Shown here piece after piece: positions 1-64,000 of a stretch of DNA of 64,000 bases. Under the pieces are notes generated by a model. It searched no databases. It saw only the letters and a list, made by a program, of their open reading frames with translations, and was not told where the DNA came from. Numbering within the stretch: the first letter of the stretch is position 1; each line of letters opens with the position of its first letter. This DNA comes from Microbacterium kyungheense (GTDB lineage Bacteria > Actinomycetota > Actinomycetes > Actinomycetales > Microbacteriaceae), in assembly GCF_006783905.1 (NCBI RefSeq), contig NZ_VFPE01000001.1:186001-250000 (forward strand), written 5' to 3'. A program made the translations under genes and the position numbers.

Positions 1-1184
1 CCGCCATCGGACCCCTCGCGGGCGGAGCCCTCACCGAGTATGCCTCGTGGGAGTGGGTCTTCCTCGTGAACGTGCCGCTCGGGGCGCTGGTGCTTGTCGC
101 CGCACTCCTCGTCGTGCCCGAGACGAAGGGCGCGACCCCAGGACCCGGGGCCGATGTCGACGGCGCACTGCTCTCGGCGATCGGCTTCGGCGCGCTCGTC
201 TTCTCGGTGATCGAGGGCCCCGAGCTCGGCTGGTGGGCACCGAAGTCCGAGTTCCAGCTGCTCGGCTGGACCTGGCCGGCGGACGCCCCGATCTCGGTGA
301 TCCCGATCACGCTCGCCATCGCGGTCGTCGCCCTCACGCTGTTCGTGGCGTGGGAGCGTCACCGCGCGCGCAACGGCCGCTCCGCCCTGCTCGACCTGGC
401 GCTGTTCCGGCTGCCGACGTTCACATGGGGCAACGTCACGGCGGGCGCGGTCGCGGTCGGCGAGTTCGCCATCATCTTCGTGCTGCCGCTCTACCTCGTC
501 AACGCGCTCGGCATGAACGCGATGGGCGCCGGCCTCGTGCTGGCGGCCATGGCGCTCGGAGCGTTCGCCTCCGGTGCCGCCGCGCGGCACGTCGCGGCCC
601 GCTTCGGCGCCCCAGGGACGGTGCTGATCGGTCTCGCACTCGAAGTCGTCGGCGTCGTGATCGTCGCTCTGGTCGTCACCGCGACCACCCCGGGCTGGCT
701 GCTGGCGCTGCCGCTCGTGGTCTACGGACTGGGCCTGGGACTGGCATCCGCCCAGCTGACGGGCACGGTCCTGCGAGACGTCCCGGTCACCCAGTCCGGC
801 CAGGGGTCGGCGACCCAGAGCACCGTGCGTCAGGTGGGCTCCGCCCTCGGCACCGCGTTCGCGGGAGCGGCGCTGTCCATCGCGCTCGCACTCACGCTGC
901 CGGCATCGCTCGGCGCGGCGGGCTTCTCGGGTTCGGCGGCCGACACGATCGCCGATGCGACGCGTCAGTCCGCCGGGACGACGATCTCGCAGCTGCGCGC
1001 ACAGGGCACCGACAGCCGGCTCGGAGACCAGACCCCGGCCGTCGTCGACGCTCTTGCTGCGGGATTCGCCGACGCGACCCGGTGGGCGCTGCTCGTGGCC
1101 TCGCTGTTCCTGCTGCTCGGTCTCGTCGGCGCCCTGCGGCTGCGGCGCGCGGCGGGGCGAGACGCCGTCCCGACCGGGGACTGA
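1..1184 (+). CDS. MFS drug-efflux transporter, DHA2 type (5' truncated by window edge)
   Basis: This is the C-terminal part of a major facilitator superfamily exporter. The reading frame is open from base 3, so the true start lies outside the window. The first visible residues carry the GPxxGG..L and W-W-x-F-x-x-N-x-P-x-G signature of the middle of a 14-segment DHA2/EmrB-type drug:proton antiporter (AIGPLAGGAL, then WEWVFLVNVPLG). About 390 residues follow, with roughly eight to nine hydrophobic segments and a basic tail (RLRRAAGRD). It acts in the cytoplasmic membrane. The substrate cannot be read from the sequence. No regulator is visible because the upstream side is missing. Confidence 0.88.
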   Translation, partial: AIGPLAGGALTEYASWEWVFLVNVPLGALVLVAALLVVPETKGATPGPGADVDGALLSAIGFGALVFSVIEGPELGWWAPKSEFQLLGWTWPADAPISVIPITLAIAVVALTLFVAWERHRARNGRSALLDLALFRLPTFTWGNVTAGAVAVGEFAIIFVLPLYLVNALGMNAMGAGLVLAAMALGAFASGAAARHVAARFGAPGTVLIGLALEVVGVVIVALVVTATTPGWLLALPLVVYGLGLGLASAQLTGTVLRDVPVTQSGQGSATQSTVRQVGSALGTAFAGAALSIALALTLPASLGAAGFSGSAADTIADATRQSAGTTISQLRAQGTDSRLGDQTPAVVDALAAGFADATRWALLVASLFLLLGLVGALRLRRAAGRDAVPTGD

Positions 1185-1260
1185 CGCAGGGATCAACCAT
1201 TCGATGGATCCGCCGCGGCCGGAGCGCGGCGAGGCTGGAATCACCATCGAGAGGACTCCC

Positions 1261-1725
1261 ATGCGCAAGCTCTACTACGCTGCCTTCGCCTACATGATCG
1301 CCGGGGTGGCATCCGGACTGTTCTACCGCGAGTTCACGAAGCTCAACGACTTCCCCGAGGGCGGGTCGACCCAGCTCGGAGTCGCCCACACGCACCTGCT
1401 CACCCTCGGCTTCGTCGTGCTGCTCATCGTGCTCGTGCTCGAGAAGGTGTTCACGCTGTCGGCGTCCAAGCTCTTCACATGGTTCTTCTGGGTGTACAAC
1501 GCCGGGGTCGTGGCGACCTCAGCGATGCTCGTCTGGCACGGGTCGCTGACGGTGCTCGGGCAGGAGTCGTCGAAGATGATCGCCGGCATCGCGGGTGCGG
1601 GCCACATCCTGCTCACGGCGGGCATGGTGCTGCTCTTCCTGGCGCTCGGAACCGCGCTGCGTCGCTCGCAGCCTTCGGGCGACGGGATGCCGGCGGCCGA
1701 GATCGCGGGGTCGGCGCAGGGGTGA
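1261..1725 (+). CDS. DUF2871 family small membrane protein
   Basis: This 154-residue integral membrane protein matches the DUF2871 family as I know it. It begins MRKLYYAAFAYMIAGV and has four predicted membrane segments at roughly residues 5-22, 40-60, 75-95 and 108-132. It also has the conserved GVAHTHLLTLGF and WHG histidine-containing segments, which in related families suggest a haem- or metal-linked role, although no function is established. The ATG at 1261 is preceded by GAGAGGA. The frame is open further upstream, but that sequence is not protein-like. It stands alone between an MFS gene and the convergent SipW operon. Confidence 0.8.
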   Translation: MRKLYYAAFAYMIAGVASGLFYREFTKLNDFPEGGSTQLGVAHTHLLTLGFVVLLIVLVLEKVFTLSASKLFTWFFWVYNAGVVATSAMLVWHGSLTVLGQESSKMIAGIAGAGHILLTAGMVLLFLALGTALRRSQPSGDGMPAAEIAGSAQG

Positions 1726-1749
1726 CGCGCCCGTGCCGGCATCGCGAGG

Positions 1750-2202
1750 TCACGGCACGGAGCACGTCGACAGGACGTCCAGGACAACGGTGGCGAACGA
1801 AAGTGAGCCGGTCTTCGCGACCGCCTCCCATCCGCCGGGGCCGACGGCAAAGAGCGAGAACGTGCCCGCGCCGAGCCCGAGAATCCCGGTGTTGAGGCTC
1901 ACACTCGTCGCGCCGGCGGCGAGGGTGCCCGAGCCCGTGAGCCCGCCGGTCACCGTCCAGCGGTAACTGGTCCTGGTCAGTCCCCCTGCGGGCGCCGTCC
2001 AAGAGAACGTGACCGGCTGCAGAAGCCCCGCCGTGCACGTCATCTGCGTGACCGGTGCGACCGTGCCCGCCTGCAGCGAAGAGCTCGTCCCGACCTCCGC
2101 GCCCACCCAGGCGGCCTCGGTCGGCGTGGGCTCCATCGCCGCGACGCCCAGGATGCCGGCGAGTGCGAGCGCCGCCGCCACGCCCCGTCGCCGCCGGATC
2201 AC
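1750..2202 (-). CDS. Small exported protein, last gene of SipW operon
   Basis: This 150-residue protein has a basic N-terminus (VIRRRRG), a hydrophobic stretch at about residues 8-25 and a following EAAWVGAEVG segment, which resembles the signal region of proteins processed by SipW-type peptidases. The mature part is rich in Gly, Thr and Ser and has two cysteines (MTCTAGLL and STCSVP) that could form a disulfide. It contains a predicted beta-rich fold (PVTFSWTAP, SYRWTVTGG, GTFSLFAVGPGGW). The GTG start at 2202 overlaps the stop of the signal peptidase gene as GTGA, so translation is probably coupled. Function is unknown; a surface or pilus-like component is an inference from context. Confidence 0.75.
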   Translation of the reverse strand: MIRRRRGVAAALALAGILGVAAMEPTPTEAAWVGAEVGTSSSLQAGTVAPVTQMTCTAGLLQPVTFSWTAPAGGLTRTSYRWTVTGGLTGSGTLAAGATSVSLNTGILGLGAGTFSLFAVGPGGWEAVAKTGSLSFATVVLDVLSTCSVP

Positions 2203-3404
2203 GTCCGCCTCCTGACGCGCAGCGCCACCCCGGCCCCGATCGCGAGCAGCACGACGCCCACCGCGGCGGCACCGAGCGGCGCGCCGAGCCCGGTGGCGGC
2301 CAGTCCGCCGCCCGGACCGGTCGACACCGCGTCGCCGGCGCCGGTCGCCCGCACGGTCAGGTGCACCTCGGGTACCACGGGGCCGGCGTCGGACGGCATC
2401 GAGACGAGGATCCGCAGCCACAGCTGCGCGTCGTCCGGCATTGTCCTCAGCACACGCGGGGTCCCGTCTGTCGGCACCGCGGAGTCCGCCACGAGCACGG
2501 CCGACTCCGGGCACCGGTCGGAGGTCCAGCGCACGGGGCAGCCGCTGACCTCCAGGCGCAACGGGGAGGGCGCCGCAGCGGTGCCCGCCAGCGAGACGGT
2601 GATGATGCCTGGGCTTGCGGCATCCGCCGACACGCCCACCTGCCACACCGCGCCCGTCCCGGGGGCGAGCGTGCGCATCTGCGGGGACTCGATCGAGGTG
2701 AGCCGGATCACCTCGCCCTGCACGATCGTCTCGGTGTCGACCGGGGCGGCACGGGCAGGCGGCGCTGCGCCGAAGACCGCGGCGCCGGCGACGAGCACGA
2801 TCGCGGCGCCCACGCCGCTCGCCCGGCGGGCCCGGCGGGTGCCGCCCTCGCCGGTGTCGCCGCCGGCCGCAGGATCGGTGGATGCCGCGACCCCGCGTCG
2901 TCGGCGCGGCCAGAACACGACCACGATCAGCGTGGTGGCGGCCAGCGTGAGTCCGCCGAGCACCCAGGGGGAGCCGGCGGCGGCGAGCACCGGCGCCGCG
3001 CCCGCCACCGAGAAGAGCACGCGGCGCACGTGCGTCACCTCGTAGGGTGCCGGGTCGTCCGTCGCGTTGGCGTCGCCGCGCATCGTGATGCTGCGGGCGT
3101 CGGGGGCCCCGGGCACCGCCGCGACGGCGACCACCCGGTGCGTGATCGGCAGCTCGCCCTCCCGCTCGACCATCACCACGTCGCCCACGCCGACGTCCGC
3201 GGCTGGGATGCCGCGCACGAGGGCCGCGGATCCCGCAGGGATCGTGGGCTCCATCGACCCGGTGCGGAACAGCACGATGCGCACGTCGAACAGCACCGCC
3301 GCGATCGCCAGCACGATGCAGGCGGCTCCGAGCACGGCGGCGACGGTCAGACCGCCGTCGGCGACCGCGGTCCACCCGCGCCGTGCCCCCTCGCGCCGCG
3401 CCAT
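2199..3404 (-). CDS. Signal peptidase I, SipW/ER type, with C-terminal LAXTG-like anchor
   Basis: This 401-residue protein has a first membrane segment at about 19-46 and then the catalytic serine in RTGSMEPT (Ser50). Its second catalytic residue is histidine rather than lysine (ITHRV, His89), which is the hallmark of the SipW/ER-type branch. A second membrane segment lies near 150-170 and is followed by RRRR. Unlike the usual ~200-residue enzyme, it continues with an extracytoplasmic region of about 190 residues and ends with LAATG (about 368-372), a hydrophobic stretch and RVRRRT. That ending has the layout of a sortase E (LAXTG) sorting signal. It sits among genes with SipW-cognate signal peptides, which are its probable substrates. 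Confidence 0.9.
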   Translation of the reverse strand: MARREGARRGWTAVADGGLTVAAVLGAACIVLAIAAVLFDVRIVLFRTGSMEPTIPAGSAALVRGIPAADVGVGDVVMVEREGELPITHRVVAVAAVPGAPDARSITMRGDANATDDPAPYEVTHVRRVLFSVAGAAPVLAAAGSPWVLGGLTLAATTLIVVVFWPRRRRGVAASTDPAAGGDTGEGGTRRARRASGVGAAIVLVAGAAVFGAAPPARAAPVDTETIVQGEVIRLTSIESPQMRTLAPGTGAVWQVGVSADAASPGIITVSLAGTAAAPSPLRLEVSGCPVRWTSDRCPESAVLVADSAVPTDGTPRVLRTMPDDAQLWLRILVSMPSDAGPVVPEVHLTVRATGAGDAVSTGPGGGLAATGLGAPLGAAAVGVVLLAIGAGVALRVRRRT

Positions 3405-3410
3405 GTCAGC

Positions 3411-4046
3411 TCAGCTCGCCGAGGTCGCCGTGAACGTCCACGTCACGGTCGCCGTCTGCCCTTGAAAGGTGCTGGCCGAGCCCGGCGCGATCCGCACCTC
3501 GACACAGAAGCCGAGCTGGGCGCCGGCCGCGCCGATGCTGCTGGCCACCGGCGTCCCCGGCACCTGCGACACCGCGAGGTAGGTGCCGGCGGCCCCTGCG
3601 ATGAAGGCAGGGGAGCCCGAGAACGCCGTGGCGTCGCACACGGCACCGGGGCTCGGCCCGCTCAACCGCACCGCGCGATATTGGAGCGCCGTGCCGAGTG
3701 CGCCGGTCGGCGTCGCCGCCGTGAGCGCCACCGTGCCGCCGACCGTGGATGCGGCCGTCGTGCGGATGTTGACCCACGCGTAGAACGAGACGCTCGGCGA
3801 CATGGCCGTCGCATTGAACGTGAGGGTCGCGCCGGGCGAGGTCGGATGCGCGGCGTAGGTCGGCGACCCCTGGGTCTGCGACTCGGTCGCGAACACGCTC
3901 GCCCCGAAGCTGCCGGTGGCGTTCTCGGTCGCTGTCCACGCCGCGAGCGTGGCGATCGTCCCCGCGCCGAGCACCAGCCCGGCCGCCAGCAGCACCCGCA
4001 GGCGCCGCCAGCGGACGCGCCGGCGTCGGTCGCGTCTGGTCTCCAT
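3411..4046 (-). CDS. SipW-dependent-type exported protein
   Basis: This 211-residue protein starts METRRDRRRR and has the alternate signal peptide typical of SipW-cognate proteins: LLAAGLVLGAGTIATLAAW followed by TATENATGSFGASVF. The mature domain is beta-rich and ends in a TWTFTATSAS strand, as in TasA/camelysin-like secreted proteins of actinobacteria. Two cysteines (AVCDAT and GFCVEV) may pair. The ATG at 4046 lies 8 bases after the end of the upstream paralogue and the signal peptidase follows 6 bases downstream, so all are in one operon. Function is not known; fibre or surface-layer roles are suggested only by the family. Confidence 0.85.
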   Translation of the reverse strand: METRRDRRRRVRWRRLRVLLAAGLVLGAGTIATLAAWTATENATGSFGASVFATESQTQGSPTYAAHPTSPGATLTFNATAMSPSVSFYAWVNIRTTAASTVGGTVALTAATPTGALGTALQYRAVRLSGPSPGAVCDATAFSGSPAFIAGAAGTYLAVSQVPGTPVASSIGAAGAQLGFCVEVRIAPGSASTFQGQTATVTWTFTATSAS

Positions 4047-4054
4047 CGGGCGAC

Positions 4055-4687
4055 TCAGGGCAGCGGGTCGCCGGAGGTCCCTGCGAACTCCCACGTGACG
4101 GTGCCGTCCACGCCCTGGGGCAGGCCGCTGCCGGCAGTCACCACGAAGCACAGGTTCACCGGCGCCGCCGCGGCCGTGAGGTCGAACGCGTCGACCGTCC
4201 CGGTGGCCGTCGCGGCCCCGTCTGGGACGATCGCCGTGCCGGTCGGCGGGGTCTCGGCCGAGCACGTCGCCCCGAAGGTGCCCCCGACATCCTAGAGCGA
4301 GTACGTCAGGCTCTCGCCGATCGTTCCCGCGATGGACTGCGCGAGCGTCACCGCCGCGGCGTAGTCCGAGTCCGCCGACAGTTGCACGGCGAACGGCGCG
4401 TAGACGACGGCGCCCGGCGACAGCGTGTCGGCGTCGAGCTCGAAGGTGAGCGTCTTGCCGGGGCTGTCGGGCGAGCTGTCGAACGTGTCACCGTCGATGC
4501 TGCCCTCCAGGTCGAATTGTCCTGACGAGAACGTCCCGGTGGCGAACTCCGAGTCGTTCCAGACGGCCAGTGTGACGGCGGTGCCGACGCCGAGCACCAC
4601 GCCGCCGGCCAGTATGGCCAGCAGCATGCGCCGCCGGTCCGAGCGTCGGCCGGCCGCGGGCGCGGTCGGCTGTGGGGAGAGGATCAT
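4055..4687 (-). pseudogene. SipW-dependent-type exported protein interrupted by in-frame TAG
   Basis: The reading frame starts at ATG 4687 (MILSPQPTAPA, with AAAGGGCAG upstream) and carries a clear SipW-cognate signal (LAILAGGVVLGVGTAVTLAV, then WNDSEFATGTFSSG). After 131 codons it meets TAG at 4292-4294. Past this codon the same frame stays open for 78 more codons to TGA at 4055-4057 and encodes the expected second half, including TFGATCSAETPPTGTAIV, PVNLCFVVTAGS and TVTWEFAGTSG. The joined length of 210 codons matches the 211-residue paralogue downstream. So this is one gene with a nonsense codon, or a sequencing error, rather than two genes. No restart codon with a ribosome site follows the TAG. 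Confidence 0.85.
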
Positions 4688-4755
4688 GACTGCCCTTTCT
4701 GTCAGATGACCTTCGTGCTTCCCCAGGGCGATGGCCTCCCCGACCACGTGGCGCC

Positions 4756-4784
4756 AGGATATGGGCCTGACCAGGCGCTTTCAA
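4756..4784 (-). promoter_or_regulatory. Sigma70-type promoter of the SipW operon
   Basis: On the minus strand TTGAAA (4784-4779) and TATCCT (4761-4756) are separated by exactly 17 bases. This is the best vegetative promoter match in the window. Transcription would begin near 4750, leaving a leader of about 60 bases before ATG 4687. Confidence 0.7.
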
Positions 4785-4803
4785 GAGGGGTGGATGCCGC
4801 ACC

Positions 4804-5553
4804 TCACGCGGTCGCGAGCGGATGCCGGCGGCGCAGCACGATCCGCTGCACGAGGGTCCACGCGACCGTCGTCGCGAGGTACAGCGCGGCGGCCAGCGGC
4901 ACGAACAGTGCGAACACGGCTGTCGTGAACTGCAGGATCCCGGCGACACGCGCCATGCCGGCGCCGGCGAGCGGCGACGCATCCGATCCGTCGATCTGCG
5001 GGCGGAAGGCGCGCCGCGTGAGTTCGGCGACCACGACGATCACCGCGATCACGCCCGCGAACACCCCGGCCGTCACGAGGGTCGCTGTGCCGGAGGTCGC
5101 CGCGCCGATCGCACTGAGGCCCAGCGGAACGCCCCACAGCTGCTCGGTGAGCAGCGAGTTGGCATGACCGGCGATCGCGGGGTGCAGGAACAGGGCGTAC
5201 ACGATCGCGACGACCGGCGCCTGCGCGAGCATGGGCAGGCAGCCGGCGAACGGCGACGCCTTCTCGTCGGCATACAGCTTCATGGTCTCGCGCTGCAGGC
5301 GCTCGGGGTCGCGCTTGTGGCGCTTCTGCAGTTCACGCAGCTTCGGCGCGAGCCGGCTGCGGGTCCGCTCGGCCTTGGCCTGCGAGATGCCGACCGGGAT
5401 GAGCGCAGCGCGCACCAGCAGCGTGAGGAGGATGACGGATGCCGCAGCAGCGGCTGTGCCGGCGACGGGCTCGAGCAGGGCGATGAGCTGCATCAGCAGG
5501 GCATACGCCCCGTCGAGGATCGCGGCGATGGGTGGGAAGGCGTAGAGGTCCAA
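4804..5553 (-). CDS. yidC: Membrane protein insertase YidC/Oxa1, short actinobacterial type
   Basis: This 249-residue protein inserts and folds proteins in the cytoplasmic membrane. It begins (L/M)DLYAFPPIAAILDGAYALL and has the family core: a membrane segment with the arginine in TLLVRAALIPVGI, the basic cytoplasmic hairpin SQAKAERTRSRLAPKLRELQ, then CLPMLAQAPVVAIVYALF and three further membrane segments. The tail is basic (RIVLRRRHPLA). I chose the TTG at 5553 because the conserved N-terminus begins there and no ATG lies upstream in frame; there is no strong ribosome site, so the start is uncertain. It follows the DUF6412 gene on the same strand. It is shorter than the rnpA-linked housekeeping YidC and is probably a second paralogue. 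Confidence 0.9.
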   Translation of the reverse strand: MDLYAFPPIAAILDGAYALLMQLIALLEPVAGTAAAAASVILLTLLVRAALIPVGISQAKAERTRSRLAPKLRELQKRHKRDPERLQRETMKLYADEKASPFAGCLPMLAQAPVVAIVYALFLHPAIAGHANSLLTEQLWGVPLGLSAIGAATSGTATLVTAGVFAGVIAVIVVVAELTRRAFRPQIDGSDASPLAGAGMARVAGILQFTTAVFALFVPLAAALYLATTVAWTLVQRIVLRRRHPLATA

Positions 5554-5639
5554 AGGGGTGTCCGTTCGTCCGGTGCGGTTTCGTGGCGTGCGGCCACGAG
5601 GGCACCGACGGACTCCCGCCCGGCGGGAGATGCGGTGGG

Positions 5640-5981
5640 CTACGCGGCCGAAGCCGTCAGACCGGGTGCGCGCGGGCGGGAGTGGCCCGGCGCGTCGGGG
5701 TGGGACGCGGTCAACCGCGTCGCGTCGGCGATCGCACGCTGCGGATGAGCTCCCGCCGCCACGGCGCGCGCCGGCGTGCGGAACAGCGCGATCGCGACGG
5801 CGAGCACCGCGAGGGCCGCGACGAGCGTGACGGCGAGCACGAGCGCCCCGGTGTCGGCCGTGAGCGGCGTCGCGTCGGTGAGCGGACGGGCGAGGGCGGC
5901 GATGAGCTCGGACGCGGGGCGCATCGCGGAGGCCAGCAGCTCGAAGAGGGCGCGCAGCGTGATGCCGATGGCGTCGAACAC
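5640..5981 (-). CDS. DUF6412 domain small membrane protein
   Basis: This 113-residue protein starts at GTG 5981 (VFDAIGITLRALFELL) after a strong ribosome site GGAGGGAGG. It has an amphipathic N-terminal part, one or two membrane segments (GALVLAVTLVAALAVLAVAI) and a C-terminal motif of the DUF6412 type: HPQRAIADATRLTASHPDAP followed by RPRAPG. Members are commonly found next to YidC/Oxa1 genes in actinobacteria, as here, so it may assist insertion; this is inferred from gene neighbourhood only. Confidence 0.75.
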   Translation of the reverse strand: MFDAIGITLRALFELLASAMRPASELIAALARPLTDATPLTADTGALVLAVTLVAALAVLAVAIALFRTPARAVAAGAHPQRAIADATRLTASHPDAPGHSRPRAPGLTASAA

Positions 5982-6003
5982 GGGTCCTCCCTCCGTCGCC
6001 GAC

Positions 6004-6009
6004 ACGGTA
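6004..6009 (-). promoter_or_regulatory. -10 element for the DUF6412/yidC unit
   Basis: TACCGT on the minus strand lies 23 bases before GTG 5981. No convincing -35 was found. The 131-base gap to recQ holds this and little else that I can identify. Confidence 0.4.
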
Positions 6010-6112
6010 GCACGCGCACCCCTCCTCCCCAGCCCGGCGATGTCGGCGGGCCGACGGAGCGGTGCACACCGGTGCGGGCGCGGGGCGGCGGATGTCAGGA
6101 CCATGAGGCAGG

Positions 6113-8254
6113 GTGGAACGCGTGACCGCGACGACCGACACCCGCTCCGAAGCCCTCGAGGTGCTGCGCGCGCTCGTCGGGCGCGACGACGCCGACTTCC
6201 ACGACGGGCAGTTCGAGGCCGTCCAGGCGCTAGTCGACGATCGTCGGCGCGCGCTCGTCGTGCAGCGCACCGGGTGGGGCAAGTCCGCCGTCTACTTCGT
6301 GTCGACGCTGCTGCTGCGCCGCCGCGGCGCCGGGCCGACGGTGCTCGTGTCGCCGCTGCTCGCCCTCATGCGCGACCAGATCGTCGCAGCCGCGCGCGCA
6401 GGGGTGAGGGCGGTCAAGATCGACTCGACCAACGCGCACGAATGGAACGACGTGCTCGCCCAGCTCGACGCCGACGAGGTCGACGTGCTGCTGGTGTCAC
6501 CCGAGCGGCTGAACAACCCGGCGTTCCGCGACGAGCAGCTGCCCCAGCTGGTCGCCCGCATCGGACTGCTCGTGGTCGACGAGGCGCACTGCATCAGCGA
6601 CTGGGGCCACGACTTCCGCCCCGACTACCGGCGGCTGCGCGACCTCATCGCGCGCATGCCCGACGGCGTGCCGGTGCTCGCCACGACCGCGACCGCGAAC
6701 AGCCGCGTGGTCGCCGACGTCGCCGAGCAGCTCGACGCCGGCAGCGCCTCGGGCGAGGGAGTGGATGCCGGCAGCCCCGGCGTGCTCACCATCCGGGGCC
6801 CGCTCGCGCGGGCGTCGCTGCGGCTCGGCGTGCTGCGCCTGCCGAACTCGCCCAGCCGGCTCGCATGGCTGATCAGTCATCTCGGTGACCTGCCGGGGTC
6901 GGGCATCATCTACGCGCTCACGGTCGCCGCGGCGAACGACACCGCCCGCCTGCTGCGCGAGCGGGGGCACGACGTGCGCGCCTACACCGGCCAGACCGAT
7001 ACGGACGAGCGGGAGGAGTCCGAGGCGCTGCTCAAGGACAACCGGGTCAAGGCGCTCGTCGCGACCAGCGCACTGGGAATGGGGTTCGACAAACCCGACC
7101 TCGGCTTCGTCGTGCACCTGGGCGCGCCCTCGTCTCCCGTCTCGTACTACCAGCAGGTGGGCCGCGCCGGCCGTGCCACCGAATCCGCCGACGTGCTGCT
7201 TCTTCCCGGCGCCGAGGATCGCGACATCTGGCACTACTTCGCCACCGCGTCGATGCCCGACCGCGATCGCGCCGAGCGCGTGCTGTCGGCGCTGTCGCAG
7301 GCTGGCGGCCCGCTGTCGACGCCCGCACTGGAGGCGATCGTCGACATCCGGCGCACGCCGCTGGAACTGCTGCTCAAGGTGCTCGACGTGGACGGCGCCG
7401 TCGATCGGGTGCGCGGCGGATGGATCGCGTCCGGCCGGCCGTGGACATACGACGAGGAGCGCTACCGGCGCATCGCCGCCGAGCGGGTGGCCGAGCAGCA
7501 GCACATGATCGAGTACGAAGAGACCGACCGCTGTCGCATGGAGTTCTTGCAGCGGTCGCTCGACGATGACACCGCGGCGCCCTGCGGGCGCTGCGACAAC
7601 TGCGCCGGCCCGTGGTTCCCCACCGAGATCGCCGCTACCGCGGAGGACGCGGCCACCGCCGCGCTCGACCGCGTCGGCGTTCCGATCGAGCCGCGCCGGC
7701 AGTGGCCCACCGGCGCCGACCGGCTCGGCGTCGCCGTCAAGGGGCGCATCCCCGCCGACGAGCAGGCGAGCGAGGGCCGCGCCCTCGCTCGCCTCACCGA
7801 CCTCGGCTGGGGCGGTGCGATGCGCGACCTGTTCGCCGCCGGCGCCGACGACCAGCCGGTGCCGCAGAACGTGCTCGCCGCGTGCGTGCGGGTGCTCGCC
7901 GACTGGACATGGGAGAACCGGCCGGTCGCCGTCGTCGCGGTGCCGTCGCGCAGCAAGCCGCAGCTCGTGGACTCGCTCGCGCGGGGGATCGCCGACATCG
8001 GCCGTCTGCCCTACCTCGGCCCCCTCGACCTCGTGGACGGCGGACCGACCGGCCAGCCCGGTGGCAACAGCGCCTTCCGCGTCGCGGGCGTGTGGAACCG
8101 GTTCTCAGCCGGCGGACTCGACGTGCCGGCCGGTCCGGTGCTGCTCGTCGATGACCGCGTCGACAGCGGCTGGACGCTCACGGTGGCCGCGCGAGAGCTT
8201 CGTCGCGCCGGAGCCTCGGCCGTCCTGCCGTTCGTTCTCGCCCTTCGCGGCTGA
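6113..8254 (+). CDS. recQ: RecQ-family ATP-dependent DNA helicase with C-terminal phosphoribosyltransferase domain
   Basis: This protein of about 713 residues unwinds DNA 3'->5' by ATP hydrolysis. Helicase motifs are clear: Walker A TGWGKS (Lys about 57), DEAH followed by CISDWGHDFRP (about 156), ATTATAN, LGMGFDKPDLGFV and QQVGRAGRA. A zinc-binding RecQ-C region follows (C-x-n-CGRCDNC near 480-500). The HRDC domain is missing. Instead, the last ~110 residues look like a type I phosphoribosyltransferase, with VPSRSKP and a PRPP-loop-like LLVDDRVDSGWTL near residue 680, as in ComF-type proteins. GTG 6113 gives MERVTATTD; GTG 6122 has better spacing from GAGGCAGG and may be the real start. It is monocistronic. 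Confidence 0.9.
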   Translation: MERVTATTDTRSEALEVLRALVGRDDADFHDGQFEAVQALVDDRRRALVVQRTGWGKSAVYFVSTLLLRRRGAGPTVLVSPLLALMRDQIVAAARAGVRAVKIDSTNAHEWNDVLAQLDADEVDVLLVSPERLNNPAFRDEQLPQLVARIGLLVVDEAHCISDWGHDFRPDYRRLRDLIARMPDGVPVLATTATANSRVVADVAEQLDAGSASGEGVDAGSPGVLTIRGPLARASLRLGVLRLPNSPSRLAWLISHLGDLPGSGIIYALTVAAANDTARLLRERGHDVRAYTGQTDTDEREESEALLKDNRVKALVATSALGMGFDKPDLGFVVHLGAPSSPVSYYQQVGRAGRATESADVLLLPGAEDRDIWHYFATASMPDRDRAERVLSALSQAGGPLSTPALEAIVDIRRTPLELLLKVLDVDGAVDRVRGGWIASGRPWTYDEERYRRIAAERVAEQQHMIEYEETDRCRMEFLQRSLDDDTAAPCGRCDNCAGPWFPTEIAATAEDAATAALDRVGVPIEPRRQWPTGADRLGVAVKGRIPADEQASEGRALARLTDLGWGGAMRDLFAAGADDQPVPQNVLAACVRVLADWTWENRPVAVVAVPSRSKPQLVDSLARGIADIGRLPYLGPLDLVDGGPTGQPGGNSAFRVAGVWNRFSAGGLDVPAGPVLLVDDRVDSGWTLTVAARELRRAGASAVLPFVLALRG

Positions 8255-8283
8255 CCGGACGGCCGCGTCGCGGGGTGAGACGC

Positions 8284-8928
8284 CTACGCGGGCGGCGTCG
8301 GCCCGCCCCGCCGCGGTCGGCGCACGATCAAGTACGTGACGGCTCCGCCGACCAATACCACCAGCAGCACGACCCACGGGATCCAGCTCGTGGACGCGGC
8401 TTCCGTATCGGACGCGTCCGCCGTGGGCGTCGGCGTCGGTGCGGCCGTCGGGCTCGGAGTCGGCGTAGCGGTCGGTGTCGGTGTGGGCGTCGCCGTCGGG
8501 GTGGGCGTCGCCGTCGGGGTGGGCGTCGGCACGGGGGCGACGGTCGGCTCGGGTGCGACCGTCGGCTCGGGCGCCACCGTCGGCTCCGGCTCGGGTGCCG
8601 GCTCGACCGTCGGCTCCGGCTCGGGTGCGACGGTCGGCGTGGGCAGCGGGAGGATCCCCGTGCGCGTCGGGGTCGGTGCCGGCTCGGGAGTGGGGGTCGC
8701 CGTCGGCGAAGGACTGCGTGTCGGGAAGAGGTCGGTCGGCCGCACCGTGGGCAGATCCGTCGGCAGTGAGGTCGGGAGCGACGTCGGCAGGTTCGTCGGG
8801 AGCGGGAAGACACCGCTGCCGCAGCCGGTGAGCAGTGCGAGGGTCGCGGCGACGGCGAGGGCCGCCAGCGCTCGGCGTGCGCGCGGCTGGCGCGGCTGCG
8901 TCCGACGGGGCTCCCGGGTGTGCGGCAT
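8284..8928 (-). CDS. Pro/Thr-rich lipoprotein with C-terminal membrane anchor
   Basis: This 214-residue protein starts at ATG 8928 after AGGAGG. It has an arginine-rich N-terminus and a lipoprotein signal ending in the lipobox LLTGC (Cys about 36), so it should be lipidated outside the cell. The next ~120 residues are a low-complexity run of PT, PTA and EPTVA repeats. Near the C-terminus is a membrane segment (IPWVVLLVVLVGGAVTYLIV) followed by RRPRRGG. The protein would therefore be tethered at both ends with a stiff wall-spanning spacer between. No catalytic domain is visible. A -10 TACGAT lies at 8954-8959. Confidence 0.75.
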   Translation of the reverse strand: MPHTREPRRTQPRQPRARRALAALAVAATLALLTGCGSGVFPLPTNLPTSLPTSLPTDLPTVRPTDLFPTRSPSPTATPTPEPAPTPTRTGILPLPTPTVAPEPEPTVEPAPEPEPTVAPEPTVAPEPTVAPVPTPTPTATPTPTATPTPTPTATPTPSPTAAPTPTPTADASDTEAASTSWIPWVVLLVVLVGGAVTYLIVRRPRRGGPTPPA

Positions 8929-9006
8929 CCACTCCTCCTGACGTTCTCACCGGATCGTACGAGCGCCGGACGGCGGTCCGCGTCACTCGATGTGGGTGAA
9001 CGCATG

Positions 9007-9052
9007 TGACGCCGCGTGACGCCGTATCGCGGCATATGACGCCGGGTCGCGG
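9007..9052 (+). promoter_or_regulatory. Phased direct repeats upstream of the sulfurtransferase
   Basis: TGACGCCG occurs at 9007, 9017 and 9037, at spacings of 10 and 20 bases. The last two copies extend to TGACGCCGNNTCGCGG (9017-9032 and 9037-9052). A possible -10 GAACAT (9093-9098) lies 6 bases before ATG 9105. Related 16-mers precede the genes at 11538 and 20508, so this is a candidate activator site. Confidence 0.45.
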
Positions 9053-9104
9053 TGTGTGTCGTCACACCGCTCGCGAGCGCGGCGGGCGGGACGAACATGA
9101 CCCC

Positions 9105-9965
9105 ATGCCTTCCCCACTCATCTCGCCGACCGAGCTCGCCGATCTGATCCGCGGCGGCACGCCCCCTCGGATCCTCGACGTGCGCTGGCGCCTCGATCAG
9201 CCCGAAGGGCGCCCGGCGTACCTCGACGGGCATCTGCCCGGAGCCGTCTACGTCGATCTCGACCATGAACTGGCGCGCCGCGGCGATCCGCGCGAGGGGC
9301 GGCATCCGCTCCCTTCACGGGACCAGCTGCAGGCCGCGGCACGGCGGTGGGGCATCCGCGAAGGCGACACCGTCGTCGCGTACGACGACGTGCACTCGGT
9401 CGCCGCGGCGCGCGCGTGGTGGGTGCTGACGCGGTCGGGCGTCGCCGACGTGCGTGTGCTCGACGGCGGGCTGCGCGGGTGGCTGGCCGAGCGACTGCCG
9501 CTCGACACCGGCGACGTGCTGCCCCGGCCGCCGGGCGACGTCGTGCTCGACGAGATCACCGAGGGCGTCGCCGACATCGACGGCGTCGAGGAGTGGCCCG
9601 ACCACGGCCTGCTGCTGGACGTGCGGGCGCCCGACCGCTATCGCGGCGACTCCGAGCCGCATGATCCGGTCGGCGGACACATCCCCGGCGCGGTCAACCT
9701 GCCGACGACCGTGCATCTGACCGCGGGCAGGTTCCGCACAGCGGACGAGATCCGCGCGGAGTTCGCCGCCGCCGGGGTGTCGGAGGGCGTCGCGGTCGCC
9801 GCGTACTGCGGCTCGGGCATCGCGGCGACCCACACCGCGCTGGCGGGAGCGCTCGCCGGCATCGACGTCGTGGTGTATCCGGGTTCGTGGAGCCAGTGGT
9901 CGCGCTCGCGCGGGCGGCTGGCTGCTGTCGGCCCGGCACCGTCGCTGGATGTGGTGCCGGTATGA
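9105..9965 (+). CDS. Two-domain sulfurtransferase (rhodanese family)
   Basis: This 286-residue protein is like thiosulfate or 3-mercaptopyruvate sulfurtransferase (SseA type). The N-terminal rhodanese domain (RILDVRW, GHLPGAVYVDLD) has aspartate at the position of the active cysteine (VAYDDVHS), as in the inactive half of the family. The C-terminal domain (LLDVRAPDRYRGD, GHIPGAVNLP) has the catalytic loop AYCGSGIAATH with Cys235, which would carry the persulfide. The CGSG loop leaves open whether thiosulfate or mercaptopyruvate is the donor. ATG 9105 begins the conserved part. The stop overlaps the monooxygenase start as ATGA, so the two are co-translated, suggesting a shared role in sulfur metabolism. 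Confidence 0.9.
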   Translation: MPSPLISPTELADLIRGGTPPRILDVRWRLDQPEGRPAYLDGHLPGAVYVDLDHELARRGDPREGRHPLPSRDQLQAAARRWGIREGDTVVAYDDVHSVAAARAWWVLTRSGVADVRVLDGGLRGWLAERLPLDTGDVLPRPPGDVVLDEITEGVADIDGVEEWPDHGLLLDVRAPDRYRGDSEPHDPVGGHIPGAVNLPTTVHLTAGRFRTADEIRAEFAAAGVSEGVAVAAYCGSGIAATHTALAGALAGIDVVVYPGSWSQWSRSRGRLAAVGPAPSLDVVPV

Positions 9966-11383
9966 CGACGGATGCCGCCACCGGGCCGCTCATCGTCGGC
10001 GCCATGGTGCGCACCCTCGGCGCGTACCCCTCGGGCTGGCGTCATCCCGGCGCGCACGCCGACCCGCGGACGGACGCCGCGGTGCTGCGCCGCGTCGCGG
10101 AGCTCGCGGAGGACGCCAACCTCGACTACCTGTTCTTCGGCGACTGGCTGGCCACCGGGCCCGACCTGGAGTTCCGCGACCCGTACCTGCTCGCGCGCAT
10201 CGATCCGGTGAGCGCGGTGCTGTTCCTCGCGGGGATCACCGAGCGCATCGGGCTCATCGCCACCGTGAACTCGACCTACGCCGACCCGTACGCCACGGCG
10301 CGGGCGACGGCGTCCCTGGATCTGCTCACCGGCGGCCGTGCCGGCGTGAACCTCGTGACGGGCGCCGAGCCGCGCGCCGCCGCGAATCACGGGCGCGACG
10401 CCCACGCCGACAACGAGACGCGCTACGACCGCGCCGAGGAGTTCGTGCGGGCGCTGCGGCTGCTGTGGGAGTCATGGGACGAGGGCGCATGGATCGCCGA
10501 CCCCGGCAGCGGCGTGCTGATCGACGCCGAGCGGGTCCGGACCGCCGCACTGCGGGGCACGCAGGTGCGCGTCGAGGGTCCGCTCAACGTCGCGCGCCCG
10601 CCGCAGACGCACCCGCCGATCGTGCACGCGGGCACGTCTCCACGGTCGCGCGCGCTCGCCGCCACCGAGGCGGATCTCGCGCTGATCGCCGCCGGTGACC
10701 CCGCCGTGGCCGCCGCCACCCGAGCCGAGCTGCGTGCGCTGGCCGCGGCATCCGGTCGTGATCCCGAAGAGCTCAAGGTGATCGTGCCGGTGCTGCCGGT
10801 CGTGGCCGAGACGGATGCCGCCGCCCGCGCGATCGTCGACCGGCTGCTGCTGCTCGTGCCGCTGGACGACGGGGTGTCGGGGCATGCCGGCCGGCCGGGA
10901 TTCCCGGCGAACCGGTCGCTCGCATCGTTCCTCGACGTCGCGGGCGTCGAGCCGGACGACGCGGTGCGCGCGGCCTCGGTCGACGACCCGGTGCCTGCTG
11001 CGACGGCGGCGGCCTTCGCCGAGGCGGCCGCCCGCACCCTCGACATCGTGCGAGCGCGCACCGGCCGCGACCTCGGGGGTGAGAATCCGGTGACATGGCG
11101 ACACCTCATCGCCGCGCACGCGGTGCCGGCGAACTTCGTCGTCGGCGGCCCCGCGGTGATCGCCGACCACTTCGAGCACTGGCGGGACACCGGCGCTGCG
11201 GACGGGTTCAACGTGCTGTCGGCGTTCCAGCCCGCCCAGTTCGAGGCGTTCACGGCGCTCGCCGTGCCCGAGCTGCGCCGGCGCGGGCTGATCGGACGGC
11301 AGGGGAGCACGCTGCGCGAGCGCCTGTCACTGGGCGCGCCGCGCCTCGCACACACGCCCGACGTCGTGACCTCCGCTCGTTGA
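9962..11383 (+). CDS. LLM-class flavin-dependent monooxygenase, NtaA/SnaA/DszA family
   Basis: This 473-residue luciferase-like enzyme uses reduced FMN and O2 to oxidise an organic substrate. The family layout is present: AMVRTLGAYPSGWRHPGA at the N-terminus, DYLFFGDWLATGPDLEFRDP, ERIGLIATVNSTYADPY, and the diagnostic DLLTGGRAGVNLVTGAEPRA followed by the HxxRYDRAEEF region. Near the C-terminus is FVVGGPAVIADHFEHW. Such enzymes act on sulfones, aminopolycarboxylates or other small molecules; the rhodanese partner and nearby sulfur genes favour an organosulfur substrate by inference. It needs a flavin reductase, and one is encoded at 19153. The ATG at 9962 overlaps the preceding stop. Confidence 0.9.
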   Translation: MTTDAATGPLIVGAMVRTLGAYPSGWRHPGAHADPRTDAAVLRRVAELAEDANLDYLFFGDWLATGPDLEFRDPYLLARIDPVSAVLFLAGITERIGLIATVNSTYADPYATARATASLDLLTGGRAGVNLVTGAEPRAAANHGRDAHADNETRYDRAEEFVRALRLLWESWDEGAWIADPGSGVLIDAERVRTAALRGTQVRVEGPLNVARPPQTHPPIVHAGTSPRSRALAATEADLALIAAGDPAVAAATRAELRALAAASGRDPEELKVIVPVLPVVAETDAAARAIVDRLLLLVPLDDGVSGHAGRPGFPANRSLASFLDVAGVEPDDAVRAASVDDPVPAATAAAFAEAAARTLDIVRARTGRDLGGENPVTWRHLIAAHAVPANFVVGGPAVIADHFEHWRDTGAADGFNVLSAFQPAQFEAFTALAVPELRRRGLIGRQGSTLRERLSLGAPRLAHTPDVVTSAR

Positions 11384-11420
11384 GAGGACCCGGGCGACTG
11401 TTACGCCGCATGAACCCCGG

Positions 11421-11492
11421 TGACCTCCGCTTGCGGCCGGTGAACGGCCGTGACGTCACGAAGAACGGGGACGGGATGCCGCTCCCTAGCGT
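11421..11492 (+). promoter_or_regulatory. Promoter region of the organosulfur ABC/monooxygenase operon
   Basis: A -10 TAGCGT lies at 11487-11492, about 45 bases before ATG 11538. Upstream are TGACCTCCGCTTGCGG (11421-11436), related to the motif at 9017/9037/20448, and the palindrome GTGACGTCAC. The rest of the 154-base gap shows nothing more that I recognise. Confidence 0.4.
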
Positions 11493-11537
11493 TGCCGACA
11501 CACCTTGCACAGCCCTTCCCGAACCCCAGGAGTGAAC

Positions 11538-13178
11538 ATGTCCCGTCCCGCATCGCGAATCGTCGCCGGTGCCGTCGCGGTGCTCGTCGCCGCGGCATCC
11601 CTCACGGCCTGCGCCTCGCAGCAGCCCGCCACCTCCGACGGGGGAGCGGCCGGCGAGCCGGTCACCGGCGGGGAGCTGACCTACCTCGAGTACCAGACGT
11701 ACACGAACCTCTACCCGCCGCAGGCCGGCTTCTACCCGAACGGCGGACTCGTCAACAACATCACGGCGCGCCTGACGTGGCAGAACCCCGAGACGCTCGA
11801 GATCGAGCCGTGGGTCGCGACCGACTGGACCGTGAACGACGATGCCACCGAGTACACCTTCGACCTGCGCGACGACGTCACCTTCTCGGACGGCACGCCG
11901 CTGGACGCCGCGGCGGTGGCGAAGAACTTCGACACCTACGGGCTCGGCAACCCCGACCTCGGTCTCACCGTGTCCGAGGCGATCAACAACTACGCGGCGA
12001 GCGAGGTCGTGGACGCCGACACCGTGACGTTCCGCTTCAGCGCGCCCGCCCCGGGTTTCCTGCAGGCGACCTCGACCATCAACTCGGGCCTGCTCTCACC
12101 GGCCACGCTCGATCGCACGCTCGAGGAGTTCGGCGCCGGCAACGCAGCCGACATCATCGGGACCGGTCCGTTCACGATCACCGACGAGAAGCTCGGCACC
12201 GAGCTGACGCTGCAGGCCCGCGACGACTACGACTGGGCGCCGCCGAGCTCGGAGCACCAGGGTCGCGCGTACCTCGACACGATCCACCTCATCGTCACCC
12301 CCGAAGACAGCGTGCGCATCGGCTCGCTGCTGTCGGGCCAGGCCGACTACATCCGCTACGTGCAGGCCTTCGACGAGGCGCGCGTCGAGTCCGGCGGCTT
12401 CGACCTGTACGCCCCGCAGACCCGCGGTGTGAACAACGCGCTGAGCCTGCGGTTCACGAACCCGATCCTCAGCGACATCAAGGTGCGTCAGGCGCTCGTC
12501 GCCGGTGTCGACAGCCAGGAGGTCGTCGACACCGTCTTCACCGAGAACTACCCCCGTGCCACGTCGGCGCTGAGCTCGACCGCCCTCGGCTACAAGGACG
12601 AATCGGAGTACTACGCGTACGACCCGAAGAAGGCCGAGGAGCTGCTCGACGAGGCCGGCTGGGAAGAGGGATCCGACGGCATCCGCCAGAAGGACGGGCA
12701 GCGACTGTCGCTCGACGTCTACGAGGCCAAGGCTCAGCCCCTGTCGAAGCAGACGCTCGAGCTCGTGTCGCAGCAGCTCAAGAAGATCGGCGTCGAGCTC
12801 AACGTGAAGTCCGCCGACGCCGGCAGCTACGCGGAAGACATCACCGACCCGCTCAAGACCCCGCTCTACCACTCGATGGTCGGCCGCGCGGACCTCGACG
12901 TCATCAAGAGCCAGTACTACACGAAGAACCGCAACACGCTGCTGTCGGACGACGCGAAGCTCGACGAGCTGCTCGAGGCCGTCGCCTCGACGGCCGACCC
13001 GGATGCCCGCATCGCGGCCTCGCAGGCGGTGCAGGACTACCTCGCCGAGCAGGCCTACGTCATCCCGCTGTTCGAGGAGCCCCAGGTGTACGGCGCCGCG
13101 CCGTACGTGCAGGGCATCGAGTTCGAGTCGGTCGCGCGTCCGCTGTTCTACGACGTGTGGCTCGACAAGAAGCAGTAA
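11538..13178 (+). CDS. ABC transporter substrate-binding lipoprotein, family 5 (KPN_01854-like)
   Basis: This 546-residue extracellular binding protein has a lipoprotein signal ending in the lipobox LTAC (Cys about 27). The SBP_bac_5 fold is evident from WVATDWTVNDDATEYTFDLR, FSDGTPLDAAAVAKNFD, IIGTGPFTI, and the C-terminal AYVIPLFEEPQVYGA. The start GGELTYLEYQTYTNLYPPQ, together with the neighbours, fits the TIGR04028 group that accompanies luciferase-like monooxygenase and CMD genes. It would capture the substrate for the permeases at 13198 and 14172. ATG 11538 follows CCAGGAG. Confidence 0.9.
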   Translation: MSRPASRIVAGAVAVLVAAASLTACASQQPATSDGGAAGEPVTGGELTYLEYQTYTNLYPPQAGFYPNGGLVNNITARLTWQNPETLEIEPWVATDWTVNDDATEYTFDLRDDVTFSDGTPLDAAAVAKNFDTYGLGNPDLGLTVSEAINNYAASEVVDADTVTFRFSAPAPGFLQATSTINSGLLSPATLDRTLEEFGAGNAADIIGTGPFTITDEKLGTELTLQARDDYDWAPPSSEHQGRAYLDTIHLIVTPEDSVRIGSLLSGQADYIRYVQAFDEARVESGGFDLYAPQTRGVNNALSLRFTNPILSDIKVRQALVAGVDSQEVVDTVFTENYPRATSALSSTALGYKDESEYYAYDPKKAEELLDEAGWEEGSDGIRQKDGQRLSLDVYEAKAQPLSKQTLELVSQQLKKIGVELNVKSADAGSYAEDITDPLKTPLYHSMVGRADLDVIKSQYYTKNRNTLLSDDAKLDELLEAVASTADPDARIAASQAVQDYLAEQAYVIPLFEEPQVYGAAPYVQGIEFESVARPLFYDVWLDKKQ

Positions 13179-13197
13179 GGCGCCGGAGGCCGAATCG

Positions 13198-14175
13198 ATG
13201 AGCTACGCGCTGAGACGCGCCGGGCAGGCCGCGATCGTTCTGATCGCGGCCTTCACGGCCACCTTCATCCTGCTGCAGCTGCTGCCGGGCGACGCGATCC
13301 TGATCAAGTATCAGGACCCGTCGCTGGGGCTGAGCTCCGAGCAGATCGAGCAGATCCGCATCGCCTACGGCGCCGACTCGACGTGGTGGGAGCAGTACTG
13401 GGCCACCCTGACCGGCTACGCGCACGGCGATTTCGGCTACTCGACGCAGTACGGCACGCCCGTCCTGCAGCTCATCGGCGAGGCGCTCCCGGCGACGGCG
13501 CTGCTGGCCGGCCTCGGCTTCCTGCTGGCCGCGGTGATCGCGTTCGCGATCGCGTTCCTCTCGACGCTGTCGCCGTTCGGATGGCTGCGGCGAGGACTTC
13601 AGGCACTGCCCGGGGTGTTCGTGGCCGTGCCGGTCTTCTGGCTCGGCATCCTCCTCATCCAGGTCTTCTCGTTCGGGCTGGGCTGGGTGCCGATCGTCGC
13701 GGCCGATCCCGCCGTGGGCCTGATCCTCCCCGTGATCACACTGGCGGTGCCGATCTCGGCCCCTCTCGCGCAGATCCTGGTGCGCAGCATCGACGACGTG
13801 CAGCTGCAGCCGTTCGTCACCGTCGTACGCGCCAAAGGTGCCTCGCCCCCGTGGGTGCTGTGGCGCTCGGTGGCCCGCAACGCGCTGCTGCCCGCGCTGA
13901 CGATCGCCGGCGTCCTGTTCGGCGAGCTCATCGGCGGTGCGGTCGTGACCGAGACGGTGTACGGCCGCACCGGCATCGGCCGCATCACCGAGCAGGCCGT
14001 CTCGAGTCAGGACATCCCGGTGCTCCAGGGCATCGTCGTGCTGGCGGCGCTGACCTTCGTCGTCGTCAACCTCGTGGTCGACCTGCTCTACCCCGTGCTC
14101 GATCCGCGCCTGCGCCGGGGTGCCGGCACTCCGCGGACGTCGCCCGCCCCCGTCCTCCAGGAGGCATCCGCATGA
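13198..14175 (+). CDS. ABC transporter permease, DppB type
   Basis: This 325-residue inner-membrane subunit begins MSYALRRAGQAAIVLIAAF, has the TFILLQLLPGD motif of DppB/OppB permeases, and about six membrane segments. The EAA-like loop is visible in RAKGASPPWVLWRSVARNAL. The C-terminal EtvYGRTGIGRI motif is intact (TETVYGRTGIGRITEQAV). It forms a heterodimer with the next gene product. It starts 19 bases after the binding protein stop. Confidence 0.92.
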   Translation: MSYALRRAGQAAIVLIAAFTATFILLQLLPGDAILIKYQDPSLGLSSEQIEQIRIAYGADSTWWEQYWATLTGYAHGDFGYSTQYGTPVLQLIGEALPATALLAGLGFLLAAVIAFAIAFLSTLSPFGWLRRGLQALPGVFVAVPVFWLGILLIQVFSFGLGWVPIVAADPAVGLILPVITLAVPISAPLAQILVRSIDDVQLQPFVTVVRAKGASPPWVLWRSVARNALLPALTIAGVLFGELIGGAVVTETVYGRTGIGRITEQAVSSQDIPVLQGIVVLAALTFVVVNLVVDLLYPVLDPRLRRGAGTPRTSPAPVLQEASA

Positions 14176-15161
14176 CCCTTCGACAGACGCACGGACCCGT
14201 TCTCCAGGACGAGCCGGTGGATGCCGCCGACCCTGCGACCTCGACCGCCGAGGTCGCGCGGGACGAAGCATCCGGAACGGTCCTCGACCCGGTCGCGCGG
14301 GACGCGGGCGCCCCCGGCGGACAGCCCGAGCGGCGCTCGAACGTGGCGCGGCTGTTCGCCAGCGGTCGGCGCCCCTCGTGGACGCTCGTCCTCGCCGTCG
14401 CGGTGATCGTCGTCGCCGTGCTGTGGGCGGTCGTGCCGTGGCTGTTCACGTCCTACGACCCGATCGACGGCGTGCCCGCGCAGAAACTCCTGCCACCGAG
14501 CCCCGAGCACTGGTTCGGCACCGATGCGATCGGCCGCGACCTGTACGCGCGGGTGGTCCACGGCGCCATCCACTCGCTGTCGGGCGCGCTCATCGCCGTG
14601 ACGGTCGGTCTCGCCGCCGGCACCCTGATCGGCGTGGTCGCGGGCTCCGTCGGCGGCTGGCTCGACGACGTGCTGATGCGCCTCGTCGACGTGCTGCTGT
14701 CGATCCCGGGACTGCTGCTGATGCTGTCGGTGATCATCCTGCTGGGCTTCGGCACGGTGAACGCGGCGATCGCGGTCGGCGTCGTCAGCGTCGCGTCCTT
14801 CGCGCGGCTGTCGCGGTCCGAGGTCGTGCGCGTGCGCCGCACGGACTACGTCGAGGCGGCCTTCGGCAGCGGCGGCTCGTTCGCGGCGGTGCTGCGCCGG
14901 CACGTGCTGCCGAACTCGCTCTCGGCGGTGGTCGGCCTTGCGGCGCTGCAGTTCGGCTCGGCCATCCTCGCGATCTCGACCCTGGGCTTCCTCGGCTACG
15001 GCGCACCGCCGCCGACCCCGGAATGGGGTCTGCTCATCGCCGAGGGGCGCAACTACGTCGCGACGGCGTGGTGGCTGACGACGCTGCCCGGCCTCGTGGT
15101 GCTCGTGGTGGTGCTGAGCGCCAACCGCATCAGCCAGTCGATCGGAAGGGGGACGCGATGA
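14172..15161 (+). CDS. ABC transporter permease, DppC type
   Basis: This 329-residue permease partner has a cytoplasmic N-terminal extension of about 75 residues that is Asp/Ala-rich and ends RRPSWTL. The DppC signature follows: PSPEHWFGTDAIGRDLYARV, GTLIGVVAGSVGGWLDDVLM, and an EAA loop at TDYVEAAFGSGGSFAAVLRR. The C-terminal part has STLGFLGYGAPPPTPEWG. ATG 14172 overlaps the previous stop by 4 bases. The long acidic extension is unusual for the family. Confidence 0.92.
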   Translation: MTLRQTHGPVLQDEPVDAADPATSTAEVARDEASGTVLDPVARDAGAPGGQPERRSNVARLFASGRRPSWTLVLAVAVIVVAVLWAVVPWLFTSYDPIDGVPAQKLLPPSPEHWFGTDAIGRDLYARVVHGAIHSLSGALIAVTVGLAAGTLIGVVAGSVGGWLDDVLMRLVDVLLSIPGLLLMLSVIILLGFGTVNAAIAVGVVSVASFARLSRSEVVRVRRTDYVEAAFGSGGSFAAVLRRHVLPNSLSAVVGLAALQFGSAILAISTLGFLGYGAPPPTPEWGLLIAEGRNYVATAWWLTTLPGLVVLVVVLSANRISQSIGRGTR

Positions 15162-16804
15162 GCGTGCTCGACGTGCACGACCTGCGGGTGTCGTATCAGA
15201 CCCGCACCGGACGCCGCGAGGTCGTCCACGGCGTCGACGTGTCGGTCGGCGAAGGCGAGGTCGTCGCCCTGGTCGGCGAATCGGGCTCGGGCAAGTCCAC
15301 GACCGCGCACGCGCTCATCGGCCTGCTGCCCGAGGGTGGCCGGGTGGATGGGGGATCGATCGGTCTCGGCGGCGTCGACATCACCGGCTGGAGCCCCCAG
15401 CGACTGCGCAGTGTGCGCGGCGCTCAGGTGGGGCTCGTGCCGCAGGATCCGGTGTCGTCGCTCGATCCGGTGCGCCCCATCGGCGTGCAGGTCGGCGAGA
15501 TCCTCCGGGTCCACGGCGTCAGGGACGCCACCGCCCGTCGCGGCCGCGTCCTCGAACTCCTCGAGCGGGTGGGACTCGACGATCCTGCGCTGCGGTCGCG
15601 GCAGTACCCGCACGAGCTGTCGGGCGGCATGCGTCAGCGCGTGCTGATCGCCACGGCGATCGCGCTGCGGCCGCGGCTGATCATCGCCGACGAGCCGACG
15701 AGCGCGCTCGACGCCACCGTGCAGCGCCGCATCCTCGACCTCATCGACGACCTCCGCCGAGAAGAGGGCACGTCGGTGCTGCTGGTCACCCACGACCTCG
15801 GCGTGGCCGCCGACCGCGCGCAGCGCCTCGTCGTGCTGAACCAGGGCATCGTCGTCGAGCAGGGGCCGAGTGCCGGCATCCTCTCCTCCCCATCGGATCC
15901 CTACACGCGACAGCTGCTGGCCGACGCGCCCGCCCTCGCGACCGAGGACTTCCGCCGGCCGGAGCCGCCGCTGTTCATCCGGGATGCCGCGGCCGCCGCC
16001 GCCGAGAACCCCCACGCCATCGTGGCCGAGGGGCTCGTGAAGGAATTCGGGGTGCGGGGACGAACGGCCTTCCGGGCGGTCGACGACGTGTCGTTCCACG
16101 TGCGCCGCGGAACCACGCACGCGCTCGTGGGGGAGTCGGGCTCAGGCAAGACCACGACGGCGCGCCTGGTCACACGCTTCCTTCAGCCCGATGCGGGGCG
16201 CATCGAGCTCGCGGACGACACCGGACGGCTGGCCGACATCGCCGGGCTGCGGGGCGAGGCGCTGCGGCAACTGCGTCGGCGCATCCAGCTCGTGTACCAG
16301 AACCCGTTCTCGTCGCTCGATCCGCGCCAGAGCGTCGCGCAGATCGTCGCCGAGCCGCTGCACAACTTCCGCGAGGGGACACGGGGCGAGCGCTCCGCGC
16401 GCGCCGCCGAGCTGATCGACCGCGTCAAGCTGCCCGCCGACGTGCTGCAGCGCTCGCCGCGCGAGCTCTCGGGCGGCCAGCGGCAGCGGGTCGCCATCGC
16501 CCGGGCGCTCGCCATCCGCCCCGAGGTCGTCGTGCTCGACGAGGCGGTCTCGGCGCTCGACGTGACCGTCCAGGCGCGCATCCTCGAGCTGCTCGAGTCG
16601 CTGCAGCAGGAGCTCGGGCTCACGTACCTGTTCATCTCGCACGACCTCGCGGTGGTCCGCCGCATCAGCCACACGGTGTCGGTGATGCGGCGCGGCCGCG
16701 TCGTCGAGACGGGCAGCACCGAGGACCTCTTCTCGGCCCCCACCCACGAGTACACGCGCGAGCTGCTGGCAGCCGTGCCCGGACGATCGGAGGTCGCGGC
16801 ATGA
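15158..16804 (+). CDS. Dual ABC ATPase (DppD-DppF fusion) for the importer
   Basis: This 548-residue protein contains two complete nucleotide-binding domains that energise uptake. Domain 1 has Walker A GESGSGKST, signature LSGGMRQR and Walker B LIIADEPTSALD. Domain 2 has GESGSGKTT, LSGGQRQR and VVLDEAVSALD, each followed by the switch histidine (VTHDLG and ISHDLA). The short oligopeptide/dipeptide C-terminal cap appears after each half (SDPYTRQLL and THEYTRELL). It overlaps its neighbours by ATGA on both sides. Confidence 0.93.
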   Translation: MSVLDVHDLRVSYQTRTGRREVVHGVDVSVGEGEVVALVGESGSGKSTTAHALIGLLPEGGRVDGGSIGLGGVDITGWSPQRLRSVRGAQVGLVPQDPVSSLDPVRPIGVQVGEILRVHGVRDATARRGRVLELLERVGLDDPALRSRQYPHELSGGMRQRVLIATAIALRPRLIIADEPTSALDATVQRRILDLIDDLRREEGTSVLLVTHDLGVAADRAQRLVVLNQGIVVEQGPSAGILSSPSDPYTRQLLADAPALATEDFRRPEPPLFIRDAAAAAAENPHAIVAEGLVKEFGVRGRTAFRAVDDVSFHVRRGTTHALVGESGSGKTTTARLVTRFLQPDAGRIELADDTGRLADIAGLRGEALRQLRRRIQLVYQNPFSSLDPRQSVAQIVAEPLHNFREGTRGERSARAAELIDRVKLPADVLQRSPRELSGGQRQRVAIARALAIRPEVVVLDEAVSALDVTVQARILELLESLQQELGLTYLFISHDLAVVRRISHTVSVMRRGRVVETGSTEDLFSAPTHEYTRELLAAVPGRSEVAA

Positions 16805-17865
16805 CCGCGCCGTCTCTTGCCTTCTTCACCCGGCTGCTCGACAGTGCCTCTTCGCCCCGTCTGATCGACGATGCGCCGGCTGCCGAGCGCTACCGTCTGG
16901 CGACCGACCAGATCCGCCACGCCGAGCGGTTCGGCATCGGCCGGGCGTGGGTCGCGCAGCATCACTTCCGCGCCGCCGAGGGCGGGCTGCCGGCGCCCTT
17001 CGTGTTCCTCGCGCATGTCGCGGCGGCCACGAGCGAGATCCGCCTCGGCACGGGAGTCGTGACGCTGCCGCTGGAGGACCCGGTGCGGGTCGCCGAGGAC
17101 GCCGTCGTCGCGGACCTGCTGTCGGGCGGCCGCGTCGACCTCGGCCTCGGCAGCGGCGGCACGCCGTCGTCGTTCGTGCCGTTCGGCCAAGACGTCGCCG
17201 CCAAGGCTGCGGTGTACGACGAGAAGCTCGCGCTGCTGCTCGACGCGCTCGCCGGCCGCGAGATCGGCGGCGGCAACACGCTGTACCCGGCGGCCGCGGC
17301 GCTCGCGGACCGCGTGTGGCAGGCGACCTTCTCGCCGGCGGGCGGCACGCGTGCCGGCATCCACGGACACGGCCTGCTGCTCTCGCGCACCCAGCCGCGT
17401 CCGGCCGACGCCCTCGGGGCGAGCCTCGCGGACCTGCAGCACCCGATCATCGACCGGTACCTCGAGGCGCTGCCCGACGGCGTGGCGCCGAGGGTGACCG
17501 CATCCCGGACCGTCTTCGTCGCCGACGACCGCGCCGACGCGCTGCGGTTCGCCGAGGTCGGACTCCGCCGTGCGGCCGAGGGTCTGCGCCGCTCGGGACA
17601 CCACCTTCCGGACGATGCGCTCGACGACCTGATCGTCGCGACCGACACCCACCTCGGCACCCCGGACGAGGTCGCCGCGTCGCTCGCCGCGGACTCGACG
17701 CTGTCGCGCGCGACCGAGGTGGCGTTCCAGGTGCACTCCGTCGACGCGCCGCACGACTTCGTGCTGCGCTCGATCGAGCTGTTCGCGACCGAGGTCGCTC
17801 CGCGCCTCGGCTGGAGCGACCGGCCCCTCGAACCTCTCAGCCGTCTCGGAAAGGAGACCTCATGA
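16801..17865 (+). CDS. FMN-dependent luciferase-like monooxygenase (KPN_01858-like)
   Basis: This 354-residue LLM-class enzyme has the fold markers AERFGIGRAWVAQHHF, SEIRLGTGVVTLPLEDPVRVAEDAVVAD (in two parts) and GGRVDLGLGSGG. Together with the binding protein at 11538 and the CMD genes downstream, it matches the gene set of the KPN_01854-01858/Avi_7169-7170 families, whose substrate is unknown. Oxidation of the imported compound with FMNH2 supplied by the reductase at 19153 is the likely role. Overlaps by ATGA on both sides tie it to the importer. Confidence 0.87.
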   Translation: MTAPSLAFFTRLLDSASSPRLIDDAPAAERYRLATDQIRHAERFGIGRAWVAQHHFRAAEGGLPAPFVFLAHVAAATSEIRLGTGVVTLPLEDPVRVAEDAVVADLLSGGRVDLGLGSGGTPSSFVPFGQDVAAKAAVYDEKLALLLDALAGREIGGGNTLYPAAAALADRVWQATFSPAGGTRAGIHGHGLLLSRTQPRPADALGASLADLQHPIIDRYLEALPDGVAPRVTASRTVFVADDRADALRFAEVGLRRAAEGLRRSGHHLPDDALDDLIVATDTHLGTPDEVAASLAADSTLSRATEVAFQVHSVDAPHDFVLRSIELFATEVAPRLGWSDRPLEPLSRLGKETS

Positions 17866-18533
17866 CCACCCCTCAGCTCAGCGAGGCCGTCGATGTCGTC
17901 GACGAGCTCGTCGGCGTTCGCGCCGGCGACCCGCTCGACGCCCTGCGGCGCCGGCGTCCGGTGACGCGCGACCAGCTGCAGGCGAGCTACGACGCGCTGT
18001 TCTCCCCGCTCGACGACGCCGCGTTCCCCCTCGACGAGCGGGCGCTCGTCGCCGCGTTCGCGACGCGCTCGACCGCCGACGACGCCACCGCCGCGTACTA
18101 CGCCGACACGGCCGCGCGTGCGGATGCCCGCCGCACCGAGATCGTCCTGGCCGAGGCATCCACCTCCGCCACGGCGGGGCCGTTCGGCGCGTACCGCGAA
18201 GACGGCCTCGTCGCAGAGAGCGCCGACGGCCGCCGGTACGAGCCCGGCATCGCCGCCCGCGACGCGCTCGGCGAGCGGCTCACCGCGGCGCTCGCGCACG
18301 CGCACCTGCTCACCTTCCGGCCGAGGGAGGCGGATGCCGCCGCCCAGCGTCGCCTCGTCGAGGCCGGGTGGAGCGCCGACGGCATCGTGACGCTGTCTCA
18401 GCTGGTGTCGTTCCTCGCCTTCCAGCAGCGCGTGGCGGCGGGGCTGCGCGCGCTCGGCGCGTCCGTCACCGCCCACCCACCGGCCGTCGAGCCCGCCGAG
18501 ACGTCCGCAAAGATCGAGGAGGTCCCGGCATGA
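17862..18533 (+). CDS. CMD domain protein, Avi_7170-like
   Basis: This 223-residue protein resembles the carboxymuconolactone-decarboxylase-like family that accompanies these monooxygenases (TIGR04029 type). It is helical, with VDELVGVRAGDPLDALRRRR near the N-terminus and the conserved C-terminal DGIVTLSQLVSFLAFQQRV helix. It has no cysteine at all, so it cannot do the CxxC redox chemistry of AhpD. It may be a structural partner of the next protein. The ATG at 17862 overlaps the monooxygenase stop. Confidence 0.82.
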   Translation: MTTPQLSEAVDVVDELVGVRAGDPLDALRRRRPVTRDQLQASYDALFSPLDDAAFPLDERALVAAFATRSTADDATAAYYADTAARADARRTEIVLAEASTSATAGPFGAYREDGLVAESADGRRYEPGIAARDALGERLTAALAHAHLLTFRPREADAAAQRRLVEAGWSADGIVTLSQLVSFLAFQQRVAAGLRALGASVTAHPPAVEPAETSAKIEEVPA

Positions 18534-19156
18534 CCGGCACCACGACCGAAGACGTCGTCCTGAGCCACGACGCCCGGCACCCGCACGCGTTCACGCGCGC
18601 CGACGTGGGCTGGCTCCCGTGGCTCGAGCCGCTCCCTGTCGACGACCTCACCGAGCGGCACTACGAAGGACTGGTCGACCGGGCCCGCGCCTCGAGCGAC
18701 TACTTCCGCCTGCTCGTGCGCGACCCCGAGATCCTGCGGGCGCGCACGCTCGTCGACAAGGACATCTTCTACAACACCTCAGAGGGGCTGCCGCGGGCAG
18801 AGCGCGAGCTCGCTGCCGCCGCCGCATCGCGGGTCAACGGATGCGTCTTCTGCGCGTCCGTGCACGCGCGGTTCGCCGCGCACTTCTCGAAGACGCCGGA
18901 ACTCGTCGACCGCCTGCTCGACGAGGGCATCGACGCCGACCTCGGCGAGCGGTGGAACGCCATCGTGGCGGCCGCGGCGGCCCTCACCGCGACGCCGCTC
19001 GCGTTCGACGAGACCCACGTCGCGCGGCTGCGTGCGGTGGGCCTCGACGACCTCGAGATCGCGGACGTCGTCCACGGTGCCGCGTTCTTCAACTGGGCGA
19101 ACCGCCTGATGCTCTCGATCGGGCGACCGGTCGCGCCCCCGGAGGACGCGTCGTGA
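18530..19156 (+). CDS. Alkylhydroperoxidase-domain protein, Avi_7169-like
   Basis: This 208-residue AhpD-fold protein has the catalytic motif GCVFCASVH with Cys105, Cys108 and His112, as expected for a thiol peroxidase. The N-terminal extension (HAFTRADVGWLPWLEPLP) and the C-terminal NWANRLMLSIG segment match the TIGR04030-type family. It may remove peroxides made by uncoupled flavin monooxygenase turnover; that is inferred from the neighbours. It overlaps the genes on both sides. Confidence 0.87.
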   Translation: MTGTTTEDVVLSHDARHPHAFTRADVGWLPWLEPLPVDDLTERHYEGLVDRARASSDYFRLLVRDPEILRARTLVDKDIFYNTSEGLPRAERELAAAAASRVNGCVFCASVHARFAAHFSKTPELVDRLLDEGIDADLGERWNAIVAAAAALTATPLAFDETHVARLRAVGLDDLEIADVVHGAAFFNWANRLMLSIGRPVAPPEDAS

Positions 19157-19809
19157 GCGCCGTCGAGCTCGCCGCCGCCACGGCCGCGGGCGTCGCCGCG
19201 ACGCGCGGCGCGGCATCCACCTCTGGCACCGGCGCGCCGCGGCCGCTGCGGGTAGTCGGGGTATCGGGCTCGCTGCAGGAGCCGAGCCGCACGACGGCGC
19301 TGGTGCGGACGATCCTCGCCGCTGTCGCCGAACGCGTCGCCGCCGAGACCGAGCTGGTCGAGGTCGCCGCCCTCGGCCCCGGGTTCGCGGGCGCGCTGCG
19401 CCGCGAGGACGTCGCGCCCGAGGTCGAGCGGGCGCTGCGCGCGATCGAGTCCGCCGACCTGCTGGTCGTCGCGAGCCCCGTCTACCGCGCGTCGTTCACC
19501 GGGCTGTTCAAGCACCTGTTCGACTTCGTGGGCCAGTACGACCTCGTCGGCACGCCGGTGCTCCTCGCGGCGACGGGCGGAGGCGAGCGGCACGCGCTGA
19601 TCATCGAGCACCAGCTGCGGCCGCTGTTCGGCTTCTTCCAGGCCCTGACGCTGCCGATCGGCGTCTACGCGTCCAACAGCGACTTCACCGACTACGGCCT
19701 GAGCTCGCCCGAGGTGGCCCGCCGCGTCGTGCAGGCCGTCGACCGGTCGCTGCCCCTCGTCGAGCAGGCGGCGCTCGTGCGCCGTTCGGAGTACGTCGCG
19801 ACCTGGTGA
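19153..19809 (+). CDS. NAD(P)H-dependent FMN reductase (MsuE-like)
   Basis: This 218-residue flavodoxin-fold enzyme supplies reduced FMN to two-component monooxygenases. After a 30-residue Ala-rich N-terminus it has the FMN phosphate loop GVSGSLQEPSRT and the conserved VVASPVYRASFTGLFKHLFD segment, then TPVLLAATGGGERHALI, all typical of the MsuE/SsuE group. It starts at GTG 19153, overlapping the AhpD gene as GTGA, and is the last gene of the operon. Both monooxygenases (9962 and 16801) are plausible clients. Confidence 0.9.
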   Translation: MSAVELAAATAAGVAATRGAASTSGTGAPRPLRVVGVSGSLQEPSRTTALVRTILAAVAERVAAETELVEVAALGPGFAGALRREDVAPEVERALRAIESADLLVVASPVYRASFTGLFKHLFDFVGQYDLVGTPVLLAATGGGERHALIIEHQLRPLFGFFQALTLPIGVYASNSDFTDYGLSSPEVARRVVQAVDRSLPLVEQAALVRRSEYVATW

Positions 19810-19853
19810 GGCCGGGTGGTCTCGTGCACCTCCCTCCGGTGATCCCGTGCCCC

Positions 19854-19920
19854 TCCGGTGACTTGGCGTATACGTACAGACACGCCCGCGTGTCGCGTGC
19901 ACATACGCCAAGTCACGGAG
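19854..19920. repeat. Palindromic repeat, likely terminator after the operon
   Basis: GTGACTTGGCGTAT (19858-19871) pairs exactly with ATACGCCAAGTCAC (19903-19916), and the flanks CTCCG/CGGAG extend the stem. The centre carries ACACGCCCGCGTGT-like sequence. A related palindrome lies at 56569-56625, with the shared parts TGACTTG and GACACGCC. There is no T-run, so it is either a Rho-independent-like hairpin or a REP-type element. Confidence 0.7.
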
Positions 19921-19985
19921 AGTGGGGGCGGCGGAAGAACGGCGGGGGTCCGTCATGAAATGGCGCCGTGGGCGTCTTGCCTGGT

Positions 19986-20450
19986 GTGAGCTTCGATGTC
20001 ACCCCCGCCCGCCGCGGCACCGGCGGCTCGCCGTTCCTCTCTGCGGCCGCGGCCGCCAGGCTCGCCGGGCTGACGCCGGCCACCCTCACCCGTCGGCTCG
20101 CGAACGGCGACCTTCCCGGCTACCGGTTCGGGCGGCGCTGGTTCGTGCCTGAGGCGGAGTTCCGCCGGCAGCTGCGCCGGCGCGCATGGATGGTGCGGGA
20201 GGATGCCGGGCCCGCCGTCATCCGCGAACTCACCCGCAGCCTGCCGGCGTTCCTCACCGCGGACGACCTGGAGCGGTTCTTCGGCGTGCGGCGCACGCTG
20301 CTGGCCGACGTCCTGCGGATGCCGTCGTTCTCGGGCCGCGGCGGCGGCACCACGATCGCCGTGCTCGAGCGCACGCTGCAGGGCGCCCGCAACGCCTGCA
20401 CCCCGTGCGTGGCCGACGCGGTGGCCCACGGCGTGCGCGGCGCCGCGTGA
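19986..20450 (+). CDS. Helix-turn-helix (excisionase-type) DNA-binding protein
   Basis: This protein of about 154 residues has an N-terminal winged-helix domain of the MerR/excisionase kind (FLSAAAAARLAGLTPATLTR, then GDLPGYRFGRRWFVPEAEF). The second half (VIRELTRSLPAFLTADDLER, FFGVRRTLLADVLRM) looks like another small helical domain. CTPC near the C-terminus has two cysteines that could sense redox or bind metal. It lies just upstream of the cysteine-responsive leader and shares no operon overlap. The start is uncertain: GTG 19968 and GTG 19986 are both in frame, neither with a clear ribosome site. A regulator of nearby sulfur genes is possible but not shown. Confidence 0.6.
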   Translation: MSFDVTPARRGTGGSPFLSAAAAARLAGLTPATLTRRLANGDLPGYRFGRRWFVPEAEFRRQLRRRAWMVREDAGPAVIRELTRSLPAFLTADDLERFFGVRRTLLADVLRMPSFSGRGGGTTIAVLERTLQGARNACTPCVADAVAHGVRGAA

Positions 20451-20500
20451 CGCCGGATTGCGACCGGCCTCTGTACCTCGCCACGGTCTCTGTCTAGACT
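20442..20500 (+). promoter_or_regulatory. Promoter region of the transsulfuration operon
   Basis: TAGACT at 20495-20500 is a good -10, 7 bases before the GTG of the leader peptide, which predicts a leaderless transcript. TGACGCCGGATTGCGA (20448-20463) upstream resembles the repeats at 9017 and 9037. The 14-mer GCCGCGTGACGCCG occurs at both 20442 and 9011. Confidence 0.55.
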
Positions 20501-20507
20501 GACGCAC

Positions 20508-20543
20508 GTGTTGACCTGTCGGTGTTGTCGCCCCTGCTGTTGA
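20508..20543 (+). CDS. Cysteine-rich leader peptide (attenuator uORF), 11 residues
   Basis: GTG TTG ACC TGT CGG TGT TGT CGC CCC TGC TGT TGA encodes MLTCRCCRPCC, with five cysteines in eleven residues. It starts 7 bases after a -10 element, so it is probably leaderless. Cysteine-rich leaderless uORFs of this kind control sulfur genes by cysteine-dependent attenuation in mycobacteria. Here it sits 79 bases upstream of cystathionine beta-synthase. Ribosome slowing at Cys codons when Cys-tRNA is short would change the downstream RNA fold. The reading is direct; the mechanism is inferred. Confidence 0.85.
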   Translation: MLTCRCCRPCC

Positions 20544-20622
20544 AGCCTCCGCTTCACGCAGACCTTCGCGACCCCTGACAACCTCCGCGCGCGTGCGCGC
20601 GGCGACACCTGAGGATCCTCAC
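20544..20622 (+). promoter_or_regulatory. Attenuator leader between the uORF and cystathionine beta-synthase
   Basis: The leader has a hairpin GAAGC-CTCC-GCTTC (20542-20555) that overlaps the uORF stop, and a 7-bp GC hairpin (20585-20602, loop CGTG). The ribosome site GAGG (20611-20614) lies inside the palindrome GAGGATCCTC. Two CCTCC tracts (20546-20550 and 20582-20586) could mask the GAGG. No T-run follows, which favours control of translation over termination. Confidence 0.55.
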
Positions 20623-21618
20623 GTGCGTTACGCCCAGAGCGTCGCCGACCTCGTCGGCAACACCCCCCTCGTCCAGCTCACCCGCGTCACCGACGGCATC
20701 GCGGCCACGGTGCTCGCCAAGGTCGAGTACTTCAACCCCGGCGGATCTGCGAAGGACCGCATCGCCGCCCGGATCATCGACGCCGCCGAGCGCGACGGCC
20801 TGCTGCGGCCGGGTGGGACCATCGTCGAGCCGACGAGCGGCAACACCGGCGTCGGGCTCGCGCTGGTCGCCATCCAGCGGGGCTACCGGATGGTGTTCGT
20901 CGTGCCTGACAAGTTCGCCGGCGCCAAGGTCGACGTGCTCAAGGCCTACGGCGCCGAGGTGGTCGAGACCCCCACGAGCGTGCCGCCGGAGGACCCGCGG
21001 TCCTACTACAGCGTCGCCGACCGGCTGGTGCGCGAGATCCCTGGGGCGTTCATGCCGAACCAGTTCGCGAATCCGAACGGGCCCCGCAGCCATTACGAGA
21101 CGACCGGTCCCGAGATCTGGCGCGACACCGACGGGCGCGTGACGCACTTCGTCGCGGGCATCGGCACCGGCGGGACGATCAGCGGCACCGGCAGGTACCT
21201 GCACGACGTGTCGGACGGCGTCGTCCGTGTCGTCGGCGCCGACCCGGAGGGCTCGATCTACTCGGGCGGCCCGCTGCACGGCTACCTCGTCGAAGGCGTG
21301 GGCGAGGACTTCCTGCCCGACAGCTACGACCCCTCGGTCCCTGACGAGATCCACCGCATCCCCGATGCCGAGTCGTTCGCCATGACGCGGCGGCTCGCCC
21401 GCGAGGAAGGGCTGCTCGTCGGCGGCTCCAGCGGCATGGCCGTCGTCGCCGCGCTGCGCGCCGCGCGCGACCTCCCCGCGTCTGCCGTCGTCGTCGTGCT
21501 GCTGCCCGACCACGGCCGGGGGTACCTGAGCCGGTTCTACGACGACGACTGGCTGCGCGACCACGGTTTCGACGTCGCCGGCCCCGAGGCATCCACCCAC
21601 GAAGGAGCACCCGCATGA
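20623..21618 (+). CDS. cbs: Cystathionine beta-synthase (no CBS domains)
   Basis: This 331-residue PLP enzyme would condense serine (or acetylserine) with homocysteine to cystathionine, in the cytoplasm. It begins VRYAQSVADLVGNTPLVQL and has the PLP lysine in NPGGSAKDRIA (Lys44), the substrate loop PTSGNTGVGLALVA and the phosphate-binding GIGTGGTISGTGRYL. It lacks C-terminal Bateman domains. Cysteine synthases look similar, but pairing with the gene at 21615 and the EPEGS-like DPEGSIYSGG segment favour CBS. GTG 20623 has GAGG 8 bases upstream. It overlaps the next gene by ATGA. Confidence 0.87.
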   Translation: MRYAQSVADLVGNTPLVQLTRVTDGIAATVLAKVEYFNPGGSAKDRIAARIIDAAERDGLLRPGGTIVEPTSGNTGVGLALVAIQRGYRMVFVVPDKFAGAKVDVLKAYGAEVVETPTSVPPEDPRSYYSVADRLVREIPGAFMPNQFANPNGPRSHYETTGPEIWRDTDGRVTHFVAGIGTGGTISGTGRYLHDVSDGVVRVVGADPEGSIYSGGPLHGYLVEGVGEDFLPDSYDPSVPDEIHRIPDAESFAMTRRLAREEGLLVGGSSGMAVVAALRAARDLPASAVVVVLLPDHGRGYLSRFYDDDWLRDHGFDVAGPEASTHEGAPA

Positions 21619-22775
21619 CCGAGCCCACCGCCGACTCCGGCTTCGAGACCCGCGCTGTGCATGCCGGGCAGGCGTTCGACTCCACGACCGGCGCGGTGAT
21701 CCCGCCCGTCCACTTCTCGACCACGTATGCCCAGGACGGCATCGGCGGACTGCGCGAGGGGTACGAGTACGGACGCAGCGGCAATCCGACCCGCACCGCG
21801 CTCGAGACCCAGCTGGCCGCACTCGAAGGAGGCGCCCACGCCCTGTCGTTCGCCTCGGGCCTCGCCGCCGAGGATGCCCTGCTGCGCGCGGCGCTGAAGC
21901 CCGGCGACGAGGTGCTGCTCGGCAACGACGTGTACGGCGGCACGTACCGGCTCATCGCGCGCGTGCTCGGCGCGTGGGGCGTCAGCGTGCGAGTGGTCGA
22001 CATGAGCGACCTCGACGCCGTGCGCGCAGCGCTCGAAGAGCGACCCGCGCGCATCGTGTGGGTCGAGACCCCCAGCAACCCCCTGCTGCGCATCACCGAC
22101 ATCGCCGGTCTCGCACGCCTCGGCCACGATGCGGGCGCGCTCGTCGTGGTCGACAACACCTTCGCGTCGCCCGCGCTGCAGCAGCCGTTGGCGCTCGGCG
22201 CCGACGTCGTCGTGCACTCCACGACCAAGTACCTGGGAGGTCACTCCGACGTCGTGGGCGGAGCCCTCGTGCTGAACGACGACGCGCTGTACGGCGAGGC
22301 GAAGTTCCTGCAGTTCGCGGTCGGCGCCGTGTCGGGCCCGCTCGACGCGTGGCTCACGACGCGCGGCATCAAGACGCTGGCCCTGCGTATGCAGCGGCAC
22401 AGCGAGAACGCGCAGGAGGTGGCATCCTTCCTGTCCTCTCACGGTTCGGTCGCGCACGTGTACTACCCGGGGCTGCCGGCGCATCCCGGCCATGAGCTCG
22501 CGGCGCGGCAGATGAGCGGCTTCGGGGGAATCGTCTCGGTGGCGCTCGCCGACGCCGCGTCGGCACGCCGCTTCGCGGAGTCCACGCGGCTGTTCCAGCT
22601 CGCCGAGTCGCTGGGCGGGGTCGAGTCGCTCATGAACTACCCCGACGAGATGACGCACGCCTCGGTGCGCGGCACCGAGCTCGCCGTGCCCCCGGAGGTG
22701 GTGCGCCTGTCGGTGGGCGTCGAGTCCATCGCCGACCTGCTCGCCGACCTCGACCAGGCGCTCGCGCGACGCTGA
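21615..22775 (+). CDS. Cystathionine gamma-synthase/lyase (Cys/Met metabolism PLP enzyme)
   Basis: This 386-residue enzyme of the trans-sulfuration family has AVHAGQAFDSTTGAVIPPVH at the start, the active-site tyrosine region YEYGRSGNPTR, and the PLP lysine in HSTTKYLGGHSD (Lys205). The C-terminal part has SLGGVESLMNYPDEMTHAS and PEVVRLSVGVE. Sequence alone cannot settle gamma-synthase versus gamma-lyase. Following cystathionine beta-synthase and under a cysteine-rich leader, the lyase direction (cystathionine to cysteine, reverse transsulfuration) is the better guess; annotation pipelines often call it MetB. Confidence 0.88.
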   Translation: MTEPTADSGFETRAVHAGQAFDSTTGAVIPPVHFSTTYAQDGIGGLREGYEYGRSGNPTRTALETQLAALEGGAHALSFASGLAAEDALLRAALKPGDEVLLGNDVYGGTYRLIARVLGAWGVSVRVVDMSDLDAVRAALEERPARIVWVETPSNPLLRITDIAGLARLGHDAGALVVVDNTFASPALQQPLALGADVVVHSTTKYLGGHSDVVGGALVLNDDALYGEAKFLQFAVGAVSGPLDAWLTTRGIKTLALRMQRHSENAQEVASFLSSHGSVAHVYYPGLPAHPGHELAARQMSGFGGIVSVALADAASARRFAESTRLFQLAESLGGVESLMNYPDEMTHASVRGTELAVPPEVVRLSVGVESIADLLADLDQALARR

Positions 22776-22813
22776 GCCGAACGCGCCGCGGAGGGGAAAC
22801 ATAGGCTCGGGGC

Positions 22814-23307
22814 ATGACCGCGAGCACTCCCTCTCTGCTGGCGCAGCCGCTGCGCATCGGTGCCGTCACGGTGCCGAACCGCCTCATGCAGACGGCCCAC
22901 TCGAAGCAGTACTCCGACCGCGTCGAGTCCGATCGCGAGACGGCGTACTACGTGCGGCGGGCGCGCGGCGGCTGCGGGCTGTTCGTCGCGGGCAACCACT
23001 TCGTGCACCCGACGGGGTCGATCAGAGGCTTCGAGGACGCGTACCGTCCCGAGGGGGTGGCCGCGTCGAAGCGGATGACGGATGCCGTGCACGAGGCCGG
23101 CGCGAAGGTCTTCGTGCAGCTCAACCACCACGGCGCGCAGGCACAGGCCGACGGCCCGGACGGTCCTCGTGCGGTCTATGCCCCTTCGCGCATACTCTCG
23201 CCGTCACGATCGGCGACACCTTCGCACCCCGCACGATCGACGCCGCGATCTTCGAAGCCGTCGAGCTCGCGTACGACGTCGCGGGGCTGGCCGTGCTGCG
23301 CGGCTGA
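22814..23307 (+). pseudogene. NADH:flavin oxidoreductase (OYE family) with large internal deletion
   Basis: The N-terminal ~120 residues are a clear OYE/2,4-dienoyl-CoA reductase barrel start: LLAQPLRIGAVTVPNRL, ARGGCGLFVAGN, AGAKVFVQLNHHGAQAQ. Around 23190 the homology jumps, with a frame change, to the C-terminal end of the same kind of protein (IGDTFAPRTIDAAIFEAVEL, then AYDVAGLAVLRG and TGA at 23305). About 450-500 residues of a typical member are missing. The -10 TAGGCT (22802-22807) still sits 6 bases before the ATG. The gene is decayed and cannot make an enzyme. Confidence 0.8.
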
Positions 23308-23320
23308 TGGCCGCGGCATC

Positions 23321-23473
23321 CGCGGTGCGGGTGCAGGTGGCGGCGCGGGCACAGGTGGCGGCGCGGGCACAGGTGGCGTCCGCGGGCACAGGTGGCGGCG
23401 CGGGCACAGGTGGCGTCCGCGGGCACAGGTGGCGGCCCACGGGCGCAGGTGGCGGCCGCGGCCGCAGGTGGCG
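23321..23473. repeat. 18-20 bp GC-rich minisatellite, about eight units
   Basis: Units of the form GCGCGGGCACAGGTGGCG are repeated head to tail about eight times, with lengths of 18-20 bases; the inner copies are nearly identical and the outer ones degenerate. Within the 340-base non-coding gap 23308-23647 this is the main feature. Reading frames across it are low-complexity artefacts. It follows directly on the gutted OYE gene. Confidence 0.85.
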
Positions 23474-23484
23474 GCATCCACGAT

Positions 23485-23641
23485 CCGCTCACGCGGATCC
23501 GCGTAAGCGGACGGACGACGCGACACGCCGTGCACCGGTGCCGGCGACCCGGCGCGTCGCGCGGGAGGTCCGCACGTGCGGATCCGATTCTGCGCACGTG
23601 CGCGGCCGCCGCCGTCCCCGCGCGGGCGCGGTGGCTACGCT
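23485..23641 (+). promoter_or_regulatory. Palindromes and promoter upstream of the SLC13 permease
   Basis: CCGCTCACGCGGA/TCCGCGTAAGCGG (23485-23510) is a 26-base palindrome with one mismatch. TCCGCACGTGCGGA (23569-23582) and GCGCACGTGCGC (23592-23603) share CGCACGTGCG and have centres 22 bases apart. The -10 TACGCT (23636-23641) stands 6 bases before GTG 23648. The paired CACGTG sites are candidate operators. Confidence 0.5.
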
Positions 23642-23647
23642 GGGCGC

Positions 23648-25207
23648 GTGGACCCCGTCGCCGCAACGCTCGTCATCCTGGTCCTCGCGGTCATCGCGTT
23701 CGTGAGCAACCGCGTGCCGATCGGCGTGGTCGCGATCGGCGTGGCGCTGGCCCTGTTCTTCACGGGCGTGCTGACGCTGCCCGAGGCGCTGGCGGGGTTC
23801 GGCGATCCGACGACGCTGTTCATCGCGGCGCTGTTCGTCGTGAGCGAGGCGCTCGACGCCACCGGCATCACGGCCTGGGCCGGGCAGAAGGTGATCGGGC
23901 GGGCGGGCACCAAGCGCAACACGCTCATCGTCGTGATCGCCCTGCTGGTCGCCGGCCTCACCGCGCTCATCAGCATCAACGGCGCGGTCGCCGCCCTGCT
24001 TCCGCTCGTGGTGGTGGTCGCGGCGCGCGCCGGGATCGCGTCGTCGAAGCTGCTGATGCCGCTGGCGTTCGCCGCCTCGGCGGGATCGCTCCTGCTGCTG
24101 ACCGGCACGCCCGTGAACATCATCGTGTCGGAGTTCGCCGCCGGTGCCGGTGGACGCGAGTTCGGGTTCTTCGAGTTCGCGCTCGTCGGCATCCCGATCC
24201 TCGTCGGCACCGTGGCGATCCTGCTGCTGGGCGACCGGCTGCTGCCCGAGCGGCGCGGGGCGCTCATGCCGAAAGACCTCATGCGCCACGCCCGCCTGCT
24301 GCGCAGCCAGTACTCGCTGTCGGTCGACACGGGCACGCTCCTCGGGCCCGTCAACGGCGTGACCGAGGTCGTCGTCGCGCCGCGCTCGCCGCTCATCGGC
24401 AAGACCCTGTGTGCCGGCATGTCCACCAAGAAGGGCGATCTCGTCGTGCTCGCCGCCCGTCGCGGCGACGAGCACCTCAAGGGCGCCGAGTTCGTCGTGC
24501 AGGCCGGCGACGCGCTGCTGCTGCAGGGCGCGTGGGACGACCTCGCGCGCGGCGCCAGCGAGCCGGGGGTGCTGGCCGTCGACGACCCCTCGCTGCTGCG
24601 GCGGTCGGTGCCGCTCGGGCGCGGCGCCAAGCGTGCCGCCGTGATCCTCGTCGCGATGGTCGTGCTGCTGGCGACCGGGCTCGTGCCGCCGGCGGTCGCC
24701 GCGCTGCTGGCCGCGTGCGCGCTCGTGCTCACGCGCACCGTCACCGCCACGCAGGCGTTCCACTCCATCTCGTGGACCACGATCGTGCTGATCGCCGGCA
24801 TGATCCCGCTGTCGACCGCGTTCATCTCGACCGGCACCGCCGACATGATCGCGGGATGGATGCTGTCAGCCCTCGGCGACGCCGGCCCCCAGGTCGCTCT
24901 GCTCGCCCTGTGCGGCCTGACCGTGCTGCTGGGCCAGCTCATCAGCAACATGGCGACCGTGCTCATCGTGGCGCCGATCGCGATCTCGGTCTCGCAGGCG
25001 ATGGACGTCTCGGTGCAGCCGTTCATGATGGCGCTCACCGTCGCCGGCGCGGCGTCCTTCCTGACGCCCATCGCGACGCCGGCGAACCTCATGGTCATGG
25101 ACCCGGCGGGCTACCGGTTCGGCGACTACTGGAAGCTCGGGCTGCCGCTCGTGATCTTCTTCCTGCTGATGGCCGTGTACTACGTGCCGCTCCTCTGGCC
25201 GTTCTGA
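23648..25207 (+). CDS. SLC13-family permease with RCK_C domain
   Basis: This 519-residue membrane carrier has about 11-12 membrane segments in two halves. Family marks include the loop SGSLLLLTGTPVNIIV (AASAGSLLLL, TGTPVNIIVSE) in the first half and ASFLTPIATPANLMVMDPAG in the second. Between them, residues 220-300, is a TrkA-C/RCK_C domain (VAPRSPLIGKTL, DLVVLAARRGDE, GDALLLQG). Members carry sulfate, citrate or other anions with Na+ or H+. The nearby sulfur genes make sulfate possible, but nothing in the sequence proves it. GTG 23648 is probably leaderless. Confidence 0.88.
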   Translation: MDPVAATLVILVLAVIAFVSNRVPIGVVAIGVALALFFTGVLTLPEALAGFGDPTTLFIAALFVVSEALDATGITAWAGQKVIGRAGTKRNTLIVVIALLVAGLTALISINGAVAALLPLVVVVAARAGIASSKLLMPLAFAASAGSLLLLTGTPVNIIVSEFAAGAGGREFGFFEFALVGIPILVGTVAILLLGDRLLPERRGALMPKDLMRHARLLRSQYSLSVDTGTLLGPVNGVTEVVVAPRSPLIGKTLCAGMSTKKGDLVVLAARRGDEHLKGAEFVVQAGDALLLQGAWDDLARGASEPGVLAVDDPSLLRRSVPLGRGAKRAAVILVAMVVLLATGLVPPAVAALLAACALVLTRTVTATQAFHSISWTTIVLIAGMIPLSTAFISTGTADMIAGWMLSALGDAGPQVALLALCGLTVLLGQLISNMATVLIVAPIAISVSQAMDVSVQPFMMALTVAGAASFLTPIATPANLMVMDPAGYRFGDYWKLGLPLVIFFLLMAVYYVPLLWPF

Positions 25208-25265
25208 CCTCGGCGACGCGGGAAGGGCCGGGTGGCGGCATCCATCATCGTCGGTGGTCGCGCGC

Positions 25266-25328
25266 GATGATGGCGACTCGCCAGGAATCCTCCGGCGCGC
25301 GCGGCGTTCGTGGCGATTCGCCATAATC
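25266..25328. repeat. 63-bp imperfect palindrome between convergent genes
   Basis: Two 13-bp palindromes TGGCGANTCGCCA (25271-25283 and 25311-25323) flank a GC-rich centre, and the whole block is itself an imperfect inverted repeat. It lies in the 255-base gap between the convergent SLC13 and SDR genes and may act as a two-way terminator or a REP-like element. Nothing else is seen in the gap. Confidence 0.6.
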
Positions 25329-25462
25329 GGCGGGCTGGATGCCGGCGGCGCGACTCGCTGCGAACCCGCAGGGACGGCCGGGCGCGGCATCCACCCGACC
25401 TGGACGAATGGCGACGCCCCGGCCCTCGGGTCGGCCGGGGCGTCGCGGTCTGTGTGCGCGGG

Positions 25463-26485
25463 TCAGGCGGCCGACCAGCCGCCGTCGCTCGCGAGGTTCT
25501 GGCCGTTGACGTTCACGCCGTCGTCCGACAGCAGGAACGTGATCGACGCGGCGAGACGGTCGGCGGTCACCGGCGGCACCATGACCGCCATGCCGGCCTG
25601 CACGCGCTCGGCGCCCAGCGGCGAGTTGAACTTCGCCTCGATGTTGGTGATGACGGCGCCCGGGGCCACGGCGTTGACGCGGATGCCGCTCGGGCCGTAC
25701 ATGTACGCGCTCGACTTGGTGAGGCCGACGACGGCGTGCTTCGACGCCGTGTAGGCGGCACCGGCGGCCGAGCCGCGCAGCGACGCCTCGGACGACGTGT
25801 TCACGATCGAGCCGCCGCCCTGCGCGAGCATCGCGGGGATGACGGCGCGCATGAGCTTCATGGTCCCCGTGACGTTCACGCGGAACACGCGGTCCCACAC
25901 GGCGTCGGTGACGTCGCCGACCGGGGTCATGTCGTCCATGATCCCGGCGATGTTGGCCAGGCCGTCGATGCGGTCGCCGGCGGCCTCGATGATGCGGGCG
26001 ACGCCCTCGTCATCGGTGATGTCGGCGGTCAGCGCCACGACGTCGGCGCCCTCGTGCGCGGCGACGAACTCGTCGAGGCGCTCCTGGCTGACGTCTACGG
26101 CGATCACACGGCCTCCCTCACGCGCGACGCGCGAGGCGGTGGCACGGCCGATGCCCGAACCCGCACCCGTCACGATGACGGTCTGGCCGGTGAAGCGGCC
26201 GGCGGTGATCTTCTCGGCCCACTGACCCTTGGGGGTCTCGGCAGTCGCCGCGGGGACGTAGTCGGGGTTCACCTGTGCGACGAGGGCGTCGAGGGCCTCC
26301 TGCGGGAACGCGCCGCCGCTCATGGCGACGAGGTTCTGCAGCGGGAGTCCGGCGATCGGCGCGAGGGCTTCGGCGCTCTGGCCGCCTTGGGCGAGGAGAC
26401 CGCGCAGGACGTCGCCGCCCGCCGGGTCGTCGAGCCACGTCTGGATGGTGGAGGCTCCGGTGAGCGGAGCGGGGGTGGTGCTCAT
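25463..26485 (-). CDS. SDR-family oxidoreductase with N-terminal extension
   Basis: This 340-residue protein has a classical short-chain dehydrogenase domain from about residue 98: cofactor loop VTGAGSGIGRATA, ANIAGIMDD (NNAG position), serine in VNTSSEASLRG, and catalytic YTASKHAVVGL (Tyr-x-x-x-Lys). The end GQNLASDGGWSA is typical. The first ~95 residues (LTGASTIQTWLDDPAGGDVL, LPLQNLVAMSGGAFPQEALD) form a small extra helical domain not usual in SDRs. The acidic residue after strand 2 (VIAVDVS) suggests NAD(H). It is divergent from the TetR gene at 26593 and probably its target. SD AAAGGGAAG precedes ATG 26485. Confidence 0.88.
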   Translation of the reverse strand: MSTTPAPLTGASTIQTWLDDPAGGDVLRGLLAQGGQSAEALAPIAGLPLQNLVAMSGGAFPQEALDALVAQVNPDYVPAATAETPKGQWAEKITAGRFTGQTVIVTGAGSGIGRATASRVAREGGRVIAVDVSQERLDEFVAAHEGADVVALTADITDDEGVARIIEAAGDRIDGLANIAGIMDDMTPVGDVTDAVWDRVFRVNVTGTMKLMRAVIPAMLAQGGGSIVNTSSEASLRGSAAGAAYTASKHAVVGLTKSSAYMYGPSGIRVNAVAPGAVITNIEAKFNSPLGAERVQAGMAVMVPPVTADRLAASITFLLSDDGVNVNGQNLASDGGWSAA

Positions 26486-26557
26486 CTGTCTTCCCTTTCG
26501 TCTGGCAGTGCATCGGGGCTGCGGGTCCGGGGGACGAGGATCCTTCGGGGCGGCTCC

Positions 26558-26586
26558 TACCGGACAACTATGTCCGGTACTAGGCT
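26558..26586. promoter_or_regulatory. TetR operator with leaderless promoter
   Basis: TACCGGACA-ACTA-TGTCCGGTA (26558-26579) is a perfect inverted repeat in the divergent gap. The -10 TAGGCT (26581-26586) for the TetR gene directly abuts it and stands 6 bases before GTG 26593, so binding would block its own promoter and probably that of the SDR gene. Confidence 0.75.
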
Positions 26587-26592
26587 ACACCC

Positions 26593-27168
26593 GTGCACAG
26601 CACCGCATCCCCCCGTGCGGAAACCCGCCAGAACCGCGGCCCCGCCGCCGCCGCCGACAACCGCCGCGCCCTCATCGCCGCTGCCCGCGAGGTCTACGCC
26701 GAAGGGGGCCTCGCCGCCCCGTTCAGCGCCGTGGCCAAGCGCGCCGGCGTCGGGCAGGGCAGCCTCTACCGCCACTTCCCCGACCGCACCGCGCTCGCCG
26801 TGGCCGTCTTCGAAGACAACGTGCGCGACCTCGAGGAGTACACCGCCGCGCCCGACCGCACGATCCAGGATCTGCTCGACCGCGTGGTCGACCAGGCCGT
26901 GGTGTCGACGGCGTTCATCCAGCTCGTGACGGCCGACCTGACCGATCCCCGCGTGGCGACCCTGGGCGAGCGGTTCCACGCGGTCGTCGAGCGTCTGGTG
27001 GAGCGTGATCACGCCGCGGGCCGTATCGGCGCCCACGTCGAGATCGACGACGTCACGATGGCGACCGGGATGCTCGCGACCGAGCTCGCGCGGACGGATG
27101 CCGCAGCCCGGCCGGCCGCGTCGGTCCGCGCCCGACGGCTGTTCCAGGCGGCGTTCGCGCCGCGCTGA
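26593..27168 (+). CDS. TetR/AcrR-family transcriptional regulator
   Basis: This 191-residue repressor has the N-terminal helix-turn-helix ALIAAAREVYAEGGLAAPFS, VAKRAGVGQGSLYRHFPDR, which is the standard TetR signature at about residues 25-70. The ligand domain is unremarkable and ends RARRLFQAAFAPR. GTG 26593 follows the -10 by 6 bases without a ribosome site. The adjoining perfect palindrome suggests that it represses itself and the divergent SDR gene. Confidence 0.88.
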   Translation: MHSTASPRAETRQNRGPAAAADNRRALIAAAREVYAEGGLAAPFSAVAKRAGVGQGSLYRHFPDRTALAVAVFEDNVRDLEEYTAAPDRTIQDLLDRVVDQAVVSTAFIQLVTADLTDPRVATLGERFHAVVERLVERDHAAGRIGAHVEIDDVTMATGMLATELARTDAAARPAASVRARRLFQAAFAPR

Positions 27169-27192
27169 GCCGCTGCTGGCGGCATCCGCCGA

Positions 27193-28605
27193 TCAGAGCC
27201 GGGTCCAGGCCTCCGTCAGCACGCCGCGCAGGATCTGCTCGATCTCGTCGAACTCGGCGGGGCCGATCGTGAGCGGTGGGGCGAGCTGGATGACAGGATC
27301 GCCGCGGTCGTCGGCGCGGCAGTACAGCCCCGCCTCGAACAGCGCCTTCGACAGGAAGCCGCGGAGCAGACGCTCGGACTCGTCGTCGTCGAAGGTCTCT
27401 CTGGTCGTCTTGTCCTTCACGAGCTCGATGCCGAAGAAGTAGCCGTCGCCGCGGACGTCGCCGACGATCGGCAGGTCGGTCAGCTTCTCGAGCGTCGAGC
27501 GGAACACCGGCGAATTCTCGCGCACCCGCTCGGCGAGCCCCTCCTCTTCGAAGATGTCGAGGTTCTCCAGTGCGACGGCAGCCGACACCGGGTGCCCGCC
27601 GAAGGTGTAGCCGTGGGGGAAGGACCGGTCGCCGTGCGCGAAGGGCTCGTAGATGCGGTCGCTGACGACGGTGCCGCCCAGCGGCGCATAGCCGCTGGTG
27701 ACCGCCTTCGCGAACGTGATCATGTCGGGCTGGTAGCCGTACGCGTCGCACGCGAACATGTGGCCGATGCGGCCGAACGCGCAGATCACCTCGTCCGACA
27801 CGAGCAGCACGTCGTACTTGTCGCAGATCTGGCGCACGCGCTGGAAGTAGCCGGGCGGCGGCGGGAAGCAGCCGCCCGAGTTCTGCACCGGCTCGAGGAA
27901 CACTGCGGCCACGGTCTCGGGGCCCTCGAACAGGATCATCTCTTCGATGCGGTCGGCGGCCCACGCGCCGAACTCCTCGAGGCTGCCCGTCGGCGCGCCC
28001 ATGTCGGCGGCGCGGTAGAAGTTGGTGTTGGGAACGCGGAAGCCGCCGGGTGTCACCGGCTCGAACATCTCCTTCATGGCGGGGATGCCGGTGATCGCGA
28101 GCGCCCCCTGCGGGGTGCCGTGGTAGGCCACCGAGCGCGAGATCACCTTGTGCTTGGACGGCCGCCCCTGGATCTTCCAGTAGTACTTCGCGAGCTTGAA
28201 CGCGGTCTCGACGGCCTCGCCGCCGCCCGTCGAGAAGAACACCCGGTTGAGATCGCCCGGCGCGTACGAGGCGATGCGGTCGGCGAGCTCGATCGCCGCG
28301 GGATGCGCGTACGACCAGAGCGGGAAGAACGCCAATTCTTCGGCCTGCCTGCCGGCGGCCTCGGCGAGCCGCCGGCGACCGTGGCCTGCGGCGACGACGA
28401 AGAGCCCCGCGAGGCCGTCGATGTACTTGCGCCCCTGCGAGTCCCAGATGTGGTGGCCCTCGCCCTTGACGATGATGGGCACACCGGGGCCGTCCGTCAT
28501 GACGGACTGACGGGCGAAGTGCATCCACAGGTGGTCCTTCGCCATCTGCTGCAGCTCGGATTCGCTCCGCGCAGGGCGGGCGGTTCGTTCGGTCGAGAGC
28601 GACAT
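27193..28605 (-). CDS. Class III PLP aminotransferase (omega-amino acid:pyruvate type)
   Basis: This 470-residue fold-type I aminotransferase transfers amino groups from amines or omega-amino acids to a keto acid. Visible marks are HHIWDSQGRKYIDGLAGLFV, the phosphate-binding FFSTGGGEAVETAFKLAK, the AYHGTPQGALAITG loop, LVSDEVICAFGRIG (Asp holding the PLP nitrogen) and PLP lysine in ITFAKAVTSGYAPLG (Lys300). The TFGGHPVSAAVA element follows. A -10 TAGCGT is at 28633-28638 and GGAAGG precedes the ATG. Substrate is not known; the SDR/TetR pair beside it gives no clear clue. Confidence 0.9.
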   Translation of the reverse strand: MSLSTERTARPARSESELQQMAKDHLWMHFARQSVMTDGPGVPIIVKGEGHHIWDSQGRKYIDGLAGLFVVAAGHGRRRLAEAAGRQAEELAFFPLWSYAHPAAIELADRIASYAPGDLNRVFFSTGGGEAVETAFKLAKYYWKIQGRPSKHKVISRSVAYHGTPQGALAITGIPAMKEMFEPVTPGGFRVPNTNFYRAADMGAPTGSLEEFGAWAADRIEEMILFEGPETVAAVFLEPVQNSGGCFPPPPGYFQRVRQICDKYDVLLVSDEVICAFGRIGHMFACDAYGYQPDMITFAKAVTSGYAPLGGTVVSDRIYEPFAHGDRSFPHGYTFGGHPVSAAVALENLDIFEEEGLAERVRENSPVFRSTLEKLTDLPIVGDVRGDGYFFGIELVKDKTTRETFDDDESERLLRGFLSKALFEAGLYCRADDRGDPVIQLAPPLTIGPAEFDEIEQILRGVLTEAWTRL

Positions 28606-28746
28606 GCGGTGCCTTCCGTCGGACGTGCCCTCACGCTACCCGTGCGATTCGCCGCTCCGGTAGGTCGTTCTGTGCTGAGTGGATGCCGGTCCCGCCGGTC
28701 CGTCCGGCGGCGCGGCTGCGGCATCGCCGGACGGCGGGGAACGGGC

Positions 28747-29745
28747 TCAGGTGGAGCCGCGGGGGATGAGGCGCGTGGGGAGGAAGATCGGGGCGGGACT
28801 GAGCGTCGCGCCGGCGGCGGCGTCGGTGAGCGCGGTGACACCGGCGGCCGCCATCTCGCGGATCGGCTGCCGCACGGTCGTGAGCGGCGGGGTGAGCCAG
28901 CGGGCGCTGCGCAGATCGTCGAAGCCCACGATGAGCACGTCGTGCGGGATGCTGCGGCCGGTCGCCGAGGCCGCGGCGTAGACGCCCGCCGCCATCTCGT
29001 CCGAGCACGCGAACACGCCGAGCCGCTCACCCGGATGGAGGCGGCGCAGCACGGGCACCGCGGCCTCACGTGCAGCGACGGCGCCCCAGTCGGCCTCGAG
29101 CACGACCGGCTCGGAGCCCGGTCGCACCTCGCGCAGACCTTCGACGAAACCCTCGTGCCGTGCACGGCCGTACCGGTACGGCGGTGAGCCCACGACGATC
29201 GCGAACCGGGTCGCGCCGCGATCGGCCAGATGCAGCGCGGCCGTGCGTGCGCCGGCGCGATCGGTCGTGCGCACGCTCGTGAGCCCGCGCGACGTCTCGG
29301 CCTGTGGATCCATCAGCACGACGGGGATGTCGGCATCCGTCAGCGCTGCCAGCTGGGACGCCGTGGGCGAGATCAGGCCGAGCATGACGCCCGCCGAGCC
29401 GCGCCGCCGCACGCGCATGGGCCAGTCGTCGTCGGGGGTGTCGCGCTCCTCGGTGAGGACGAGGTCGTACCCGGCCGCGGCCGCGGCACTCCGGGCGCCC
29501 GCCGTCACCTCGTCGGAGTACGCGTTGTGGTACCCGCCCAGCACGAGGTCGACGAGCCGTGCCGAGCCGGGTGGCCGGCCCCCGGCCGCAGGGTCGCGCG
29601 CGTACCCGAGCGCACGCGCCGCGGTGAGCACGCGGCGGCGCGTGGCGGGAGCGAGGTCGCCGCGACCCGACAGCGCGCGCGACACCGTGCCGACGCTCAC
29701 GCCGGCGTGCGCGGCGAGGTCGGCGAGGGTCACGCGATCGGGCAC
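28747..29745 (-). CDS. LacI-family repressor of the GH51 operon
   Basis: This 332-residue regulator starts at GTG 29745 (GAGGG upstream) with VTLADLAAHAGVSVGTVSRA, the LacI helix-turn-helix, and has the hinge ARALGYARDP. The periplasmic-binding-protein-like domain ends VLIVGFDDLRSARWLTPPLT, TTVRQPIREM as in sugar-sensing members. It is divergent from the operon at 29842, with a TTGCGCAA operator between, so it likely represses that operon and itself. The effector is presumably a pentose or oligosaccharide. Confidence 0.9.
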   Translation of the reverse strand: MPDRVTLADLAAHAGVSVGTVSRALSGRGDLAPATRRRVLTAARALGYARDPAAGGRPPGSARLVDLVLGGYHNAYSDEVTAGARSAAAAAGYDLVLTEERDTPDDDWPMRVRRRGSAGVMLGLISPTASQLAALTDADIPVVLMDPQAETSRGLTSVRTTDRAGARTAALHLADRGATRFAIVVGSPPYRYGRARHEGFVEGLREVRPGSEPVVLEADWGAVAAREAAVPVLRRLHPGERLGVFACSDEMAAGVYAAASATGRSIPHDVLIVGFDDLRSARWLTPPLTTVRQPIREMAAAGVTALTDAAAGATLSPAPIFLPTRLIPRGST

Positions 29746-29770
29746 CCGACCACCCTCGCGCACGCCGAGG

Positions 29771-29784
29771 GTTTTGCGCAAGAT
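29771..29784. promoter_or_regulatory. Candidate LacI operator
   Basis: GTTTTGCGCAAGAT carries the palindrome TTGCGCAA (29774-29781) with the central CG typical of LacI-family sites. It lies between the divergent LacI gene and the oxidoreductase operon. Confidence 0.55.
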
Positions 29785-29841
29785 TCTCGCCAGGGTCCGA
29801 CCGCGGTGGCATCGTCGGTGCCTGGAAAGGGCACTCCCACG

Positions 29842-31044
29842 ATGACGACGACGACATCGCCGCTGCGGATCGCGCTGATCGGCACCGGCTTCATGGGCCG
29901 GATGCACACGCAGGCCTGGCGCACCGCACCGCGCTTCTTCGACCTCCCCTACCGGCCCGTGCCGGCGCTGCTGATCGGCCGCCGCCCCGAGGCGACGGCC
30001 GAGGTCGCCGCCCGGCTGGAGTGGCCCGAGCACTCCGCCGACTGGCGCGAAGCCGTCGAGCGCGACGACATCGACGTGATCGACATCTGCACGCCCGGCG
30101 ACACGCACGCCGAGATCGCGCTGGCCGCCCTCGCCGCCGGCAAGCACGTGCTGTGCGAGAAGCCGCTGGCCAACACGGTCGCCGAGGCTGACGCGATGGT
30201 GGATGCCGCGACCCGTGCCGCCGGCATCGCGATGTGCGGCTTCAGCTACCGCCGCACGCCGGCGCTCGCCCTCGCCCGGGAGCTCATCGCCGACGGGCGC
30301 GTGGGCGAGATCCGCCACGTCCGCGCCCAGTACCTGCAGGACTGGCTGAGCGACCCCGACGCCCCGCACACGTGGCGCATGGACCGCGACCGTGCGGGCT
30401 CCGGCGCGCTCGGCGACATCGGCGCCCACTCGATCGACACCGCGCAGTGGCTCGCCGGCCAGAACATCGAGGCGGTGTCGGCGGCGATGCGCACGTTCGT
30501 CACGAGCAGGCCGCGCCGTGGCGCGGTCGAGGGCCTGGGCGGCGTCGCGGCCGACCCCACCGACCGGCTGCCGGTCACCGTCGACGACGCGGCCGCGTTC
30601 ACGGCCCGCTTCGACGGCGGCGCGCTCGGCGTGTTCGAGGCCACCCGCATGGCGACGGGGCGACGCAACGCCAACCGCATCGAGATCTCGGGCGACCGCG
30701 GGGCGATCGCGTTCGACTTCGAGCGCATGAACGAGCTCGAGGTGTACGACGCCGCGGCCGACGTCGCACAGGGCTTCCGCCGCGTGCAGGTCACCGAGGC
30801 ACGCCACCCCTACGCCGGTGCGTGGTGGCCCGCCGGCCACGGCCTGGGCTACGAGCACCTGTTCACGCACCAGGCCGTCGACTTCGTGCGCGCCGTGGCG
30901 GGAGAGGTCCCGGTCTCGCCGACCTTCGCCGACGCCGCCCAGGTGCAGCGCGTGCTCGCCGCCGTCGAGCAGAGCGCCGAGCACGACAGCATCCTCACCC
31001 CGGTGGCGACCGTCGCCGGCGAAACCGAAGGGAACCCCGCATGA
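29842..31044 (+). CDS. Gfo/Idh/MocA-family oxidoreductase
   Basis: This 400-residue NAD(P)-dependent sugar dehydrogenase has the Rossmann start LRIALIGTGFMGRMHTQAW, DVIDICTPGDTHAEIA and the hallmark CEKPLANT (Lys about 108). GDIGAHSIDTAQWLAG supplies the conserved histidine near 195. The insert SRPRRGAVEGLGGV near 215 is seen in a subset of the family. It opens an operon with ThuA, a second oxidoreductase and a GH51 arabinosidase, so it probably oxidises a pentose or related sugar. GGAAAGGG precedes ATG 29842. Confidence 0.9.
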   Translation: MTTTTSPLRIALIGTGFMGRMHTQAWRTAPRFFDLPYRPVPALLIGRRPEATAEVAARLEWPEHSADWREAVERDDIDVIDICTPGDTHAEIALAALAAGKHVLCEKPLANTVAEADAMVDAATRAAGIAMCGFSYRRTPALALARELIADGRVGEIRHVRAQYLQDWLSDPDAPHTWRMDRDRAGSGALGDIGAHSIDTAQWLAGQNIEAVSAAMRTFVTSRPRRGAVEGLGGVAADPTDRLPVTVDDAAAFTARFDGGALGVFEATRMATGRRNANRIEISGDRGAIAFDFERMNELEVYDAAADVAQGFRRVQVTEARHPYAGAWWPAGHGLGYEHLFTHQAVDFVRAVAGEVPVSPTFADAAQVQRVLAAVEQSAEHDSILTPVATVAGETEGNPA

Positions 31045-31733
31045 CCCGCACCGCCCTCGTCGTCCGCGGCGGATGGGACGGCCATCACCCCAGAGAGGCC
31101 ACCGACCTGTACATCCCCTTCCTGCGCGAGAACGGCTTCGACGTGACGATCGAGGACGACCCCCAGGTCTACGCCGACGCCGACCGCATGGCCGCGACCG
31201 ACCTCGTGCTGCAGTCCGTCACCATGTCGCAGGCCTCGAACGAGGCCGTCAAGGGCCTGCGCGACGCGGTCGCCGCGGGCACCGGGCTCGCGGGCTGGCA
31301 CGGCGGCATCGCCGACTCGTTCCGCTCGAGCTCGGACTACCTGCAGCTCGTGGGCGGCCAGTTCGCCACGCACCCGTCCAAGCACCCCGACGAGGTGCAC
31401 GGCGACCAGAGCGACAACTACCTGCCGTACACGGTCGAGCTCACCGACCTCGGCCGCGGCCACGAGATCATGGCGGGCCTGGACGACTTCACGCTCACGA
31501 CCGAGCAGTACTGGGTGCTGCACGACGACCTCATCGACGTGCTCGCGACCACGACCCACCCGGTGCAGCCGTACCACCCGTGGCACCGGCCCATCGTGTC
31601 GCCGGCGGTGTGGACGCGCGAGTGGGGCGCCGGCCGCATCTTCGTCTCGACTCCCGGCCACAGCCTCGACGTGCTGCAGGACGACAACGTCCGCACGATC
31701 ATCCAGCGCGGTCTGCTGTGGGCAGCCCGATGA
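31041..31733 (+). CDS. ThuA domain protein
   Basis: This 230-residue protein has the ThuA/trehalose-utilisation fold, similar to class I glutamine amidotransferases: TALVVRGGWDGHHPREATDL, a beta-strand LVLQSVTM, GLAGWHGGIADSF and the C-terminal TREWGAGRIFVSTPGHSLDV with a conserved histidine. Members usually travel with Gfo/Idh/MocA enzymes, and this one overlaps both flanking ones by ATGA. Biochemical function is not settled in the family. Confidence 0.9.
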   Translation: MTRTALVVRGGWDGHHPREATDLYIPFLRENGFDVTIEDDPQVYADADRMAATDLVLQSVTMSQASNEAVKGLRDAVAAGTGLAGWHGGIADSFRSSSDYLQLVGGQFATHPSKHPDEVHGDQSDNYLPYTVELTDLGRGHEIMAGLDDFTLTTEQYWVLHDDLIDVLATTTHPVQPYHPWHRPIVSPAVWTREWGAGRIFVSTPGHSLDVLQDDNVRTIIQRGLLWAAR

Positions 31734-32839
31734 GCGGGGCGGAGCCGACCGCCGTCGGCATCGTCGGCCTCGGCGTCATCTCGGGCCAGTACCTCGCCAC
31801 GCTCGCCGACGCGTCCGGCATCCGCATCGCCGCGGTCGCCGACCTCGACGCCGACCGTGCGCGGGCGGCCGCCGAGAAGCTGCCCGGGTGCCGGGCGCTC
31901 TCGACCGACGAGCTGCTCGCCGACGACGGCATCCGCACGGTCCTGAACCTCACGATCCCCGCCGCCCACGCCGACGTCGCGCTCGCGGCGATCGCCCACG
32001 GCAAGGACGTGTACGGCGAGAAGCCGCTGGCGGCGACCTTCGCCGACGCCGAGCGCGTGATGGATGCCGCCACCGCCGCCGGCGTGCGCGTCGGCGGAGC
32101 CCCCGACACCGTGCTCGGCACCGGCGTGCAGACCGCGCGTGCGGCGATCGACGACGGACGCATCGGGCAGCCGGTGTCGGCCGCGGCGATGTGGGTCTCG
32201 GCGGGCCACGAGTCGTGGCACCCGCAGCCGGACTTCTACTACCGCGAAGGCGGCGGTCCGCTGCTGGACATGGGGCCGTACTACGTGACCTCGCTCGTGC
32301 AGCTGCTCGGCCCCGTCACCGCGGTCTCGGGCGCCGGCTCCCGTTCGCGCGACGAACGTGTGATCGGCTCGGGGCCTCGCGCCGGCGAGCGGATCCCGGT
32401 CGAGGTCGACACGCACCTGACCGGCATCCTCCACCACGGGTCGGGCGCGATCTCGACCGTGACGATGAGCTTCGACGGCGTGCGCTCGACCGCCGAGCCG
32501 ATCGAGGTGCACGGCGTCGACGGCTCGCTCATCGTGCCCGACCCCAACGGGTTCGCCGGGGACGTGCGCCTGCATGAGCGAGGCGGCGAGTGGCAGACCC
32601 TCGAGCCCTGGGCGGGCTATGTCGACGCCGGCCGCGGCATCGGGCTTGTCGACCTCGTCCGCGCGACGTCCGACGCAGCCGACGGCCGCGCGAGCGGCGC
32701 CATGGCCCTGCACGTGCTGGAGATCATGACGGCGCTCACCGCGTCTGCGGCCTCCGGCGTCCGCGAACCGCTCCGCACCAGCGTGGAGCGTCCCGCCCTC
32801 GTCCCCCTCACCCCCGCAGCGAACTGGAGAAGCCTGTGA
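31730..32839 (+). CDS. Second Gfo/Idh/MocA-family oxidoreductase
   Basis: This 369-residue protein has the Rossmann motif [19 protein letters not shown], the hallmark [14 protein letters not shown] and [20 protein letters not shown], where tyrosine stands at the usual catalytic histidine site. That substitution appears in several family members acting on keto- or inositol-like sugars. It is only distantly related to the product at 29842. Overlaps with the ThuA and GH51 genes show that they are co-translated. Confidence 0.9.
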
Positions 32840-34359
32840 CGGCGCACGAAGCAACCACGGCGGCCCGCGCCGTCATCGACCTCGACGTCCCCGGCGACGT
32901 CATCAGCCGCCACCTGTACGGGCACTTCGCCGAGCACCTCGGACGCTGCATCTACGGCGGTTTCTGGGTGGGCGAGGACTCGCCCATCCCGAACGTCCGC
33001 GGCATCCGCTCCGACGTCGTCGAGGCGCTGCGGGCCCTGGGCATCCCCAACCTGCGCTGGCCGGGCGGGTGCTTCGCCGACGACTACCACTGGCGCGACG
33101 GCATCGGCCCGCGCGAGAGCCGCCCGACCATGGTGAACACGCACTGGGGCGACGTCGTCGAGAACAACCACTTCGGCACGCACGAGTTCATGGACCTGTG
33201 CGACCTGCTCGACGCCGACGCCTACGTCAACGGCAACGTCGGCAGCGGCACGGTGCGCGAGATGAGCGAATGGGTCGAGTACCTCACGCGCGACGGGGAT
33301 TCGCCGATGGCACGCCTGCGCCGCGAGAACGGCCGCGACGAGCCGTGGAGGGTGCCGTTCTGGGGCATCGGCAACGAGGCGTGGGGATGCGGCGGCAACA
33401 TGACTGCCCAGCAGTACGCGCTCGAGGCGCGCCGCTACGGCACGTACTGCCGCAACCACGGCGGCAACGAGCTGTACCGGATCGCGGCCGGCGCGTCGGA
33501 CGACGACGTCGCGTGGACGCGCGCGCTCATGGAGTCGCTGGGATGCCTCACCTGCGGGTCGAACCCGACGCCGGTGTTCCAGGGCGTGTCGTTCCACTAC
33601 TACTCGCACGCCGGCGGGGGCATCAACACGGAGTCGGCCACCTCGTTCAGCGAGGAGGAGTTCTACGGGACGATGCGCAAGGCTCTGGACGTCGAGCGCG
33701 TGATCCGCCGCCACGAGGCCGTGATGGACTCGTACGACCCCGACCGCAAGGTCGGGCTCATCCTCGACGAGTGGGGCACGTGGTGGAACGTCGAGCCCGG
33801 CACGAACCCCGGGTTCCTCTTCCAGCAGAACACCGTCCGCGACGCCCTCGTCGCCTCGGTCCACTTCGACGCGTTCCACCGGCACGCGGGGCGCCTCAAG
33901 ATGGCGAACATCGCGCAGACCCTCAACGTGCTGCAGGCGATGATCCTCACCGACGACTCCGGCGCCATGGTGCTCACCCCGACGTATCACGTCTTCGAGA
34001 TGAACCGCGGTCACCACGACGCCACGGCGCTGGCCGCCCACGTCCAGTCGGCCCCGGTCGTCGGGGGCGACGTGCCCGGCCTGTCGGTGTCGGCCTCGAC
34101 GCGCGATGACGCCGCGCTGGTGTCGCTGTCGAACCTCTCGGTCGACGAGCCGCTCGAGGTGCGGATCGACCTGCGCGGACGCGGCGCGTCGGTGCGTCGC
34201 GCGCGTGTGCTGACGGGGGAGGATGCCGCCGCGCACAACACCCCCGAGACGCCGGATGCCGTGGCCCCCGTTGCGCTGGAGACCTCGCTGGAGGCCGGGG
34301 TGCTGTCGGTCACGCTGCCGCCGCACGCGTTCGCCACGGTGGAGCTCGACCTGGCCTGA
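32836..34359 (+). CDS. Alpha-L-arabinofuranosidase, GH51
   Basis: This 507-residue retaining glycosidase removes arabinofuranosyl side groups from arabinoxylan or arabinan fragments. The (beta/alpha)8 domain shows [34 protein letters not shown], the acid/base glutamate in [11 protein letters not shown] (Glu181) and the nucleophile in ILDEWGTWW (Glu312). A C-terminal beta-sandwich ends [11 protein letters not shown]. No signal peptide is present, so it acts inside the cell on imported oligomers. GTG 32836 overlaps the previous stop as GTGA. Confidence 0.95.
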
Positions 34360-34383
34360 CCATCGGCCCCGGCCGGCGCACGA

Positions 34384-34422
34384 GAAGAGCCCCGGGAGCG
34401 GTATCCGTTCCCGGGGCTCTTC
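34384..34422. terminator. Bidirectional terminator hairpin
   Basis: GAAGAGCCCCGGGA (34384-34397) pairs perfectly with TCCCGGGGCTCTTC (34409-34422) around an 11-base loop. It lies between the convergent GH51 and GH3 genes and would serve both. No long T-tract is present, as is common in high-GC actinobacteria. Confidence 0.85.
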
Positions 34423-34428
34423 GCTGTC

Positions 34429-36726
34429 TCAGCGGGGCTCGCTCACGAGGTGCGCGACCGTCGCGGTCGCCATCCGCGGGCTGTCGACCGTCAGCGCGTG
34501 CACGGCACCGGTCAGCTCGATCCGGGCCTCGGTGTCGCGCTGCGCGCACGACGGGCCCACCCAGAGCTCCACGGCGCCGGGCTCGACGATGCGGCGGCCG
34601 TCGCGGCCGGTGAAGGCGAGCCGCGACGATGGCACCTGAAACGTGACGGTCACCGACTCTCCGGGCTCGACGGTCACGCGCTGGTAGGCGACCAGCTGCG
34701 CCACGGGCCGCGTCACCGAGGCGACGAGGTCGCGTGCGTAGAGCTGCACCACGTCGGTGCCGGTCCGGTCGCCCGTGTTCGAGACGCGCACCGCGGCCGT
34801 GATCGTGCCGTCGGTCCCGGCGTCCGACACCGTCAGCTCGGCGTGCTCGAAGGTCGTGTAGGTGAGGCCGAAGCCGAACGGACGCACCGGGCTGTTGTCG
34901 GCGCTGGTGATCTCGGTCGGACCGCCGAGCACCGGGTGCAGGTACGTGTACGGCTGGGCACCCGCCGAGCGCGGCAGCGAGACCGGAAGGCGTCCCGACG
35001 GGGCGGATGCGCCGGCGATGACCCGTGCGATCGCGGAGCCGCCCTCTTCTCCGGGGAAGAACGCCTGCACCACGGCGCCGGCGGCGGAAGGGCCGTCCAG
35101 CATCCAGCCGATCGCGTACGGGCGGCCTGAGACGACGACCACCACGGTCGGCGTCCCGGTGGCGACGACGGCCTCGACGAGCCGGCGCTGCACGCCGGGC
35201 AGCTCGAGGTCGTCGACGTCGTTCCCCTCGCCGACCGTGCCGCGGCCGAAGAGGCCCGCGCGGTCGCCGACGACCAGTACGGCGACCTCGGACGCGGCGG
35301 CGGCGGCGACGGCCGCTTCGATGCCCGCCGTGTCGGGGTCCTCGACGTCGCATCCGCGCTCGACCGTGATCGTCGCCTGCGGGAACGCGCTCCGCAGAGA
35401 CTCCGCGATGGTCGGGATGTCGAATCCGAGCGGCACGCCGGGGTGGTGTGCGAGCACGTGATTGGCGAACGAGTAGCAGCCCATGAGCGCCTCTGCCGCG
35501 TCGGCGTTCGGACCGAGGACCGCGATGCGGGCGGGCGCCTGGAGGGGCAGCATCCCGTCGTTGCTGAGCAGGACGAGCGACTCCTCCGCCGCGCGCCGCG
35601 CGAGCTCGCGGAGCTCGGCCGTGTCGAGGTCGATGCTCGTCGGGGGCGACGAGAGGTCCTCGTCGAGCAGGCCGAGCTCCTCCTTCTGCGAGAGGACGCG
35701 CAGCACCGCCCGGTCGACGTCGGCGAGCTCCTCCGGATGGGAGGCGAGCCGCTCGCGCAGGGGAGCGACGAACGCGTCGCCGGTGGGCAGCTCCACGTCG
35801 ATCCCCGCGCGCAGCGCGAGAGCCGCCGCCTCGCCGAGGTCGGACGCGACGCCGTGCAGCGCGTGCAGGAAGGCGACCGCGAAGTAGTCGGCCACGACGG
35901 TGCCGTCGAAGCCCCACTCCTCACGCAGCAGCTCGGTGAGCAGCTCGGGATTGGATGCCACCGGCACGCCGTCGATCTCGGCGTACGAGTTCATCACCGA
36001 CCGAACGCCACCGTCGCGCACGGCCATCTCGAACGGCGGCAGCACGAGATCCTGCAGCCGCCGGCGCCCCATGTGCACCGGCGCGTGGTTGCGGCCGGCC
36101 TGCGAGGCCGAGTACCCGGCGAAATGCTTCAGCGTGGCGTGCACCCCCGCCGACTGCAGCCCGCGCACGTACGAGGTCCCGATCGTCCCGACGACGTACG
36201 GATCCTCGGCGATGCACTCGTCGACACGGCCCCACCGGGGATCGGTCACGACGTCGAGCACCGGGGCGAGACCCTGGTGGATGCCGAGGGCCTGCATGGA
36301 ACGGCCGATCGCGGCACCGACCTGCTCGGTCAGCTGGGGGTCGAAGGCGGCGCCCCACGCCAGCGGCGTGGGAAGGGTCGCGGCCTTCCAGGCCGCCAGG
36401 CCGGTGAGGCACTCCTCGTGCACGATGGCTCCGATGCCCAGCCGGGACTGCTCGCGCAGACGGCGCTGCTCGCTCCACAGCCACTGGGCCCGCTCGACCG
36501 GATCCACCGGCCGCGTGCCGTAGACGCGGGTGAGGTGGCCGATGCCGTGCGCGGTGGCGTCGTCGTAACTCGTGGAGGTGACCATCTCGCCCGCCATGGG
36601 TGCGACGACCTCGTCGCCCTGGTCGACCCAGTAGCCGACGAGCTGCGCGAGCTTCTCATCCAGCGTCATCTGCGCGTGCAGCGACTGCACCCGCTCCGAG
36701 ACGGCGGGCAGGTTCACGCCGCTCAT
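34429..36726 (-). CDS. Beta-glucosidase/beta-xylosidase, GH3
   Basis: This 765-residue retaining enzyme cleaves terminal sugars from beta-linked oligomers. Order: N-terminal barrel with MTLDEKLAQLVGYW, GIGAIVHEECLTGL, DPRWGRVDECIAEDPYVV, TLKHFAGYSASQAGRNHAP, and the nucleophile aspartate in GFDGTVVADYFAV (Asp280; the usual SDW is ADY here); then the alpha/beta sandwich (AVLGPNADAAEALMG, FGRGTVGEGNDVDDLELPG) and the C-terminal fibronectin-III-like domain (FGFGLTYTTFEHAELTVS). No signal peptide, so intracellular. It overlaps the permease gene by ATGA and is the last gene of the importer operon. Xylosidase activity fits the neighbourhood. Confidence 0.93.
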   Translation of the reverse strand: MSGVNLPAVSERVQSLHAQMTLDEKLAQLVGYWVDQGDEVVAPMAGEMVTSTSYDDATAHGIGHLTRVYGTRPVDPVERAQWLWSEQRRLREQSRLGIGAIVHEECLTGLAAWKAATLPTPLAWGAAFDPQLTEQVGAAIGRSMQALGIHQGLAPVLDVVTDPRWGRVDECIAEDPYVVGTIGTSYVRGLQSAGVHATLKHFAGYSASQAGRNHAPVHMGRRRLQDLVLPPFEMAVRDGGVRSVMNSYAEIDGVPVASNPELLTELLREEWGFDGTVVADYFAVAFLHALHGVASDLGEAAALALRAGIDVELPTGDAFVAPLRERLASHPEELADVDRAVLRVLSQKEELGLLDEDLSSPPTSIDLDTAELRELARRAAEESLVLLSNDGMLPLQAPARIAVLGPNADAAEALMGCYSFANHVLAHHPGVPLGFDIPTIAESLRSAFPQATITVERGCDVEDPDTAGIEAAVAAAAASEVAVLVVGDRAGLFGRGTVGEGNDVDDLELPGVQRRLVEAVVATGTPTVVVVVSGRPYAIGWMLDGPSAAGAVVQAFFPGEEGGSAIARVIAGASAPSGRLPVSLPRSAGAQPYTYLHPVLGGPTEITSADNSPVRPFGFGLTYTTFEHAELTVSDAGTDGTITAAVRVSNTGDRTGTDVVQLYARDLVASVTRPVAQLVAYQRVTVEPGESVTVTFQVPSSRLAFTGRDGRRIVEPGAVELWVGPSCAQRDTEARIELTGAVHALTVDSPRMATATVAHLVSEPR

Positions 36727-37607
36727 CCCTTGACCGCCCCGGTGAGACCGCCGACGATGCGTCGCTCGAACAGGCTGAAGAACGCCAGCGCCGGGATCAT
36801 CGACAGCGACGTGAAGGCGAGGACCTTCGCCGTGTCGACCGAGTACTGCGACGAGAAGGCCTGCACACCGAGGGGCAGCGTGAAGTTGGCGTTGTCGTTC
36901 AGCAGGTACAGGGGCAGCAGGTAGCTGTTCCAGCTCGCGATGAACGCGAGGATGCCGACGGTGATGACGCCGGGCACCGCGAGCGGGATCACCATGCGCC
37001 AGAAGAAGCCCAGGCGGCTGCATCCGTCGATGAACGCCGCCTCCTGGATCTCGTCGGGGATGGCGCGCAGGAACGGCACCAGGATGATGATCGTGGTCGG
37101 CAGGGCGAAGGCGATCTGAGGCAGGATGACGCCGGCCAGGGAGTTGATGAGACCGATGTCGCGCACCACGATGTACAGCGGCGTGATCGCCACCGTGATC
37201 GGGAACATCAGCCCCGCCGCGAACAGCGCATACAGCGCACCGCGCCCGCGGAAGTGGTAACGGGCGAGCACGTAGCTGGCCATCAGGCCCAGCGCGATGA
37301 CACCGATCGTCGTGGCGACCGCGACGATCGTGGAGTTCAGCACGAGCGTCCAGAACGTGCCCTCGGTGAGCACGTCGAAGTAGTTCGTGAACACCCACGG
37401 GTCGGGGAGGCCCGCGGGGTTCGTGGTGATCTGCGAGTTGGTGCGGAACCCGCCCAGGATGATGTAGATCACCGGGCCGAGCATCAGCGCGATGACGACG
37501 AGCGCGACGAAGTACACGGCGGGCGTGCCGGCTCGCGCGCGCCCGCGGGATCGGCCCGCCGGCTTCGAGGTGCCGACCGCCGAGATGGCGACAGAGGTGG
37601 CGGTCAT
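36723..37607 (-). CDS. Sugar ABC transporter permease, MalG type
   Basis: This 294-residue permease has six membrane segments after a basic, Gly-rich N-terminus. The coupling (EAA) loop is IPDEIQEAAFIDGCSRLGFF and is followed by WRMVIPLAVPGVITVGI. It pairs with the product at 37604, which it overlaps by 4 bases. No ATPase gene is in the operon, so a shared MsiK-like ATPase encoded elsewhere is likely. Confidence 0.93.
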   Translation of the reverse strand: MTATSVAISAVGTSKPAGRSRGRARAGTPAVYFVALVVIALMLGPVIYIILGGFRTNSQITTNPAGLPDPWVFTNYFDVLTEGTFWTLVLNSTIVAVATTIGVIALGLMASYVLARYHFRGRGALYALFAAGLMFPITVAITPLYIVVRDIGLINSLAGVILPQIAFALPTTIIILVPFLRAIPDEIQEAAFIDGCSRLGFFWRMVIPLAVPGVITVGILAFIASWNSYLLPLYLLNDNANFTLPLGVQAFSSQYSVDTAKVLAFTSLSMIPALAFFSLFERRIVGGLTGAVKG

Positions 37608-38629
37608 CCGTCGCTCCTTTCGGTGAGTGCCCCCGCCGTGTCGCGACGCAGCACGAAGCGCTGGTAGACGAGCGCCACGATGAGGGAGATGAGGAAGATG
37701 ACGACGGCGACGGCGTTGCCGTAGCCGAAGTTGCCGGCGTTGCGCCCGTTGGCCACCATGTAGGTCGCCATCGTCGACGTTCCGGCCACCGGCGCCACGT
37801 ACTGACCCCAGATGATGTACACGAGATCGAACAGCTGGAGCGCTCCGATGATCGACAGGAACGCCCAGATGCGCAGCGTCGGGCCGAGCAGGGGGATCGT
37901 GATGCGCCACTGGATCTGCCAGTAGCCGGCGCCGTCGATCGCCGCGGCCTCGTAGAGCTCTTCGGGGATGCCCTGCAGACCGGCGAGGAAGAGGATGACG
38001 GCGAAGCCGACGTACTTCCACGTCAGGATCGCCATGAGCGTCCAGATGGCGATGCTGGGGTCGGCCAGCCAGTCGCGGGTCAGCTGCTCCAGACCCAGGT
38101 TCTCGAGCAGGCCGTTGAGTGCGCCGTTGGTCGCGAGCATGAGGCTGAAGCCGGTGCCGACGACGACCTCGGCGATCACGTACGGCACGAAGATGAGGAC
38201 GCGGATGAGGGACTGCCCGCGCATCTTGCGGTTCAGCAGGAGCGCCAGCAGCAGCGCGACGGGGCCCTGCAGCAGGAGCGACATCACGACGATGAAGGCG
38301 TTGTGCCCCAGCGCTTCCTGGAAGTCGGGGTCGGTCAGGATCGTGACGTAGTTCTTGAGGCCGATGAAGTCGACGGCCGGTCCGTACCCGTGCCAGTTGA
38401 AGAAGCCGTAGTAGGCCGCCATGATCACCGGGAAGATGACGAACCCGACGAAGAAGATCAGTGCGGGCCCGACCAGCACCGCGATCTCCAGCCGGCCCGA
38501 CCATCCGATCCCGCGGCGTCGGCGGCGCGGCGATGCCGGGGGCGGCGGCGTGTCGCCGCCGCCCCCGGTCCGCTGCGCGAGATCCGTCTCCGGGCGATCG
38601 TCCGTACTCGGTGTCGCGCTGTTGTGCAT
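37604..38629 (-). CDS. Sugar ABC transporter permease, MalF type
   Basis: This 341-residue permease has a Pro/Gly/Arg-rich cytoplasmic N-terminus (GGGGDTPPPPASPRRRRR), then six membrane segments. The conserved AYYGFFNWHGYGPAVDFIGL, LNRKMRGQSLIRVLIFVPYV and EAA loop IPEELYEAAAIDGAGYWQ are present. It lies 12 bases after the binding-protein gene. Confidence 0.93.
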   Translation of the reverse strand: MHNSATPSTDDRPETDLAQRTGGGGDTPPPPASPRRRRRGIGWSGRLEIAVLVGPALIFFVGFVIFPVIMAAYYGFFNWHGYGPAVDFIGLKNYVTILTDPDFQEALGHNAFIVVMSLLLQGPVALLLALLLNRKMRGQSLIRVLIFVPYVIAEVVVGTGFSLMLATNGALNGLLENLGLEQLTRDWLADPSIAIWTLMAILTWKYVGFAVILFLAGLQGIPEELYEAAAIDGAGYWQIQWRITIPLLGPTLRIWAFLSIIGALQLFDLVYIIWGQYVAPVAGTSTMATYMVANGRNAGNFGYGNAVAVVIFLISLIVALVYQRFVLRRDTAGALTERSDG

Positions 38630-38641
38630 GCGGAGAGTTCC

Positions 38642-39931
38642 TTATCCCTTCGCGCCGGCCGAGTTGGCTGCCGCGATCATCTCTTCGGGCGAGCTCTGCC
38701 CCGAGAGCATGTCGACCACGGCCACGTTCAGAGCGTTGCCGACGTTCTGGCCGAGCACCGTGTCGAGCCACTGCGACACGAACGGCGCCGCGTTGTAGGC
38801 CTCGAGGATCTGCTGCAGGTACGGCTCGGTGACCTCGGCCTGCGCGGCCTGGTTGACGGGCGGCGAGTTGAAGGCCTTGTAGTAGGCCGTCTGCTGCTCG
38901 TCCGACGCGATGAAGTTGAGGAAGTCGACGCACTCCTTCGGAGCCTTCGCCGAGCACGAGTAGCCGTCGACGCCACCCATCATCGAACCGGGCTCACCCT
39001 TGCCGCCCGACACCTCGGGGAAGGGGTACCACGCCAGGTCCGGAAGCGGCTTCTCGTCGGGGGTGAGGGATGCGATCACACCCGGGTCCCACGCGCCCAT
39101 CAGCTCGCCACCGGCCTGGTGGTTCGCCACGAGACCCGCCGAGCTGCCGGCGCCCTGCTGGGCGGACGTCGTGAGGAAGCCCTCGTTGAACGGCTCGGTC
39201 GCGGCGAAGTCCTCGAGGTCCTGCGCGGCCTTCAGCCAGCACGGGTCGCTGAAGTCCTTCGAGTCGCCCGTCTCTTCCACCGTCTTGGGCGCGCACTCGC
39301 GCAGCGCGAACCAGTAGAACCAGTGCGCGGCGGGCCAGGCATCCTTCGCGCCGAGCGCGAGCGGGGCGACGCCGGTGGCCTTGAGCTTGTCGTTCGCGGC
39401 GACGAGCTCATCGATCGTGGTCGGGTTCTCAGTGATGCCCGCCGCGGTGTAGAGGTCCTGGCTGTAGAAGATGCCGCCGGGCAGCACCGACAGCGGCATG
39501 GCCCACACCTTGTCCTGGTAGGTCTCGGCCTTGAACGAGCCCTCGGAGATGTTCTCCTTCGCGTCGCCCTCGATCTTGCCGGTGAGGTCCATCAGCTGGC
39601 CGGCCTGGACCATTGCGGTCATCTTGCCGCCGCCGCGCTGGAGGAAGATGTCCGGCGGGTCGCCCGCGTTCAGCGAGGTCTGCAGCTTGCCGTCCATGTC
39701 CTCGTTCTGGATGGACTGCATCTTGATCGTGACGCCGGGGTTCTCGTCTTCGAACGCGGCGATCGCGTCCTTCCAGAACTGCTGGCCGGGGCCGGTCGTG
39801 GAGTTCTGCCACAGCGTCATCTCGACGTTGCCGTCACTGCTCCCGTCGGAGCCGCCCGCACTGCAGCCGACGAGCGCGAGGGCGCCGACGACCAGTGCAG
39901 CCGAACCCGCGAGGATCCTGTTGGCTTTCAT
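38642..39931 (-). CDS. Sugar ABC transporter substrate-binding lipoprotein (family 1)
   Basis: This 429-residue binding protein has the lipobox LVGC (Cys about 23) after MKANRILAGSAALVVGALA. The SBP_bac_1 fold is shown by VEMTLWQNSTTGPGQQFW, AFEDENPGVTIKMQSI, AGDPPDIFLQ and WAMPLSVLPGGIFYSQDLY. It heads the operon of two permeases and a GH3 glycosidase, which suggests beta-linked oligosaccharides such as xylobiose or cellobiose as ligand. The ATG at 39931 has GGGAATCAC upstream. The mRNA leader is about 95 bases. Confidence 0.93.
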   Translation of the reverse strand: MKANRILAGSAALVVGALALVGCSAGGSDGSSDGNVEMTLWQNSTTGPGQQFWKDAIAAFEDENPGVTIKMQSIQNEDMDGKLQTSLNAGDPPDIFLQRGGGKMTAMVQAGQLMDLTGKIEGDAKENISEGSFKAETYQDKVWAMPLSVLPGGIFYSQDLYTAAGITENPTTIDELVAANDKLKATGVAPLALGAKDAWPAAHWFYWFALRECAPKTVEETGDSKDFSDPCWLKAAQDLEDFAATEPFNEGFLTTSAQQGAGSSAGLVANHQAGGELMGAWDPGVIASLTPDEKPLPDLAWYPFPEVSGGKGEPGSMMGGVDGYSCSAKAPKECVDFLNFIASDEQQTAYYKAFNSPPVNQAAQAEVTEPYLQQILEAYNAAPFVSQWLDTVLGQNVGNALNVAVVDMLSGQSSPEEMIAAANSAGAKG

Positions 39932-40033
39932 GTGATTCCCGTTCTCTTCTTCGAGGAGAGCACCGCCGCTTCGGGGTGCCGGTAGTCCGCGCGATCGGGT
40001 CGCGCATCGCTCGGCGTGCGACCGAGCGAAAAA

Positions 40034-40104
40034 AGTCTGCGGCCGCAACAAATATCTTGTCAAACGTTTTCAATAACGGTTTCGATGGCGTTATGCTTTC
40101 GAAA
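40034..40104. promoter_or_regulatory. Divergent promoters and LacI operators between the ABC operon and its regulator
   Basis: On the minus strand TTGACA (40063-40058) and CAGACT (40039-40034), 18 bases apart, form the importer promoter. TTGAAAACGTTTGACA covers its -35 (palindrome AAACGTTT, 40062-40069). A second palindrome TTTCGAAA (40097-40104) overlaps the -10 TATGCT (40092-40097) of the LacI gene. Both fit repression and autoregulation. Confidence 0.7.
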
Positions 40105-40105
40105 C

Positions 40106-41101
40106 ATGTCCCGTCGACCCACCATCACCGACGTCGCCAAGGCGGCCGGCGTATCGGTCGCGACCGTGTCGAAAGCCGTCAACGGGCGCTACGGCGTGGC
40201 CAGTGAGACCGTCGATCGCGTACTGGCCGTCGTCGCCGAACTGGGATACGAGTCGAGCCTCATCGCCAGCAGCATGCGCTCGCGCACCACCGGGGTGATC
40301 GGCGTGCTCGTCGCCGATTTCGAGCCGTTCAGCGCAGAGATCCTGAAGGGCGTCGGCGAGGCGCTGCGCGACACCCGCTACGACCTGCTCTCGTACTCCG
40401 GATCGCACGGCACCGCCGAGGGCTGGGAGCGGCGGTCGCTGTCGAGGCTGAGCGGCACGCTCATAGACGGGGCGATCATGGTGACGCCCACCGTGGTGAA
40501 CGTCGGCGCCGAGGTGCCCGTCGTCGCCATCGATCCTCACACCGGCCCGGCCGATCTGCCGACGGTCGAATGCGACAGCTACGGCGGCGCACTGCAGGCG
40601 ACGCGTCACCTCATCGAGCTCGGGCATTCCCGCATCGGGTTCATCGCCGGTCGCCGGGATCTCAGATCGTCGATCGCCCGCGACGCCGGCTACCGCCGCG
40701 CGCTGACGGATGCCGGCATCCTGGTCGATCCGGCGCTGGTGGGCTCGGGGAGCTATCGGCAGGACGCCGTGCGCGTCGCCGCCCTCGACATGCTGCGGCG
40801 CACCGACCGGCCCACGGCCATCTTCGCCGCCAACGACATCTCCGCCCTGGAGATCATCCGCGTCGCCGAGGAGCTGGGGCTGCGCGTTCCGCGGGACCTG
40901 TCGGTCATCGGGTTCGACGACGTCCCCGAAGCCTCGAAGGCCGCCCCGGCGCTGTCGACCGTCCGCCAGCCGATGCAGCAGCTCGGGGCGGAGGCCGCAC
41001 GCCTGCTGCTGACGCTGATGCGCGGCGAGGCGCCGCCGGCCACCCACGTCACGCTCGCGACGAAGCTCATCCCGCGCGAGACGACGGCCCGACTCACGTG
41101 A
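40106..41101 (+). CDS. LacI-family regulator of the sugar ABC/GH3 operon
   Basis: This 331-residue repressor begins MSRRPTITDVAKAAGVSVAT with the HTH completed by VSKAVNGRYGVASETVDRVL and the hinge AELGYESSLIASSMR. The ligand domain has VVAIDPHTGPADLPTVECDS and LSVIGFDDVPEASKAAPALS. It is divergent from the importer operon and flanked by LacI-type operators, and is probably transcribed without a leader. The likely inducer is the imported oligosaccharide. Confidence 0.92.
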   Translation: MSRRPTITDVAKAAGVSVATVSKAVNGRYGVASETVDRVLAVVAELGYESSLIASSMRSRTTGVIGVLVADFEPFSAEILKGVGEALRDTRYDLLSYSGSHGTAEGWERRSLSRLSGTLIDGAIMVTPTVVNVGAEVPVVAIDPHTGPADLPTVECDSYGGALQATRHLIELGHSRIGFIAGRRDLRSSIARDAGYRRALTDAGILVDPALVGSGSYRQDAVRVAALDMLRRTDRPTAIFAANDISALEIIRVAEELGLRVPRDLSVIGFDDVPEASKAAPALSTVRQPMQQLGAEAARLLLTLMRGEAPPATHVTLATKLIPRETTARLT

Positions 41102-41116
41102 CGGGTGCGCGTGGGG

Positions 41117-42280
41117 TCAGTCCGCGCCGAATCCCGCGGGGTCGTGCAGCAGCTCGCTGAACGCCGCCTCGGCCGCCCCGAAGAGGAGGCGATCCTCGGC
41201 GAGCGCAGCCGGCCGGATCTCGAAGTCCTCGCCGTTCGCCGGCATCGTCTGCGCGGCGACCGCCGCGGCGAGCCCGTCCGTGTCGTCGGCCGCGAGCATC
41301 GCGAGGAACCCGCCGAGCACCACCACGGCGGGGTTGAGCACGTTGACGGCGTTCGCCAGGGCCGTGGCGAGGATGCGGCGCTGCCGGGCGATCTCATCGA
41401 GCACCTCCGGGGCGTCCGCCCCGCGCAGCAGGCGTGCGAGCTCGGGCTCGTCGAGATTGCCCTGACCGAGCGCGTCGAGGAGGCGGGCGCGGCTCACCTC
41501 GTCCTCGAGCACCCCGTCCTGGGCGCGGCGGTCGTCGACGGCGGCGATGCCGGGGCGGTTCTGGCCGAACTCGCCCGAGTACCCTGATGCGCCGCCCACC
41601 GGCATCCCCTGCACGACCAGCCCGCCGCCGATGCCGCTCGCGCCGCCGTTGAGGTAGACGACGTCGTCGACGCCGCGTGCCGCGCCGAACAGATGCTCCG
41701 CGACGAGGCCGAGGGCGGCGTCGTTGCCGACGGTCGTGGGCAGGCCGGTCGCCGTCTCGACCAGCTCGCGCAGCGCGATGTCGGTCCAGCCGAGGTGCGG
41801 GGCGTCTCGCACGAGTCCGTCCGAGGCGCGCACCAGTCCGGGCACGGCGATGCCGATCCCTGCGATCGTGGCGCCGGCGAGGTCGTCCTCGCGCCACGCC
41901 GCGATGCGCTCGCTGATGAGCTGCGCGGTGTGCTCGGGGGTGAGCAGCGTCGTCATCTCGAGGCGCTCGCGGCGTCGCACACTGCGGTCGAGGCCCACGA
42001 CCGCGAGGGTGAGCGCGTCCACCTCGGGGTTGGCGGCGACCGCGACGACGCGAGGATCGGCTGAGACGAGGGGGGAGGGGCGGCCCACGCGGCGGCTCGG
42101 GTCCGGTGCGCGCTCCTCGACCAGTCCGAGCGCGGTCAGATCGCCGACCAGATCGGCTACCGTCGAGCGGTTGAGCCCCGTCGCGCTCGTCAGCGTGGCA
42201 CGCGAGAGCGGGCCGTCGAGGTGGGCGAGCCGCAGGATCCGGGACAGGTTCGCTTGACGGCTGCCCACGGACTCGTTCAT
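41117..42280 (-). CDS. ROK-family transcriptional regulator (XylR/NagC type)
   Basis: This 387-residue protein has an N-terminal winged helix (LSRILRLAHLDGPLSRATLT, GLNRSTVADLVGDL) and a sugar-kinase-like ROK domain (GIGIAVPGLVR, TVGNDAALGLVAEH, GGLVVQGMPVGGASGYSGEF). The usual zinc-binding Cys cluster after GEFG is absent: the sequence there is AAVDDRRAQDGVLED. ATG 42280 lies 4 bases after the stop of the LacI gene; TAGGGT (42292-42287 on the minus strand) stands 6 bases upstream and could be its own -10. It may control xylA/xylB through the inverted repeat at 55284. Confidence 0.9.
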   Translation of the reverse strand: MNESVGSRQANLSRILRLAHLDGPLSRATLTSATGLNRSTVADLVGDLTALGLVEERAPDPSRRVGRPSPLVSADPRVVAVAANPEVDALTLAVVGLDRSVRRRERLEMTTLLTPEHTAQLISERIAAWREDDLAGATIAGIGIAVPGLVRASDGLVRDAPHLGWTDIALRELVETATGLPTTVGNDAALGLVAEHLFGAARGVDDVVYLNGGASGIGGGLVVQGMPVGGASGYSGEFGQNRPGIAAVDDRRAQDGVLEDEVSRARLLDALGQGNLDEPELARLLRGADAPEVLDEIARQRRILATALANAVNVLNPAVVVLGGFLAMLAADDTDGLAAAVAAQTMPANGEDFEIRPAALAEDRLLFGAAEAAFSELLHDPAGFGAD

Positions 42281-42284
42281 ACCC

Positions 42285-43310
42285 TCACCCTAGAGGGCGC
42301 GCTCGGCCGGACGGCGCGGCCGTGCTGCCGCGCACGACGAGGTGCGTCGCGAGGTCCATGCGGAGCGTATCGGGCGTGACGCCGTCGGCCAGCCGCAGCG
42401 CGAGGCGCGTGGCCTCTTCGCCCATGCGGCGCAGCGGCTGATGGACGGTGGTCAGCTGGGGGCTGACCCAGCGCGACAGCGCGATGTCGTCGTATCCGAC
42501 CACCGACAGGTCGTCGGGTACGCGCAACCCGGCGGCAGAGCCCGCGGCGATCACGCCGAGCGCCTGCAGATCGCTGCCGGCGAAGAACGCCGTGGGCGGG
42601 TCGGCCAGAGCGAGCAGCTCGCGGGCGGCGGTCTCTCCGCCGTCGGGATGGAAGTCGCCGAAGCGGATCAGCTCGGGGTCGATGGGGACACCCGCGGCGT
42701 TCATCGCGGACCGGTAGCCGTCGACGCGCGCCAGTGAGCACATCATGTCCTCGGGCCCGGTGATCGCGGCGATGCGGCGATGCCCGAGCTCGATGAGGTG
42801 ACGGGTCGCCATGAGCCCGCCCGACCAGTTGGCCGATCCCACCGAAGGCACGTCGGGCGACGGATCCCCGGCGGGGTCGATGATCACGAACGGGATGCCG
42901 CGCGAGCGCAGCTTCTCGCGGTATTCGGAGGCGATGTCGCTGAAGACGAGGATCACCCCCGCGGGCCGCCGGCGCAGTACGCCGTCGATCCACTCGGGGC
43001 CCGGCGCGTGGCGGTCGCCGCTCACGGTGAGCACGACCGAGAGGCCGGCGGAGTGCGCGACGTCTTCGACGCCCTCGATGACCTCCATCGACCAGCTGGC
43101 CTCGAGCTCGTGGAAGACGAGCTCGACGAACTCGCTGCGCTGGGCGGCCGTCCGTCGGGTGTAGCCGTGCCGGGCCAGGTGCTCTTCGAGCCGGGCGCGG
43201 GTGGCGGGAGCGACGTCCGTGCGGCCGTTGAGCACCTTCGACATGGTGGCCAGCGACACGCCCGCCTCGGCCGCGATCTCGGCGAGTGTCACGCGCTGCG
43301 AGGCGGTCAT
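42285..43310 (-). CDS. LacI-family regulator linked to the acetyl-xylan esterase
   Basis: This 341-residue regulator begins MTASQRVTLAEIAAEAGVSL with LATMSKVLNGRTDVAPATRA completing the HTH. The sensor domain shows PAGVILVFSDIASEYREKL, HLIELGHRRIAAITGPEDM and LSVVGYDDIALSRWVSPQLT. Its ATG overlaps the esterase stop by ATGA, so the two are translated together. It probably controls the divergent esterase/importer promoters at 44327-44506. Confidence 0.92.
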   Translation of the reverse strand: MTASQRVTLAEIAAEAGVSLATMSKVLNGRTDVAPATRARLEEHLARHGYTRRTAAQRSEFVELVFHELEASWSMEVIEGVEDVAHSAGLSVVLTVSGDRHAPGPEWIDGVLRRRPAGVILVFSDIASEYREKLRSRGIPFVIIDPAGDPSPDVPSVGSANWSGGLMATRHLIELGHRRIAAITGPEDMMCSLARVDGYRSAMNAAGVPIDPELIRFGDFHPDGGETAARELLALADPPTAFFAGSDLQALGVIAAGSAAGLRVPDDLSVVGYDDIALSRWVSPQLTTVHQPLRRMGEEATRLALRLADGVTPDTLRMDLATHLVVRGSTAAPSGRARPLG

Positions 43311-44326
43311 GGTGTGATCGTAGTCCGAAAGTTTCTCCCGCCGGCCGCGGGGCCTGCGGCATCCAGTCTCGCGCGCAGCCACGCGAGCTGACGCTGCCAA
43401 TGCACGCCCTCGCCGCCCTCGTGCCCGTTCCACGCGTACGCGATCACGTCGGCTCCGCCGCGCCAATGGTTCGCGGCGGCGTAGACGCCCGACGGCGGCG
43501 CGATCGTGTCCATGAGCCCTGCGCCGAAGAGTGCGGGCGCCGTGGCGCGACGGGCGAAGTTGACGCCGTCGAGATACGACAGCGTGCGGAACACCTGCTC
43601 GTCGGCGCCGCGGTGCACCGAAAGGTACCGGGCGATCTCCGCGTGCGGATCCGCGTCGGTCAATCCCACCGTGCGGCGCACGTGCGAGAGGATCGGGGCC
43701 GTGGGCAGCGCCCCGACGAGACCGTCCGAGAGCCCCGCCGCGGCGATCGCGATCGCCCCGCCCTGGCTGTTGCCCGTCACCGCGACGCGCGCCGGGTCGA
43801 TCTCGGGCATCGTGCGCACGGCGTCGACCGCTCGCGCCGCGTCGGCGAAGACGCGTCGGTAATAGTGCGCGGCCGGGTCTTCGATGCCGCGGGTGAGGTA
43901 TCCGGATGCCGCGGGCCCGGCTCCGTGCGGGTCAGGCGTGCTTCCGCCCGTGCCCCAGGTCGCGCCCTGGCCGCGCGTATCGACGATGAGCTGTGCGAAT
44001 CCGGCCGCGGGCCAGTGCAGGCGTTCGAACGGCAGGCCGCGGCCGCGACCGTAGCCGACGAACTCGACGACCGCGGGAAGCGGGCCGTCGGCGCCGCGGG
44101 GGAGCACGAGCCACGCGCTGATGGGGTCGCCGGCGTAGCCGGGGAACACCACGTCGTCGACATCGACGAGGGTGAGGCCCGAGTCGACGGGAACGCGCCG
44201 GATGGCGGCATCCACGGCCCGTGAGCTCGCGAGCGTCTCGCCCCAGAAGGCGTCGAAGTCGTCGGGCTCGGCGACTTCGGGCCGATAGGAAGCGAGCTCG
44301 GGCTCGGAGAGGTCGAATCTGGCCAT
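43307..44326 (-). CDS. Acetyl-xylan esterase / cephalosporin-C deacetylase, CE7
   Basis: This 339-residue alpha/beta hydrolase removes acetyl groups from xylo-oligosaccharides. It begins MARFDLSEPELASYRP and EPDDFDAFWGETL, the usual AXE1 N-terminus. The catalytic triad is complete and well spaced: Ser187 in GNSQGG, Asp273 in GLMDTIAPP and His302 in WNGHEGGEG. The RGQGATWG oxyanion segment is present. No signal peptide, so it acts in the cytoplasm. GAAGGAG precedes ATG 44326. It is divergent from the importer at 44507 and coupled to the LacI gene downstream. Confidence 0.94.
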   Translation of the reverse strand: MARFDLSEPELASYRPEVAEPDDFDAFWGETLASSRAVDAAIRRVPVDSGLTLVDVDDVVFPGYAGDPISAWLVLPRGADGPLPAVVEFVGYGRGRGLPFERLHWPAAGFAQLIVDTRGQGATWGTGGSTPDPHGAGPAASGYLTRGIEDPAAHYYRRVFADAARAVDAVRTMPEIDPARVAVTGNSQGGAIAIAAAGLSDGLVGALPTAPILSHVRRTVGLTDADPHAEIARYLSVHRGADEQVFRTLSYLDGVNFARRATAPALFGAGLMDTIAPPSGVYAAANHWRGGADVIAYAWNGHEGGEGVHWQRQLAWLRARLDAAGPAAGGRNFRTTITP

Positions 44327-44354
44327 CGGGCGACTGCTCCTTCGCGGGTCGTGA

Positions 44355-44425
44355 TGAAAACGTTGTCGTCGCCGACGAAATGTCGAATGAAAACGTTGAC
44401 ATCGAGTGCGGAGCCACACTACCGT
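44355..44425. promoter_or_regulatory. Twin LacI operators and importer promoter
   Basis: TGAAAACGTTG occurs at 44355-44365 and again at 44388-44398, 33 bases (about three turns) apart. The second copy overlaps the -35 TTGACA (44396-44401); the -10 TACCGT is at 44420-44425 with an 18-base spacer. The same operator/-35 arrangement occurs at 40058-40073. The leader to ATG 44507 is about 75 bases. Confidence 0.75.
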
Positions 44426-44506
44426 CATCGTGTATCGAAGCGGAAGACGAAACTTTCGCAACGCTCGAGGCGGACGAGTCGCCTCCGGACAGTCGCGAGG
44501 GAGCGC

Positions 44507-45526
44507 ATGTCGGTCAACAGCAACGTCGTCGTCGCAGAGGCGGTGGAACTGCGCTCAGAGGTCGATGAGTCCCCGCAGCCGTCGCGGCGCCGGCCCACGC
44601 AGCGCCGTCGCAGGGCGTCGGCGCGCACCACCTGGCGCAAAGCGCTCAAGAAGGACTGGCGGCTCTACACCCTGCTCGTCCTGCCCGTCGTCTTCCTGCT
44701 GATCTTCCGTTACATCCCGATGGCGGGCAACGTGATCGCCTTCCGCCGCTTCCGGCCCGGCGGCTCGATGTTCGGCGACGAGTGGGTCGGTCTGCGCTAC
44801 GTCGAGCTGTTCATCAACGACCCGACGTTCTGGCGTGCCTTCTGGAACACGCTGATCCTCGGCGGCCTCACGCTTCTCATCGTGTTCCCGCTGCCGATCG
44901 TGCTGGCGCTCATGTTCAACGAACTGCGTTCGCACCGGTTCAAGCGGGTGGCCCAGTCGATCTCTTACCTGCCGCACTTCATGTCGATCGTCATCGTCGC
45001 CGGCATGGTGCTGCAGCTCACCGCGCTGAAGGGCTCCATCAACCAGACGATCGAGTTCTTCGGCGGCGAAGCCATCCCGTTCATGCAGCTGCCTCAGTGG
45101 TTCCCGACGATCTACGTGGGCTCCGAGATCTGGCAGACCGTCGGATGGGGGACGATCCTCTACCTCGCCGCGCTCACCACGATCGACCCGCAGCTGTACG
45201 AGGCGGCGCGCATCGACGGAGCCAACCGCTGGCAGCAGATCTGGCATGTGACGCTGCCCGGCATCCGGCCCACGATGATCGTGCTGCTCATCCTGAACAT
45301 CGGCACGTTCATGGCCGTCGGCTTCGAGAAGATCCTGCTGCTGTACAACCCGCTGCTGTACCCGACCGCCGACGTCATCTCGACGTACCTGTACCGGGTC
45401 GGCATCATCTCGAGCAACTTCTCGTACGCCACGGCCATCGGCCTGTTCGAGTCGCTCATCGGGCTGGCGCTGATCCTGACCGCCAACGCGATCTCGCGTC
45501 GAACCGTGGGGACGAGCCTGTGGTGA
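44507..45526 (+). CDS. ABC transporter permease, LplB type
   Basis: This 339-residue permease has a long basic N-terminus (RRRPTQRRRRASARTTWRKA), then KKDWRLYTLLVLPVVFLLIF and six membrane segments. FKRVAQSISYLPHFMSIVIV and the EAA loop IDPQLYEAARIDGANRWQQI are typical of the LplB group that imports decorated oligosaccharides (rhamnogalacturonides, xylo-oligomers). GAGGGAGCGC precedes the ATG. Confidence 0.93.
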   Translation: MSVNSNVVVAEAVELRSEVDESPQPSRRRPTQRRRRASARTTWRKALKKDWRLYTLLVLPVVFLLIFRYIPMAGNVIAFRRFRPGGSMFGDEWVGLRYVELFINDPTFWRAFWNTLILGGLTLLIVFPLPIVLALMFNELRSHRFKRVAQSISYLPHFMSIVIVAGMVLQLTALKGSINQTIEFFGGEAIPFMQLPQWFPTIYVGSEIWQTVGWGTILYLAALTTIDPQLYEAARIDGANRWQQIWHVTLPGIRPTMIVLLILNIGTFMAVGFEKILLLYNPLLYPTADVISTYLYRVGIISSNFSYATAIGLFESLIGLALILTANAISRRTVGTSLW

Positions 45527-46470
45527 CCGAAAGCCTCCGCACCGCCCCGCGGCGCATGTCCGACCGGATCTTCCGCCCGGCCAAGCAGTCCGGCATCAAG
45601 GATTCGCGCAGCTACACGGTGTTCCGCATCGTCAACGGCGTGCTCATCGTCGCGCTGTGCTTCCTGACCCTCTACCCGTTCCTCAACGTGGTCGCGCAGG
45701 CGTTCAGCTCCGAGGCGTACATCAACTCGGGGCAGGTGAACCTCATCCCCAAGGGCTTCAACGTCACGACTTTCGGCTATGTCATGGGTGACCCGATGTT
45801 CTGGCGGAACTACGGCAACACGGTGCTCTACACGGTCGTCGCCACCGCGATCGCCATGGTGCTCACGACCTCGTTCGCCTACGCGCTGTCGAAGAAGCAC
45901 CTGAAGGGGCGCGCGTTCTTCATCGGCATCGCGGTGTTCACGATGTTCTTCAACGGTGGGCTGATCCCGAACTACATCCTGATCAACGAGCTCGGCTTCA
46001 AGAACACGCTGTGGGCCATCGTGATCCCCAATGCGATCAGCGTCTTCAACCTGCTCGTCATGAAGTCGTTCTTCGAGGGCTTCCCCGAAGATCTCGAAGA
46101 GGCCGCCGCGATCGACGGCCTGACGACCTACGGCATCCTGTGGAAGATCGTGCTGCCGCTGAGCAAGGCGGTCATCGCCACGATGGTGCTCTTCTACGCG
46201 GTGTCGTTCTGGAACTCGTGGTTCGCCGCCTTCCTGTACATGGACAAGGCCGAGCTGTATCCCGTCACCGTCTACCTGCGCAATCTGCTCGCCGCCGCGT
46301 CGAGCACCGAGTCGCTCGGGGCGGGGGCCGCCAGCGGCGACGCGACGCAGGTCGCGGCGAACGTCAAGGCCGTCACGATGCTCCTGACGGTGCTGCCGAT
46401 CGTCTGCCTCTACCCGTTCATCCAGAAGTACTTCGTGTCGGGCGTGATGCTCGGCTCGGTGAAGCAGTAA
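45523..46470 (+). CDS. ABC transporter permease, LplC/YtcP type
   Basis: This 315-residue permease begins at GTG 45523, overlapping the previous stop as GTGA. It has LTLYPFLNVVAQAFSSEAYI, FFNGGLIPNYILINELG, the EAA loop FPEDLEEAAAIDGLTTYG and a C-terminal KYFVSGVMLGSVKQ, which is the standard end of this family. It forms a heterodimer with the product at 44507. Confidence 0.93.
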   Translation: MTESLRTAPRRMSDRIFRPAKQSGIKDSRSYTVFRIVNGVLIVALCFLTLYPFLNVVAQAFSSEAYINSGQVNLIPKGFNVTTFGYVMGDPMFWRNYGNTVLYTVVATAIAMVLTTSFAYALSKKHLKGRAFFIGIAVFTMFFNGGLIPNYILINELGFKNTLWAIVIPNAISVFNLLVMKSFFEGFPEDLEEAAAIDGLTTYGILWKIVLPLSKAVIATMVLFYAVSFWNSWFAAFLYMDKAELYPVTVYLRNLLAAASSTESLGAGAASGDATQVAANVKAVTMLLTVLPIVCLYPFIQKYFVSGVMLGSVKQ

Positions 46471-46493
46471 CCCCCCCCACGAAAGGAAATCCC

Positions 46494-48167
46494 ATGACAC
46501 AGCACATGCGACGGAGCGTGCTGCTCGCGGGCGCCGTGCTCGCCGCGGGCGCGCTCGTCCTCAGCGGTTGCGACTCCGGCGGCACCGGCGCCGACGGCGA
46601 CGACAAGGCCGCGGCGGAGTTCGACTTCACCGGCAAGGACGTCGGCGCGATGGAGGACTACGGCGTCGGCGACACGTTCACGGCGACCGAACCGCTCGAG
46701 TTCGGCCTGTTCTACCGCGACCACCCGAACTATCCGTACAACAAGGACTGGCTGTTCCTCACCGAGCTGGAGAAGAACCAGAAGGTCACGTTCGACATCA
46801 CCTCGGCACCGCTGAACGAGTGGGACCAGCGCAAGTCGCTCGTGATCGGCGCGGGCGACGCCCCTGAGATCATCTCGGTCACCTATCCCGGCCAGGAGGT
46901 GCCCTTCGTCGCCGGCGGCGCGATCCTCGCGGCGAGCGACTTCGTGCAGTACATGCCCAACTACATGGACAAGGTCGAGAAGTGGCAGCTCGAGCCCGAC
47001 CTCGACCAGCTGCGTCAGGAGGACGGCAAGTACTACCTGTTCCCCGGCTTCCGCGAGGAGCCGCGGCCGGAGTATACGTTCGCCGTCCGGTCCGACGTCT
47101 GGGAGGAGCTCGGGCTGAGCTTGGAGCCCGCGACCTTCGACGAGTTCGCCGACGATCTGCGTGCCGTGAAGAAGGCGTACCCCGACGTGTACCCCATGAC
47201 CGATCGCTGGTCGGCCAACGGCCCGCTCGAAGGCACACTCGGGTTCGTATCGCCGAACTTCGGCACCCAGGCCGGGTGGGGTTTCGGCCAGGGCCTGACG
47301 TGGAACGGCGACGAGTTCGTCTACACCGGCGCGACCGACGAGTACAAGGACCTCGTGGAGTTCTACGCCGGGCTGGTCGAGGACGGGCTGCTCGACCCCG
47401 AGGCCGTCACCCAGGACGACGATCAGGCCAAGCAGAAGGTGGCGTCGGGCCAGGCTCTGTCGGTCGGGACGAACAACCAGGAGATCATCGGCTACCGCCA
47501 GACGCTCAAGGACCTCGGCACCGACGGCGACCTCGCGATGATCCGCGTGCCCGCCGGCCCCGCCGGCGACAATTTCCAGGCCGGTCAGCGTCTGGTGAGC
47601 GGCTTCATGCTGTCGTCCGAGGTGCAGGAGTCCGAGCACTTCAAGGCACTGCTGCAGTTCCTCGACTGGCTCTACTACTCCGACGAGGGACTCGAGTTCG
47701 CGAAGTGGGGCGTCGAAGGAGAGACCTACACCAAGGACGCCGACGGCAAGCGGGTGCTCGATCCGGGGATCACCGCAATGGGCCTCAACGCGGGTGCGCC
47801 GAAGAACCTCCAGACGGACTACGGGTTCTCGAACGGCGTCTGGACACTGGTCCACGGCTCGTCGGTCGACCTCGACCGCTCGATGCTGCCCGAAGAGGCG
47901 CTCGACTTCGTCGAGGCGATGTCGACCAAGAAGGTGCTCGACCTCCCGCCGCCCGCTCCGCTGAACGAGGTCGAACGCGAGCAGGTGTCGCTGTACCAGT
48001 CGGCGCTGAAGGACCATGTGTGGCAGAACACGGCGGCCTTCATCCTCGGCCAGCGCTCGATGGACGAGTGGGACACGTATGTGTCCGAGCTCGAGGGCAT
48101 GAACATGACGCAGTACATCGACATCGTCAACGAGGCGCAGAAGCGCTACGTCGAGGCCAACGGCTGA
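46494..48167 (+). CDS. Extracellular oligosaccharide-binding lipoprotein (LplA type)
   Basis: This 557-residue binding protein has a signal ending in the lipobox LSGC (Cys about 25). The large LplA-like fold shows FGLFYRDHPNYPYNKDWLFL, APEIISVTYPGQEVPFVAGG, KYYLFPGFREEPRPEYTFAV and a C-terminal YIDIVNEAQKRYVEANG. It follows the two permeases after GAAAGGAAA. Its size and context fit a decorated hemicellulose oligosaccharide as ligand. A 17-bp hairpin follows the gene. Confidence 0.92.
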   Translation: MTQHMRRSVLLAGAVLAAGALVLSGCDSGGTGADGDDKAAAEFDFTGKDVGAMEDYGVGDTFTATEPLEFGLFYRDHPNYPYNKDWLFLTELEKNQKVTFDITSAPLNEWDQRKSLVIGAGDAPEIISVTYPGQEVPFVAGGAILAASDFVQYMPNYMDKVEKWQLEPDLDQLRQEDGKYYLFPGFREEPRPEYTFAVRSDVWEELGLSLEPATFDEFADDLRAVKKAYPDVYPMTDRWSANGPLEGTLGFVSPNFGTQAGWGFGQGLTWNGDEFVYTGATDEYKDLVEFYAGLVEDGLLDPEAVTQDDDQAKQKVASGQALSVGTNNQEIIGYRQTLKDLGTDGDLAMIRVPAGPAGDNFQAGQRLVSGFMLSSEVQESEHFKALLQFLDWLYYSDEGLEFAKWGVEGETYTKDADGKRVLDPGITAMGLNAGAPKNLQTDYGFSNGVWTLVHGSSVDLDRSMLPEEALDFVEAMSTKKVLDLPPPAPLNEVEREQVSLYQSALKDHVWQNTAAFILGQRSMDEWDTYVSELEGMNMTQYIDIVNEAQKRYVEANG

Positions 48168-48182
48168 CCTGCTGGACTGATC

Positions 48183-48229
48183 GGATGCCGCGACCGCGGG
48201 CTCCCCGGAGCGCCGTGGTCGTGGCATCC
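48183..48229 (+). other. Stable intercistronic hairpin after the binding-protein gene
   Basis: GGATGCCGCGACCGCGG (48183-48199) pairs with CCGTGGTCGTGGCATCC (48213-48229) as a 17-bp RNA stem with two G-U pairs and a 13-base loop. There is no T-run. Such hairpins after binding-protein genes often protect the upstream mRNA and lower downstream expression. Confidence 0.6.
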
Positions 48230-48253
48230 ACCTCTCTGGAGACTCTTCGCATC

Positions 48254-50278
48254 GTGACCCTTCCCGCACTGTCCAAGATCCCTTACGGCGGCGACTACAA
48301 CCCCGAGCAGTGGGGCGAGGAGGTGTGGGAGGCGGACTACCGCGCGTTCGACCTCGCGCACATCGACCTCGTCACCGTGGGGGTGTTCTCGTGGGCGCTC
48401 ACCCAGCCCGACGAGGACACCTACGACCTCTCGACGCTGGAACGGATCATCGACCGTGCGCACGCGGAGGGCCGCAAGGTGTGCCTCGCGACCGGCACGG
48501 GGGCGGTCCCGCCGTGGCTCGCCCACCGGCATCCGGACGTGTGCCGCACCGACTTCGAGGGCCGGCGGCACATGTACGGCGGGCGGCACAACGCGTGCGC
48601 GTCGTCGCCGACGTACCGGCGGATGTCGGCCGCGGTCGCGGGACGCATCGCCGAGCGATTCGGCGATCATCCCGCCGTCGTCGCATGGCATGTCAACAAC
48701 GAGTACGGCGGACAGTGCTACTGCGACCTGTGCGCGGGCGAGTTCCGGGTGTGGCTGCGCGAGCGCTACGCCACGCTCGACCGCCTGAACGACGCCTGGA
48801 ATGCGGACTTCTGGTCGCACCGGTTCACGGACTGGGATCAGGTCGTGCCGCCGAACATGCTGTCTGAGCACTGGCGCGGACCGAACCACACCGCGTTCCA
48901 AGGCATCACGCTCGACTACCTGCGGTTCAACAGCGACAACCTGCTGCGGTCCTTCCGGGACGAGAAGCAGGCGATCCGGCAGTTCTCGACGCTTCCGGTG
49001 ACGACGAACATGATGGGCATCTACCGCCACCTCGACTACCACCGGTGGGCGCCGCACCTCGACTTCGCCTCGTGGGACAACTATCCGACGGACGGCTCGC
49101 CGGTCTCGCGCATGGCGCTCTCGCACGGCCTCATGCGGGGGCTCAAGGACGGTCAGCCCTTCTGGCTCATGGAGCAGACGCCGACCATGACCGCAACCCG
49201 CGATTTCAACCCCGTCAAGCGGCCCGGCGTGATGCGGCTGTGGTCGTGGCAGGCCGTCGCGCATGGCGCGGACTCCGTGCTGTTCTTCCAGTTGCGTCAG
49301 AGCCGGGGCGCGTCCGAGAAGTACCACGGCGCCGTGCTCAACCACGCGGGCCGCACCGACACCCGTGCGTTCGGCGAGGTCGCGGCGCTCGGCGCCGAGC
49401 TGGAGCGGGTGGGCGATCGGCTGCTGGGCGGCCGGACGCCGGCGCGCGTCGCGCTGCTGTTCGACTGGGACTCATGGTGGGCGCTGGAGATGACCGACGG
49501 TCACAGTCGCGCGGTCGGCTACGAGCAGCAGCTCGTGGCGTACCACGAGGCTCTGTGGCAGGCGGGTGCCCTCGTCGATGTGGTGCCCGCGACCGCGGAC
49601 CTCGCGGACTATGACGTCGTGATCGCGCCACTGCTGCACATGGTGAAGGGCTCGATCGCCGAGCGGCTCGAAGACGTCGCCCGCCGCGGCGGCACCGTGG
49701 TGACCACGGTCATGTCGGGGCTGGTGGACGAGGACGACAATGCCTTCCTCGCCGACGTGCCCGGGCCGCTCGGCGCGCTGTGCGGCATCCGCGTCGACGA
49801 GACCGACTCGCTGCCGCCCACCGTGGCGAACACGATCGCGCTCGGCATGCCGGGCGAGGATCCGGTGCACGTCGACGCGCGGCACGTCTTCGACCTCGTG
49901 ATCCCGCAGGGCGCGACCACCGTCGGCGTCTACGGCCGCGAGTTCTACGCCGGAACGGCGGCCGTGACGCGCCACGCGTTCGGCGAGGGCTCCGCCTGGT
50001 ACGTCGGCACCGTGCTCGATCAGGCCGGCGTCGACTGGGTCGTGCGCCGCGTCCTGGCCGAGCACGACCTGCTCGGCCCATTCGCAGATGTGCCCGATCT
50101 CGAGCACACCGCCCGCGTCGTCGACGGTCGCAGGTACGAGTTCGTGCTGAACCACGGTGCGAGCGACGTGGAGGTGCCGTCGCCCTTCGCGGGGACGGAC
50201 GTCCTCACCGGCCGGGAGCTCACGTCCGGCGACCCGCTGCGGCTGGCGGTCGCCGGTGTCGTGGTGATCGAGGTGTGA
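48254..50278 (+). CDS. Beta-galactosidase, GH42
   Basis: This 674-residue retaining enzyme hydrolyses beta-galactosides, probably galactosyl groups on imported oligosaccharides. The start has IPYGGDYNPEQWGEEVW, typical of GH42. The acid/base glutamate is in HVNNEYGGQCYC (Glu150) and the nucleophile in WLMEQTPTMT (Glu307). The zinc-type cysteines YCDLCAGEF are present. A trimerisation domain (YDVVIAPLLHMVKG) and a C-terminal small beta domain follow. GTG 48254 is chosen for the conserved start and GGAGA upstream. No signal peptide. It follows the importer genes in the same direction. Confidence 0.94.
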   Translation: MTLPALSKIPYGGDYNPEQWGEEVWEADYRAFDLAHIDLVTVGVFSWALTQPDEDTYDLSTLERIIDRAHAEGRKVCLATGTGAVPPWLAHRHPDVCRTDFEGRRHMYGGRHNACASSPTYRRMSAAVAGRIAERFGDHPAVVAWHVNNEYGGQCYCDLCAGEFRVWLRERYATLDRLNDAWNADFWSHRFTDWDQVVPPNMLSEHWRGPNHTAFQGITLDYLRFNSDNLLRSFRDEKQAIRQFSTLPVTTNMMGIYRHLDYHRWAPHLDFASWDNYPTDGSPVSRMALSHGLMRGLKDGQPFWLMEQTPTMTATRDFNPVKRPGVMRLWSWQAVAHGADSVLFFQLRQSRGASEKYHGAVLNHAGRTDTRAFGEVAALGAELERVGDRLLGGRTPARVALLFDWDSWWALEMTDGHSRAVGYEQQLVAYHEALWQAGALVDVVPATADLADYDVVIAPLLHMVKGSIAERLEDVARRGGTVVTTVMSGLVDEDDNAFLADVPGPLGALCGIRVDETDSLPPTVANTIALGMPGEDPVHVDARHVFDLVIPQGATTVGVYGREFYAGTAAVTRHAFGEGSAWYVGTVLDQAGVDWVVRRVLAEHDLLGPFADVPDLEHTARVVDGRRYEFVLNHGASDVEVPSPFAGTDVLTGRELTSGDPLRLAVAGVVVIEV

Positions 50279-50285
50279 GGGCAGG

Positions 50286-50969
50286 ATGGACACGATGAAC
50301 GAGTCGACGCCCCGCCGCACGGGAGCCCTGGGGCGGGTGACCGGCGCGATCTACTGGTTCGTGCTGGTGGAACTGTGCTTCCTGCTGGCGGCCTCGCCGG
50401 GACTCGTCGGCATCCTTCTGCTGGAGCGGGACGCGAGCAACCTGCCGCTGTACGCGCTGTGCCTCGTGCCGCTCGGCCCGGCGTTCTCGGCGGCGATGTC
50501 GGCGATCGCGGCGCGCTCCGACGAGCTCTCGGTGTGGCCCCGATTCTGGCGCTCATACGCGCGCAACGTCGTCGACGTGCTCTGGGTGTGGGTGCCCGCG
50601 CTCGTCGCCGCGACGGTGCTGGGCACGACGGTCGCGTTCGCGGGCTCCGCCGGGATCCAGACGTTCTTCGTCGTCGTGGCGGTCGTCCTCCTGGTCGTGC
50701 TGGCGGTGTGGGCGTCGCACGCCCTCGTCATCGCGTCGTTCTTCTCGTTCCGCGCACGCGATGTCGCGCGCCTCGCGCTGTACTACGTGGCGGCACGACC
50801 GCTCGTGAGCCTCGGCGCCCTGTCGTACCTCGTGCTCGCCGCGGCTCTCGTCGCGTTCACCTCGGACTGGGTGCTCGCCCTGACGGCGGTGTTCTTCGCC
50901 GCCGTCGCCGTGGTGAATGCCCGTCCCCTGGACCGCGACCTGCGCGCCCGGTTCGTGAGCGCTCAGTAG
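50286..50969 (+). CDS. DUF624 (YesL-like) membrane protein
   Basis: This 227-residue protein has five to six membrane segments and the DUF624 pattern: FVLVELCFLLAASPGLVGIL near the N-terminus, PLGPAFSAAMSAI, and FWRSYARNVVDVLWVWVPAL. YesL-type proteins commonly accompany LplB/LplC importers, as here; their exact role is unknown. Its end overlaps the end of the convergent GH67 gene by 7 bases. Confidence 0.88.
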   Translation: MDTMNESTPRRTGALGRVTGAIYWFVLVELCFLLAASPGLVGILLLERDASNLPLYALCLVPLGPAFSAAMSAIAARSDELSVWPRFWRSYARNVVDVLWVWVPALVAATVLGTTVAFAGSAGIQTFFVVVAVVLLVVLAVWASHALVIASFFSFRARDVARLALYYVAARPLVSLGALSYLVLAAALVAFTSDWVLALTAVFFAAVAVVNARPLDRDLRARFVSAQ

Positions 50970-52912
50970 ATCGTGCGGCCGCGCTCGTCGGCGATGCCCG
51001 ACGTGCGCCAGAAGTACGTGTTGACCTGATCGCGCCACTCGGTCGCCGAGCGCACCTGTTCGGCGAACCGCTCGGCCGCCGGCATCCACACGTCGTCGTC
51101 GACGCGCCCGCGCAAGGCGTCCCATTCCGCGGCCATCCCGGCCGCTCGCGCGGCCCCCGCGAAGTGGGTGTCGTAGATGTGCTGGATCACCGTGCGCCCG
51201 CTGTGCAGACGGTGCGTGTACGGCACATGGTGGAAGAACAGCAGCACCTCGTCGGGGACCGTGTCGACCGACTCGAACCGGGACGCCCACGGCTCGGGGT
51301 ACTGCCCGGCGTAGCCCGTCCCGGTCGCGACGGTGCGGTCCACGCCGATCCCGTCGCGGTCGGCGAAGTGGTACGTGCCCCACGGCGAATACTCGTACCC
51401 GTCGACCGCGGGGCCGTAATGCGAGCCCGGCGTCACCATGAACCCCACGCCGAGCGGTGCGGTGTACGACTCGTAGGTGCGCCATGAGTCGTCGAGGATC
51501 GCGTGGATGCCGGCGGCCACGGCGGCGTCGTCGCCGAAGGTCAGCGCGATCCACTCGTCGAGCAGGGCCGACGGGTCGAGCGTCGGATCCCACGCCAGGC
51601 GTCCGTAGCCGTACAGGTTCGCCTGCGCCAGCGGATGCCCCGTCCAGAACCCGTCGTCGCCGACGTTCGCCACCGCCGCGATGCCGCCCCGCACCAGCTC
51701 GGCCAGCGCCGGGCGGTCTTCGCCGAACGGGCGGAAGCCGAGGATCTCGCTCCACTGCGGCGCGAGGTAGACGGCGTGGCGCTGCTGGCCGGTGTACTCC
51801 TGCGTGACCTGCAGCTCCAGCGCCACGTTCGTCTGTGCCATCGCGGGGATGACGGGCGACAACGGCTCGCGGGTCTGGAAGTCGAGCGGGCCGTACTTGA
51901 CCTGCAGTACGACGTTGTCGTCGAACCGCCCGTCCAGCGGCACGAACGTGTCGTACGCGGCGCGGGCGCGATCGGTCGACCGATCGCGCCAGTCCTGCCG
52001 GTGGTTGTAGACGAAGGCGCGCCAGCGCACCACGGCGCCGTGTGGCGCGAGCGCCCGCGCGAGCATGTTCGCGCCGTCGGCGTGGTCGCGTCCGTACGCG
52101 TGCGGTCCGGGCTGACCCTCGGAGTCGGCCTTCACGAGGTACCCGCCGAAGTCGGGGATGCGGGTGCACACGCGGGTCGTGGCATCCGCCCACCACTGCG
52201 CGACCCGGCCGTCGAGCGGATCAGACGTGTCGAGGTCGCCGAGGTTCAGCGGCGCGGCGAAGTCGATCGAGAGATGCACCCGGATGCCCCATGGCCGGAA
52301 CACCGCCGCGAGCCGCTCGACCGTGCCGAGATCGTCGGACAGCAGCCGTGCCTCGCGGCGGCCCACATTGACGTTGTTGACCGTCACCGCGTTGATGCCG
52401 ATCGACGCGAGCAGGCGGGCGTACCGCTCCACGCGCGACAGGTCGTCGCGCAGTGCGCCGTCGGCGTAGAAGATCGAGCCGCCGGAGTACCCGCGCTCGA
52501 CCTGGCCCATCACGGGGTGCACGGCGATGTTGTCCCAGTGGTCGAGCACGCGCAGTCGCTGCGCCGGTTCGAACCGGGCAGGCGCGTCGTGCCGCACGCC
52601 CCGCGCGAGGTCGCGGAGCACCTGGAACCACCCGTACAGCGCGCCGTGGGCCCCGCCGTACGAGACCGTCGTACGCTCCCCGGCGGACGAGAGCTCGAAC
52701 CCCTCGGGCCCCAGTCCGGCGGCCGCGTCGGCGGGGACGACGGTCAGGCCACCGGCAGGAATCGGGTCGTCCACGAGGACCGCACCGGCCCGCTCGGCCT
52801 CACGGCGCACGGTGTCGAGCAGCGGCTCGTCACCGGCGGCGACGTGCACGGGCAGCCCCGTCAGGAACGACAGGGCGCGGTCAGGCAGCCACATCGGGTG
52901 CTCGAAGGTCAT
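50963..52912 (-). CDS. Alpha-glucuronidase, GH67
   Basis: This 649-residue inverting enzyme releases (4-O-methyl)glucuronic acid from the non-reducing end of aldouronic acids derived from glucuronoxylan. Marks: YGWFQVLRDLARG, RVLDHWDNIAVHPVMGQVER, GYSGGSIF, INAVTVNNVNV, and the conserved GGYLVKADSEGQPGP with the catalytic-site glutamate (about residue 280). The C-terminal part has LFFHHVPYTHRLHSGRTVIQ. It lacks a signal peptide, so the substrate must be imported. ATG 52912 is used; GTG 52921, which overlaps the upstream stop as GTGA, is an equal alternative. It is co-transcribed with the mannonate-dehydratase-like gene. Confidence 0.92.
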   Translation of the reverse strand: MTFEHPMWLPDRALSFLTGLPVHVAAGDEPLLDTVRREAERAGAVLVDDPIPAGGLTVVPADAAAGLGPEGFELSSAGERTTVSYGGAHGALYGWFQVLRDLARGVRHDAPARFEPAQRLRVLDHWDNIAVHPVMGQVERGYSGGSIFYADGALRDDLSRVERYARLLASIGINAVTVNNVNVGRREARLLSDDLGTVERLAAVFRPWGIRVHLSIDFAAPLNLGDLDTSDPLDGRVAQWWADATTRVCTRIPDFGGYLVKADSEGQPGPHAYGRDHADGANMLARALAPHGAVVRWRAFVYNHRQDWRDRSTDRARAAYDTFVPLDGRFDDNVVLQVKYGPLDFQTREPLSPVIPAMAQTNVALELQVTQEYTGQQRHAVYLAPQWSEILGFRPFGEDRPALAELVRGGIAAVANVGDDGFWTGHPLAQANLYGYGRLAWDPTLDPSALLDEWIALTFGDDAAVAAGIHAILDDSWRTYESYTAPLGVGFMVTPGSHYGPAVDGYEYSPWGTYHFADRDGIGVDRTVATGTGYAGQYPEPWASRFESVDTVPDEVLLFFHHVPYTHRLHSGRTVIQHIYDTHFAGAARAAGMAAEWDALRGRVDDDVWMPAAERFAEQVRSATEWRDQVNTYFWRTSGIADERGRTIY

Positions 52913-52917
52913 GGGGT

Positions 52918-54153
52918 TCACCAATCGTGGATCGTGCCGTCGAGCAGGCGTGCGACGGGGAGGTAGGCGGGCTCGTAGGCGAAGCGGGCGGCGGCGTCGT
53001 CGTCGTACTCGACGCCGAGGCCCGGGGCGTCACCGGGGTGCATCGCTCCCGCCTCGAAGCGGTAGGACGTGCGGAACACCTCGCCGGCGAGCGGCGCGTG
53101 CGCCATGTGTTCCTGGATGCCGAAGTTGTGGATCGCGAGGTCGAGATGCAGCGCGGCCGCCATGCCGACGGGGGAGATGTCGGTCGGTCCGTGGCTGCCC
53201 GAACGCACCTGGTACAGCGCCGCGAACTCGAAGATGCGCTTGAGGTGCGTGATCCCGCCCGTGTGCGTGACGGACGCCCGCACGTAGTCGATGAGCTGCT
53301 CCTGGATCAGCGGGCGGAAGTCCCACACGCTGTTGAGCACCTCTCCGATCGCAAGCGGAGTGGTCGTGTGCCGGCGGACGAGGCGCAGCGCCTCGGGGTT
53401 GTCGACAGGGGTGACGTCTTCGAGCCAGAACAGGTCAAACGGCTCGAGGCTCTTGCCCAGTCGCGCCGCCTCGATCGGCGTGAGCCGGTGATGCGCGTCG
53501 TGCAGCAGCATCACCTCGGGCCCGAACTCGGCGCGCGCCCACTCGAACACGCTCGGCAGATGCGAGAGGTAGCGGCGCGTGTCCCAGCCGTGTTCGACCG
53601 TGAGTCCCGCGCGCTGGGCAGGCTCGTACATGTACCGGCCGCCGTTGGCGCGCCCGGACGAGATGCCGTAGCCGCCTTCCATGCCGGGGATCGCGATCTG
53701 CAGGCGGATAGCCCGGTACCCTTCTGCGAGGCGTGCGCGCACCGAGTCGCCGAGGTCGTCGAGGTCCGCCCCGGACGCGTGCGCGTACACCAGGGCGCTC
53801 TCGCGCGCGGCACCGCCCAGCAGCTGGTAGACGGGCATTCCGGCGAGCTTGCCCTTGATGTCCCACAGGGCGACGTCCACCGCGGCGATCGCGGTCATCG
53901 TGACGGGGCCACGGCGCCAGTACGCCGACCGGTACAGGAACTGCCACGTGTCTTCGATACGCTGCGCATCGGTGCCGATGAGCAGCGGGGCGACGTGGTC
54001 GCGCAGATACGAGGCGACCGCGAGCTCGCGGCCGTTGAGGGTCGCGTCGCCGAGCCCGGTCACGCCGTCCTCGGTCGTGATGCGCAGCGTGACGAAGTTG
54101 CGGGAGGGGCTCGCGATGAGCACCTCCACCGATCGGATGGGGGATGCCGTCAT
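52918..54153 (-). CDS. Enolase-superfamily D-mannonate dehydratase-like protein
   Basis: This 411-residue protein belongs to the mandelate-racemase/ManD group. It has [39 protein letters not shown] and metal ligands in [12 protein letters not shown] (Asp), [10 protein letters not shown] (Glu) and [12 protein letters not shown] (Glu). The His in [20 protein letters not shown] and GIQEHM matches ManD proteins. It would turn D-mannonate into 2-keto-3-deoxygluconate, downstream of glucuronate released by GH67; the isomerase and reductase needed in between are not in the window. Some family members have low or other sugar-acid dehydratase activity. Confidence 0.87.
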
Positions 54154-54174
54154 GCCGGGCTCTCCGTGTCGTCG

Positions 54175-54205
54175 TTGACCGATGTAAACGTTATTACCCT
54201 AGTAT
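54175..54205 (+). promoter_or_regulatory. LacI operator within divergent promoters
   Basis: TTGACC (54175-54180) and TAGTAT (54200-54205) with a 19-base spacer form the regulator promoter. TAAACGTTA (54185-54193, palindrome AACGTT) lies in the spacer and so also precedes the divergent ManD/GH67 operon. Confidence 0.65.
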
Positions 54206-54230
54206 TCACCAGGGGAGATGGGGGTCCACG

Positions 54231-55235
54231 ATGGTGACCGTGCATGATGTGGCAGCGCGCTCGGGGGTGTCGATCGCGACCGTGTCGCGGACGCTCCGTG
54301 AGCCGCACCGGGTCTCGGAAGACACGCGTGTGCGCGTGCTCGCGGCCGTCGACGAACTCGGGTACCGCCCCAACCGCGCCGCGCGCAGCCTGCGCCAGGG
54401 GCGCACCGGCATCATCGCGCTCATCGTGCCCGACATCGAGAACCCGTACTTCGCCTCGATGACCAAGGGTGCGCAGGTGATGTGCCGCGCCCGCGGCTAC
54501 GGTCTCGTGGTCGTCGACACCACCGAGCGCGCCGACATCGAGGACGAAGAGGTGCGCGCCCTGCGGTCCCAGACGGACGGGCTGATCCTCGCGTCGTCGC
54601 GTCTGCCCGACGAACGACTCGCAGAGATCGCGGATGCCACGCCCTGCGTGCTCGTCAACCGCCGGCTCACGGGGGCCGCGGCGGCCACGCCGTCCGTCAC
54701 CATCGACGAGGAGGCGGCGGCGCGCGCCGCCGTCGACCACCTCTACGGTCTCGGGCACCGCCGCCTGGCCTACGTCGGCGGACCCGAGCGCTCGTGGTCG
54801 CAGGCGCGGCGGTCGGCGGCGATGGCCGGGGCGGCCCGATCCCTCCCCGGACTGGAGGTCGTGCAGCTCGCGGGCTGCGTCCCCACCTCGGACGGCGGCC
54901 GCGCGGTCGCGCGGGAGGTGCTCGCCACGGGCGCGACCGCGGTCGTCGCCTACAACGACCTCATCGCGCTGGGGCTGCTGGCGCAGTGGACCGAGACCGG
55001 CGTGCGCGTTCCCGGCGACGTCAGCCTCGTCGGGTTCGACGACACGTACGTCACCGGACTTGTCACCCCGCCGCTGACGAGCGTCGGCGTCGATCTGCGC
55101 GAGCTCGGCGACGCTGCGGTCGAGCTGCTGATCGACGCGATCGACGGGCCCGCTGCGGGGGGAGAGGGCGGTACCCGCTCGATCGTGCCGCGGCTCGCCG
55201 TGCGCGCTTCGACCGCGGCGCCCGGCGTCGGGTGA
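54231..55235 (+). CDS. LacI-family regulator of the glucuronate (ManD/GH67) operon
   Basis: This 334-residue regulator begins MVTVHDVAARSGVSIATVSR, the LacI helix-turn-helix, followed by the hinge DELGYRPNRAARSLRQGRTG. The sensor domain has IVPDIENPYFASMTKGAQVM and LVGFDDTYVTGLVTPPLTSV. It is divergent from the ManD/GH67 operon, with the operator TAAACGTTA between them, so it likely represses that operon in response to glucuronate or an aldouronic acid. Confidence 0.92.
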   Translation: MVTVHDVAARSGVSIATVSRTLREPHRVSEDTRVRVLAAVDELGYRPNRAARSLRQGRTGIIALIVPDIENPYFASMTKGAQVMCRARGYGLVVVDTTERADIEDEEVRALRSQTDGLILASSRLPDERLAEIADATPCVLVNRRLTGAAAATPSVTIDEEAAARAAVDHLYGLGHRRLAYVGGPERSWSQARRSAAMAGAARSLPGLEVVQLAGCVPTSDGGRAVAREVLATGATAVVAYNDLIALGLLAQWTETGVRVPGDVSLVGFDDTYVTGLVTPPLTSVGVDLRELGDAAVELLIDAIDGPAAGGEGGTRSIVPRLAVRASTAAPGVG

Positions 55236-55283
55236 GTCGGGGGAAGCGATGCACGCACCGCGGCTGGACGCGGCATCCCATCT

Positions 55284-55312
55284 GGTATAGGTTGTCGTCA
55301 GCAACATTTACC
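55284..55312 (+). promoter_or_regulatory. xylA promoter with inverted repeat (candidate XylR/ROK site)
   Basis: GGTATAGGTTG (55284-55294) and CAACATTTACC (55302-55312) form an imperfect inverted repeat (8 of 11). TAGGTT (55288-55293) inside the left arm fits a -10. AAAGGAGCG precedes ATG 55354. The ROK regulator at 41117 is the obvious candidate binder. Confidence 0.55.
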
Positions 55313-55353
55313 ACCCGCCGCACGACCGCGGCTGCCCGCCGCAAAGGAGCGTC

Positions 55354-56541
55354 ATGCCCACCCCCACCCGCGCCGACAAGTTCTCGTTCGGACTCTGGAC
55401 GATCGGCTACAACGGCACCGATCCCTTCGGCGGCCCGACCCGTCCCGCCCTCGACGTCGTGCACGCCGTCGAGAAGCTCGCCGAGCTCGGCGCCTACGGT
55501 CTGACCTTCCACGACGACGACCTGTTCGCCTTCGGCTCGACCGACGCCGAGCGCCAGAAGCAGATCGATCGCCTCAAGGGCGCGCTGGCCGACACCGGCC
55601 TCATCGTGCCGATGGTCACCACCAACCTGTTCTCGGCCCCCGTCTTCAAGGACGGCGGCTTCACGTCCAACGATCGCGACGTGCGCCGTTTCGCCCTGCG
55701 CAAGGTCCTCCGCCAGCTCGACCTCGGTGCCGAGCTCGGCGCCAAGACGTTCGTCATGTGGGGTGGCCGCGAGGGCGCCGAGTACGACTCGGCCAAGGAC
55801 ATCCGTGCGGCGCTCGAGCGCTACCGCGAGGCCGTCAACCTGCTCGGCGACTACGTCGTCGACAAGGGCTACGACATCCGCTTCGCGATCGAGCCCAAGC
55901 CCAACGAGCCCCGCGGCGACATCCTGCTGCCGACGCTCGGCCACGCGATCGCGTTCATCGACTCGCTCGAGCGCCCCGAGCTGGTGGGCCTGAACCCCGA
56001 GGTCGGGCACGAGCAGATGGCGGGCCTCAACTTCGCGGCGGGCATCGCTCAGGCGCTGTACCACGGCAAGCTCTTCCACATCGACCTCAACGGCCAGCGC
56101 GGCATCAAGTACGACCAGGACCTCGTGTTCGGCCACGGCGACCTGCACAACGCGTTCGCGCTCGTCGACCTGCTCGAGAACGGCGGCCCCGGCGGCGTGC
56201 CGGCGTACGACGGCCCGCGCCACTTCGACTACAAGCCCTCGCGCACCGAGGACGAGACCGGCGTGTGGGACTCCGCCGCCGCCAACATGCGCACGTACCT
56301 GCTGCTCAAGGAGCGCGCCGGGGCCTTCCGCGCCGACCCCGAGGTGCAGGAGGCGCTCGCCGCCGCCCGCGTTCCCGAGCTGTCGGTGCCCACGCTGAAC
56401 GAGGGCGAGACGATCGAGGACCTCCGCGCCGACCGCTCGGCGTTCGAGGACTTCGACGCCGACGCGTACCTCGGCGGCAAGGGCTTCGGCTTCGTCCGCC
56501 TGCAGCAGCTGGCCACCGAGCACCTGCTCGGCGCACGCTGA
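55354..56541 (+). CDS. xylA: Xylose isomerase
   Basis: This 395-residue metal-dependent TIM-barrel enzyme converts D-xylose to D-xylulose in the cytoplasm. It is the short actinobacterial class I type. Marks: [18 protein letters not shown], catalytic-site [14 protein letters not shown] (His53), [15 protein letters not shown], metal site [18 protein letters not shown] (Glu180, Lys182), [31 protein letters not shown] and [11 protein letters not shown]. Length and all ligands are normal. Confidence 0.97.
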
Positions 56542-56568
56542 GCCGTCCGCGCCGACACCAACCCCCGT

Positions 56569-56625
56569 TGACTTGCCCCATATGTACGCGACACGCCGGG
56601 CGTGTCGTACATATGGGGCAAGTCA
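56569..56625. repeat. 57-bp near-perfect palindrome between xylA and xylB
   Basis: TGACTTGCCCCATATGTA (56569-56586) and TACATATGGGGCAAGTCA (56608-56625) are exact complements, and CGACACGCC/GGCGTGTCG extends the stem to the centre; only two bases (CG) are unpaired on one side. It is related to the palindrome at 19858-19916. It lies 28 bases after xylA and 21 before xylB. Confidence 0.8.
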
Positions 56626-56646
56626 CACTCTGAGCCAGGAGAACCA

Positions 56647-57951
56647 GTGAGCCTCGTCATGGGCGTCGACTCGTCGACGCAGTCGTGCAAGGTCGTGATC
56701 GTGGATGCCGCGAGCGGCCGTATCGTCCGGCAGGGGCGTGCCTCGCACCCTGACGGCACGGTCGTCGATCCCGAGGCGTGGTGGACCGCGCTGCAGTCGG
56801 CGATCGCGGATGCCGGAGGCCTGAACGACGTACGGGCCTGGGCGATCGGCGGGCAGCAGCACGGCATGGTGGCGCTGGACGCCGACGGCCGGGTCGTGCG
56901 CGATGCGCTGCTGTGGAACGACACCCGCTCGGCGGGGGCGGCCGCCGACCTGATCGCAGAGTTCGGCGCCGAGGAGCTCGCGCGGCGCACGGGGCTCGTG
57001 CCGGTGGCATCCTTCACCATCACCAAGCTGCGCTGGCTGCGCGATGCCGAGCCCGGCAACGCCGCTCGCGTGGCCGCCGTCGCGCTGCCGCACGACTGGC
57101 TCACGTGGCGCCTGCGCGGCTTCGGCCCGGCGGGCGAGTCGCCGCGGGGTCCCGTGCTCGACGAGCTCATCACGGACCGATCGGATGCCTCGGGCACCGG
57201 CTACTGGAACCCCGCCGACGGCTCGTACGACCGTGAGCTGCTGACCGCCGCCCTCGGCCACGACGCCGTGCTGCCGCGCGTGCTCGGGCCCGAGGAGTGG
57301 GTCGCCGACGCCGACGGCCGACGTGTCGGCGGCGGCGCGGGCGACAATGCCGGTGCGGCCCTCGGGCTCGGCGCCGGACCGGGCGACGTCGTCGTCTCGA
57401 TCGGCACGTCCGGCACCGTCTTCGCGGTGAGCGAGCAGCGCACCATCGACGCCTCGGGCACGGTCGCGGGCTTCGCGGACTGCACCGGCAGGTTCCTGCC
57501 GCTCGTCGCGACCCTCAACGCCGCGCGCGTGCTCGACGCGATCGCGCGGGTGCTCGGGGTCGATCACACCGAGCTGTCGCGCCTCGCGCTCGCCGCCGAA
57601 CCCGGCGCGGGCGGACTCGCGCTGGTGCCGTACTTCGAGGGCGAGCGCACCCCGAACCTCCCCGATGCGACGGCGTCGCTGACGGGCATGACGCTCGCCT
57701 CGACGACCCGCGAGAACCTCGCGCGCGCCGCCGTCGAAGGCATGCTCTCGGGTCTCGCCGCCGGGCTGGAGGCGCTGCGCGGGCTGGGCGTCCCGCTCGA
57801 ACGGGCGCTCCTCATCGGCGGCGGCGCCCAGTCCGAAGCCGTGCGCCGGGTCGCACCCCTCGTGCTGGGTCTGCCCGTCGAGGTGCCCGAACCGGGGGAG
57901 TACGTGGCGCTCGGCGCCGCGCGACAGGCGGCGGAGGTCCTCTCGGCCTGA
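56647..57951 (+). CDS. xylB: Xylulokinase
   Basis: This 434-residue FGGY kinase phosphorylates D-xylulose to xylulose-5-phosphate. The N-terminal domain has [20 protein letters not shown], the substrate-binding [11 protein letters not shown] and [10 protein letters not shown]. The catalytic aspartate is in [15 protein letters not shown] (Asp233), and the ATP-binding [12 protein letters not shown] and [13 protein letters not shown] follow. It is somewhat shorter than the E. coli protein (484), as often in actinobacteria. GTG 56647 follows CCAGGAG; ATG 56659 is an alternative. It is probably co-transcribed with xylA across the palindrome. Confidence 0.94.
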
Positions 57952-58006
57952 CGCGCTCCGGGCGTCGGGGATGTATCGCGGGGCCGGTCCCGCGCATCTT
58001 CTGTGT

Positions 58007-58333
58007 ATGGATGCTGCGATGCTCGCCGGGACGGTCTCGACCGTGCTGTTCGCCGCGGCCAATCTGCCGATGCTCGTGAAGGCGGTCCGGTCTCATGACC
58101 TCCGCTCGTACAGCGGGAGCGCCCTGGTCATGGGCAACGTCGGCAACCTCGTGTACACGGTGTACGTCGTGAGCCTGCCGTTCGGGCCGATCTGGGTGCT
58201 GCACGCGTTCTACCTCGTCACCATGGCGCTGATGCTGGTGCTCTACGCCGCATCGGCGCGTGCGCGGCGTATCACCCGCACCGGAGGGTCGCGTCGTCCC
58301 GGCCCGCTGACCCCCGGGACTCCGCGGAAGTGA
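58007..58333 (+). CDS. Small PQ-loop/SemiSWEET-like membrane protein
   Basis: This 108-residue protein has three membrane segments: AAMLAGTVSTVLFAAANLPM, SGSALVMGNVGNLVYTVYVV and PIWVLHAFYLVTMALMLVLY. The helix-1 end LPMLVKAVRSHDLRSYSGS recalls the PQ-x-x-K...S-x-x-G-x-S loop of SemiSWEET proteins, with LP instead of PQ. A SemiSWEET would dimerise to carry sugars, which would fit the xylose locus, but the match is weak. The tail is basic. A possible -10 CATCTT stands 6 bases before the ATG; an upstream ATG at 57971 is also in frame. Confidence 0.6.
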   Translation: MDAAMLAGTVSTVLFAAANLPMLVKAVRSHDLRSYSGSALVMGNVGNLVYTVYVVSLPFGPIWVLHAFYLVTMALMLVLYAASARARRITRTGGSRRPGPLTPGTPRK

Positions 58334-58390
58334 GTCCCGCCGCTCGCGATTCTGCTGAGCCTGAGACACGGATCAGGAGAGAATGCGGGT

Positions 58391-59227
58391 ATGGAGGCCG
58401 ACGCCGAACTCGACGAGATCGCGGTCGAGCTGTACGCCCTGGCGCCCGCGGAGTTCACGGCGGCGCGCAATGCGCGGGCGGCGGCATCCGATCCGGCGCT
58501 CGCGAAGCGGGTGAAGGCGCTGCGCAAGCCGACCGTCGCGGCGTGGGCGGTCAATCTGCTCGCGCGCGACGGGCAGCTGGCCGACGCGGTGGAGCTGTCG
58601 TCGGCGCTGCGCGAGGCGCAGGAGGATCTCGACGCGGCCGAGCTGTCGCGCCTGGGCGCTCAGCGCCGCCAGCTGGTCGCGGCGCTCGCGAAGCAGGCGG
58701 TCGGGCTCGCCTCCGATGCGGGGGTGACCCTCAGCCCCGCCGCCCGCGAGGACGCCGAGAAGACTATCAACGCCGCAGTGATGGATGCCGCAGCCGCCGC
58801 CGCGGTGCTCACGGCGCGCCTCGTCTCGACGCTCGAAGCGGGCGACATCGACCCCGCCACGCTGGCGGACGCGGTCGGCGGGACGCTGCCGGGCGCGATC
58901 GAGCCCGCGCCGCGCGACGACCTGGCTGACCGCCGCGCGCGCAAGGCCGCGGAGAAGGCGGCGCGCGAGGCGGAGCGCCTCGCGAACGAGGCCGAGCGCG
59001 AGCTCGCACGCGTCGATGCCCGGCGTGCCAAGACGCAGGAGCGACTGGATCACCTGCGTGAGCGCATCGACGACCTGCGCCGCGATCTCGCCGCCGTCGA
59101 GGCCGACGCCGCATCGGTCGAAGAGAAGCTCGACGCCGTCGAGGCGGAGCGGAAGGATGCCGCCTCCCGGGCCCGAGCGGCCGCGCAGGAGTCGGAGCGA
59201 GCCGCGCGCGTCCTCGACGAGCTCTGA
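58391..59227 (+). CDS. Conserved coiled-coil protein of unknown function
   Basis: This 278-residue soluble protein is mostly helical. The N-terminal half holds the actinobacterially conserved ALAPAEFTAARNARA and RVKALRKPTVAAWAVNLLAR motifs. Residues about 180-278 form a long, charged coiled coil rich in Ala, Glu and Arg (RKAAEKAAREAERLANEAER and beyond). The function is unknown; I have seen such proteins annotated only as hypothetical. ATG 58391 is used, with CAGGAGA upstream. Confidence 0.72.
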   Translation: MEADAELDEIAVELYALAPAEFTAARNARAAASDPALAKRVKALRKPTVAAWAVNLLARDGQLADAVELSSALREAQEDLDAAELSRLGAQRRQLVAALAKQAVGLASDAGVTLSPAAREDAEKTINAAVMDAAAAAAVLTARLVSTLEAGDIDPATLADAVGGTLPGAIEPAPRDDLADRRARKAAEKAAREAERLANEAERELARVDARRAKTQERLDHLRERIDDLRRDLAAVEADAASVEEKLDAVEAERKDAASRARAAAQESERAARVLDEL

Positions 59228-59285
59228 CCGGACCGCATCCACACTTCACAGGACTCTCGTAGGCGCCCTCCCTACGGTGGAGAGC

Positions 59286-60077
59286 ATGGCGACTCCTGCT
59301 CCGCTGGTGCCCGCGACGACGGCCGATGAGGGGGAGATCACCGTCTCGGCCGCCGAACTGCGAGAGCTCCGCGACGAGCTGCAGCGGTTCATGATGGAGT
59401 ACCGCTTCGGGCTGCAGGAGGTCGAGACGAAGATCGGCATCCTGCGCGACGAGTTCCTGCTCACGCACGACTACAACCCGATCGAGCACGTGTCGAGCCG
59501 CGTCAAGTCGCCGGACAGCCTCGTCGAAAAGGTCCAGCGCAAGGGCATCGACGGCGACTTCGACTCCATCCGCCGCAACATCACCGACATCGCCGGAATC
59601 CGCGTCACCTGCAGCTTCACGGCCGACGTCTACCGGCTGTTCGACCTGCTGACCGCGCAGGACGACGTGCGCGTCCTGCAGGTGAAGGACTACATCGCGG
59701 CGCCGAAGAGCAACGGCTACAAGAGCCTGCACGCGATCCTCGAGGTGCCGGTGTTCCTCTCCACGGGACGCATCGAGGTGCCCGTCGAGGTGCAGTTCCG
59801 CACCATCGCGATGGACTTCTGGGCGAGCCTGGAGCACAAGATCTACTACAAGTACGCCACTCGCGTGCCTGATGAGCTGCTGGAGAGCCTCAAGGACGCC
59901 GCCGACACCGCAGCCGAACTCGATGCCCGCATGGAGCGTCTGCACCGTCAGATTCGTGCTGGCGGCGCCGCCCCGGCCACACCGACGTCGGCGGTGACGG
60001 TCCGCGAGATCACGACATCTGGGGATGCGGATGCCGCCGCCCCCGGCCACGACGACCCCGAGGTGCGCGCGGTCTAG
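59286..60077 (+). CDS. Small alarmone synthetase (RelQ-like GTP pyrophosphokinase)
   Basis: This 263-residue protein makes (p)ppGpp from ATP and GTP/GDP and has no hydrolase domain. The RelA/SpoT synthetase domain spans about 50-210: HVSSRVKSPDSLVEKVQRKG, DIAGIRVTCSFTADVYRLFD, the G-loop DYIAAPKSNGYKSLHAILEV and the catalytic EVQFRTIAMDFWASLEHKIY. A TANNNT-type -10 TACGGT (59273-59278) is 7 bases before ATG 59286. The last ~40 residues are low in complexity. The stop codon TAG (60075-60077) lies in the target duplication of the IS element that follows, so the protein end is unchanged by the insertion. Confidence 0.93.
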   Translation: MATPAPLVPATTADEGEITVSAAELRELRDELQRFMMEYRFGLQEVETKIGILRDEFLLTHDYNPIEHVSSRVKSPDSLVEKVQRKGIDGDFDSIRRNITDIAGIRVTCSFTADVYRLFDLLTAQDDVRVLQVKDYIAAPKSNGYKSLHAILEVPVFLSTGRIEVPVEVQFRTIAMDFWASLEHKIYYKYATRVPDELLESLKDAADTAAELDARMERLHRQIRAGGAAPATPTSAVTVREITTSGDADAAAPGHDDPEVRAV

Positions 60078-60078
60078 C

Positions 60079-61155
60079 TGTACCCGGCAGTCAGGTTGGT
60101 GACACCCTGCTGAGCGGGGTGCCGCCGATGGCTGAGTGGTATCGCTGAGTGTTGTACTGCTCGATCCAGGGCGCAAGGGCGGCCGCGCGTTGGTCGTTCG
60201 AGGTGAAGACCTGCCGGTAGGCCCATTCGGTCTGCAGGGTGCGGTTGAGTCGTTCGACCTTGCCGTTCTGCCACGGACAGTGCGGGCGGATGAGGACATG
60301 TTTGGCGCCCAGCGAGGTGAGCACATCGCGGACGTCGGTGGAGAGCCGGTAGCTGAAGTGGTTGTCGGTCATCACCCGCTCGATGCGAGCGATGCCGTGG
60401 TCGCGGAAGTAGGCGGCGGCCCGTGCGAGGAACGCGGCGCAGGTGGCGCCCTTCTCGTCCGGGTGGATCTCGGAGTACGCCAGTCGGGAGTGATCGTCGA
60501 CGAGCGAGTGGACGTAGTCGAACCCGATCCGCGCTTTCTTGTGCGCGGCGGTGTCGCCGGCTGATCTGCCGTGCGCCCGCCAACCGCCGCCGTCGGGGAT
60601 GCGGCCCAGCTTCTTCACGTCCATGTGGACCAGCTCGCCCGCTCGGGCGCGTTCGTAGCGGACGGCGGTGGTCTTCGACGCCCGGATGACGGCCCCGGTC
60701 AGCGGGTCGCACTCGACCAGACGTGGCACGTGATGTCGGCGCAAGATCGCGGTGACAGTGCGTGCGGGGACACCGGTCACCATGGCGAGGCGGTCGGGGC
60801 CTTGCCGCAGCTGACGGCGCACCGCGACCACCCGCAGTTCTACCTCCAGTGGTGTTCGTCGCGGCATGGAATGCGGACGCGAGGAGCGGTCGCTGAGACC
60901 GGCGACACCCTCAGCCCGGAACCGGTTGACCCAGCGGTGCGCGCATTGACGCGACACTCCGAGCTCTTTGGCGACGTGAGCGACTGGGCGATGCTGCATC
61001 AGCACCCGCTCGACGAGCAGAACTCTGCCCCGGACATTGAGCCGGGCATTAGCGTGAGACACGAGACCTCCTGGCAGCGAAGAACTAGACAGCTCCACTA
61101 AGCCAGGAGGTCTCCTCACCCCACAAGAACGTCACCAACGTCCCAGCCGGGTACA
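60079..61155. mobile_element. IS481-family insertion sequence, complete
   Basis: A 1,077-bp element is bounded by inverted repeats that begin TGTACCCGGC at both ends: TGTACCCGGCAGTCAGG then TTGGTGAC at the left, and TGTACCCGGCTGGGACG then TTGGTGAC read inward at the right (20 of 25 positions match). The 6-base target TCTAGC is duplicated at 60073-60078 and 61156-61161. It carries one transposase gene on the minus strand. Intact ends and an undamaged duplication suggest a recent insertion. Confidence 0.93.
60091..61062 (-). CDS. IS481-family transposase
   Basis: This 323-residue DDE transposase begins at GTG 61062 (VSHANARLNVRGRVLLVERV). It has a helix-turn-helix of the Leucine-zipper-like IS481 type (VAHVAKELGVSRQCAHRWVN, RFRAEGVAGLSDRSSRPH) and an integrase core with the acidic triad: Asp in VHMDVKKLGRIPDG, Asp in RVMTDNHFSY and Glu in NGKVERLNRTLQTEW. 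IRPHCPWQNGK precedes the glutamate as expected. The frame is intact, so the element may be active. An upstream in-frame extension exists, but the chosen start matches the family. Confidence 0.95.
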   Translation of the reverse strand: MSHANARLNVRGRVLLVERVLMQHRPVAHVAKELGVSRQCAHRWVNRFRAEGVAGLSDRSSRPHSMPRRTPLEVELRVVAVRRQLRQGPDRLAMVTGVPARTVTAILRRHHVPRLVECDPLTGAVIRASKTTAVRYERARAGELVHMDVKKLGRIPDGGGWRAHGRSAGDTAAHKKARIGFDYVHSLVDDHSRLAYSEIHPDEKGATCAAFLARAAAYFRDHGIARIERVMTDNHFSYRLSTDVRDVLTSLGAKHVLIRPHCPWQNGKVERLNRTLQTEWAYRQVFTSNDQRAAALAPWIEQYNTQRYHSAIGGTPLSRVSPT

Positions 61156-61189
61156 TCTAGCGCGCTGCGAGTGCGCCCGCTGCCGCGCG

Positions 61190-61780
61190 TCAGCGCTCCA
61201 GCGCGTGGACGATGTTCGCGAGGTACTCGTCGACGGTCCGGGGGCCGAACACCGCGGTGTTCGCGATGTAGCCCTGCGCCAGTGAGGCGACGGTGCGTGC
61301 GGTGCTCCCGGCGAGTGCCGCGACCTGGTCGGCGGAGGCTGCCTGCGCGCGTGCCCACGGGGTGAGCGCCGCGCCGAGGGCGCGCATCAGATGGCCGGCG
61401 GTCTCGGTCAGCTGCGCGCCCATCTCGGGATCGCCGAGTGACTCGCCCCAGAACTGCACGACGAGCGCCGGCGACAGCCCGGTGTCGGAGATCGTCGTCA
61501 GCATCCGCCGGAGCACCTCGACCGGTGGCAGGGCCACGCCCCGCGCCGCGCCGGCTTCGAGCTCGTCGATGCGCGGGAACAGGAACCTCCCGACGATGTA
61601 GCGCGCGAGTTCGGCCTTGTTGGTGAAGTGCGAGTAGATCGCCCCCGTGGACAGGCCGGACTCGACGACGATGTCGGCGATGGACGTCTCGCGCACGCCT
61701 TTTCGCTCGAGCACTCGGACGGCGGCCCGCGCGATCTCGTCACGGCGGGCCTCTCGATACTCCTTCGACACGCGAGGCAT
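61190..61780 (-). CDS. TetR/AcrR-family regulator
   Basis: This 196-residue repressor begins MPRVSKEYREARRDEIARAA with the HTH in ADIVVESGLSTGAIYSHFTN. The C-terminal ligand domain is helical and ends VDEYLANIVHALER. It is divergent from the membrane protein gene at 61855, and the 74-base gap is nearly filled by two mirror-image operator copies, so it is expected to repress both genes. Confidence 0.9.
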   Translation of the reverse strand: MPRVSKEYREARRDEIARAAVRVLERKGVRETSIADIVVESGLSTGAIYSHFTNKAELARYIVGRFLFPRIDELEAGAARGVALPPVEVLRRMLTTISDTGLSPALVVQFWGESLGDPEMGAQLTETAGHLMRALGAALTPWARAQAASADQVAALAGSTARTVASLAQGYIANTAVFGPRTVDEYLANIVHALER

Positions 61781-61782
61781 GA

Positions 61783-61841
61783 AAAAAGAATAGCGGTTCT
61801 GTTATGCTCGACGCCGAGTAAACAGAACGCCGATTCTTTTT
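61783..61841. promoter_or_regulatory. Paired TetR operators in the divergent gap
   Basis: AAAAAGAATAGCGGTTCTG (61783-61801, continuing TT) is mirrored by AACAGAACGCCGATTCTTT (61821-61839, continuing TT) with three mismatches in 21. Each arm is itself a partial dyad (AGAAT-N4-GTTCT, AGAAC-N4-ATTCT). TATGCT between them may be a -10. This is the only AT-rich spot in the area. Confidence 0.7.
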
Positions 61842-61854
61842 AGGAGCAGGTGCG

Positions 61855-62982
61855 ATGAGCATGCGTCGCGATGACACGCCGGACTCCGGCATCCACCCGA
61901 CCAGATGGGGTGTCGCCGCCCTGTTCGGTCTGATCGGCTCGGTCCTCGTCGCCATCGTCGTGATGGCGTTCGTGTGGCCCGCCGCCACGTCGCAGGCTCA
62001 GAACCTGCCCGTCGGGATCGATGGCTCCGAGGCTGCCGTCGGCGCCGTGGAAGACAAGCTTGCCGAGCAGGATCCGGCGCCGTTCGACCTGTCGGCCGTC
62101 GACGACCGCGACGACGCCGTACAGCGGATCCAGTCGCGCGAGCTGTACGGTGCGATCCTCCTGGGCGACGAGCCCGAGGTGCTGATCGCGACCGCCGCGA
62201 GCCCCGTCGCCGCGCAGGCGCTGCGCGGGGTCGCCACGCAGCTGCAGTCGCAGATCGATACGGCGGCCAAGACGGCACTCACCGATCAGCTCACGGCGAT
62301 CGTCGGCGCGCTGAAGACCGGGCAGATGCCGCAGCTTCCGCAGGCGGCCACCGAGGGTGCGGCGCCCGAGATCCCGACCGTCACGGTCACCGACCTCGTT
62401 CCGCTCGCCGACGGCGACAGGACAGGTGCAGGGCTGGCGGCATCCGTCTTCCCGATGGTGCTCGGTGGCATGCTCGGCGGCATCCTGCTGACCCTGCTCG
62501 TGCAGGGCGTCGTGCGGCGGCTCGTCGGGCTGCTCGTGTTCGGCATCGCCGCGGGCGCCCTCATCGCGCTCGTGATGCAGACGTGGTTCGGCATCCTGGC
62601 CGGGGACTGGCTGCTGAACGCCGCCGTGCTGGGACTCGGAGTGACGGCGACGTCTGCCCTGATCGTCGGGCTCGCGGCACTGATGGGCCCTCCCGGCATC
62701 GGCGTCGGTGCCGTCATCACCATGTTCATCGCCAACCCGATCGCCGGAGCCGCGACGCCGCCGCAGTTCCTTCCCGAGCCGTGGGGAGAGGTCGGTCAGT
62801 TCTTCGTGCCGGGCGCATCGGCCAATCTGCTGCGGTCGGTGATGTACTTCCCCGACGCCCCCACCGCGATGCAGTGGACCGTCCTCGGGTGCTGGCTCGT
62901 CGGCGGGGTGGTCCTGGCCCTCGTCGGCCACTACCGCAACCGCGCCGAGCTGACCCCGCCGCCGCGTCAGCTCGAGGCCTGA
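61855..62982 (+). CDS. TetR-controlled membrane protein, ABC-2 permease/YhgE-like
   Basis: This 375-residue protein has one N-terminal membrane segment (about 20-45), an extracytoplasmic domain of about 150 residues (NLPVGIDGSEAAVGAVEDKL, LYGAILLGDEPEVLIATAAS), then five or six membrane segments in the C-terminal half (ASVFPMVLGGMLGGILLTLL onward, and FFVPGASANLLRSVMYFPDA). This layout is like ABC-2-type export permeases or YhgE/Pip proteins, but no ATPase gene is next to it. AGGAGCAGG precedes ATG 61855. A role in export of a toxic compound sensed by the TetR protein is plausible. Confidence 0.75.
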   Translation: MSMRRDDTPDSGIHPTRWGVAALFGLIGSVLVAIVVMAFVWPAATSQAQNLPVGIDGSEAAVGAVEDKLAEQDPAPFDLSAVDDRDDAVQRIQSRELYGAILLGDEPEVLIATAASPVAAQALRGVATQLQSQIDTAAKTALTDQLTAIVGALKTGQMPQLPQAATEGAAPEIPTVTVTDLVPLADGDRTGAGLAASVFPMVLGGMLGGILLTLLVQGVVRRLVGLLVFGIAAGALIALVMQTWFGILAGDWLLNAAVLGLGVTATSALIVGLAALMGPPGIGVGAVITMFIANPIAGAATPPQFLPEPWGEVGQFFVPGASANLLRSVMYFPDAPTAMQWTVLGCWLVGGVVLALVGHYRNRAELTPPPRQLEA

Positions 62983-63023
62983 CCCGCACCGCGAGCGCGG
63001 GGCGCGGCAAGGACGGGCGTCGC

Positions 63024-63029
63024 TAGTCT
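63024..63029 (+). promoter_or_regulatory. -10 element, leaderless promoter of the antiporter
   Basis: TAGTCT stands exactly 6 bases before GTG 63036, and no ribosome site lies between. The transcript should start at or next to the GTG. Confidence 0.55.
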
Positions 63030-63035
63030 GTTCGC

Positions 63036-64000
63036 GTGGAAGACGTGCACCCGCTCACTCTGCTGATCATCCCGCTGCTGGCCGTGCTCGCGCCTCTGCT
63101 GGCGCGCGGACTCGGCCGCTGGGTGCGCATCCCGGTGGTGGTGTTCGAGCTCGTGCTCGGCATCCTCGTCGGACCGGCCGTGCTGGGATGGGCCGTCCCC
63201 CACGCGTTCGTCGACACGCTGTCGGAGTTCGGCCTGGCGATGCTGTTCTTCGTCGCGGGCACCGAGATCCAGTTCTCGTCGTTCCGCGGCCGGCTGGGCA
63301 AGCGCGCGTCGCTCGGGTGGCTCATCAGCCTCGTCGTCGGCATCGCGGCCGGCTTCCTGCTCGCACCGGGTGAGGCGGCGATCGTGATCGGCGTGGCGCT
63401 GTGCTCCACGGCGCTGGGCACCCTGCTGCCCATCCTGCGGGATGCCGGCGAGCTGCGCAGCCCGTTCGGCCAGGCTGTCGCCGCGGTGGGCGCGGTGGGC
63501 GAGTTCGGTCCGCTGATCGCGATCTCGGTCTTCCTCGGCGGCCGGCAGCCGGGGCTGTCGACGATCGTCCTCGCAGTGTTCGCGGTCGTCGCCGGGCTCG
63601 CGATCTGGCTCGCCTACCGGCTGCCGCAGGGGGCGATGCACGAATTCGTCAGCTCGACCCTGCACACCTCGGGGCAGTTCGCGGTCCGTGTCGTGTTCCT
63701 CATCCTCTGCGCGCTCGTCGTGCTCAGCATCGTGCTCGACCTCGACATGCTGCTCGGCGCGTTCACGGCCGGGATCATCTGGCGGCTCATCATGCGCGAC
63801 GCGTCCGAAGCCGATCGCGGGGCCGTCGAGAGCAAGATCGAGGGCGTCGCCTTCGGGTTCCTGGTGCCGATCTTCTTCATCTACACCGGGATCACGTTCG
63901 ACCTGAAGTCGCTCATCGAGCAGCCGGTCCTGTTCCTGCTGGTCCCGGTGGTCCTCGTGGTGCTGCTGCTGGTGCGCGGTCTGCCGTCGATGCTCGCCGC
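63036..64000 (+). CDS. Cation:proton antiporter, CPA2/KefB type (3' end outside window)
   Basis: The frame from GTG 63036 (VEDVHPLTLLIIPLLAVLAP) is open to the last base, giving about 321 residues and no stop. It has nine or ten hydrophobic segments and CPA2 marks: IPVVVFELVLGILVGPAVLG, FGLAMLFFVAGTEIQFSSF, the CSTALGTLLPILRDAGE segment and VLSIVLDLDMLLGAFTAGII. The usual buried acidic residue lies in DLDMLLGAF. It would exchange Na+ or K+ for H+ in the cytoplasmic membrane. Whether it ends in an RCK domain cannot be seen. Confidence 0.88.
   Translation, partial: MEDVHPLTLLIIPLLAVLAPLLARGLGRWVRIPVVVFELVLGILVGPAVLGWAVPHAFVDTLSEFGLAMLFFVAGTEIQFSSFRGRLGKRASLGWLISLVVGIAAGFLLAPGEAAIVIGVALCSTALGTLLPILRDAGELRSPFGQAVAAVGAVGEFGPLIAISVFLGGRQPGLSTIVLAVFAVVAGLAIWLAYRLPQGAMHEFVSSTLHTSGQFAVRVVFLILCALVVLSIVLDLDMLLGAFTAGIIWRLIMRDASEADRGAVESKIEGVAFGFLVPIFFIYTGITFDLKSLIEQPVLFLLVPVVLVVLLLVRGLPSMLA

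Follow-up and report, generated by a model that had tools for sequence, protein, structure and literature searches.

What controls the genes of reverse transsulfuration in Microbacterium? The question is raised by a locus in a stretch of 64,000 nucleotides of Microbacterium kyungheense DNA, referred to here as the window, in which a very short upstream open reading frame (uORF) with five cysteine codons precedes a gene for a cystathionine beta-synthase-like enzyme (cbs). Sequence comparison makes it very probable that this uORF belongs to a real cysteine-sensing leader of cbs. The segment from 20495 to 20622 is best explained as the promoter and 5' leader of the Microbacterium cbs-metB operon, an explanation which, taken as a whole, is considered reasonably probable. 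The features of the locus needed at this point are as follows.

20495-20500, + strand: -10 hexamer TAGACT, read from the sequence; transcript start predicted at 20508
20508-20543, + strand: putative leaderless uORF of 11 sense codons, MLTCRCCRPCC and stop; GTG start at 20508, TGA stop at 20541-20543
20623-21618, + strand: cbs, cystathionine beta-synthase-like, 331 aa, catalytic part only; best NCBIfam match TIGR01137
21615-22775, + strand: metB-like cystathionine gamma-synthase/lyase; NF005871, 637 bits (cut-off 513); 4-base overlap with cbs

The leader and its operon in the window

A preliminary description of the locus had placed an 11-codon frame 7 bases past TAGACT and 79 bases ahead of cbs, and this proved exact: seven bases separate the hexamer from the GTG of the uORF, and 79 bases (20544-20622) lie between the uORF stop and the GTG of cbs at 20623. 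The codons of the frame are GTG TTG ACC TGT CGG TGT TGT CGC CCC TGC TGT TGA, so that its cysteines form two Cys-Cys pairs and one single Cys, without a run of three. The window uORF is a lengthened form with nine extra bases 5' of the stop, and the same or nearly the same form is found in other Microbacterium leaders (L008, L009, L011-L015 and L017).

The product of cbs matches TIGR01137 with 484.7 bits, below the cut-off of 510.25, and covers profile positions 2-320 of 457. Among Pfam domains it contains PALP only, without a CBS domain, whereas the long-form relatives L099 and L112 from other genera contain both. The gamma-synthase/lyase-like gene overlaps cbs by 4 bases, and the pair fits reverse transsulfuration. 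Beyond the pair, an old-yellow-enzyme-like ORF (22814-23506) aligns with a model of 645 positions over its positions 2-129 only, continues as repetitive sequence and looks truncated.

Five or more cysteines in 10 codons would arise with P = 1.5e-9 per site at the cysteine frequency (0.57%) of 39 window genes, which were predicted by a simple GC3 rule. When short ORFs were defined by a start at most 25 codons from the stop, this uORF alone, across both strands of the 64-kb window, had three or more Cys among the final six codons; 11 had two or more (8 on the + strand, 3 on the - strand). The earlier statement that five cysteines in eleven codons exceed chance is thus borne out by both the probability and the uniqueness of the frame.

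Conservation within Microbacterium

Among 99 genomes of the genus, 75 contained a cbs-like match that was clearly better than those of the general cysteine synthases; 74 of these genes were read upstream, one (G030) being dropped at a contig edge. A GTG-initiated uORF with a TCRCCR-like core precedes 55 of the 74; it has 8-11 codons and ends 67-100 nt 5' of cbs. These 55 leaders were chosen by the core motif, with variants added by eye. Start and stop are in frame in all 55, and changes in length are of whole codons. The final six codons hold three or more Cys in 49 of 55 and two or more in all 55; these regions gave 0 and 2 when reverse-complemented. The positions of the cysteines vary, and one may be lost (to CTT, CGT or CCT). 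Arg is the final residue in 44 of the 55, as it is in 17 of 22 otherwise differing leaders of the family; the window variant ends in Cys, not Arg. The remaining 19 of the 74 genes lack the leader and are long open frames (at least 465 aa) with other N-termini; a weak frame ahead of one of them (L067) looks like chance.

Of the first 30 leader-bearing Microbacterium cbs genes, 28 encode fewer than 380 aa, which leaves no room for a CBS domain. Since the leader-bearing L063 (L345) encodes 460 aa, the association of leader and short enzyme is not strict, and leaders in other genera also precede long CBS enzymes. On a tree of 90 CBS proteins, leaders occur with short and long enzymes, and four label groups need 14 changes where the minimum is 3; the leader was thus not gained one-to-one as the CBS domain was lost. 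In L346 (G034) the cbs frame breaks after 254 aa and its tail looks out of frame, reflecting either a broken gene or a sequencing error; the leader, MSLTCRCRR, is present.

Promoter geometry and predicted leaderless start

A TANNNT hexamer ends 6 nt (43 leaders) or 7 nt (12 leaders) 5' of the GTG in all 55 Microbacterium leaders. Five control windows placed further upstream contained none in any of the 55, and the whole 90 nt held two others. A Shine-Dalgarno (SD)-like word is present ahead of the uORF in 1 of 55 leaders vs 53 of 55 ahead of cbs. The hexamer geometry and the near-absence of SD words together support a leaderless, translated leader well, and the earlier proposal of a leaderless uORF holds at this level. 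The transcript is most likely to start at the GTG of the uORF, as predicted from this spacing, and to be translated without a Shine-Dalgarno sequence. Matches to the -35 element are poor (at least 4 of 6 positions in 16 of 55), and a sigma-70 scan that required a -35 element as well returned no promoter for the window leader.

Leaders beyond the genus and specificity for cbs

The family Microbacteriaceae, of which Leifsonia xyli is also a member, was represented by 199 genomes, 142 of which contained cbs at E <= 1e-110, distributed over 67 of 85 genera. Upstream regions were read for 46 of the 141 hits outside the genome under study, a sample that is partly best scoring and partly short or divergent, and not random; three rows (L116, L121 and L132) were dropped as the gene start was not covered. 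A Cys-tailed uORF precedes 22 of these 46 genes, 14 of them with at least three Cys, and is absent from 24. In the reverse complement 2 of 46 passed and 0 had at least three Cys; shuffles expect 0.75 and 0. The comparative search called for in the preliminary description, for conserved Cys codons upstream of cbs in the family, therefore found them ahead of 55 of 74 genes in the genus and 22 of 46 elsewhere in the family. The peptides differ (for example MSSSFTCCRCR, MFLNCCCR, MNISRSCCRR, MINTRLCCCCL and MITRLCCCCR), and some carry CCC or CCCC where the Microbacterium core is CRCCR, so the place and the principle are kept more than the sequence.

Reading was extended to 59 of the 81 hits from outside the family, after L163 and L165 had been dropped as cut loci. 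Seven of the 59 pass, four of them with at least three Cys, and 52 are without such a frame (reverse complement 2 and 0; shuffles 0.85 and 0). Three of the four richer leaders belong to one genus (MVLCTRLCCC or near) and one to a genus with small genomes (MIIRCCCCR). The peptide MLTCRCRP, ahead of a 341-aa CBS in another family, closely resembles the Microbacterium leader. A -10 hexamer lies 5-8 nt ahead of an in-frame start in 22 of the 29 leaders from outside the genus; L177 and L181, two of the seven without it, are probably chance frames. Four poly-Cys leaders from other genera (L127, L128, L129 and L130) have TANNNT further from the GTG than usual and ATC directly before the GTG. Their transcripts may start at that ATC, which would then serve either as a leader of 3 nt or as an unusual start codon.

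The association with cbs is also seen in wider searches. The core motif occurred in 90 stretches among 84,980 species genomes, and cbs lies within 600 nt in 67 of the 80 listed. The other 13 of the 80 listed carry names outside the family, for example Pontibacter, Halomonas, Mycolicibacterium and Nocardia. One stretch (L229, JASDDH010000003.1), titled Planococcus sp. APC 4015, has a Microbacterium-type leader followed by cbs, and its organism name is probably wrong. When a covariance model was run against the 199 family genomes, with 24 candidates per genome scored, at least four genomes matched: the own genome, G034, G197 and G192. The match in G197 (L095) is the cbs leader of another genus, MTFTCRCCR. 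Two matches inside coding ORFs, that in G192 (L096) and a second one in the own genome (L097), were taken as false.

Within the own genome, the core pattern had 12 matches, only the cbs one being a short ORF with a nearby start. For the pattern Cys-Cys-Arg-stop, 30 of 47 matches were read, and no start within 25 codons was found in the short frames shown; two of the 30 had starts 30 and 36 codons upstream. For five other PALP genes of this genome, the 400 nt preceding the domain match were free of Cys-tailed frames, and a 14-kb sulfate assimilation stretch contains one such frame, which lacks a -10 hexamer. Around two PAPS_reduct and five strong Cys_Met_Meta_PP loci (two weak matches being left out), no Cys-tailed frame with a -10 hexamer was found other than the cbs leader itself.

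Choice of cysteine codon

The cysteine codons of the 55 Microbacterium leaders are TGT and TGC in the ratio 164:11, vs 15:75 in the 39 window genes. Leaders from elsewhere in the family have 56:6 and the four order leaders 12:1 (last six codons, best frame). The Microbacterium leaders are mutually related, so that a Fisher test exaggerates the contrast; nonetheless, the same preference for TGT is seen in other genera. Slower decoding of UGU by a wobble pair could be a cause of this preference, and so could base pairing within the leader (P1, below).

Predicted RNA fold of the leader

When the leaders were folded, a layout of four pairings recurred. P1 joins the cysteine core to a downstream block (CUGUCG-NUG-UUGUCG with CGACGA-CCC-CGACAG; in the window GUCGC/GCGAC and UGUCGG/CUGACA), P2 is a hairpin at the stop codon and P3 a hairpin before the SD sequence, and P0 joins the opening codons of the uORF to the SD region. 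For P0, leaders that begin with GUGUUG use CRACAC just 5' of the SD sequence (13 of 14), and in many others CUGA or CCUG pairs with UCAG or CAGG of the SD sequence itself. In folds with a shorter 3' end P1-P3 recur and the uORF start finds another partner. In the window the elements are placed as follows.

20508-20513, + strand: P0 5' strand, GUGUUG, the start of the uORF; partner CGACAC at 20603-20608; from folds and swap tests
20517-20531, + strand: P1 5' strand, the Cys core of the uORF, UGUCGGUGUUGUCGC; from folds; nearly invariant, without covariation support
20537-20561, + strand: P2 hairpin around the uORF stop, core UGAAGC-CUCC-GCUUCA at 20541-20556; from fold and swap test
20568-20580, + strand: P1 3' strand, GCGACCCCUGACA; from folds; conserved non-coding block in the 55-leader alignment A1
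20585-20602, + strand: P3, a G+C-rich hairpin, CCGCGCGCGUGCGCGCGG, without a U-tract; from folds; swap test weak
20603-20608, + strand: P0 3' strand, CGACAC, just 5' of the SD sequence; from folds; CRACAC in 13 of 14 leaders starting with GUGUUG
20611-20620, + strand: palindrome GAGGATCCTC containing the SD sequence GAGG (20611-20614); read directly

Complete leaders gave better folds than their dinucleotide-shuffled versions, with a mean z of -3.37 and P<0.05 for 48 of 55, and the P2 and P3 regions alone beat their shuffles in 30 and 26 of 55. Set against shuffled partners, P0 and P1 were each better at P<0.05 in 9 of 55 leaders. In swap tests, in which strands were paired with partners from other leaders, the own P0 partners of the 55 leaders beat the swapped ones in the two windows nearest cbs (0/5000 each) and were not better in three windows further upstream. 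Among 24 leaders less than 75% alike, P2 was strongly upheld (z -5.5, 0/5000; control 288/5000), P0 gave 32 and 40 of 5000 (control 1849/5000), P3 was weak (224/5000) and P1 had no covariation (742/5000). Among eight leaders less than 65% alike P2 holds (2/5000) and P0 is weaker (119 and 363 of 5000). By these comparisons, the stop-codon hairpin P2 covaries strongly and the pairing P0 between the uORF and the ribosome-binding site (RBS) moderately.

Per-sequence folds and swap permutations were used after alignment-based tests. RNAalifold on alignment A1 yielded three trivial pairs at the cbs start, apparently because MAFFT misaligned the variable hairpins. A pair count on alignment A3 was mostly unsupportive, 166 of 500 shuffles scoring as high for cells paired and 51 of 500 for the covariation score; for cells changed on both sides, 2 of 500 did so. 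A simulated stall at the first Cys codon raised the mean predicted openness of the SD sequence only from 0.33 to 0.43, and a ribosome at the stop gave 0.38. In the window's own leader the simulated stall left it unchanged (0.48 to 0.50); here the SD sequence also lies in a small local hairpin.

The preliminary description had placed the ribosome site of cbs inside a palindrome and opposite two complementary CCTCC tracts. Both are indeed present in the window, the tracts at 20546-20550 and 20582-20586. Masking through them finds little comparative support and was set aside, since the palindrome occurs in 2 of 55 leaders (L007 and L008) and two CCTCC tracts in 3 of 55 (at least one in 22 of 55). 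GAGG serves as the SD sequence in 8 of 55 leaders. The modelled P0-P3 layout is proposed instead as the better conserved fold.

No intrinsic terminator with a U-run was found between 20300 and 20800 of the window, and a trp-type attenuator was accordingly not recognized there. One leader of 55 has UUUU among its final 40 nt, and 5 of 55 have it somewhere between the uORF stop and cbs. A search of Rfam with positions 18000-24000 gave no match at E<=1.

Proposed mechanism and its alternatives

The leader probably turns cbs on under cysteine shortage. In the proposed mechanism, the Cys codons of the uORF, mostly TGT, would sense the supply of charged Cys-tRNA. With ample cysteine, ribosomes would clear the uORF and the RNA would fold into P0, P1, P2 and P3, so that cbs would be poorly translated. 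Under shortage, the ribosome would stall at the Cys codons and occupy the 5' strands of P0 and P1, and the ribosome site of cbs would open, allowing cysteine to be made from homocysteine and serine. The promoter-uORF geometry, the cysteine frame and P2 are backed by comparison, and P0 moderately so; from these we infer the transcript start, translation of the uORF, stalling, the direction of control and translational rather than transcriptional control. That occlusion of the ribosome site is the output of the leader is judged slightly better than an even choice.

The same cysteine leader might instead act on transcription, with the ribosome on the uORF deciding whether Rho ends transcription within the C-rich spacer that leads up to cbs. 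Control of this kind was suggested in 2005 for actinobacterial Cys leaders (PMC1262725), the spacer looks C-rich by eye, and no intrinsic terminator was found in the segment 20300-20800. However, stalling would be expected to expose the C-rich 3' strand of P1 and so to increase termination in starvation, which is the wrong direction, and the pairing of P0 near the RBS points to translation; Rho-dependent control is regarded as rather unlikely. Another reading extends the sensor beyond the supply of Cys-tRNA, to wobble decoding of UGU or to a Cys-Arg nascent chain at the stop, with P2 taking part in the output. It is prompted by the marked bias towards TGT and by the Arg that so often ends leaders otherwise unlike in sequence, and is unlikely enough to be called speculative. 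Action of the nascent peptide itself, in which a conserved T-C-R-C-C-R-stop would arrest the ribosome at or near termination on a signal from cysteine or another thiol, would account for the frequent final Arg in genus and family and for the conservation of the Thr and Arg positions as well. Yet the same bases are needed for P1 in the genus, the cysteine positions vary and one can be lost, and the window variant ends in Cys, all of which makes peptide arrest quite improbable.

Two further explanations would deny the frame a role in sensing. A structured RNA or DNA operator with an incidental reading frame would be in keeping with the near-invariant bases, which include third positions of the core Cys codons, and with the strong folding, but length changes by whole codons, the in-frame start and stop in 55 of 55, the different Cys-tailed leaders at the same place in other genera and the lack of an Rfam match at E<=1 render it highly improbable. 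Nothing except the shortness of the frame speaks for a chance Cys-rich sequence without function; being contradicted by the conservation, the chance controls and the promoter geometry, it has a practically negligible claim. A cysteine-sensing leader that occludes the ribosome site of cbs is therefore preferred.

Relation to known systems

Should this reading be correct, leaderless cysteine-sensing leaders would extend from the mycobacteria to Microbacterium, to its family and to a gene of reverse transsulfuration. In many of these bacteria cbs would then probably respond to cysteine; leaders were seen ahead of short as well as long CBS enzymes. The 55 natural variants, with their conserved core, covarying stop-codon hairpin and sharp codon preference, would lend themselves to testing how such a leader works.

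The kind of leader is already known, from a prediction of 2005, the uORFs of mycobacteria and a proposed attenuator of cysS in Rhodobacterales. Leader peptides with runs of Cys codons, lacking terminators, were predicted for cys operons in Mycobacterium and P. acnes as well as for cbs in Bifidobacterium longum (Seliverstov et al., 2005; PMC1262725). Leifsonia xyli was included in the genome set of that study, and its section on cysteine names no leader there (PMC1262725). The novelty claimed in the preliminary description is accordingly reduced: the family is indeed another than that of the mycobacteria, but a Cys leader of cbs had been predicted for B. longum (PMC1262725). No earlier report of such a leader in Microbacterium was found in the open-licence literature. 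What seems new is the set preceding cbs in Microbacterium and its family, together with the strict spacing of promoter and uORF, the bias towards TGT and a stop-codon hairpin that covaries.

The leaders predicted in 2005 resemble those described here in being short ORFs with Cys codons near the stop, ahead of cbs or cys genes and without a terminator. They differ in that the text of that paper does not use the word leaderless and reports no conserved terminator hairpins found (PMC1262725). Leaderless Cys-rich uORFs have been described before cysA2, Rv0485 and nirA (Shell et al., 2015; PMC4633059), and cysteine-responsive attenuation by uORFs was reported in M. smegmatis (Canestrari et al., 2020, as cited in PMC9031893, PMC9094748 and PMC13236596). 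In Rhodobacterales, the motif uORFC-8-2 before cysS was proposed to be a Cys attenuator (PMC8632094). Like the Microbacterium leader, it comprises a uORF with conserved Cys codons in an RNA stem, for which ribosome-mediated attenuation is proposed. In contrast, as described there, it has an AUG start, the U-run of an intrinsic terminator and predominantly UGC codons, and it belongs to cysS in alphaproteobacteria (PMC8632094).

The closest comparison is with the leaderless polycysteine uORFs of mycobacteria. The leaderless geometry and the position upstream of cysteine or sulfur genes (cbs and metB-like) that mark the mycobacterial type are both seen in the sequence studied here. Both kinds are short ORFs at the 5' end of an operon for cysteine metabolism, with Cys codons near the stop, and translational attenuation, reported for the mycobacterial uORFs, is proposed here. 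Unlike the mycobacterial uORFs, as far as these are described in the sources cited, the leaders reported here are known from sequence alone; they belong to another family, precede cbs, have an interrupted TCRCCR core with mostly TGT codons, and are proposed to fold through P0-P2.
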